A DNA stretch of 33,690 bases from Verrucomicrobiales bacterium (lineage in GTDB: Bacteria; Verrucomicrobiota; Verrucomicrobiia; Methylacidiphilales; JAAUTS01): the NCBI GenBank assembly GCA_031266335.1, contig JAISBF010000138.1:1-33690 (forward strand). The letters run 5' to 3'. The notes under the pieces are model-generated. The model saw only the letters and a program-made list of their open reading frames with translations, made no database searches and was not told the origin of the DNA. The position numbers were made by a program, and so were the translations under genes. Shown here one piece after another: positions 1-33,690 of the stretch. Position 1 is the first letter of the stretch. Each line of letters starts with the position of its first letter.

Positions 1-119
1 TGCCGCTTGCCGCTTGCCGCTTGCCGCTTGCCGCTTGCCGCTTGCCGCTTGCCGCTTGCCGCTTGCCGCTTGCCGCTTGCCGCTTGCCGCTTGCCGCTTG
101 CCGCTTGCCGCTTGCCGCG
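1..119. repeat. 7-bp tandem repeat (TGCCGCT)n
   Basis: Sixteen perfect head-to-tail copies of TGCCGCT run from the first base to 112, and a seventeenth copy with one change ends at 119. The array is open at the left edge, so its true length is unknown. Because 7 is not a multiple of 3, all three forward frames read the same seven-residue cycle (L-A-A-C-R-L-P), so the apparent small ORF here is an artefact. The array ends about 240 bp upstream of the giant autotransporter start codon. Confidence 0.97.
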
Positions 120-356
120 TTTAAGGCAAATTTTGCTCGCATAGGGAATTGCAAGTTTTTTTCCCGCCCATTCCCAATACGGTTGACGGAGGTTAATTCC
201 GTCGCCACTACCAGCGGCGACACGCCAGTGTCGCCTAGCACTGTACCGCGGCGGCGGCCCGCCCGGGCGGCCGCAACCATTTACCCCCACCGGCCCGGCC
301 GCTTGACCCCGGCTCTGCCATATCCGGAATTTTATCTAATATAACCCCAAATCACC
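120..356 (+). promoter_or_regulatory. Leader region of the giant autotransporter
   Basis: No convincing gene lies here. An imperfect inverted repeat GACGGA...TCCGTC spans 185-203. A perfect 8-bp hairpin, GGCGACAC-GCCA-GTGTCGCC, occupies 216-235. The GTCGCC at 201-206 could instead pair with GGCGAC at 216-221, so two stems compete. A very GC-rich block with the palindrome CCGCCCGGGCGG at 259-270 follows. An AT-rich stretch just before the start (332-345, containing TATAAC) could serve as a -10 box, but I find no well-spaced -35 element and no Shine-Dalgarno sequence before the ATG at 357. A promoter somewhere in this span is inference. Confidence 0.35.
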
Positions 357-3300
357 ATGAAGCACCATACCCATAACCCAATCACCCTGATAACCTTATC
401 CGTCCTGCTGGCCGTCGGCGGGCACGCGCAAACCTGGACTAATCCGAACGGCGGCGAGTGGGGGGCGGCGGACAATTGGAATCCGGCCAGCGTGCCGGGG
501 GCGGCGGGAAGTTACGACAGCGCGACTTTCACCACTATCAGCGGCGATTTGCAGACGGTCACTCTCGGCGGCAATTATAAGTTGAACCAACTGTTCGGCA
601 CCATCGGCGGGCAGAAAACCCTGGTGTTGGTCGGGCCGACGGGCGCTGCCAGCCTGGTGTTCGGCGGGGCCGGTGCCGCTATCACGGTGAACCAGGACAT
701 GACTTTGCAAGTTAATGCCGATCTGGCGCTGGACGGCGATTTGACGTTGGATGCTGCCGCCGGGCGGCTGGTGCTGGGCGAGGCGTACACGCTGGCCACC
801 AACGGTTACAATCTGTCGGTCAGCGCGGAGGCGGGCAAACGGGTGGAGATTTTGCGCTCCTTCGGCGGGGCTGGCACGGGACTGGTCAAGACCGGCCTCG
901 GCACGCTGTATCTGGGCGGCGGCAACAGTTTTGACGGCGGGGTCACGGTCAAGTCGGGCATTTTGCAGGTGGGCCACGATCTGGCTCTCGGCAGCGGCAC
1001 GCTGACGCTGGGCGACAGCGCGTCACCGACCGCCGGTGTGACGCTGGAGGCGGTGGGCGCGGATCGCAAGGTGGCCAACGACCTGGCGTGGGACAGCAAC
1101 TCCTTGTATATGGTCGGTAATTATGAATTGTACCTGGACGGGGCGGGCCGGATCGACCTGGCGAGCGACCGCACCGTGGATGTGTCGCCGCAGGCGACGC
1201 TGACCTTCGGCGAACAGATCAACTTTGGCGGCAGCGGGAAGTTCGCCAAGACCGGCGTGGGCACCCTCAACCTCCTGGGCACCGACAACACCTTTACCGA
1301 GTTCAACTTGAGCGCCGGCAGCGTGCTGGCGGGTAACGGCAACGGCCACTTCACCTTCGGTGCCGCCGACCCGGGGCACAACCCGCTCGGCACCGGCGAC
1401 CTCAACATCAGCGGGCCGAGCAGCCGGTTGCAGGTTTATGCGGGCGTGTATGGAGCGTATGAGGCCGCGGAGATAGTTACCACTACCACTTCTACCAGGT
1501 ACTATTACCAGACGCAACACGCTGACGGTTACGTTTCGTTGCAAGGCGCCGTCCGGCTGGATTACGGGGCGACCTTTGAAGTGTTGTCAAAGAATCCCCC
1601 GGTGTTCGCGCCCGGGCCGGATCCGTATGACGATTATGTGTCTGCTTACGGTTTGCGCGCTTTGACCAGGATTGAGGATGGCGCCATCCTTGACGGCGGG
1701 GCGAATTTGTCGGCGGCCGGCAAAAAGAGCCAGTTCATCTTTCACGGCGATGTGGAATTCAACGGCGGGACTTTTGTCAACGCGCCGGAAATTTACCTGG
1801 TGGCGGCGAGTTATAATGAATACTGGCATGATTACCGGGACGGCAGCGGCGGCAGCTATTCCGGTGACTGGGACAATTACGCGACCATCTCCGGCACCGG
1901 CATGGCGGACGGCGCCGGTTTGGTGGTGCTGCGTTCCGCAAGCCAGGTCGAGGGCGCGTATAATTATATTTATCTGAGTTCAAGCGCGGCCAATTTCGGG
2001 GCGGCCGAAATCCGCCTGGAGCAGGGGATTCGATTTGCCCTGGGCAATAACGACCAAATCAAAGCGGGCAGCAAGCTGACGCTGGGCAGCCAGACGACCC
2101 TGGAGACCTATGGTTATTCGGCCGAATTCGCGGACCTGGCCTGGACGGACAGCCCGGTTTGGGGGGACGCTGCCAGATGGTATTTAAGCAGCGGAAATAC
2201 TGTCGGCGGAACCGGGGAATTGTATTTTTCGGGCCAGCCGCGCGGCGGTCTGGGCACGCTGTTGCTTGAAGGCTGGCGAGTCGGCGTCGATCACCTGCTG
2301 TTTGACGAGGACATTGCCGGCGCGGAGTGGTTCGACCGCCTCAAGCTGACGGGGTTCAACTGGGCCTTGGGCAATGAAGTGGTGGCTTACGGCGACGGGC
2401 GTTACGAGTTGCGGCCTGTGCTGGTGAATGAGACCGCCACCCGTTACGAATGGAACGCGCTGGCGGACTTCGGTGAAGGCTATGATAAAAAGTACAATAC
2501 CAGCGCTGATGATGGCGGCAACTGGGACATGAACCGCAAGCCGGACGGCGCGGGCTTTGAGATGGTTTTTGGCAATCTGGACGCCAATTTGGCGAACAAG
2601 TACATTTCCTTCGACTACGGCCAGTATGACAGCATGACCAAGACTTACGCGGGCATCACCCTCGGCAAGCTGACGGTCACCGATGACGCCACGGCGGGGA
2701 ACTTCAGTATCAGCGGCGGCCCGTGGCTGTTTGACAACAACGGCGCGGCCGGGGTGATCGACCTGGGCGCTGCCGCGCGCACGCTGACGCTGTCGCCGCA
2801 GCAGTTGCGCATTACCGGGCACGGCCTGTCCTTGCAGGGCAGCAATACCAACAGCATCCTGAGCATCGGCGGCATTATCAGCGGCAGCGGCAATCTCAAT
2901 GTGGACGGCGCGGGCATTTGGCGGTTGAATGCCAACAGCGGCACCTACACCATGTACGGCAATGTCAGCGGCTCCAGCGTGGCGATCGGCACCGGCACGT
3001 ATTTCACCGGCACCACCTTCCTGAACAATTCCGACGCCTGGCTGCAAATCGGCGGTACGGCGGCCCTCGGCAGCGGGCCGCTGGTCATCAACGCGGAAAA
3101 CGCCGCCATCAGCGGCAACAACGCCACCGTTGCGGCGCGCAGCATCAAGAACCAGTTGATCTGGAACAGCAGCACCTTGCGAATCCAAGGCGCTGGCAGT
3201 GTGAATTACAGCCTGACGCTGGCCGCGAGCGGGGATCCCGCCAAGGATGTTATTACGCTGGACGTGGATAAGACCATCGCGCTCTGGGATTCGGTCGCGG

Positions 3301-6300
3301 CCACCCTCACCTTTAACATTGGTGCCGGCCGCAGTTTGCAAGGCACCGGCGGGCTGAGGGTGGAGGCATACCCGACGACTAGCGGCGTTTCCGTGTTGGA
3401 GTTGATGGATGGCAACAACACCTTTTCCGGCGGGTTAACTCTGGCAACGAATATCGGCTACGGCGATTTAAGTAATAATTTACGCGTGGATGCGGGAGTG
3501 TATGACGGTACTCGCATCGGTGACCTCACGCTTGGCGCGGTAAAGGCTGGGGAGAATTTCCTCGGTACCGGTGATATCACTTTTGACTACGGTAATCCCT
3601 CTAATAACGGGAGCGCGCAACTGAGGATTTTCCAACAGCCCGGCAAGACGGTGACCTTCACTGGCGGCATGACGGTGTCGAATACCAGTAGTAACTGGTC
3701 ATATTTCAGCATTTATGGCGGCGGTGGCGGAACGGTCAAAATGGATCAGGTGAATTTTTTCAATAACAATTCGGAGTTGTATTTTTATTTGTACGGCAGC
3801 CGGGTACTGGAAATCAACGAGGATCAGGTGAATTTTAATTTAGGTCCCGGGAGGATGGATCTGGCTTTTTGGAATAATGACGCAAGTGGCGGAACGACAA
3901 TAGGTGATTCCGTAATCAAGTCAGTGGGAACCACCGGCACGATTGGCACGTTGAAGTACGTGAGGACTTCGGGCTACACGCTGACTGTGGACGAGAGCGT
4001 CAAGAAACTGATGGCCAATGAATTTGTAGTTAGTAACAGCCGCCTGCAACTGACCAATGATTACCAGGTTAGCGGCGGGTTGCAGTTGGCGACCGCTGGG
4101 CGGGTGAATACGGACGGGTATATCAATCAATTCGGCAATCTTAACATGGTTGGTAACAGCAGCTTGGAGCTGGGTGATTCCGGCCAGTTGATTTTCTCCG
4201 GTATTAGCGCATGGAGTTCTGGTGTCGTCGGGGTGGTGCGTTTGAACATTACCGGTTCGCATAACTACTGGAACACCATCTCGATTACCGACGCCACGGA
4301 GCAGGTTTGGTTCACCAGCACCACTGGCTGGACGCAAACGCGGCTGAATGTGGTGGCGTTCACCGGTTACACGAGCGGCGCGGCCTTGGTCGCCCGGAGC
4401 GGCACGACCGCCGCATGGGAACTAGTCACCGCTGGTAATCCCGGCAACGAATGGGTCGGGCTGGGCGGCACCAGCAACACCAAATGGAGCACGGTCAGCA
4501 ACTGGACACCAGCGGTGATCAATTCCAGCACGGTTTACGTGCCGGACGGCAACGGCCACATCGCCATTTTCCGTGACGCCGACGTGACGCCGGCCTTGAG
4601 CGGCAAGAACATCCAACTGGACATCAGCCCGACCCTGTGGAGAATCGATATTGAAAGCGCCAACCGCCCCAGCTTCACCATCAGCGGCAGCGCGATCAAC
4701 TTCGCCGCCTATAACGGGACACAGGCAAGGCTTAATATATTTACCCCTTCGACCTTGACCATCAGCGCCCCATTGAAGCTCGATGGCGGCGGATTATATG
4801 TAAACAATGTGGGGCCTGCCAGTGTTACCCTTAGCGGACACATCAGCGAATCTGAACCTGGGGCCGCGATGGTTTATTATTCAACCAATTGGGATTATAC
4901 ACTCTATGTTAACGGCAGTAATTCTTTCACGGGCGGATTTACCACGAAGGGAACTTCGGATACCGTCGTGATTAATAATAGCTATGCCTTGGGAACCGGT
5001 ACCATCACGTTTAATGGTACACAAATACGGTTCAGTAGCAGTGCCGTCCTGGCGAATGACATGGTTTTTGACACGAGTTGGTTTGTATCGCGCGGCCTTA
5101 CCCTGAATGATGACAATCCGAATGACGATGACGGTTTTCTTGCCAGGAACACCAGGCTAACTGCGGATGGCGCCACCACCTTCGGCCCGAACTATCGCCT
5201 GGTTGACGGCGGGGACGGCAACCCCAAATCCCTGATCTATGCTTATGGCAACGTATTGACCATGCAGGGACAAAATACATTCAGCGGCGGGTTTTTGATG
5301 GCCAAAGAGAACGCGGCTAATTTGCGTATAGGCGCAAGCAGCGTCTTGATAGACCCGGCTGATCCTTCGCAGGGAATATTATCCGGTCCCTTGGGCACCG
5401 GTACTTGGACTTTGAATTCCGCTGTTGTCGGCGTGGTTTCTACCGACGGCGGCAATTACACCATCCACAACCCGATTATTGTGAACGGTCACAACTCTTT
5501 GGTTTTTAGGAGTAACGTTGGTAACGGCTCGCTGACCTTGGATTCATACCAACCGTTGAAATTCAACTCGACCTTGGATTATGAGCTTTGGAGTGACTAT
5601 CTGGTGATATACAAAACACAGATTATCGATACCTCGAACTATATTTCTGTGACGGGCAGCAGCGGCGGTTATTCGCGTTTTTATAATACCGGGAATGTTT
5701 TTAAAAACTTTAATATCGGCCGTATTGCTACCTATACCAGTGGTTATCCCGGTGAAGGCCGATTGTCGATTGCCGCTGATAATGTGGTCAATGACGAGGA
5801 CATGCGGATTGGGGTTTATGCGTGGAGCAATACGACGCTCACCGCCTGGAATGCCTCCTATATCCAGGTGTACGGGGCAGATCGCAAGCTGGATAACTTT
5901 TTGGATTTGCATTCGAATCTGACCTTTGAATCCTTGAAGGAAACGGGTGACGTGCCCGGCGGGGTCAAGGTTTCCGACACGCTGAAGTTGAGTTTCACCG
6001 GCAGCGGTTATTCGGATTTGAACGCCAACCTGGTCGGCAGCGGCGGCACGACCAACCAGCGGACGTTCAACGTGGTCAGCCCGTTTGTCAGCGGCTCCTA
6101 CACGTCCAGTCCTGACGCGGTGTACGGCAAGACCGTGGTGTCCTTCGGGGCAGACCATGATCTGATCAATGGCGGCCTGCGGGTGTACGGCGGGAATAAC
6201 TATTACGCGGCGCTGCGCAACGGCATGGCGAGCGAGCTGGAGTTGCTCGGCAGCAAGAGCTTTCGCGGTTTTACCGGAAACTGGCAAAGCGGCGACGCCT

Positions 6301-9300
6301 TTCTGGGCGCGGGTTACGACACGGACAAGACCAAATACGCGCTGGTGGTGGAAAATTACGGTCTGGTGACCACCACGCTCAGCGGCAAGGACATGGTGAT
6401 CGGCGGGGTGGACACGCAGGCCGGGGAGTACGCGCGGGTGACGCCGTTCGGCCAGGGCGAGGTGTACATCGGCAGCGGCACGGCGCTGGTGCGGACGGCG
6501 GGGCGGGATGTGTACCTGGAGGACGCGCTGTTTGAAATCAGCGGCGGCGCGCTGGAGGTGACCGGCGGCGGGGATTTGTATCTGGGGGTGAAGCAGCAGA
6601 TCGATTCGGCGGGTTCGGTCACCGAACTGCATTTCAACCAGAAGCTGTCCGGGGCGAACGGCATGGACGGCAGCGGGTTTCTGGACGCGACCAACGGCAG
6701 CCGGATCATCGTGGACACGGGGGCGGGCGGGACGCTGGAATTGCGGGCGGGGATCGGCGGCGCGGTGGTGTTGCAGTCCGGGGTGCTGGAGATGACCCGG
6801 GCGAACGGCCTGTCGCGGGTGAGCGACCTGTTGCTGAGCGGCGGCATCATCAACCTCAACCAGTACAGCCAGAGTTTGCAGGCGGAGGTCGGCACGCTGT
6901 CGCTGGCGGTGACGACCGGGGAGATCAATTTCAAGCTGACCGGGGCGTACCAGGCGGTGCAGACGACGCTGACCTTCGCGGACTTCGGGGACTGGAGCAA
7001 CGACGGGGCGCTGTTCATCAAGAACTGGCGCGGGTTGACGACCGGGAACGGCGACGACCGGATCGTGCTGACCAATGTGAGCGACCCGACCCAGGTGTTC
7101 GGCAACATCAGCTTCGCGGGCTACGGGCCGGGGGCGAAACTGGTCAGCGTCAGCGGCGGGTACGAGCTGGTGCCGTACGCGGACACCTTTGTCTGGACGG
7201 GCCTGGACGGCGATGACGCGACGGACTGGACCCTGGTGGACAACTGGCGGGATCACCAGTCGCCCAACGCGGCGAGCGAGGCGGTGATTTTCGGCGACGC
7301 GGCGACGGCGCTGACGGCGCGGCTGCCGGCGGGCCGGACGGTGGGGTCGATCAGCTTTGGCGGGACGGCCGACCAGCAGTTTGTGATTGCGGGCGACAAC
7401 AGCACGCCGCTGGTGCTGGACCAGTCGGCGGCGACGCTGGACGCGAGCATCACGCTGACCAACAACTCGGACGCGCGGATCGAGCCGGCGTTATACTTGA
7501 AGAAAAACCTGCGCCTCACCAACGAGGCGGGGGCGGACCTGGAGCTGCGCGGGGCGATTTACCACGACAGCGGCACGGCCCTGCGGGTGACCAAGACGGG
7601 GGCCGGGGTGCTGACGTTGTCCAGCGGGGAGAATAATTTCAGCGGCGGCCTGGCGCTGAACCAGGGCGCTTTGCGGATCAACGCGGATGAGACCCTGAGC
7701 AACGGGGTGGTGGTCAAGGGGGCGGTCGGCATCGGCGACCTGGTGATCGGCGCGGCCACCGAGGTAGCGGCGGCCGGGGCGGACCGCACGGTGAGCAACC
7801 GGGTGGTGATCGGCGGCGACTTCACGGTCGGCGGGGCGCAGACGCTGACGCTGGGCTACAACCCGACGGTCAGCGGCAACGCCAGCACGCTGAACCAGGA
7901 CACGGTGATCACAGTCGGTGGGGGCGCGGCGCTGGTGGTGGCGGCGGACAACCGCTTTGCCGGCCCGGGCAAGCTGACCAAGGCCGGGGCCGGGGCGCTG
8001 GAGTGGCACAGTGTGCTGGACAGTGAACACGCCAGCGGGATCCGCGTCAACGCGGGCAGCCTGTTGTTAAGCGCGAGCAACGGTTATCTCGGCAACACGG
8101 AACTGGTCGGCGGGCTGCTGGCGGTGAGCGATAACCGGGCCATGAGCAGCGGCACGCTGCTGGCGCTGGGCAGCGGGACACTGCTGGCGGCGGCGGATCT
8201 GGACAGTGTGGTCAATGCTGTGAACGTGGCCGGCGGCGTCATCTTGACCATCCAAAACGCAGACCAACAGGGCACGGCCAAGGACCTGACCCTGGCGGGA
8301 ATCATCAGCGGCAACGGCAGCGTGCTGAAGACCGGCGGCGGGACGCTGACGCTGACCGCCAGCAACAGCTACAGCGGCACCACCACGGTCAGCGAGGGAG
8401 CCTTGGTACTCGCCGCGGCGGCGGCCGCCGGCGTATCGGACCTATCTGTCCTATCCGACCTATACCTGGACTTCACCGGCACCATGACCAACACCCTCAG
8501 CGGCACCGGCGACTTGACCAAAATCGGCAACGGCACCGCCACCCTCAGCGGCGCCAGCAGCGGCTATAGCGGCGAGAGCCAACTGCAAAGCGGCGCCCTG
8601 GCGGTGGCAAACAATCACGCGCTAGGCAGCGGGACGCTGACGATGAGCGACGCGACCACGCTGATCTATAACGCCGGCATTGATTTGGGCAACGCCGTCA
8701 CCGTCAACGACAGCGGCACCTTCCACGTAGCAAGCGGCACGGCGACGCAAAGCGGCAGCATCAGCGGCGCGGATATCTGGAAGACCGGCGGCGGCACGCT
8801 GACGCTGACCGCGGCTAACGATTATACCGGCACCACTACCATCGTCGGCGGCGAACTGCAACTGGGTGACGGCGGGAGCACCGGCAGTATTCTGGCGCTG
8901 AGCGACACGACCAAGGTTGTCAGCATCGGCAGCGGCGCGGCGCTGGTGTTCAACCGCAGCGACAATATCGCCATCAGCGGCACCAATTTCGTCGGCAGCG
9001 GCGCGGTGGTGCAGCGCGGCGGCGGGGAATTGCTGTTCGACGGCCCCGGCGCGGTGCAGGTTTTCACCGGCGGCGTCAGCGTCGAGAGCGGCACGATGAA
9101 AGTGGCGCACACCGCCAGCGTCAGCGGCACGATTACGATTGAGAGCGACGGCACCTTCGTGTTCGGCGAAAACACCGAGGACGGCAGTTTTGCCAACAAC
9201 ATGACCCTGGCCCAGGCCATCGCCGGCAACGGCGTGCTGGCGATTGACATTTCGGCGGAGTCGCAGGCGGTGGACACCCCGGCCACCATCACCTTCGGCA

Positions 9301-12300
9301 GCGGTACCGCGCAGGCGGCGGCCAACGGGGCGAATTTTCACGGCACGGTGGAGATGCGCAACACGACCTACCGCATCGACCCCAACTTGCAGGCGTTCCT
9401 GAACAGCGGCGTGACGAAACTGCGGACGGCGGCGGGCAGCTACGGCACCCTGGCGGCCAACAGCGGCAGCGCGCGGCGGCTCGATGGCGGGATGGAGTTC
9501 GCCGGCGGCGTGTTCCAGTGGAACTTTGACGCGACTAACAATCCGCTGGCGTATCTTTCGACCGGCAGCCTGGCGATCACGCAAAGCACGACCTTCCGGC
9601 TGAGCCTGCAAGACCGGGTGCAGACCAACACCAGCGGCAGCCAGGCGCTGGCCTCGCTGTTTGACACGGTGCGCGAGGGCGCGGACTCGCTGCTGCTGGC
9701 CGAGAGCGACACGGCGATTGTCGGGGCGATGAACTGGGCCGATTTGTACTACAACACCAGCAGTCCCGGCGGCGGGGCTTGGAAACCGCTGAGCGAGCCG
9801 CTGCGGCAGGGCATCTCCCAAAACGACACCGAGGTGGCCAGGGGCGTGTTCGACTGGACGGCGATTTCGGCCACCGGCGCGTTCGCCAACCAGTTGCGGG
9901 TGGGTTACGCGCTGGACCGGCTGGAAGTGTTCAAGGATGAGACGTTGGAACTGGCGCTGACGGCGAGCGACACGACCAACCGCTTCCAGACCGAAATCAC
10001 CGACTATATCTGGGCGGGCAGCGCGACCAGCGACGGCCCGGAGTACCAGGCGAAGGAAGGCAGCGGCAGCGTGCGGTTCACCGACCTGACCGGCGCGCGC
10101 GGCATCGTGCTGGACTCGACCAACAGCTACACCGGCACCACCACCATCAGCGACGACACCACGCTGACGCTGGGCAACGACGAGGCCCTGGGCAGCGGCA
10201 CCCGGCACACCGTGCTGGTCAGCGCGACCGGCGCGGACGCGGTGCTGGATGTCAACGGCCAGACGGCGAACGTCGGCGGGGTGAATATCGCCAACGGGGC
10301 GCAGCTTGATTTGAACGGCGGCACCTTGAACATCCTGGACAATGCGGCGGGTCAAACCGGCGTAACGGCAGTCGCGCAAGGCGGCGGCACGGTCAGCGGC
10401 AATAACGCGCTCACCGGCAGCGGCGTGCTGAACCTCAACTTCGGCAAGCTGGCCGTCAGCGGCAGCAACGGCAACCTGCACGGCAGCGGCAGCATCGCCA
10501 GCACCGCGACCGCCAGCCTCGATAGCGCCCAGGGCTTGGGCGACAGCGTGCTGACTGTCAGCGGCTTGTTGGAGTTCGTCGGCGCCACCGGCACCAACCT
10601 CAACGCCATCAGCGGCAGCGGCCTCGTCAGCGCCACCAGCGCGGCGAACGTGGTCTTGGGCGGCAGCAACAGCGCCTTCACCGGCACCTGGTCAATCGCC
10701 AACGACAGCAATTTCAAAGCCATCAGCGAGCGCAGCCTCGGCGCCGGCAAGGTCAATGTCAGCGGCACACTAACGCTGGGAGCGCCGTCGTCCCCGACGG
10801 CATGGGCACTCAATACCGCCAACACCATCAGCGGCCCCGGCACCGTGGCCAAGGACGACACCAACACCGTCACCATCACCCACGACAGCGGCACCGCCGG
10901 CACGCTGCTGATCAACAACGGCACCCTGGCCTTCACCGGCAGCGGCAAATTCACCGCCACCGGCAGCGCCGTCAACCGCGCCGCCTTGGCAGTCAGCGGC
11001 AGCGGTCATCTTCATGTCGGCACGCAATACACGCAAAATTCCGCCGCCACGCTAACGGTGGACACCAACAATCGCGGCGTGACGGACAACTACGTCACCG
11101 CCAACACCGCCACCCTCGGCGGCACGCTGAACGTGCTGAACTTCGCCGCGTTGGTGAACAGCGGCAGTGCCTCGGGCATCGTGGCCAACAACGGCGCGCT
11201 GCAATACATCCTCTCCACCACCGGCGGCACCATCAGCGGCAGCTTCGCCAGCGTGACCGGTGTGGACCAACCGGCGCAGGATTACCTCTACGGCGGCGGG
11301 CAGTTGATCAACGGCGGCAGCACCTACGCGGTGGGCTACGGCCTGCGCTGGTACGCGCCGGACGACACGCTCAACAGCGGCACCTTCACCGTCGGCAGCG
11401 GCAGCACCTTCGTCATCGACGCGCTGCCCACGCTCAGCGGGCAGACCGGCGTCGGCCTGGTCGATGTCGGCGGCGCCCAGTTCGGCTGGGACGGCAAGTC
11501 GCTGACCAAGGAAGGCGCGGGCACGTTGGTGCTTTCCGCCACCAACACCTACAGCGGCAGCACCACGGTGAACGGCGGCGTGCTCAACGTCACCGGCTGG
11601 ACGGGCAGCACCTCGTCTGTCACCGTCGCCGGCGGCACGGTCAACGTCAGCGGGTTGCTCGGCGCGGGCGGGGCGGTCACGGTCGGCGTCGGCGTTGCCG
11701 GCGAATTGAATGTCAGCGGCAACGGCACGGTCACGGCGGGTGGCGACATCACCGTCGGCAACGGCAGTGTCACCGTTAGCGGCAGCGGGTTGCTGGCGAC
11801 GGACGCGGACTTCACCCTCGGCACCGGCAGCCTGACCGTCAGCGGCAGCGGCCTGGCGACGGCGGGCGGGACGTATGCGCAGGGCGCCAACGCCACGCTG
11901 ACGGTGGGAATCGCCGGCAACGCGCGGACGACGGCCTACGTGGCGGCGGCCAGCGCGACCCTGGGCGGCACCTTGAACGTGACCGGCACGACGCTGGCCG
12001 TGACGGCGACCAGCGCCTCGCAGGTGCTGGCCGGGGGGACGACGCGGTTGCTGCACACGAGCGGCGGCATCGCGGGGGATTTTGACACCAAGCTCGGCGC
12101 GGCGGCGGACGACGACGGCCGGGACTTCATCATCAGCGGCGCGTTCAAGACGGCGGACGGCCAGGATTATGTGCTGGGGCAGCAACTCGCGTGGTTTGGC
12201 AACCCCGGCGACAGCCACGGCGACTTCACGCTCGGCGCGGGCGAGCGCTTCAATATGGATGTGACCTTGAGCGACACGACCGGCGGCAGCGGCGGCTGGG

Positions 12301-15300
12301 ACGGCAAAACGCTGACCAAACTCGGCGCCGGCACGCTGATCATGAGCGCGAGCGGCAATTACAGCGGCGGCGCGCGGGTCAACGGCGGCACGCTGGAACT
12401 GCAAAACCTGTACGGCGCGGGCAGCGGCACGGTCAGTGTCAGCGCCGCCGGCATTCTGAACTTGAGCGGCACCGGCAGTTATGCCACCACCACCACTGGC
12501 AGCGGCACGGCCACGGTCAGCGGCAGCGTGGTCATCACCGGCAGCAACTCGGTCGAGGATTGGCTGATTATCGGCACCGGTCTCGTGACCTCGCAGACCA
12601 ATTTGGGCAACGGGGTTGTCACCATTGATGACGGCAACCTGACAGTCAGCGCCGACACCTGGACTTTCACCAACCCGCTCACCGGCGACGGCACGCTGAC
12701 GGTGAATCTCACCGGCGACGGCACCTTCAACTTGGCCCAGAGCGCCACCCACGCCACCGCGTTTACCGGCACGGTGGATTTGCGGAGCGGCTTCTTCCAA
12801 CTGGATAACGTGGCGGGCGGCGTCGGCGCCAGCACCACCAGCGGCACCGGCATCATGCGGAACGCCACGCTGAGCCTCGGCGCGAGCGGCACCACGCTGG
12901 CCGACAGCGGCACCTATTACCTGGGCGGCCTCTCCTTTGCCGGCGGCGTGCTGAAGATCAATATGGCCGACGCCGTGACCACCGGCGGCGCGCTGACGGT
13001 GGGCGACCTCGCCGCGCCCGGCGGCAGCGTGGTGCAATTGGACAACTATGATTTGGTCAGCGGCACCACGCCGGCGGGGCAGGATTGGTTCTATCAGGAC
13101 AGCGGCAGCGCCCACGCCCGGCTGGTCGGCGCCACCGGCAATGTCACCGAGGCCGGGCAGACGCTGGCCTTGCAGGACTTTGCCGGCAACGCCATCGGCG
13201 ACCCGAACCTGGCCAGTGTCAGCCAGAACGGCGGGATCAGCGGCACGGCCAGTTACAGCTATCGCGGCGAAGTCCTCGATGACGGCACGCGCAAGGGCTT
13301 GTATGTCACCTACGGCCTGACCGAGTTGGCGGCCAACAGCGGCACCTTCATCAGCGTCAGCAACGCGGGCAGCGCGGGCGACAACCTCCTGACGGTCAAA
13401 TTGACCGGCAGCGGCGGCTTCGTGTTCAACGGCACCGGCGCCTACCGGGTCGGCAACGCGAACAGCGATTTCACCGGCAGCGCCGGCATCGTCAGCGGCA
13501 GTCTCATCGCGCACAACAACCACGCGCTGGGCCGCGCGTCCCAGATGTCCAATGCGGCCTGGTATGACTTGAACGGCTACAGCCAGACCGTCGGCAGCCT
13601 GAATAACAGCGGCGCGCTCAACTTTAACGGCGGCACGTTCACCGTCAGCGGCACCAGCGGTAATTCCACCAGCACCGGCACCCTGAGCGGCAGCGGCGCA
13701 CTCATCGTGCAGAGCAACACGCTGACCGTCAGCGGCAGCAACCCGCTGCTGGCCGACACGACCATCAACGCGGCGGCGTCAGTGATCCTCGACCATGTCG
13801 CCGGCCTGGGCAGCGGCGGCGTCACCGCTAACGGCTTGTTCGTATTCAACGCCGCCAGCGGCACCAATTTGAACACCATCAGCGGCAGCGGCCTAGTCAG
13901 CGCCACCAACGCTGCCAACATCGTGCTCGGCGGCAGCAACAGCACTTTCAGCGGCACCTGGTCAATCGCCAACGACAGCAATTTCAAAGCCATTTCCGCC
14001 GACAGCCTAGGCAGCGGGAAAGTGAATGTCAGCGGCACGCTGACCCTGGGAGCGCCGTCGTCCCCGACGGCATGGACGCTCAACCCCGCCACCACCATCA
14101 GCGGCAGCGGCAAACTGGTCAAGGACGACAACAACACTGTCACCATTTCCCACAGCAACAGCTACAGCGGCGGCAGCGTCATCAACGGCGGCGAACTGAA
14201 CCTGGCCAACCTCAACGGCGCCGGTACCGGCAATCTCACCAACTCCGCGACTCTGCGCCTCAGCGGTTCAGGTATCTTTGCCAACCACATCAGCGGCCCC
14301 GGCGTCAACACCGTCAGCGGCAACGGAGTCAGCATCAGCGGCAGCAACAGCCTGTTCACCGGCACCTGGAACGTGACCGGCAGCGGCACCATGACTTCGC
14401 AGCAAAACCTCGGCGCGGCCGGCAGCACCGCGATGAACATCGCCGGCGACCTCGCGCTGATCCTCGGCGCGCTGGATTACGACTTCAACCAGCCGCTCAC
14501 CGGCAGCGGCACCTTGCGGGTGCAGAACACCGGCACCTTCAACTTCGTCGGCAACACTGGCACCTCTTTCACCGGCAACGCGGTGCTCGAAAATAACCGC
14601 TTCAATTTGTCCGGCAACAACACGCTGACGCTGGCCAACGCCACGCTGACGGTGGGCGAGGGCAATTACACCGTGGTTGGTACCGGCACGCAAAACATCG
14701 GCAACCTGACGCTCAACAGCGGCACCATCCAGTTCACTTTGGCCGCTTCCGGCACCGCCGCCGAGGGGATGGTCAACACCGGCACGCTGACGTTGAGCGG
14801 CTCGACAGTGGTGGTGGTCAACACCGGCAGCTTCAACAGTACCCTGCCGTTGCTGCGACAGGACGAGCGGCAGGGCATCCAGTTGGTGGCCAGCACCGCG
14901 CACAGCGGCGCGACCCAGGTCAGCGGCAGCAACCTGCTGGACCAAAACGGCAACCAGTTGACCGCCGCCACGCAGAAGGACATCGCGCGTAGCGGCACGG
15001 TGACCGCCAGCGGCACCTACGACTTCGCCGCCACGGTCAGCGGCAGCGGCCTGTATCTGGCTTATCAACTGACCGCGCTCGACTTGTTGGCCGGGCAGAC
15101 CACGACGCTGAACGAGGACAACGGCCTGGTTCCCGGCAGCGAACTGCACGCCATCATCACCGGCAGCGGCAACCTGCGAATCAGCTCGACCGGCGCGCTG
15201 GGCATCACCGTCAACGGCGCGAACAACACTTACAGCGGCACCACCTTCGCCGACAGCGGCACGCTGATCCTCGGCGTTAACAATGCGCTGGGCGACACCG

Positions 15301-18300
15301 CGCAGTTGCACATTTCCTCCAGCGCGGCGGTGCAGGTCAACGGCCAGACCCAGACCGTCGGCGGCCTGGCCAACAACGGCCTGCTGGACTTTGGCGGCGG
15401 CACGCTGACCGTCAGCGGCACCGGCGGTAATTCCACCAGCACCGGCACCCTGGGCGGCAGCGGCGCATTGATTGTGCAGAGCAACACGCTGACCGTCAGC
15501 GGCAGCAACCCGCTGCTGGCCGACACGACCGTCAACGCGGCGGCGTCAGTGATCCTCGACCATGTCGCCGGCCTGGGCAGCGGCGGCGTCACCGCTAACG
15601 GTTTATTCGTATTCAACGCCGCCAGCGGCACCAACCTGAACACCATCAGCGGCAGCGGCCTCGTCAGCGCCACCAACGTGGCCAACGTGATCCTCGGCGG
15701 CAGCAACAGCGCCTTCAGCGGCACCTGGACGATTGCCAACAACAGCAACCTCAAAGCGGTCACCGCTAACAGCCTAGGCAGCGGGAAAGTGACCAACAGC
15801 GGCACGCTCACGCTCGGCGGAACTACTAACTACTCCCTACTATCTACTAACTACTTCAGCGGCACGGGAGTGCTGCTGAAAAACGACAACAACACTGTCA
15901 CCATCAGCCACAGCAACAGCTACAGCGGCGGCAGCGCCATCAATGGCGGCGAACTCAACCTAGCCAACCTCAACGGTCTGGGTGCTGGCAATATCAGTAA
16001 CTCCGCGACTCTGCGCCTCAGCGGTTCAGGTATCTTCGCCAATAACATCAGCGGCCCCGGCGTCAACACCGTCAGCGGCGCGGTTGACGTAAGCGGCTCT
16101 AACAGCCTGTTCACGGGAACTTGGAATGTGACCGCCAGCGGCAGCGCCTTGTTCAGCGGCACGCACAACCTCGGCGGCGCGCTCGCGCTCGACGTGAACG
16201 GCGCGGCGACCCTCGGCCAGTTGGCGGGCGACTACACCTTCACGCCCGTCCTGGGCGGCAGCGGCACGCTGACCGTCAATAACACCGGCACCTTCAACTT
16301 CGCCGCCGGTGCCGGCAGCGACTTCGCGGGCGTGGTGGTGCTGCAACACAACCGCTTCAATTTGTCCGGCGACAACACCCTGGCGCTCACCAACGCCACG
16401 CTGACGGTGGGCGCGGGCAACCATACCGTGGTCGGTAGCGGCACGCAGAACATCGGCAACCTGACGCTCAACAGCGGTACCATTCAATTTACTTTGGACG
16501 CTTCGGGCACCCAGGCGGCGGGCCTCGTCAACACCGGCACGCTGACGTTGAGCGGTTCGACCGTGGTGGTGGTGAACACCGGCAGCTTCAACCAGGCGCT
16601 GTCGCTGCTGCAACAGGACGAGCACCATGACCTCCGACTGGTGGCCAGCACCGCGCGCAGCGGGGCGACCCAGGTTAGCGGCAGCAACCTGCTGGATCAA
16701 AACGGCAACCAGTTGACCGACGCGACGCAGAAAGACATCGCGCGCAGCGGCACGCTGACCGCCAGCGGCACCTACGACTTCGCCGCCACGGTCAGCGGCA
16801 GCGGCCTCTATCTGGGCTACGAACTGACCGCCCTGGAACTGCTGGCCGGGCAGACCACCGTGCTGGATAACGACATCGCCAACGCAGTGCTGGCGGGAGC
16901 CGACGAACTGCACGCGCGGGTCAGCGGCAGCGGCAATTTGCAAATCTCGGCCAGCAAATCGATCACCGTCAACAACGGCGGCAACAGTTACAGCGGCACT
17001 ACTTCAGTGGTTAGCGGCACCCTGATTGTCGGCAACAGCGGGGCCTTGGGCAACACGTCCCTGCTGAATCTGGCCGGCAGCGCCACCGTCGATTTGAACG
17101 GTAACAGCCAGACGGTCGGCGCCTTCAGCGGCGCGGCCAATTCGACCCTCAATCTCAACGGCGGCGAACTGACCATCAGCGGCACGGCGCGGGACAGCGT
17201 GAGCAACGGTTCGCTGACCGGCAGCGGCACTGTCAATGTGAACGATGCCAACTTCACGGTCAGCGGTTCCAACTCGATCAGCGGGCTGGTGAACATCGGC
17301 GCTCCCGCCGTGGTGACGGTGAACGATGTCAGCGGCCTGGGGGTCAGCGAGATCGCCGTCAGCGGCAGCCTGGTGTTGAGCACCACCAACAGCGGTGTCC
17401 TGGCCAACAGTCTCAGCGGCACCGGCACCCTGGTCAAGCAGGGCAACGCCAGCGTGACCATCGCCCAGGCCAACGACGACTTCACCGGCAGCGCCTTGGT
17501 CAGCGGCGGCACGCTGGCCTTGACCGACCTTGCCGCGGTCGGCACCGCGGACCTAGCAGTCCTATCCGACGCATCGGTACTATTCAACACCGTCGCCGGC
17601 ACCCTGCAAAACAACCTCAGCGGCGACGGCACGCTGTACCTGCTCGGTGCCAGCCTCACGGTTGACGACAGCCAAACCGTTGACGTGGGCCAGGTGAACC
17701 TGGTCAACGGCAGCGTGACGCTGGACACCGCCAACGTGTTCGGCCGCAACGTGCGGGTGGACGCCGCCAGCCAGGTGAACTTCCTGCGCGACGGCGCGCG
17801 GCTGGGCCACGTGGAGAACCACGGCCTGTTGAACTTCAGCGACGGCGGCTTCAAGACCGTCACCATCGGCGACCTCTCCGGCGGCGGCGTCATCGCCATG
17901 AACGTCAACATCAGCGCCGAGCAGGGCGACCAACTCGTCACCGGCAGCGTCACCGGCACCCACGGCATCCTGCTCAACCGCCTGGACCAGCCCGGCAGCG
18001 TCACCGGCAAGGAGAAGATTTTGCTGGTCGAGACCGCCGACAGCAGCGCCGGCGCCTTCGTCAGCGGCACGCTGGTGGACGGCATGTACGGGTATGCGGT
18101 GGTGGACGGGGCCAGCAACCCCAGCCTGGACGGCAACGCCAACCACTGGTGGCTGATGGGCAGCGGTCTCAACACCGACGGCCGGGTGATCCTTTCGGTG
18201 GCCGGCGCGGCCAGCCTGGGCTGGTTCGCCGAGCAGGACAGCCTGCTGAAACGCCTGGGCGATTTACGGCTGGACTACGAGCAGCTCGACGACCGGGCCA

Positions 18301-19127
18301 ACTTCGCCAAGCACGCCGAGGGCGATGTCTGGGTCAGGGCTTACGGCCAGCAGGTCAACGCCGGCGGCAACGCCAGCGGCGCGTCGTTCCGGGACACCCT
18401 GTGGGGCACTGATATTGGCGCGGACAAGCTCTGGCAACTGAATAAACGCAACCTGCTCTACACCGGCGTGTATGGCGGTTACGGCCAGTCTTCCCTGGAC
18501 TTCCGGGGCCTGGCCGCCAGTGCCGAGAGCAACAGCTATCAGGGCGGGGTGTACGCCACCTGGCTGCACGAGGCCGGCTGGTACGCCGATCTGGTGGGCA
18601 AGGCCGCTTATCTGGACAACAGTTTCGAGGTCTATGACCAGGGCGGCAAGAACCGCGGCGAGTATGACAACTGGGCGGCGGGCGCCGCCCTGGAACTGGG
18701 CCGCAAGATCCAGTTGCCCGGCCAGTGGTTTATCGAGCCGCAGGCGCAGGCCAGCTATGCGCATGTCTTCGGCAGCGACTACGCCACCCGGGGCGGCAAC
18801 AGCATCAAGGTCAGCCAGGGCGACGCCGACATCCTGCAACTGCGTTTCGGCTCGCTGTTCGGCAAACTCATCAGGTTGCACGGAGTTAGCCTGTTGCAAC
18901 CCTATGTCAAGGTGATGGGTGTCGAGCAGGTCAGCCGCGGCGGCACCGTCCGGGCCGACGACGGCCAGTGGCGCCCCAACTACGACGGCCTGCGCGCCCA
19001 GTTCGGCGCCGGCCTGATCTGGCAGTTGGACGACCAGAACCAGCTCCACCTCGACTACGAGGCCGAGTTCGGGGAAAAATTCGACAAGCCCTGGGGCGTC
19101 AACGCCGGCTACCGGTATCAGTTCTGA
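357..19127 (+). CDS. Giant autotransporter with beta-strand repeat passenger (6256 aa)
   Basis: Type V secreted surface protein. Residues 1-24 form a signal peptide: a short polar N-terminus, a hydrophobic core ITLITLSVLLAVGG, and probable cleavage after HA. The rest to about residue 5950 is a Gly/Ser/Thr/Asn-rich beta-helix. It is made of autotransporter-associated beta-strand repeats of the form GxGTLTLxxxNxYSGxTxVxxGxLxL, clear for example near 8330-8400, 8790-8860, 11510-11590 and 12310-12390. The last ~268 residues (from about 18321, starting GDVWVRAYGQ) match the usual length of the autotransporter barrel and end in the aromatic residue Phe typical of outer-membrane proteins. The segment just before resembles the pertactin-type passenger end. 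I saw no cysteine. W-x(n)-NW modules at residues ~27, ~698, ~1366 and ~2280 suggest concatenated passengers. Coding from about 3.4 to 5.9 kb is visibly more AT-rich than downstream. An adhesion or matrix role is likely; the ligand is unknown. Confidence 0.95.
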   Translation: MKHHTHNPITLITLSVLLAVGGHAQTWTNPNGGEWGAADNWNPASVPGAAGSYDSATFTTISGDLQTVTLGGNYKLNQLFGTIGGQKTLVLVGPTGAASLVFGGAGAAITVNQDMTLQVNADLALDGDLTLDAAAGRLVLGEAYTLATNGYNLSVSAEAGKRVEILRSFGGAGTGLVKTGLGTLYLGGGNSFDGGVTVKSGILQVGHDLALGSGTLTLGDSASPTAGVTLEAVGADRKVANDLAWDSNSLYMVGNYELYLDGAGRIDLASDRTVDVSPQATLTFGEQINFGGSGKFAKTGVGTLNLLGTDNTFTEFNLSAGSVLAGNGNGHFTFGAADPGHNPLGTGDLNISGPSSRLQVYAGVYGAYEAAEIVTTTTSTRYYYQTQHADGYVSLQGAVRLDYGATFEVLSKNPPVFAPGPDPYDDYVSAYGLRALTRIEDGAILDGGANLSAAGKKSQFIFHGDVEFNGGTFVNAPEIYLVAASYNEYWHDYRDGSGGSYSGDWDNYATISGTGMADGAGLVVLRSASQVEGAYNYIYLSSSAANFGAAEIRLEQGIRFALGNNDQIKAGSKLTLGSQTTLETYGYSAEFADLAWTDSPVWGDAARWYLSSGNTVGGTGELYFSGQPRGGLGTLLLEGWRVGVDHLLFDEDIAGAEWFDRLKLTGFNWALGNEVVAYGDGRYELRPVLVNETATRYEWNALADFGEGYDKKYNTSADDGGNWDMNRKPDGAGFEMVFGNLDANLANKYISFDYGQYDSMTKTYAGITLGKLTVTDDATAGNFSISGGPWLFDNNGAAGVIDLGAAARTLTLSPQQLRITGHGLSLQGSNTNSILSIGGIISGSGNLNVDGAGIWRLNANSGTYTMYGNVSGSSVAIGTGTYFTGTTFLNNSDAWLQIGGTAALGSGPLVINAENAAISGNNATVAARSIKNQLIWNSSTLRIQGAGSVNYSLTLAASGDPAKDVITLDVDKTIALWDSVAATLTFNIGAGRSLQGTGGLRVEAYPTTSGVSVLELMDGNNTFSGGLTLATNIGYGDLSNNLRVDAGVYDGTRIGDLTLGAVKAGENFLGTGDITFDYGNPSNNGSAQLRIFQQPGKTVTFTGGMTVSNTSSNWSYFSIYGGGGGTVKMDQVNFFNNNSELYFYLYGSRVLEINEDQVNFNLGPGRMDLAFWNNDASGGTTIGDSVIKSVGTTGTIGTLKYVRTSGYTLTVDESVKKLMANEFVVSNSRLQLTNDYQVSGGLQLATAGRVNTDGYINQFGNLNMVGNSSLELGDSGQLIFSGISAWSSGVVGVVRLNITGSHNYWNTISITDATEQVWFTSTTGWTQTRLNVVAFTGYTSGAALVARSGTTAAWELVTAGNPGNEWVGLGGTSNTKWSTVSNWTPAVINSSTVYVPDGNGHIAIFRDADVTPALSGKNIQLDISPTLWRIDIESANRPSFTISGSAINFAAYNGTQARLNIFTPSTLTISAPLKLDGGGLYVNNVGPASVTLSGHISESEPGAAMVYYSTNWDYTLYVNGSNSFTGGFTTKGTSDTVVINNSYALGTGTITFNGTQIRFSSSAVLANDMVFDTSWFVSRGLTLNDDNPNDDDGFLARNTRLTADGATTFGPNYRLVDGGDGNPKSLIYAYGNVLTMQGQNTFSGGFLMAKENAANLRIGASSVLIDPADPSQGILSGPLGTGTWTLNSAVVGVVSTDGGNYTIHNPIIVNGHNSLVFRSNVGNGSLTLDSYQPLKFNSTLDYELWSDYLVIYKTQIIDTSNYISVTGSSGGYSRFYNTGNVFKNFNIGRIATYTSGYPGEGRLSIAADNVVNDEDMRIGVYAWSNTTLTAWNASYIQVYGADRKLDNFLDLHSNLTFESLKETGDVPGGVKVSDTLKLSFTGSGYSDLNANLVGSGGTTNQRTFNVVSPFVSGSYTSSPDAVYGKTVVSFGADHDLINGGLRVYGGNNYYAALRNGMASELELLGSKSFRGFTGNWQSGDAFLGAGYDTDKTKYALVVENYGLVTTTLSGKDMVIGGVDTQAGEYARVTPFGQGEVYIGSGTALVRTAGRDVYLEDALFEISGGALEVTGGGDLYLGVKQQIDSAGSVTELHFNQKLSGANGMDGSGFLDATNGSRIIVDTGAGGTLELRAGIGGAVVLQSGVLEMTRANGLSRVSDLLLSGGIINLNQYSQSLQAEVGTLSLAVTTGEINFKLTGAYQAVQTTLTFADFGDWSNDGALFIKNWRGLTTGNGDDRIVLTNVSDPTQVFGNISFAGYGPGAKLVSVSGGYELVPYADTFVWTGLDGDDATDWTLVDNWRDHQSPNAASEAVIFGDAATALTARLPAGRTVGSISFGGTADQQFVIAGDNSTPLVLDQSAATLDASITLTNNSDARIEPALYLKKNLRLTNEAGADLELRGAIYHDSGTALRVTKTGAGVLTLSSGENNFSGGLALNQGALRINADETLSNGVVVKGAVGIGDLVIGAATEVAAAGADRTVSNRVVIGGDFTVGGAQTLTLGYNPTVSGNASTLNQDTVITVGGGAALVVAADNRFAGPGKLTKAGAGALEWHSVLDSEHASGIRVNAGSLLLSASNGYLGNTELVGGLLAVSDNRAMSSGTLLALGSGTLLAAADLDSVVNAVNVAGGVILTIQNADQQGTAKDLTLAGIISGNGSVLKTGGGTLTLTASNSYSGTTTVSEGALVLAAAAAAGVSDLSVLSDLYLDFTGTMTNTLSGTGDLTKIGNGTATLSGASSGYSGESQLQSGALAVANNHALGSGTLTMSDATTLIYNAGIDLGNAVTVNDSGTFHVASGTATQSGSISGADIWKTGGGTLTLTAANDYTGTTTIVGGELQLGDGGSTGSILALSDTTKVVSIGSGAALVFNRSDNIAISGTNFVGSGAVVQRGGGELLFDGPGAVQVFTGGVSVESGTMKVAHTASVSGTITIESDGTFVFGENTEDGSFANNMTLAQAIAGNGVLAIDISAESQAVDTPATITFGSGTAQAAANGANFHGTVEMRNTTYRIDPNLQAFLNSGVTKLRTAAGSYGTLAANSGSARRLDGGMEFAGGVFQWNFDATNNPLAYLSTGSLAITQSTTFRLSLQDRVQTNTSGSQALASLFDTVREGADSLLLAESDTAIVGAMNWADLYYNTSSPGGGAWKPLSEPLRQGISQNDTEVARGVFDWTAISATGAFANQLRVGYALDRLEVFKDETLELALTASDTTNRFQTEITDYIWAGSATSDGPEYQAKEGSGSVRFTDLTGARGIVLDSTNSYTGTTTISDDTTLTLGNDEALGSGTRHTVLVSATGADAVLDVNGQTANVGGVNIANGAQLDLNGGTLNILDNAAGQTGVTAVAQGGGTVSGNNALTGSGVLNLNFGKLAVSGSNGNLHGSGSIASTATASLDSAQGLGDSVLTVSGLLEFVGATGTNLNAISGSGLVSATSAANVVLGGSNSAFTGTWSIANDSNFKAISERSLGAGKVNVSGTLTLGAPSSPTAWALNTANTISGPGTVAKDDTNTVTITHDSGTAGTLLINNGTLAFTGSGKFTATGSAVNRAALAVSGSGHLHVGTQYTQNSAATLTVDTNNRGVTDNYVTANTATLGGTLNVLNFAALVNSGSASGIVANNGALQYILSTTGGTISGSFASVTGVDQPAQDYLYGGGQLINGGSTYAVGYGLRWYAPDDTLNSGTFTVGSGSTFVIDALPTLSGQTGVGLVDVGGAQFGWDGKSLTKEGAGTLVLSATNTYSGSTTVNGGVLNVTGWTGSTSSVTVAGGTVNVSGLLGAGGAVTVGVGVAGELNVSGNGTVTAGGDITVGNGSVTVSGSGLLATDADFTLGTGSLTVSGSGLATAGGTYAQGANATLTVGIAGNARTTAYVAAASATLGGTLNVTGTTLAVTATSASQVLAGGTTRLLHTSGGIAGDFDTKLGAAADDDGRDFIISGAFKTADGQDYVLGQQLAWFGNPGDSHGDFTLGAGERFNMDVTLSDTTGGSGGWDGKTLTKLGAGTLIMSASGNYSGGARVNGGTLELQNLYGAGSGTVSVSAAGILNLSGTGSYATTTTGSGTATVSGSVVITGSNSVEDWLIIGTGLVTSQTNLGNGVVTIDDGNLTVSADTWTFTNPLTGDGTLTVNLTGDGTFNLAQSATHATAFTGTVDLRSGFFQLDNVAGGVGASTTSGTGIMRNATLSLGASGTTLADSGTYYLGGLSFAGGVLKINMADAVTTGGALTVGDLAAPGGSVVQLDNYDLVSGTTPAGQDWFYQDSGSAHARLVGATGNVTEAGQTLALQDFAGNAIGDPNLASVSQNGGISGTASYSYRGEVLDDGTRKGLYVTYGLTELAANSGTFISVSNAGSAGDNLLTVKLTGSGGFVFNGTGAYRVGNANSDFTGSAGIVSGSLIAHNNHALGRASQMSNAAWYDLNGYSQTVGSLNNSGALNFNGGTFTVSGTSGNSTSTGTLSGSGALIVQSNTLTVSGSNPLLADTTINAAASVILDHVAGLGSGGVTANGLFVFNAASGTNLNTISGSGLVSATNAANIVLGGSNSTFSGTWSIANDSNFKAISADSLGSGKVNVSGTLTLGAPSSPTAWTLNPATTISGSGKLVKDDNNTVTISHSNSYSGGSVINGGELNLANLNGAGTGNLTNSATLRLSGSGIFANHISGPGVNTVSGNGVSISGSNSLFTGTWNVTGSGTMTSQQNLGAAGSTAMNIAGDLALILGALDYDFNQPLTGSGTLRVQNTGTFNFVGNTGTSFTGNAVLENNRFNLSGNNTLTLANATLTVGEGNYTVVGTGTQNIGNLTLNSGTIQFTLAASGTAAEGMVNTGTLTLSGSTVVVVNTGSFNSTLPLLRQDERQGIQLVASTAHSGATQVSGSNLLDQNGNQLTAATQKDIARSGTVTASGTYDFAATVSGSGLYLAYQLTALDLLAGQTTTLNEDNGLVPGSELHAIITGSGNLRISSTGALGITVNGANNTYSGTTFADSGTLILGVNNALGDTAQLHISSSAAVQVNGQTQTVGGLANNGLLDFGGGTLTVSGTGGNSTSTGTLGGSGALIVQSNTLTVSGSNPLLADTTVNAAASVILDHVAGLGSGGVTANGLFVFNAASGTNLNTISGSGLVSATNVANVILGGSNSAFSGTWTIANNSNLKAVTANSLGSGKVTNSGTLTLGGTTNYSLLSTNYFSGTGVLLKNDNNTVTISHSNSYSGGSAINGGELNLANLNGLGAGNISNSATLRLSGSGIFANNISGPGVNTVSGAVDVSGSNSLFTGTWNVTASGSALFSGTHNLGGALALDVNGAATLGQLAGDYTFTPVLGGSGTLTVNNTGTFNFAAGAGSDFAGVVVLQHNRFNLSGDNTLALTNATLTVGAGNHTVVGSGTQNIGNLTLNSGTIQFTLDASGTQAAGLVNTGTLTLSGSTVVVVNTGSFNQALSLLQQDEHHDLRLVASTARSGATQVSGSNLLDQNGNQLTDATQKDIARSGTLTASGTYDFAATVSGSGLYLGYELTALELLAGQTTVLDNDIANAVLAGADELHARVSGSGNLQISASKSITVNNGGNSYSGTTSVVSGTLIVGNSGALGNTSLLNLAGSATVDLNGNSQTVGAFSGAANSTLNLNGGELTISGTARDSVSNGSLTGSGTVNVNDANFTVSGSNSISGLVNIGAPAVVTVNDVSGLGVSEIAVSGSLVLSTTNSGVLANSLSGTGTLVKQGNASVTIAQANDDFTGSALVSGGTLALTDLAAVGTADLAVLSDASVLFNTVAGTLQNNLSGDGTLYLLGASLTVDDSQTVDVGQVNLVNGSVTLDTANVFGRNVRVDAASQVNFLRDGARLGHVENHGLLNFSDGGFKTVTIGDLSGGGVIAMNVNISAEQGDQLVTGSVTGTHGILLNRLDQPGSVTGKEKILLVETADSSAGAFVSGTLVDGMYGYAVVDGASNPSLDGNANHWWLMGSGLNTDGRVILSVAGAASLGWFAEQDSLLKRLGDLRLDYEQLDDRANFAKHAEGDVWVRAYGQQVNAGGNASGASFRDTLWGTDIGADKLWQLNKRNLLYTGVYGGYGQSSLDFRGLAASAESNSYQGGVYATWLHEAGWYADLVGKAAYLDNSFEVYDQGGKNRGEYDNWAAGAALELGRKIQLPGQWFIEPQAQASYAHVFGSDYATRGGNSIKVSQGDADILQLRFGSLFGKLIRLHGVSLLQPYVKVMGVEQVSRGGTVRADDGQWRPNYDGLRAQFGAGLIWQLDDQNQLHLDYEAEFGEKFDKPWGVNAGYRYQF
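13629..17159 (+). repeat. 1.76-kb tandem duplication inside the autotransporter gene
   Basis: Two adjacent homologous units, about 13629-15395 and 15396-17159, encode the same succession of passenger modules. Anchor sequences are offset by 1767 bp near the start (13771 versus 15538), 1758 bp in the middle (14131 versus 15889) and 1755 bp later (14991 versus 16746). The units therefore differ only by small in-frame indels. Parts, such as the stretch around the SVILDHVAGLGSGG codons, are nearly identical in DNA. A partial third relative of the first ~400 bp lies at about 10440-10880, and a more diverged start of another unit follows 17160. Confidence 0.92.
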
Positions 19128-19236
19128 CGGTTAAAAGAGGGTGGTTACGGGGCCAACGCGCGGCGGGTTTAAGAATGGGTTCTTCCTTCTCCCGTTGCGC
19201 GGTTTGCCCTGTGTTTGCCGCTGGATTTTAAGAAAA

Positions 19237-19269
19237 GGGGCTGTTTCGGCCTTTAGCTACTACAGCCCC
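19237..19269. terminator. Bidirectional terminator between the autotransporter and fic
   Basis: GGGGCTGT (19237-19244) pairs with ACAGCCCC (19262-19269) around a 17-nt loop. An A-run lies on the left and AATTTTAT on the right, so either strand ends in a U-rich tail. It sits between two convergent genes, which fits a shared terminator. The rest of 19128-19236 holds nothing I recognise. Confidence 0.65.
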
Positions 19270-19273
19270 AATT

Positions 19274-20389
19274 TTATCTAACGAGTTTGAGTTGCCGAAT
19301 TGAATAACTGGTGCTTCGCCCACCTGAGTCATCCTGCATTATAACTTCTGCAGCGAGTAAAGCCTTAATGTCGCGTAAGGCGGTATCATGTGAACACTTA
19401 GTGATTTTGGCCCACTTGGTGCTGGTTAATTTGCCGTGGAAGCCGTCTAGCAATTTGTTTAGCATGTGACGTTGGCGGTCATTGAATTGTACATTGGAGA
19501 ACTTTTTCCAGAAGGCAGTTTTATTGTTAACAGCTGACAAAATTTTGTCCGTGGCTGCTAAGGAGCGGTTAATGCAATTCAGGTACCATTCCAGCCATAA
19601 GGTGATTTCGGTGTTACCACGCTGGGTTAGTTCCAGAATTTTGTAGTAATCACCGCGCTCTTTTTGAATTTGAGTGCTGAGGCTGTAAAAGCGTTTGTCG
19701 GTTTCATCGGCGCGGCAGAGTTGCAGGTCGCCGATGGCGCGGGCGATGCGGCCGTTGCCGTCTTCAAAGGGATGGATGGTGACAAACCATAGGTGTGCCA
19801 GTCCGGATTTTAACATCGGGTCGAGTTTTGGGTCTTTGTTGAACCAAGTCAGAAATTTATCCATTTCTCCCGGTAGTCTTTCCGCGTCGATGGCTTGGAA
19901 ATGAATGCGTTCTTTTCCCATGGAGCCGGAGACAACTTGCATCGGGCCTTTGGTGTCTTTTCTCCATTTGCCGACGGCAATTTGATTCAGGCCGCTGTAA
20001 CTGCCGGGAAACAAAGAGGCGTGCCAGCCGAATAGTCGCTGCTTGGTGAGTGGTTTTAGATATTCCCGTGTGGCATCCAGCATTATTGCTACCACGTTGT
20101 CGATGTGGTGGCTGGGGGTGGGCAGACCTGCGGTGGGCAAGCCAAGTCGCCGGGCAACCGATGAACGAACCTGTTGCCGTTCCAAATTTTCGCCTTCGAT
20201 CTCGTTGGATTTGACGATATCCAGAGTCAGGGTTTCCAGTTGCGCCTCGTTTTGCAAGGACAGTCCGAGGGCTTCCATTTTTCCCAACAGCTTGCCTTGT
20301 TGGTAACGAACGGATGCCAACAACGGGCTGATGACGCGATCATCCCATGCAAAGCCAGTCCAATTGGGAAGCTCATGAATGAAAGTCAT
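19274..20389 (-). CDS. Fic family protein adenylyltransferase (class II, DUF4172 type)
   Basis: A 371-residue Fic enzyme, which in this family transfers AMP from ATP to target protein hydroxyls. The catalytic motif HPFEDGNGRIAR is intact, with H206, the phosphate-binding loop and R214. An N-terminal S61-NEI-E65-G66 matches the S/T-x-x-x-E-G/N inhibitory helix, so the enzyme should be auto-inhibited (class II). The N-terminal region (WTGFAWDD...LASVRYQQGKLLGKM) is of the DUF4172 type. The C-terminus, from about 300, looks like a winged helix (TSTKWAKITKCSHDTALRDIKALL). The start follows an AAGG eight bases upstream and gives the family's usual N-terminus. Codon choice and base composition are clearly more AT-rich than the neighbours, suggesting horizontal acquisition. 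The target protein is unknown. Confidence 0.92.
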   Translation of the reverse strand: MTFIHELPNWTGFAWDDRVISPLLASVRYQQGKLLGKMEALGLSLQNEAQLETLTLDIVKSNEIEGENLERQQVRSSVARRLGLPTAGLPTPSHHIDNVVAIMLDATREYLKPLTKQRLFGWHASLFPGSYSGLNQIAVGKWRKDTKGPMQVVSGSMGKERIHFQAIDAERLPGEMDKFLTWFNKDPKLDPMLKSGLAHLWFVTIHPFEDGNGRIARAIGDLQLCRADETDKRFYSLSTQIQKERGDYYKILELTQRGNTEITLWLEWYLNCINRSLAATDKILSAVNNKTAFWKKFSNVQFNDRQRHMLNKLLDGFHGKLTSTKWAKITKCSHDTALRDIKALLAAEVIMQDDSGGRSTSYSIRQLKLVR

Positions 20390-20409
20390 GCCGCGACCTT
20401 AAAATAAAC

Positions 20410-20460
20410 TACGCAAAAAACAAGATTATTCTACGCGAGTTATGCGTAGAATAATGCGTA
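20410..20460 (-). promoter_or_regulatory. TACGCR operator-like cluster upstream of fic
   Basis: Four TACGCA/G hexamers lie within 51 bp of AT-rich DNA: 20410-20415 and 20432-20437 on the plus strand, 20443-20448 and 20455-20460 on the minus strand. The middle pair lies in a perfect 12-bp inverted repeat, ATTATTCTACGC (20425-20436) and GCGTAGAATAAT (20444-20455), with a 7-bp spacer. Read toward fic, two TACGCA boxes are exactly 12 bp apart. The position, 21-71 bp before the fic start, suggests a regulator site, possibly for the winged helix of Fic itself; that link is inference. Confidence 0.55.
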
Positions 20461-20506
20461 ATTTATCATTTAAATTCAGGTGAATTGGTTGATGACCGAG
20501 AGAATG

Positions 20507-20547
20507 CATTTTTTAAGTTATACGGTATCGCGCCAACTTAAAAAATG
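20507..20547. terminator. 41-bp hairpin, copy 1, behind the zinc-ribbon gene
   Basis: A perfect 13-bp inverted repeat, CATTTTTTAAGTT (20507-20519) and AACTTAAAAAATG (20535-20547), encloses a 15-nt GC-richer loop. It begins 9 bp after the stop of the minus-strand zinc-ribbon gene. It is 32/41 identical to the hairpin at 21122-21162, so it belongs to a repeated element that probably works as a terminator. Confidence 0.6.
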
Positions 20548-20555
20548 TTTCCCCC

Positions 20556-21062
20556 TTAACCCCGGGTCAGTTTGGCTGATAACTTCTTAATCACCGCCAG
20601 CCGTTCCTGGTCGCTGCCGCCGGTAGCTTTGGGCGCCCGGGTCGCTTTTTTCCGCGCGGTTTTCGCCGCCAGCGCCTCGGCGATGCGCTGGGCGCGCGCC
20701 GACTGGGGCGGCAATTCATCCGCCGGCCGGTCGGCCGTGCCGTCGGGCAAGTAGAGATACGCCCCGCAATTCTCGCAGATGAACAAATCCGTCGCGTGCG
20801 CCAGCCGCTGCCGCGAACCGACCGGCACGCTGATAAAGCAGGCGCGACAGATCCACTCCTGCACCGGCGCCACGCTGCGGCGGCCCTTGACCTTGAGCCG
20901 GTCGTGATGAGAAAGCATCGGCGCCGGAATCTGCTTGCGCTGGCTGACGATGGCCCGTTCCAGCGCCGGGCGTTCCTTGGCGCGCGGGCCGGTGTTGCTG
21001 AGTTCAGCCTCGAGACGGGCCAGCGTCACCAGGTGGGTGAGGACTAATTGGGAAGGATGCAT
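20556..21062 (-). CDS. Small C4 zinc-ribbon protein
   Basis: A 168-residue protein of unknown function. A helical N-terminus (residues 1-50, HPSQLVLTHLVTLARLEAEL) precedes a four-cysteine zinc ribbon with C72xxC75 and C96xxC99. A lysine- and alanine-rich tail follows. The helix-then-ribbon order resembles the C4-type zinc-ribbon proteins whose long coiled coil precedes the ribbon, but this one is much shorter, so membership is tentative. I chose the ATG at 21062 because the 13 extra upstream codons look non-conserved and run into GC-rich leader. Flanking hairpins on both sides suggest it is transcribed alone. Confidence 0.72.
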   Translation of the reverse strand: MHPSQLVLTHLVTLARLEAELSNTGPRAKERPALERAIVSQRKQIPAPMLSHHDRLKVKGRRSVAPVQEWICRACFISVPVGSRQRLAHATDLFICENCGAYLYLPDGTADRPADELPPQSARAQRIAEALAAKTARKKATRAPKATGGSDQERLAVIKKLSAKLTRG

Positions 21063-21121
21063 GGCGGCTCCGACACTAACAGCGCGGGGCCGCCAGGTCA
21101 ATCCCCTCCTTCCGGGGGGAA

Positions 21122-21162
21122 GTTTTTTTAAGTTACGCGGCCCCGCGCCAACTTGAAAAACG
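21122..21162. terminator. 41-bp hairpin, copy 2, behind the flippase-like gene
   Basis: GTTTTTTTAAGTT (21122-21134) pairs with AACTTGAAAAACG (21150-21162) around a GC-rich loop. It lies 16 bp after the stop of the minus-strand gene at 21178, in the same relation to its gene as the related hairpin at 20507. It probably ends transcription of the membrane-protein gene. Confidence 0.55.
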
Positions 21163-21177
21163 TAAAACCTAACAAAC

Positions 21178-22149
21178 TTAATGAACCTGCTGCCCCGGCC
21201 CCCGATAACGCAAATACACCGGCCCGCCGAGCAGTCCGCCGGCGATGATGATGAACCCGCCGCACAACGACAGCGCCGCCGAGGCGGCGGTGGTCATGCC
21301 CGCGAACCGCAGGAACTCCTGGAACGCCACCTCCCGGAGGCCGAAGCCGTTAATCGTCGCCGGAATCACCGTCAGAATCGCGATGAACGGCAGCACCGCG
21401 GCCAGGTCGAAAAAATCCAGCCGCATCCGCAGCGCCAGCGACACGAAATAAAACATCAGCACCAGGCACAAATGCGCCGCCGCCGACAGCGCCAGCCCGC
21501 CCCAGCAACACGCGGGATGCCGGATGAACACCCGGTACGCCTGCCCCGCCTCCGCCAGCCACGCCCGGCCCGGCAACTTGCGCCACCACGGCAGCGCGGC
21601 GCCGAGGTTGGTCCACTTGCTCAGCGCCACCACCCCCGCGCCCAGCGCGAACAGCGCGAGATAAGCCTGCGCGCTGACCCTGGTCAGCGGCGTCGCGCAC
21701 AACGCGTCGTAACGGTTCAGCACCAGCGCCGTTGACACGATGAACATCGCGCCGAACCCGAGCAGCCGCTCCATGACAATCGACATGATGACCGTCGGCT
21801 TTTGCGCCGGCAACTCCCGCGCCGCGTAAATCGCCCGGACCACGTCCCCGCTCATCGCCCCCGGCAGGAAATTATTCGCGAACAAGCCAATCATCACCAA
21901 ACGGCCCGTCAACCGCAGCGGCAGCCCGACCCCGCCGTTGCGCAGCAAAATCTGCCAGCGCCAAACCCCGAGCAGATTGGTCAGCGCGTAGGCGGCGCCG
22001 GCGGCCAGCAGCCACGCCGGCCTGGCGTCGGCGAGACTGCGGCGGAACTCCGGCCAGCCGTCGCGATTGGCGACATACACCAGCGCCAGCGCGCTGACCG
22101 TGACCACCGCACGGATTACCAACGACCAGGGAAATTTTTTGGCAGCCAT
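21178..22149 (-). CDS. Flippase-like integral membrane protein (LPG synthase TM / UPF0104 family)
   Basis: A 323-residue polytopic protein with about eight hydrophobic segments. Family hallmarks are visible: FANNFLPGAMSGDVVRA near residue 90, IVMERLLGF near 125, and PATINGFGLREVAF near 260. These are the most conserved blocks of the lysylphosphatidylglycerol-synthase transmembrane family (UPF0104, AglD-like). The soluble synthase domain of true MprF is absent, so it is more likely a lipid or glycolipid flippase-type protein of the envelope. Its substrate cannot be read from sequence. It is separated from the zinc-ribbon gene by a hairpin and from znuB by a repeat element, so it appears monocistronic. 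Confidence 0.85.
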   Translation of the reverse strand: MAAKKFPWSLVIRAVVTVSALALVYVANRDGWPEFRRSLADARPAWLLAAGAAYALTNLLGVWRWQILLRNGGVGLPLRLTGRLVMIGLFANNFLPGAMSGDVVRAIYAARELPAQKPTVIMSIVMERLLGFGAMFIVSTALVLNRYDALCATPLTRVSAQAYLALFALGAGVVALSKWTNLGAALPWWRKLPGRAWLAEAGQAYRVFIRHPACCWGGLALSAAAHLCLVLMFYFVSLALRMRLDFFDLAAVLPFIAILTVIPATINGFGLREVAFQEFLRFAGMTTAASAALSLCGGFIIIAGGLLGGPVYLRYRGPGQQVH

Positions 22150-22220
22150 GAATTACGCGTCTGAAATTACAACCCCGCGCCGGAAACTAAAGCGGTTTTT
22201 TCCCGCCGGTCGAAACTCCG

Positions 22221-22384
22221 GTCACGAAGACGCGAAGGCGCGAAGATTTTTTAACCACGGATGAACACCGATGGACGCTGATAGTTCGCGGTACCGCGTA
22301 AATTAACATCATCAGTGTCCATCAGTGTTCATCCGTGGTTAAAAAAAACAGCCGCTCCCTTGGCGCCTTCGCGTCTTCGTGGCC
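22221..22384. repeat. Large composite inverted repeat downstream of znuB
   Basis: Two nested inverted repeats fill this spacer. The outer arms are CACGAAGACGCGAAGGCGC (22223-22241) and its exact complement at 22363-22381. The inner arms, a TTAACCACGGATGAACAC type sequence, run 22251-22282 and 22311-22342 with a few mismatches. The centre contains a perfect 12-bp palindrome, CGCGGTACCGCG (22287-22298). Related sequence occurs at 31731-31764. The structure lies just behind the znuB stop and may act as a terminator or be a dispersed palindromic element. Confidence 0.85.
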
Positions 22385-22398
22385 GGCGTTCTCCACCG

Positions 22399-23226
22399 TC
22401 AGCGCCGGCGCAGGAACCGGGCGGGGAACAACAACAGCAGGATGCCGGCATTCGCCAGCACAATGACCGGGCCGGTGGGTAAATCGGCGGCGAACGACAG
22501 CAGCGCGCCGCCCACCGCGGCGCACAAACCGATCAGCGGCGCCAGCAGCAACAGTTGCTTGAAATTCCCCGCCGCCAGCCGCGCCGCCGCCGCCGGGACG
22601 ACAATCAGCGCGCTCAACAGCAGCGCCCCAAGCATCTTCAAGCACACCGTCACCGTCGCCGCCAGCAGCAGCGCGAACCAGTAATTTTGCCGTCCGAGCC
22701 GGACGCCCTGCGCGCGCGCCAGGTCGGGTTGCAGGATGCCGAGCGCCAGCGGTTTCAAATTCCACAACAACACCCCGCTGACCGTCAACGCCAGCGCCAA
22801 CTGGACGAGAAGATCGCGTGGCGTGTTGGCGTAAATGCTGCCGAACAGCACGGCCTCAATCAGCCGGTGCTTGCCCAGGCCGCTGATGATGACGTAACCG
22901 AGCGCGACGCTGCCGGTGAAACTGAAGGCGATGACCGTGTCGGGCCGCAGCCTGGTGCGCTCGAACAGCCACGCCATCAGCGTCGCCAGCACCGCGCTGA
23001 ACGCGAACACGAACAGCAGCGGGGGCGCCGTCAGCGCCGCCGCCTCCTGCAACAAGTAACCCAGCGCCACGCCGGTCACCGCCGCGTGCGCCAGCGCGTC
23101 GCTGAAAAACGCCATCCCGCGCAGCGTCACGAACACGCCCAGCAACGCGCACGCGGGGCCGAGAATCAGCGCCGACCACAGCGTGTTCCGCATAAACTCA
23201 ATCTGCCACAAGTCGGTCAAGGTCAT
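22399..23226 (-). CDS. znuB: Zinc ABC transporter permease ZnuB-like
   Basis: A 275-residue inner-membrane permease of the ABC-3 (metal) family, with 7-8 hydrophobic segments. The family block FFSDALAHAAVTGVALGY near residues 40-57 is intact, as is the GLGKHRLIEAVLFGSIY region near 115-130. A GGAG lies 10 bases before the ATG. The gene starts 15 bp after znuC ends and forms the last gene of a znuA-znuC-znuB operon. A manganese or iron role is possible within the family. The histidine-rich binding protein upstream favours zinc. Confidence 0.9.
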   Translation of the reverse strand: MTLTDLWQIEFMRNTLWSALILGPACALLGVFVTLRGMAFFSDALAHAAVTGVALGYLLQEAAALTAPPLLFVFAFSAVLATLMAWLFERTRLRPDTVIAFSFTGSVALGYVIISGLGKHRLIEAVLFGSIYANTPRDLLVQLALALTVSGVLLWNLKPLALGILQPDLARAQGVRLGRQNYWFALLLAATVTVCLKMLGALLLSALIVVPAAAARLAAGNFKQLLLLAPLIGLCAAVGGALLSFAADLPTGPVIVLANAGILLLLFPARFLRRR

Positions 23227-23241
23227 CGTCAGGCTCCAAAT

Positions 23242-24009
23242 TTAACTTTCCGCCTCCGATGCCGCAGCGTCAGCGGCGAAGTTTGCAATCCGCTGACAGT
23301 GATCCGGAAGATTCCTGGCAGCTATTAAATAGTGCCGGCGCAGCACCTCGTCCGCCGAGCCGAGGCCGCACACCTCGCGGTTCAGGCAGCAGACCCGGTC
23401 GGAGACCAGTTGCACCAGGTGCAAGTCGTGCGACGCCATGAGCACCGTCAGCGCCTCCTCGTCGCGCAGCCGCGTAATCAGCCGCTCCAGCATGTGCGCG
23501 CCCGCGTGGTCCACGCCGGTCGAAGGCTCGTCCAGCAGCAGCAGCCGCGGGTTCCGCAACAGCGCGGCGGCAATCAGCACCTTTTGCCATTCCCCGCCGG
23601 ACAGCTCGTGCAGGCCGCGGTCGGCGAGCTTCGCGCCGTCGAGCAATTCGAGCTTGGCCAGCGCCCGCTGACGGTGCGCGCCGCCGCCGAACCAGAAGCG
23701 CTGCGCGGGCAGGTGCAGCGTCAGCAACTCCAGCACCGAGAACGGCAGGTTGCGGTCGAACGCCGCCAGCTGCGGCACATAGCCGGTGGCGGCGCGGGAA
23801 AAATCCTTGCCGAACACAATCGCGCCGTCAGCGACCGGCACCAGGCCGAGCACGGCCTTGAACAGCGTGGATTTGCCCGCGCCGTTCGGGCCGATGAGCG
23901 ACAAAATCTCGCCGCGCCGCACGCTGAGGCTCACCCGGTCCAGCGCCGGCGCGCCGTCATAGCGCACGGTCAGGCGGCGAATCTCCAGCGCTGACGGTGA
24001 CGTGTTCAC
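23242..24009 (-). CDS. znuC: Zinc ABC transporter ATP-binding protein ZnuC-like
   Basis: A 255-residue ABC ATPase that powers the metal permease. Walker A is GPNGAGKST (residues 40-48), the Q-loop is near VPQ78-80, the signature is LSGGE (136-140), Walker B is LLLLDE (156-161), and the H-loop histidine is H194 in MASHDLHL. The start ATG overlaps the znuA stop by 4 bp (ATGA-type coupling), so the two are probably translationally coupled. The C-terminal 40 residues, after DEVLRRHYL, are not conserved in the ABC fold. They contain an inverted pair of the GTCAGCGG word. Confidence 0.93.
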   Translation of the reverse strand: MNTSPSALEIRRLTVRYDGAPALDRVSLSVRRGEILSLIGPNGAGKSTLFKAVLGLVPVADGAIVFGKDFSRAATGYVPQLAAFDRNLPFSVLELLTLHLPAQRFWFGGGAHRQRALAKLELLDGAKLADRGLHELSGGEWQKVLIAAALLRNPRLLLLDEPSTGVDHAGAHMLERLITRLRDEEALTVLMASHDLHLVQLVSDRVCCLNREVCGLGSADEVLRRHYLIAARNLPDHCQRIANFAADAAASEAES

Positions 24010-24935
24010 GGTTGCCAGGCCTTTTCCAGCGCGGCCAGATTCTTGCGCATCCGGACCAGATAAGCGTCCGCCGCCGGCGCGCCGATTTCCAGCGTGTCCA
24101 GCGTCCCGACCGCCGCGCCGGTCTGCCGCGCCACGGTCGTGAGCAGTTTGGGCGAGTAACCGTTCTCGGCGAAAATGACCCGCACCTGATGCTGCTTGAC
24201 GGCTTGAATCAGCGCCTTCAACTCCGCCGGCTTCGGGTCTTGCTCCGGGAACCGCGCGATGCAGCCGAGGTAATTGAACCCGTAACGCTTGGCCAGGTAG
24301 GGAAACGCGTCGTGAAACGTCACCAGGTTTTTGTTCGCCAGCCGTCCCGTGGCCGCGCGGTAGTCAGCGTCGAGTTGCCGCAGTTTGGCGAGGTAAGCGT
24401 CGGCGTTCTGTTTATAGGCGGCGGCGTTTTTCGCGTCCGCCACGGTCAGCGCCGCCAGAATGTTCTCCACCTGCCGCTGCGCCAGCACCGGGTCGAGCCA
24501 CACGTGCGGGTTCTTGTCGCCGTGCTCGTGTTCATGCTCCTCTTCTTCCTCCGCCGCGGCGCTGCCCGTGAAAAACTCGCGCGCGTTGTCCAGCAAGGCG
24601 ATGCCCGCGCTGGCGTCCACCACCGTCAGCTTGCCGCCGCCCGTCTTTTTCAATAAATCATCCAGCCACTCCTCGACGCCCGCGCCGTTGGCGATGAACA
24701 AGTCCGCCGCCGCGAGTTTTTTCACGTCGGACGGCTTGAACTCGTAATCATGCGGGTCGGCCTCCTGGTCGATGAACATCCGCACCTCCGCCAACTCGCC
24801 GGCGACGGACTTGGCGTGCGCGTACATCGGCAAGAAACTGGCCAGTACCTGCAACTTCGCTGCCGCGCCGGCCGGCCCGGCCAGCAATAACCACCACAAT
24901 AATATACCCGTTAACCGCGTCATTGATTTAAACAT
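24006..24935 (-). CDS. znuA: Zinc ABC transporter substrate-binding protein ZnuA-like
   Basis: A 309-residue periplasmic metal-binding protein of the cluster A-I family. Signal peptide: residues 1-26, hydrophobic core GILLWWLLLAG. Probable ligands are H62 (PHDYE), H144 (NPHVWLDP), H208 (TFHDAF) and D280. An acidic, histidine-rich loop (EEEEEHEHEHGDKNPH, about 129-144) precedes the second ligand, a feature of zinc rather than manganese binders. I placed the start at the ATG at 24935, which gives a normal signal peptide. A longer frame exists upstream, but it would translate the Fur/Zur-like palindrome. An ATG at 24923 is an alternative. First gene of the operon. Confidence 0.92.
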   Translation of the reverse strand: MFKSMTRLTGILLWWLLLAGPAGAAAKLQVLASFLPMYAHAKSVAGELAEVRMFIDQEADPHDYEFKPSDVKKLAAADLFIANGAGVEEWLDDLLKKTGGGKLTVVDASAGIALLDNAREFFTGSAAAEEEEEHEHEHGDKNPHVWLDPVLAQRQVENILAALTVADAKNAAAYKQNADAYLAKLRQLDADYRAATGRLANKNLVTFHDAFPYLAKRYGFNYLGCIARFPEQDPKPAELKALIQAVKQHQVRVIFAENGYSPKLLTTVARQTGAAVGTLDTLEIGAPAADAYLVRMRKNLAALEKAWQP

Positions 24936-24943
24936 AATTGAGA

Positions 24944-24956
24944 ATTGATTATCAAT
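24944..24956. promoter_or_regulatory. zur box: Fur/Zur-like operator between znuA and dedA
   Basis: A perfect ATTGAT-T-ATCAAT palindrome sits in an AT-rich stretch nine bases upstream of the znuA start, with the TGATTATCA core common to Fur-family boxes. Zinc uptake operons are classically repressed by Zur, so Zur control is the natural reading. It could also affect the divergent dedA gene. Which Fur-family member binds cannot be told from this sequence. Confidence 0.6.
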
Positions 24957-25029
24957 AGAAAGCCGGTTTGGCAAGCTTTTTATTTTGGGAGTTGCAATCG
25001 CAGTCCGACTGGTTAGCCTGCCATGCCTT

Positions 25030-25566
25030 ATGGGAATCGCGCCCGACCTCTTGCTCAATGCCGACCAGCATCTCGGCGCGCTGGTCGGCCGGTATGGCCA
25101 CTGGATTTACGCGCTGCTGTTTGTGATTGTGTTGTGCGAAACCGGGCTGGTGGTCATGCCGTTTCTGCCGGGCGACTCGCTGCTGTTCACGGTCGGCGCG
25201 TTGGCGGCGGTTGAGGTGCTGGACATGTTTATCGCCGTGCCGCTGTTCACGGCGGCCTCGGCGCTGGGCAGCAACTTGAACTATTGGATTGCCCGCTGGA
25301 TCGGGCCGCGCGCGTTTCATTTTCCCAAATCCGTCCTGTTCAACCCGGCCTATCTGCAAAAAGCCCACGTGTTCTATGAAAAATACGGCGCCGGCATGAT
25401 GTTGTTCGTCCGCTTTGTGCCGGTGGTTCGCACGTTCGGGCCGTTCGCCGCCGGCGTGGCGGCGATGGATTACCGGAAATTCCTGATTTACGACAGCATC
25501 GGCGCCGTGTCCTGGAGCACCGCCGTCACCGGTCTGGGCTTCTGGCTCGGCAACGCCGTATTCTGA
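25030..25566 (+). CDS. DedA family membrane protein, short C-terminus
   Basis: A 178-residue inner-membrane protein of the DedA/VTT family, whose members act in undecaprenyl-phosphate or phospholipid scrambling and envelope homeostasis. Conserved blocks are ALLFVIVLCETGLVVMPFLPGDSLLF near the N-terminus, the HVFYEKYGAGMMLFVRFVPVVRTFGPFAAGVA block, and MDYRKFLIYDSIGAVSW. I chose the ATG at 25030 because MGIAPDLLLNADQHL fits the usual DedA N-terminus; a longer frame starts at 24985. The protein stops right after GFWLGNAVF, where relatives usually continue for a further 20-40 residues with a last hydrophobic helix, so it may be truncated. A hairpin begins six bases after the stop. Confidence 0.9.
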   Translation: MGIAPDLLLNADQHLGALVGRYGHWIYALLFVIVLCETGLVVMPFLPGDSLLFTVGALAAVEVLDMFIAVPLFTAASALGSNLNYWIARWIGPRAFHFPKSVLFNPAYLQKAHVFYEKYGAGMMLFVRFVPVVRTFGPFAAGVAAMDYRKFLIYDSIGAVSWSTAVTGLGFWLGNAVF

Positions 25567-25571
25567 CCGTG

Positions 25572-25620
25572 CCGGCCCGACTCGCTGACGAGGGCGGCGG
25601 GTTCAACGTCAGCGGGCCGG
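25572..25620. terminator. Hairpin of the CGCTGACG word behind dedA
   Basis: CCGGCC (25572-25577) pairs with GGCCGG (25615-25620). Inside it, CGCTGACG (25583-25590) pairs with CGTCAGCG (25607-25614) around a 16-nt loop; a 5-nt bulge separates the two stems on one side. It directly follows the dedA stop and is followed by AT-rich sequence, though not by a clean T-run. It is an inverted pair of the same word that recurs through the window. Confidence 0.6.
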
Positions 25621-25665
25621 GAAATTGAAATTTTCCTTGTCTGGTCACCGTTAGTTGGCGAGCAT

Positions 25666-26727
25666 TTGCATGTGCGTGTTCTGGTTATCACTTCGGCGTT
25701 GTGTTTGCTCGCGGGCGGCGGGTTGATTTGGCGGGCTTGCCAAATTCCCGTTTACACTGACGCTGACGCGCCGGCGCGATTGTCGGTGGAATTGGAAAAA
25801 TTACCGCGCGAGCAACGCTTCGAAGAATGGTACACGCAACTCGCCGAGTATGAAACGGCGCACAAAAGAATTTACGACTGGGGACAGGGGGGCGCGGCGT
25901 TGGGAATTGGCGGATTGTTAGGCGCGGCGTGGCTGGCGGCGCGGAAAAAATTTTCCCGCGCGCGCGGCCAGGTGGCACTGACGGTGATGTGGCTGCTGGC
26001 GTGGGCGACACAGGTGCCGTGTGTGGCGTGGTATTATGGGGTCAGGCAACAGCGTTTTGATTATCCGGTGTGGGGTGACAGCATTGGCATTCCGATGTTC
26101 TCGCGGATCATCATGAGCATCGTCAGCGCGATTGTGACGACGCCGGTGTTGCTGGCGCTGACGGTGGGTTGGTTAGGCACGGAAAAATTCGTGTTCCGCA
26201 AACCGACCGCCGCGCTTGAATGGGGGCGGCTCGTGTTGCTGGTTTTGTGGATGACGCTGTTAGTATTGCTAGTCATGATCAGCGTCGCTGACGGTAAAGT
26301 TACGTTCATCATTCCGTGTACGCTGGGATTGGCGACACTATTTGCCGTCGCGTTCGGCATGGAAAAAAACACCGCGCCGCGCAATCCACTCACCGTCAGC
26401 GACGTGAATTTCGCCCGTTGGTTCAAATTCACGCTGATTCACCCGGTGTTGTCGCTGGTTTTTTTCGGCGCGTCGGCAATTTTTGCAAGCGCGAACCTCC
26501 TGGGAATTTTAGCCTACAGTCTGTTATGGTGCAGTTTCATTATCAACCTGCCGGGCCTATTGATTCTTCAGGCATTGCCGTTGCCATACCGTGTTGCTCC
26601 TAATATGCCCCACCGCAGCCTATCTTTTTTGCCCGCGATCATATTGACCTGGGCGCTGATCGTGGCGGCCGCGTGGTTTCTGCACCGTTGGCTGCACCGT
26701 CAGCGAAGCCACAGCAGCCCGAAATGA
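25666..26727 (+). CDS. Unrecognised polytopic membrane protein
   Basis: 353 residues in the longest form; I recognise no family. An N-terminal hydrophobic segment (LVITSALCLLAGGGLIW) is followed by a soluble stretch of about 55 residues (TDADAPARLSVELEKLPREQRFEEWYTQLAEYE). Six or seven further hydrophobic segments follow, and the C-terminus is basic. The start is uncertain: TTG at 25666 or the in-frame GTG at 25672; neither has a clear ribosome-binding site. Its 3' end overlaps the convergent AEC permease gene by 28 bp. The frame is long, shows typical membrane-protein composition and is likely real. Confidence 0.7.
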   Translation: MHVRVLVITSALCLLAGGGLIWRACQIPVYTDADAPARLSVELEKLPREQRFEEWYTQLAEYETAHKRIYDWGQGGAALGIGGLLGAAWLAARKKFSRARGQVALTVMWLLAWATQVPCVAWYYGVRQQRFDYPVWGDSIGIPMFSRIIMSIVSAIVTTPVLLALTVGWLGTEKFVFRKPTAALEWGRLVLLVLWMTLLVLLVMISVADGKVTFIIPCTLGLATLFAVAFGMEKNTAPRNPLTVSDVNFARWFKFTLIHPVLSLVFFGASAIFASANLLGILAYSLLWCSFIINLPGLLILQALPLPYRVAPNMPHRSLSFLPAIILTWALIVAAAWFLHRWLHRQRSHSSPK

Positions 26728-27650
26728 ATCCACAACGGTATCGTCACCAAGCCCGCGACGGTGCCGATGAGCACCACCCGCAGCGCCGTCGGCACGTGCC
26801 CGCCGTAATGTTGCGTCATCACCACCGTGAACGTCGCGGCAGGCATGGCGGCTTGGACGACCAGCACTTGTTTCAACATCAGCGGCAGCGGCAGGAATTT
26901 CGCGGCGGCGATGATGATGAGCGGCATCAACAGCGAGCGCGCGAGCAGCGCCGTCGCGCTCACCCGCCTGGCGCGGAACAACTCGCCGACGCCGTTGACG
27001 GTGAAATCGCTGAACGACGCGCCCACCATCAGCAAGCCGCACGGGATGGCGCATTGGCCGAGCAACGCCAGCGTGTCCCAGACGAACCCCGGCACATATT
27101 CGCGCGCCGGCAGCAGGTTCAGCAACAGCGCGCTGACGATGGCGATGAGCGGGGCGTTAAGGATGCCGCGCCAGCCCGCTGACGGCGACCCGCCGCCGAT
27201 GAGCCAGGCGATGAGCGTCCACAAACAAATCTCCGAACCCATGTTGTAGGCGAAACACACGCCGACCGCCTCCGGTTGCAACAACGCGGCGATGACGGGG
27301 ATGGCGAAGTAGCCGTAGTTGTTGATGCCCGTGGTGGCGGCGAAGGTGCGGCGTTCGACGTTGTATTTCAACCCCGCCGCCCGTGACAGCAACCAGCCGA
27401 GACCGACAGCGACGAGCACCAGCGCCACGCACAGCAACGGCGCTGACAGTGACACATCCGCGTGACGCAGGGCGGGGTTGCCGATGATGGAGTCGAGGAT
27501 GAGGCACGGGTACAGCAAATTGACGACGAGGCGGAAAATAGTCCGGTCGCCCTCGCGCCGCAACACGCGCAACCGCCGCATGACCAACCCGCTGCCGATG
27601 ACCAGAAACACCGTCAGCACCGGCGCCAGCACCGCATAATAATCGCGCAT
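26700..27650 (-). CDS. AEC (auxin efflux carrier) family transporter
   Basis: A 316-residue inner-membrane permease with about ten hydrophobic segments in two halves. Family features are the N-terminal VFLVIGSGLVMRRLRVL, FRLVVNLLYPCLILDSI, the TTGINNYGYFAIPVIAAL block near residue 110, and the C-terminal LVVQAAMPAATFTVVMTQHYGG. Bacterial members move small carboxylates such as malate or malonate, but the substrate here is not predictable. No Shine-Dalgarno is visible. The gene is divergent from the Rrf2 regulator gene across a 206-bp spacer and convergent with the preceding membrane protein. Confidence 0.9.
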   Translation of the reverse strand: MRDYYAVLAPVLTVFLVIGSGLVMRRLRVLRREGDRTIFRLVVNLLYPCLILDSIIGNPALRHADVSLSAPLLCVALVLVAVGLGWLLSRAAGLKYNVERRTFAATTGINNYGYFAIPVIAALLQPEAVGVCFAYNMGSEICLWTLIAWLIGGGSPSAGWRGILNAPLIAIVSALLLNLLPAREYVPGFVWDTLALLGQCAIPCGLLMVGASFSDFTVNGVGELFRARRVSATALLARSLLMPLIIIAAAKFLPLPLMLKQVLVVQAAMPAATFTVVMTQHYGGHVPTALRVVLIGTVAGLVTIPLWIHFGLLWLR

Positions 27651-27700
27651 GAAAAACTATAACCGCGAACAGACGCCGGGACAAAGCACAAAAAGAATCC

Positions 27701-27760
27701 TTGACCACCAAGGCACGAGGGCTGTTTTTTTAAACAAAACTTCGTGCCTTGGAGTCTTGG
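27701..27760. repeat. Inverted repeat in the AEC/rrf2 spacer
   Basis: CCACCAAGGCACGAG near 27705-27719 is complementary to the pieces CTTCGTGCCTTGG and CTTGGTGG in the right arm (about 27740-27762). The right arm carries an eight-base direct duplication of the CTTGG portion. The loop is T-rich. This resembles the other dispersed inverted repeats in the window. The remaining spacer, 27761-27856, contains no further gene; an ATAGATTGACTGTT at 27815-27828 is discussed as a finding. Confidence 0.7.
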
Positions 27761-27856
27761 TGGTGCAAGTTTTTTGGGAACTGGCTCACTGGCGTTGAAT
27801 CAAGGTACATTGCTATAGATTGACTGTTGGCGTCCCGTCCGGCAAAGTGCCGGTTA

Positions 27857-28312
27857 GTGAAAGTTTCCAAAAAGAGCGAGTACGGCGCGCGGGCGTTGGT
27901 GGAAATCGCCATGCGTTCGCGCAATGGCGAGGACTGGCACCAGATTGCGCAGATTGCCGAGGCCAGCCGGATTCCGGAGAAGTTTTTGGAGCAAATTCTG
28001 CTGGTGTTGAAGAACGGCGGTGTTTTAAAAAGTCGTCGCGGGGTGGACGGCGGTTACGCGCTGAATGAGTTGCCGGAAAACATTCGCCTGGACCGGGTGG
28101 TCGGGTTGCTGGATGGCAATCCGGTCGGGAATGCCAAAAAGAGCCGGGCGGGCGACGCGGCGGATGCCGGGGCGCGGATTTATCACGAGTTGATTCAGCG
28201 GGCGCAAGAGGCGGCGCTGACAGTGTTGCGGCAGGTGTCGCTGAACGATTTGGTGGAGCAGGTGCGGAAGCAGCGCGTGGTGACGGGGGAATCGCTGGAG
28301 TATCAAATATGA
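27857..28312 (+). CDS. Rrf2 family transcriptional regulator lacking Fe-S cysteines
   Basis: A 151-residue DNA-binding regulator. The start VKVSKKSEYGARALVEIAM fits the Rrf2 N-terminus, followed by the winged helix IAQIAEASRIPEKFLEQILLVLKNGGVLKSRRGVDGGYAL. I chose the GTG at 27857. A TTG at 27827 would add ten residues unlike the family. The three cysteines that hold the cluster in IscR and NsrR are absent, so this is more like the cluster-free CymR type, which senses cysteine status. The stop overlaps the MoeB-rhodanese start by 4 bp (ATGA), so the regulator probably controls that sulfur-transfer gene. Confidence 0.9.
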   Translation: MKVSKKSEYGARALVEIAMRSRNGEDWHQIAQIAEASRIPEKFLEQILLVLKNGGVLKSRRGVDGGYALNELPENIRLDRVVGLLDGNPVGNAKKSRAGDAADAGARIYHELIQRAQEAALTVLRQVSLNDLVEQVRKQRVVTGESLEYQI

Positions 28313-29496
28313 GTTATCTGCCGGACATCGCCACGCGGGCCGCCCAGGTTGAGTTGACCAACGAGGAAATCAAGCGTTACAGCCGGCATTTGATCATGCC
28401 GGAGGTGACGATTGAGGGGCAGAAACGCCTGAAGGCGGCGCGGGTGTTGGTGGTCGGCACCGGCGGCCTGGGGTCGCCGCTGCTGGCGTATCTTGCGGCG
28501 GCGGGCGTGGGCACGATCGGGGTGGTGGATTTTGACACGGTGGATTATTCCAACTTGCAGCGGCAGATTTTGCACAAGACTTCCGGGGTCGGGCAGCCGA
28601 AGGTGGAGTCAGCGGCAGCGGCGATGCGGGACATCAATCCGCACATCACGGTCAACACCTATAATATGGCGTTGCGCGCGGAGAACGCGTTGGAGTTGAT
28701 TAAGCAGTACGACCTCGTGGTGGACGGCACGGACAACTTCGCCACGCGCTATCTCACCAACGACGCCTGCGCGCTGCTCGGCAAGCCGAATGTGTACGGC
28801 AGTATCTTTCGCTTCGACGGGCAAGTCACGGTGTTTTGGGCGGCGCGCGGGCCGTGTTACCGCTGTCTGTATCCGGAGCCGCCTGATCCGGGGCTGGTGC
28901 CGACTTGCGCCGAGGGCGGGGTGCTCGGCGTGCTGCCGGGCGTCATCGGCACCTTGCAGGCGATTGAGACGGTGAAGCTCATCGTCGGCGTTGGCGATTT
29001 GGCGGTGGGGCGGCTGGTGTTGTTTGACGCGCTGAAGCTGAAGATGCGCGAGTTGAAAATCCGCAAGGATCCGACTTGTCCGCTGTGCGGGGAGCACCCC
29101 ACCATCAGCGGGCTGGTGGATTACGATCAGTTTTGCGGCACCGCGCCGGTGGACGCGCCGGCGCGCAAGTTGCTGGCGCTGCCGGAACTCGCGCCGCTGA
29201 CGCTGAAGGCGCGGCTGGATCGGGGCGAGCCGGTGACGGTGCTGGATGTGCGCGAGCCGCACGAGTTCAAGATTTGCGCCGTACCGACGGCGAAATTAAT
29301 CCCGCTCGGCGAGTTGCCGCGGCGGTTGCACGAACTGGACAGCGCGGCGGAAATCGTGATTTATTGCAAGGGCGAAATCCGCACCGGGCAGGCGTTCCGT
29401 CTGTTGCGGCAGGCGGGGTTCGGGAAATTGCAGGCGCTGGAGGGCGGCATTGAGGGGTGGGCCGAGGAGGTTGACCCGGCGATGCCGATGTATTGA
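28309..29496 (+). CDS. moeB: MoeB/ThiF-like adenylyltransferase fused to rhodanese
   Basis: A 395-residue sulfur-carrier activating enzyme. The E1-like domain (1-270) has the ATP-binding GTGGLGSP (50-57), the R-x-Q-I-L region (85-88), D-N-F (142-144), zinc-binding C183xxC186 and C257xxC260, and a catalytic cysteine C200 in PTCAEGGVLG. A rhodanese domain (about 290-390) ends in the persulfide loop C353-KGEIRTG. The architecture is that of MOCS3/Uba4-like proteins, which adenylate and then thiocarboxylate MoaD, ThiS or CysO-type carriers. Which carrier it serves is open, since none is encoded here; MoeB is a family label. It is coupled to the upstream Rrf2 gene by a 4-bp overlap. Confidence 0.92.
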   Translation: MSYLPDIATRAAQVELTNEEIKRYSRHLIMPEVTIEGQKRLKAARVLVVGTGGLGSPLLAYLAAAGVGTIGVVDFDTVDYSNLQRQILHKTSGVGQPKVESAAAAMRDINPHITVNTYNMALRAENALELIKQYDLVVDGTDNFATRYLTNDACALLGKPNVYGSIFRFDGQVTVFWAARGPCYRCLYPEPPDPGLVPTCAEGGVLGVLPGVIGTLQAIETVKLIVGVGDLAVGRLVLFDALKLKMRELKIRKDPTCPLCGEHPTISGLVDYDQFCGTAPVDAPARKLLALPELAPLTLKARLDRGEPVTVLDVREPHEFKICAVPTAKLIPLGELPRRLHELDSAAEIVIYCKGEIRTGQAFRLLRQAGFGKLQALEGGIEGWAEEVDPAMPMY

Positions 29497-29524
29497 ACCC
29501 AGCGTCAGCGGAGCTATTTTGCGT

Positions 29525-31405
29525 ATGAAACACATCCGGCCATTCAACTCGTTCCTGTGGGGCAATTCCATCGCGCTGTCGTGGCTGTGGGGGCTGGGGT
29601 TGTTTTTCTCGGTGCAGATGACCTTTTTGTTCGGCACGGCGGGGTTGCTGGGCTTCGCCCTCCTGAACGCGCTGGGCTTGTTCCTGTTCGGGTTCCTGAC
29701 GCAGAAAATCGCCCGGCGCGACAGCGGGGAAGAGTCGCTGGACCGTTTCTTCAAAAAGTGGTCGCGGCCGTTTCGGCTGAGCTTTTACCTGTATCAAGTG
29801 CTGGCCATCACGCTGACGGTGTTCGCGGTGGTGAATTATTTGCTGCTGCCGCTGCTGGCCTCGCGCTGGCCGGGCTGGGCGGAGCAAGGGAAGATTCTGC
29901 TGTTGATTTCGCTGGCGCTGGTGGTGTTGCTGGTACTGTCAGCGGCCTGTCTGGTGGGCGAGGAATTTCGCATCAAATCCCTCAAGTACGGCCATTTGTG
30001 CCAGGGCGCGCTGCTGGCGACGGCGGTGCTGCTGGTGTGGTTTGGCCTGCCGGCCGCGCCGGCTGACGGTGGCGCGGGAAGTCTGACACTGTCAGTGGCG
30101 CGCGAGCCGATGTTCTGGGGCTACCTGATCCCGATTCTGGTCGGGTTCCTGGTCGGGCCGTGGCTGGATTTGCAGCAATGGCAGCGCGCCATCCAGATTC
30201 ACCGGGAGCACACCAGCATCCGCCTGAGTTACTTTTTTGGCGCGACGTTGTTTTTCCTGCTGCTGGTATTTCACGGGCTGGTGGCGGAATTGGTGTTTAA
30301 TAGCGCGTGGTTCTCGACGGCGCTGATTACGCCGGCATTCGGCGGGTTGCAGTACGCCCACGACCTGGTGGTGCGCTACATGGAAACTTACCGCGACTAT
30401 CTGTCCTGGTGGGTGCCGTCGGGTTATTACCTGTTTCTCGGCCTGGGGGTGCTGACCACGCTGGACAGCGGGTACGTGGCGCTGAAGTGGTTTTTGACGG
30501 AAAATGTCAAGACCAGTCAGAACCCGTTGTTGTCGTTCATTCCGGCGGGCCTGGTGACCTCGCCGATTCCGACTTACATCTTTGCCGGCCTGTTCACCGT
30601 CTTTGCCGTGGTGGTGAAACTGGAAGTGGAATACTTCATGGTGTTTTACGCCTCGTTTTTCGTGGCCTACGCGACGCTGGGTATCGCCCGTTGTTTTGTG
30701 CCCAATTCACAGCACGCGCTGCCGCAGGTGAAGCTGTTTGCCATCGGCAGCCTGTCGGTGGTGGTGTTCGCCTGCGGTTATTTCATGCAGCTGGCGGCGC
30801 TGATGATGGCGGGATCGATTCTGCCGATGCTGTATGTCTGGTGGCTGGTGTTCAACACCGACCTGCTGCGCATCGTGACGGAGAAGGCCGGGGAGGTGAT
30901 CGACGCGGCGGCGGAAATTCCCGTGTTGCGCAAATTGTCACAGGCGACCCAGCGCGCCATCGGCGGCGAGACCAAGGAGGTCAGCACCGGCAGCCATTTC
31001 GAGGACAAATGGTTCGTGCATTCGTTCATGGCGACCTACGCGGACACCAACTCGGTCGGCAACGTGTACTTCGGTGTGTATGCGCTGTGGGTGGGCAAGG
31101 CGCGGGAGTTGTTTTTCAATTACGTGCTGCCGGGCTTCGATTTGAAGACCACGCCGTATTACATCCTGACACGTTCCTTCGAGCATAAATACATCACCGA
31201 GACGCGCGAGTTCGAGCGCATCAGCGTGAAAATCCGCGTGGCGGAATACAACCGCAAATTTGCCACGCTGGAACACCAGGTTTACGATTCCGCCGGTCAC
31301 TTGCTGGGCAAGGGGCGGCAACAGTTGATTTTTGTCGCCGCGCGGGATTACAAATTGCTGGACATCCCCGGCGAAGTCATCAAGGCGTTCATGCCCTATC
31401 TTTGA
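29525..31405 (+). CDS. Polytopic membrane protein fused to a hotdog thioesterase domain
   Basis: 626 residues. Residues 1 to ~450 form about 12 hydrophobic segments; GPWLDLQQWQRAIQIHREH near the middle is reminiscent of sodium:solute symporters, but that assignment is weak. After a short linker, residues ~493-626 form a 4HBT/hotdog domain. TYADTNSVGNVYFGVYALWV is the conserved helix-entry block, and DSAGHLLGKGRQQLIFVA is the last strand region. The V-G-N-V-Y wording is closest to the enediyne-type (CalE7-like) thioesterases I know. A 25-codon longer frame exists, but ATG 29525 with GGAG upstream gives a sensible membrane-protein start. It follows moeB by 28 bp and is likely co-transcribed. 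The joint role is unknown. Confidence 0.85.
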   Translation: MKHIRPFNSFLWGNSIALSWLWGLGLFFSVQMTFLFGTAGLLGFALLNALGLFLFGFLTQKIARRDSGEESLDRFFKKWSRPFRLSFYLYQVLAITLTVFAVVNYLLLPLLASRWPGWAEQGKILLLISLALVVLLVLSAACLVGEEFRIKSLKYGHLCQGALLATAVLLVWFGLPAAPADGGAGSLTLSVAREPMFWGYLIPILVGFLVGPWLDLQQWQRAIQIHREHTSIRLSYFFGATLFFLLLVFHGLVAELVFNSAWFSTALITPAFGGLQYAHDLVVRYMETYRDYLSWWVPSGYYLFLGLGVLTTLDSGYVALKWFLTENVKTSQNPLLSFIPAGLVTSPIPTYIFAGLFTVFAVVVKLEVEYFMVFYASFFVAYATLGIARCFVPNSQHALPQVKLFAIGSLSVVVFACGYFMQLAALMMAGSILPMLYVWWLVFNTDLLRIVTEKAGEVIDAAAEIPVLRKLSQATQRAIGGETKEVSTGSHFEDKWFVHSFMATYADTNSVGNVYFGVYALWVGKARELFFNYVLPGFDLKTTPYYILTRSFEHKYITETREFERISVKIRVAEYNRKFATLEHQVYDSAGHLLGKGRQQLIFVAARDYKLLDIPGEVIKAFMPYL

Positions 31406-31417
31406 CGCTTAAAAAAA

Positions 31418-31529
31418 ATTAACCGCGGAGACGCGGAGGCGCGGAGATTTTTGGTTGGACACAGAGGAACACGGAGTAGGCACAGAGAAGCACAGGGTTT
31501 AGGTTTAATTTAAAAAAATCTCTGTGTCC
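31418..31529. repeat. Dispersed CGCGGAGACGCGGAGG-type repeat
   Basis: AACCGCGGAGACGCGGAGGC starts the element at 31420, followed by degenerate direct units of the form CACAGAG/GAACACGGAG. GGACACAGAG (31457-31466) is exactly complementary to CTCTGTGTCC (31520-31529). The element lies 13 bp after the stop of the thioesterase fusion. A close relative lies at 33309-33419. It may serve as a transcript end or be a mobile palindromic repeat. Confidence 0.8.
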
Positions 31530-31539
31530 TAATGCGCTG

Positions 31540-31632
31540 TTAGAACTGGTGCCGGTAGCCGGCGGTCAAGCCCCAGGGTTTGTCGTACTTGTCGCTGAAG
31601 GAGGCTTCGTAGTCGAGGTGGGGTTGATTGTT
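31540..31632 (-). pseudogene. Relic of a second autotransporter C-terminus
   Basis: The minus strand reads 30 codons and a stop that match the very end of the giant autotransporter. Over the last 29 residues 21 are identical, including HLDYEA, DKPWG, AGYR and the terminal QF. Upstream of this the frame hits a stop within about eight codons and similarity is lost, and no start or passenger is present. The fragment is too short for a gene and lies between two dispersed repeat elements. I read it as the remnant left after deletion of a paralogous gene that ran on the minus strand. Confidence 0.88.
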
Positions 31633-31708
31633 AATTTCACCGCCCACTTGCGCTCATACCCGCACATACGCCCAGCCGCTTCGGTGTCTTTTCATTTGAG
31701 GCAACTCG

Positions 31709-31770
31709 CACGGATGGTTTATTTTGTTTTTTATCCGTGTGCATCGGTGTCCATCCGTGGTTAAATTAAC
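31709..31770. repeat. Dispersed ACCACGGATGGACACCGATG-type repeat
   Basis: On the minus strand, AACCACGGATGGACACCGATG (with a further CACACGGATAA unit) occupies 31731-31764. CACGGATGG (31709-31717) pairs with CCATCCGTG (31751-31759) as a 9-bp stem. The same family forms the inner arms of the 22221-22384 element. It ends immediately before the first possible sufU start codon. Positions 31633-31708 hold nothing else I recognise. Confidence 0.82.
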
Positions 31771-31785
31771 ATGCTTGCGCCAACC

Positions 31786-32220
31786 ATGAATCTTGACGAA
31801 CTTTACCAGACTGTCGTGCTCGACCACGCGCGGCGGCCGCGCAACTTCGGCGACTTGCCGCAGGCCAGCGCTGTCGCCGAGGGGGTCAACCCGTCGTGCG
31901 GCGACGAGGTCACGGTCAGCGTCAAGCTCGCCGCTGACGGTGACAAAATCGAGGACATCAAATTCAAGGGCGCGGGCTGCGCCATCAGCCAGGCATCGGC
32001 GTCGTTGATGACGGTGAAGCTCAAGGGCAAAACCCGCGCCGAGGCGCTGGCTTTCGAGCACGTGTTTCACGACATGCTGACCGCCGCGACGCTGCCGGTG
32101 TATCCCCAGGGCTTCGGCGACTTGCAAATCCTGGAAGGCGTCCGCAAATTCCCGCAGCGCGTCAAATGCGCCACGCTCGGCTGGAACGCGTTGAAGCAGG
32201 CGCTGACGGCGGCCGCGTGA
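31786..32220 (+). CDS. sufU: SufU/IscU-like Fe-S cluster assembly scaffold
   Basis: A 144-residue NifU-N family protein that in relatives receives sulfur from a cysteine desulfurase and assembles or passes on Fe-S clusters, or in SufU acts as a zinc-dependent sulfurtransferase. Metal or cluster ligands are C38 and D40 (PSCGDEV), C65 (GAGCAISQAS) and C128 (RVKCATLGW). The insertion between the second and third cysteine, and the lack of IscU's LPPVK motif, favour the SufU type. I chose the ATG at 31786 (MNLDELYQTVVLDHARRPRN). An ATG at 31771 adds five residues but abuts a repeat element. No suf desulfurase gene is in the window. Confidence 0.92.
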   Translation: MNLDELYQTVVLDHARRPRNFGDLPQASAVAEGVNPSCGDEVTVSVKLAADGDKIEDIKFKGAGCAISQASASLMTVKLKGKTRAEALAFEHVFHDMLTAATLPVYPQGFGDLQILEGVRKFPQRVKCATLGWNALKQALTAAA

Positions 32221-32269
32221 ATTGAAAATAATCCATTGAAAATCACCCCCCGCGCCGCATGCTGGTGGC

Positions 32270-33310
32270 ATGTTGACTTTGGCGGAACTTTCACAACAGG
32301 CGACCATCAGCGGCGGCGGGGAATTTGACGAAAACATCTGGGTGCAGATTGAGACTCTGCGCCAGGGACGCACGCAGAACGACAAGCCGTTCTTCGATCT
32401 GGAGGTGGTGGATGCCAACGGCCGGGCCAAGTTCAAAATCTGGTCGGACGCGCCCGCCTACGACAAATGCCGCGACCTGCAGAGCGGGGATTTTTGCGAG
32501 TTGAGCGGCCGCTTTTTCATCAACAATTTCGGTCTCAACGTCAGCCGTCCCACCCTGCGCGGCCTGGGCGACGGTGAAATCGAGTCTTTTTTGCAGGGGT
32601 CGCCGGCCGCGGCCAAGTTGAACCAGGAAAACTGGGATTTCATCGTCGGCGTCTGCACCGCGCTGAAGGAGCCGCGCCTGCGCGCCGTGTCGCTGCTGGC
32701 GCTCAAGTCGCTGGAAAAAAAATGGCGCCGCGCGGCGGCGGCGCGGACTTATCACCACGCGCGGCGCGGCGGGTTGCTGGAGCACACCAGCCAGATGCTG
32801 CGCGGCGCCGTCGCGCTCGCGCCGCTGTACCCGGAGGTGTGTCCCGACCTGCTATGCTGCGGCGTGCTGTTTCACGACGCGGGCAAGTTGTGGGAAAACG
32901 ATTATCCCGAGCGCGGCTTTGTGTCAAAACCGAGCCGGCGCGGCGAGTTGCTCGGGCACATCACCATGGGCGTGGAAATTGTCAACCGCTTCTGGCACGA
33001 GGCGAAGGCCGCTGACGGTGAATTATTCGCCAACGCGGCGGAGTCGGAGCTGGTGCGCGACCATTTGCTGCACCTCATCGCCTCGCATCACGGCGAGATG
33101 GAATTCGGCTCGCCGGTCACCCCGCGCACGCCGGAAGCCTGGCTGCTGCACTACATTGACAACATCGACGCCAAGCTGGAGATGCTGCGCTGTACTTACG
33201 CGGAAAAGAGCGAGGTGGTGCCGGGCCTGTTTGAACGACGCCCGCCGCTGGCCGGCATGATGGCCGCGCCGCTGGCGTGGAGCCTAGCCGCCAGGGATAA
33301 AGCGGATTAA
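32270..33310 (+). CDS. OB-fold/HD-domain nuclease, YhaM-like 3'-5' exoribonuclease
   Basis: A 346-residue protein. Residues ~20-100 form an OB-type nucleic-acid binding domain (VQIETLRQGRTQNDKPFFDLEVVD...GLNV). Residues ~160-310 form an HD metal-dependent phosphohydrolase domain. H172 lies in LLEHT, the HD pair is H202-D203 in CGVLFHDAGKL, and further ligands are probably H230, H273/H274 and D297 or D300. This order and length match YhaM/CBF1-type 3'-5' exoribonucleases, which trim RNA and sometimes single-stranded DNA. The start codon follows GGTGG closely. It lies 49 bp after sufU and may be co-transcribed with it. Confidence 0.88.
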   Translation: MLTLAELSQQATISGGGEFDENIWVQIETLRQGRTQNDKPFFDLEVVDANGRAKFKIWSDAPAYDKCRDLQSGDFCELSGRFFINNFGLNVSRPTLRGLGDGEIESFLQGSPAAAKLNQENWDFIVGVCTALKEPRLRAVSLLALKSLEKKWRRAAAARTYHHARRGGLLEHTSQMLRGAVALAPLYPEVCPDLLCCGVLFHDAGKLWENDYPERGFVSKPSRRGELLGHITMGVEIVNRFWHEAKAADGELFANAAESELVRDHLLHLIASHHGEMEFGSPVTPRTPEAWLLHYIDNIDAKLEMLRCTYAEKSEVVPGLFERRPPLAGMMAAPLAWSLAARDKAD

Positions 33311-33419
33311 ACGCGGAGACGCTGAGGACGCGGAGATTTTTATTGGGTTCGCGTTTCCGCGTTAGCTGTATCCAGCCCAAACAAAATGTATTTCTCTGTG
33401 TCCTCCGCGTCTTTGCGTT
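33309..33419. repeat. Dispersed inverted repeat between the HD nuclease and murA
   Basis: The left arm at 33309-33335 (AACGCGGAGACGCTGAGG...) and the right arm at 33393-33419 are complementary at 22 of 27 positions. The arms carry the same CGCGGAGACG.GGAGG wording as the element at 31418. It fills the whole space between the stops of two convergent genes and could act as a bidirectional terminator. Confidence 0.8.
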
Positions 33420-33426
33420 GAACTCC

Positions 33427-33690
33427 TCATTCCAGCCGCTCGATTTTCGCGCCAAGTTTTTTCAGTCGTTCGTCAATGCGGGTGAAGCCGCGGTCAATCT
33501 GGATGATGTTCTGGATTTCGGACACACCGTCAGCGCACAGCGCGGCGATCAGCATCGCCATGCCGGCGCGGATGTCGGGGCTGCTCAGGCGCGCGCCGCG
33601 CAGGCGTTCGGGGCCGATGACCACGGCGCGGTGCGGGTCGCACAGGACGATGCGCGCGCCCATGTTTATCAGCGGGTCGGTAAAGTAGAG
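33427..33690 (-). CDS. murA: UDP-N-acetylglucosamine 1-carboxyvinyltransferase, C-terminal part
   Basis: The last 87 residues of MurA; the gene continues beyond the right edge. This enzyme makes the first committed step of peptidoglycan synthesis, adding enolpyruvate from PEP to UDP-GlcNAc in the cytoplasm. The visible part has [18 protein letters not shown], then [22 protein letters not shown], where the D-x-R-A-G block belongs to the PEP-binding region. The family's closing [21 protein letters not shown] follows. The frame is open to the window edge (LYFTDPLIN before the first internal Met). Convergent with the HD nuclease gene. Confidence 0.93.

What the first reader, a model, noticed from the sequence alone, without database searches (positions are those of the whole stretch)
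29525..31405. Membrane transporter-like domain fused to an enediyne-type hotdog thioesterase
About 450 residues of polytopic membrane protein are joined in one uninterrupted frame to a hotdog domain with the ADTNSVGNVYF block, a wording close to CalE7-like thioesterases of polyene-type synthases. I know of no described protein with this order. It could release an acyl or polyene product at the membrane, or hydrolyse a thioester whose product the membrane part exports. Its position behind Rrf2 and MoeB-rhodanese genes adds a sulfur-chemistry context.
Basis: partly seen in the sequence, partly recalled or inferred. Interest (0 to 1): 0.62.

Follow-up and report, generated by a model that had tools for sequence, protein, structure and literature searches.

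The report
Membrane transporter fused to thioesterase enzyme
A single bacterial protein joins a twelve-helix membrane transporter-like domain to an enzyme domain that cuts thioesters, and the same joined protein is kept in about a hundred genomes, so the two parts very probably work together, though what they act on is unknown.

Summary
The fusion is real. Window 29525-31405 encodes one 626-aa protein. It is not a sequencing error: full-length, uninterrupted relatives occur in dozens of genomes, nearly all Verrucomicrobiota, plus bee-gut Apibacter and the Methylorubrum extorquens AM1 megaplasmid. Residues 488-626 are a hotdog thioesterase, closest among solved structures to CalE7, DynE7, SgcE10 and EspE7; the Asn and Arg equivalent to CalE7 N19/R37 are invariant. 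Residues 1-444 match no Pfam family. Their AlphaFold model (pTM 0.87) has the LeuT fold, with broken TM1 and TM6 helices on invariant motifs. A variable linker joins the halves; both ends are predicted cytosolic.

A distant relative of the membrane half exists alone in seven Verrucomicrobiota genomes, always directly behind a gene for a probable different (DUF4442-type) hotdog protein, so the partnership may have arisen twice.

The sulfur neighbourhood is confined to close relatives. An enediyne/polyene role is not supported: the fusion persists in small genomes with little beyond ordinary fatty-acid synthase genes.

Best reading: thioester hydrolysis at the inner membrane face, coupled to movement or sensing of the released acid. 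Substrate and direction are unknown. The architecture appears undescribed.

The parts
29525..31405 (+). Whole gene: LeuT-fold membrane domain + linker + hotdog thioesterase, 626 aa
   Evidence: Open frame; full-length relatives across the phylum
29525..30856 (+). Membrane domain, residues 1-444, about 12 TM helices, LeuT fold, no Pfam family
   Evidence: AF2 model pLDDT 86, pTM 0.87; Foldseek to SGLT2, CHT1, SiaT, DUR3, SLC7; no Pfam hit
29582..29593 (+). Break in TM1 helix, residues 20-23 (W20, W22, G23, L24, G25 invariant)
   Evidence: DSSP of the model, invariant columns
30155..30169 (+). Break in TM6 helix, residues 211-215 (GPWLD, all but L214 invariant)
   Evidence: DSSP, invariant columns
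30455..30469 (+). TM8 motif TTLDS, residues 311-315, possible cation (Na2-like) site; inferred by position only
   Evidence: Conserved T311, T312, D314, S315; Na2 lies between core TM1 and TM8 in LeuT-fold proteins (PMC7918813)
30857..30985 (+). Variable cytosolic linker, residues 445-487
   Evidence: pLDDT <50 at 451-487; length and sequence vary between clades
30986..31402 (+). Hotdog thioesterase domain, residues 488-626
   Evidence: 4HBT_2 in 40/40 members; CalE7, DynE7, SgcE10, EspE7 by sequence and fold
31049..31051 (+). N509, equivalent of CalE7 N19
   Evidence: Alignment; invariant
31103..31105 (+). R527, equivalent of CalE7 R37
   Evidence: Alignment; invariant; PDB 9ccr is an EspE7 R35A mutant
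27827..28312 (+). Rrf2-type regulator, same strand; conserved beside the fusion only in close relatives
   Evidence: PF02082 E 4.4e-27
28309..29496 (+). MoeB/ThiF-rhodanese protein, ends 28 bases before the fusion; conserved there only in close relatives
   Evidence: PF00899 and PF00581

Best explanation
The protein is a two-domain membrane enzyme. The N-terminal half is a divergent LeuT-fold transporter-like domain with both termini in the cytosol; the C-terminal half is a cytosolic CalE7-like hotdog thioesterase on a flexible linker. The thioesterase most likely hydrolyses an acyl-CoA or acyl-ACP at the inner face of the membrane, and the free acid is then handed to the transporter half, which moves it across the membrane: a valve that frees CoA or ACP and removes or balances the acid. 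Shown: the fusion, its wide conservation, the hotdog family, invariant active-site residues. Supported by model: LeuT fold and cytosolic C-terminus. Inferred: catalytic activity, coupling, substrate, direction of transport, ion coupling.
For: Full-length conservation of one architecture in dozens of genomes and three phyla. Hotdog residues N509 and R527 invariant and aligned with CalE7 N19 and R37. LeuT-fold hits and broken TM1/TM6 on invariant motifs. An even number of membrane helices and about twice the K+R density on predicted inner loops (0.14 against 0.08) place the enzyme in the cytosol, where acyl-CoA and acyl-ACP are. A distant stand-alone form of the membrane half (hhalign E 3.6e-9) is encoded directly behind a DUF4442-like, probably hotdog, gene in 7 of 7 genomes, a second link between this membrane family and a hotdog enzyme.
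Against: No activity is shown. Many LeuT-fold transporters import, which fits poorly with exporting a freshly released acid. The DUF4442-like call for the partner gene is moderate (hhalign E 5e-4 against 0.2 for reversed controls; no Pfam hit). Genomic neighbours differ between clades and name no pathway.
Confidence: 0.42

Rival explanations
1. Transceptor: the membrane half senses (and may move) an extracellular solute and its conformation switches the thioesterase on or off, as the SLC5-type domain is thought to do for the kinase in CbrA.
For: SSS/SLC5 domains fused to cytosolic signalling domains are established (PMC7096432, PMC7918813). The layout is the same: transporter fold, linker, cytosolic effector.
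Against: No STAC domain was seen, and the linker is poorly conserved, which is unusual for tight allosteric coupling.
Confidence: 0.24
2. Scaffold: the membrane half has lost transport and only holds the thioesterase at the membrane, near lipid synthesis or a membrane-bound acyl carrier.
For: The stand-alone relatives lack the TM8 TTLDS motif, so ion coupling may be dispensable in part of the family.
Against: Many invariant residues within or at the membrane core are polar or charged (D215, R221, H250, D314, E369, R389), more than an anchor needs.
Confidence: 0.16
3. Polyene or aryl-polyene thioesterase that releases a conjugated product from an acyl carrier protein into the membrane.
For: The closest solved relatives are enediyne polyene thioesterases. 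The window's genome has KS and aryl-CoA-ligase fusion proteins; one Apibacter and one Spartobacterium have large KS frames.
Against: Fusion-bearing genomes of 1.3-1.5 Mb had no large synthase frame, and one examined showed FabD/G/F/H-type genes and one extra KS-like frame. No synthase gene is seen next to the fusion.
Confidence: 0.12
4. Assembly or annotation artefact joining two genes.
For: The window is a contig of an incomplete draft genome (222 contigs, 78% complete).
Against: Same open junction in the 40 aligned relatives, in Apibacter isolates and in the complete M. extorquens AM1 record.
Confidence: 0.01

Closest known systems
Enediyne polyene thioesterases CalE7, DynE7, SgcE10, EspE7 (hotdog fold)
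   Same: Hotdog fold; ADTNSVGNVYF-type block with Asn in place of the usual acidic residue, and the downstream Arg
   Different: Those are stand-alone soluble proteins of PKS clusters; here the domain is fused to a membrane protein and no PKS adjoins
Solute/sodium symporter (SSS/SLC5) and other LeuT-fold transporters (SGLT2, CHT1, SiaT, DUR3, SLC7)
   Same: LeuT fold with broken TM1 and TM6
   Different: No Pfam SSF hit; profile comparison with local SSF proteins fails; TM-scores only 0.4-0.6
SLC5-STAC histidine kinases (CbrA, CrbS)
   Same: Transporter-fold domain fused to a cytosolic effector
   Different: Effector is a thioesterase, not a kinase; no STAC domain seen
LplT-Aas lysophospholipid remodelling system
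   Same: Membrane transporter paired with a cytosolic acyl-chain enzyme (PMC11416262)
   Different: Different transporter superfamily (MFS, from memory) and opposite chemistry (acylation, not thioester hydrolysis for release)
YbgC/FadM and MenI hotdog acyl-CoA thioesterases
   Same: Superfamily-level profile matches
   Different: Scores far below curated cut-offs; the usual catalytic Asp position (from memory) is Asn

Membership tests
Hotdog 4HBT_2 thioesterase superfamily | Profile match over the curated cut-off | tested here: met
   PF13279 38 bits against 25.5; matched in 40/40 members
Hotdog 4HBT_2 thioesterase superfamily | Hotdog fold | tested here: met
   Foldseek to 2w3x, TMt about 0.8, rmsd about 2.5
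Enediyne polyene thioesterase (CalE7 type) | Asn and Arg active-site pair | tested here: met
   N509 and R527 aligned with CalE7 N19/R37 and invariant
Enediyne polyene thioesterase (CalE7 type) | Partner iterative type I PKS in the locus | tested here: not met
   None in the neighbourhoods; no large KS frame in most fusion genomes checked
Enediyne polyene thioesterase (CalE7 type) | Hydrolysis and decarboxylation of polyene beta-ketoacyl-ACP | not testable with these tools
   Needs an assay
LeuT-fold (APC superfamily) transporters | LeuT fold with broken TM1 and TM6 | tested here: met
   Model helices break at 20-23 and 215; the 50 best Foldseek hits are LeuT-fold proteins; the inverted repeat itself was not computed
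SSS/SLC5 family | Sequence match to SSF (PF00474) | tested here: not met
   No hit at E<=1 for 40 members; hhalign no better than reversed control; only DUR3 at E 0.012 with profile A1
SSS/SLC5 family | Na+-coupled transport | not testable with these tools
   TM8 TTLDS resembles the Na2/Na3 positions by eye only
MenI DHNA-CoA thioesterase | NCBIfam MenI score over cut-off | tested here: not met
   27.7 bits against 225
DUF4442 hotdog (partner gene in the split form) | Profile similarity | tested here: inconclusive
   hhalign E 5e-4 over about 149 columns against 0.2 reversed; 4 of 5 outrank 2000 shuffles; no Pfam hit

The most novel reading that the evidence does not exclude
A new class of transport protein in which hydrolysis of a thioester by a fused hotdog domain directly drives or gates the transport cycle of a LeuT-fold domain, found as a fusion in three phyla and as a two-gene pair with a different hotdog family in another branch.
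Probability: 0.12. Interest if true: 0.88.

Novelty: new variant of a known kind. Interest (0 to 1): 0.58.

Why it matters
The membrane half is a widespread LeuT-fold family without a Pfam entry, and its constant pairing with a hotdog protein, fused or adjacent, gives a concrete handle on its function. If transport and thioester cleavage are coupled, it would be a new way for a cell to release acids from CoA or ACP at the membrane. A copy in the laboratory strain Methylorubrum extorquens AM1 makes it testable now.

Tried and rejected
Sequencing-error or artefact reading: rejected by the relatives. Sulfur-operon reading: the context is clade-specific. Filing the membrane half as SSS: the marginal DUR3 hit was not reproduced with the membrane-half profile nor by hhalign to SSF proteins; only 14 SSF proteins were usable in that test. 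First attempts to link the upstream partner gene to DUF4442 failed because reference proteins were mis-extracted or too divergent; a better reference set, the third tried, gave a moderate result. Viral contigs: no relative. Plasmids: only M. extorquens AM1 holds the fusion; Streptomyces and Sinorhizobium hits cover only the thioesterase part, several beside PKS genes. Literature searches found no description of the fusion, in a library limited to open licences.

Full report
OBSERVATION. The window encodes one uninterrupted 626-codon frame at 29525-31405. A frame from TTG 29450 is 25 codons longer, but relatives align from about residue 3, so the ATG at 29525 is the likely start. Its own genome holds one copy.

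THE FUSION IS REAL. A scan of 84,980 species genomes gave 112 relatives, and the 80 best, the ones listed, match nearly end to end at 48-98% identity. Forty of these rows (39 relatives and the query) aligned over the full length without a stop. They are Verrucomicrobiota apart from three Apibacter genomes, where the protein is 66-68% identical, and a few records whose labels are probably binning errors. A search of 149 genomes of the Apibacter family found it in 5. In a tree the Apibacter copies fall within the clade of the window (100/100), which suggests transfer between gut bacteria. The complete megaplasmid of Methylorubrum extorquens AM1 encodes a 611-aa protein of the same order (34% identity over 69% of the query). 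Within the phylum it is patchy: 10 of 388 sampled genomes, yet 26 of 60 near relatives.

THE HOTDOG HALF. All 40 members match 4HBT_2. The nearest solved proteins are CalE7, DynE7, SgcE10, EspE7 and an Actinomadura thioesterase, by sequence and by fold. The position of N509 is acidic in most 4HBT enzymes (from memory) and Asn in the enediyne group; N509 and R527 are invariant and align with CalE7 N19 and R37. The residue roles are from memory, since the CalE7 paper is not held, but a deposited EspE7 R35A mutant points to the same Arg.

THE MEMBRANE HALF. No Pfam or NCBIfam family is met. The AlphaFold model from 78 sequences has pLDDT 86 and pTM 0.87. The best 50 Foldseek hits are LeuT-fold proteins such as SLC7, SGLT2, CHT1, SiaT, DUR3 and NKCC1, with TM-scores of about 0.4-0.6, so the fold is supported but no family is assigned. 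The helix breaks at residues 20-23 and 215 fall in the conserved motifs SW.WGLG and GPWLD, as expected for TM1 and TM6 of the fold. Sequence tests for SSS membership are negative or marginal. Twelve helices and the distribution of Lys and Arg put both ends in the cytosol; that analysis used helix limits that I set from the model.

LINKER. Residues 445-487 vary in length and sequence between clades while both flanks are conserved.

A SECOND PAIRING. Weak hits in the phylum survey led to stand-alone membrane proteins of 387-396 aa. They are homologous to the membrane half (hhalign E 3.6e-9 against 0.19 for a reversed control). In all seven genomes found, a gene for about 200 residues lies immediately upstream, overlapping by four bases or abutting (one is cut by the contig end). 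This protein has no Pfam match. Against eight DUF4442 proteins hhalign gives E 5e-4 over about 149 columns, reversed controls about 0.2, and four of five members outrank 2000 shuffled sequences. I read it as a probable DUF4442-type hotdog, not as proven. If right, this membrane family pairs with two different hotdog families.

SURROUNDINGS. In the window, L002 and L003, an Rrf2 regulator and a MoeB-rhodanese gene precede the fusion on the same strand; other clades have other neighbours. In Spartobacteria a GH75-like lipoprotein gene follows directly in 25 loci, median gap about 24 bases. No neighbour names a pathway.

POLYENE LINK. Ketosynthase surveys found frames over 1000 aa only in the window's genome, one Apibacter and one Spartobacterium among the genomes checked. 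One 1.5-Mb genome showed FabD, FabG, FabF and FabH-type genes and one further KS-like frame. Many of these genomes are incomplete. The window's genome has KS proteins fused to an aryl-CoA-ligase-like domain, so a polyene-like product is possible there but is unlikely to be the general role.

MECHANISM. The simplest reading is a cytosolic thioesterase tethered to, and working with, a transporter-fold domain: thioester cleavage at the membrane with the free acid moved or sensed. Sensing (as in CbrA), scaffolding and polyene release are the rivals. None has been tested experimentally.

NOVELTY. Each domain is of a known fold; the combination was not found in the papers searched, though that library is partial. 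I rate it a new variant of a known kind, with a membrane family that lacks a name.

Noticed in passing
L082:1737-3517 and L083-L086, L131-L137: Two-gene pair of a DUF4442-like protein and a LeuT-like membrane protein, neither with a Pfam family, overlapping by four bases or abutting in seven genomes.
   Followed up: partly
L090:11473-13308 (NC_012811, 658423-660237): The same transporter-thioesterase fusion on the Methylorubrum extorquens AM1 megaplasmid; the gene table searched here lists no gene under it.
   Followed up: partly
L187:396-3503 and L190:2042-3820 (own genome): Ketosynthase domains fused in one frame to a 4-coumarate-CoA-ligase-like domain, perhaps part of an aryl-polyene-like pathway.
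   Followed up: partly
L091:197-6435 (Sinorhizobium meliloti T073 psymA): A 1911-aa PKS-like protein followed by a CalE7-like thioesterase with overlapping frames, on a symbiosis plasmid.
   Followed up: no
L024:2598-3992 and 27 further loci: GH75-like lipoprotein gene found with the fusion in Spartobacteria, in 25 loci directly downstream with a median gap of about 24 bases.
   Followed up: partly
L004, L005, L019: Apibacter copies of the fusion nest inside the gut Verrucomicrobiota clade, suggesting horizontal transfer.
   Followed up: partly
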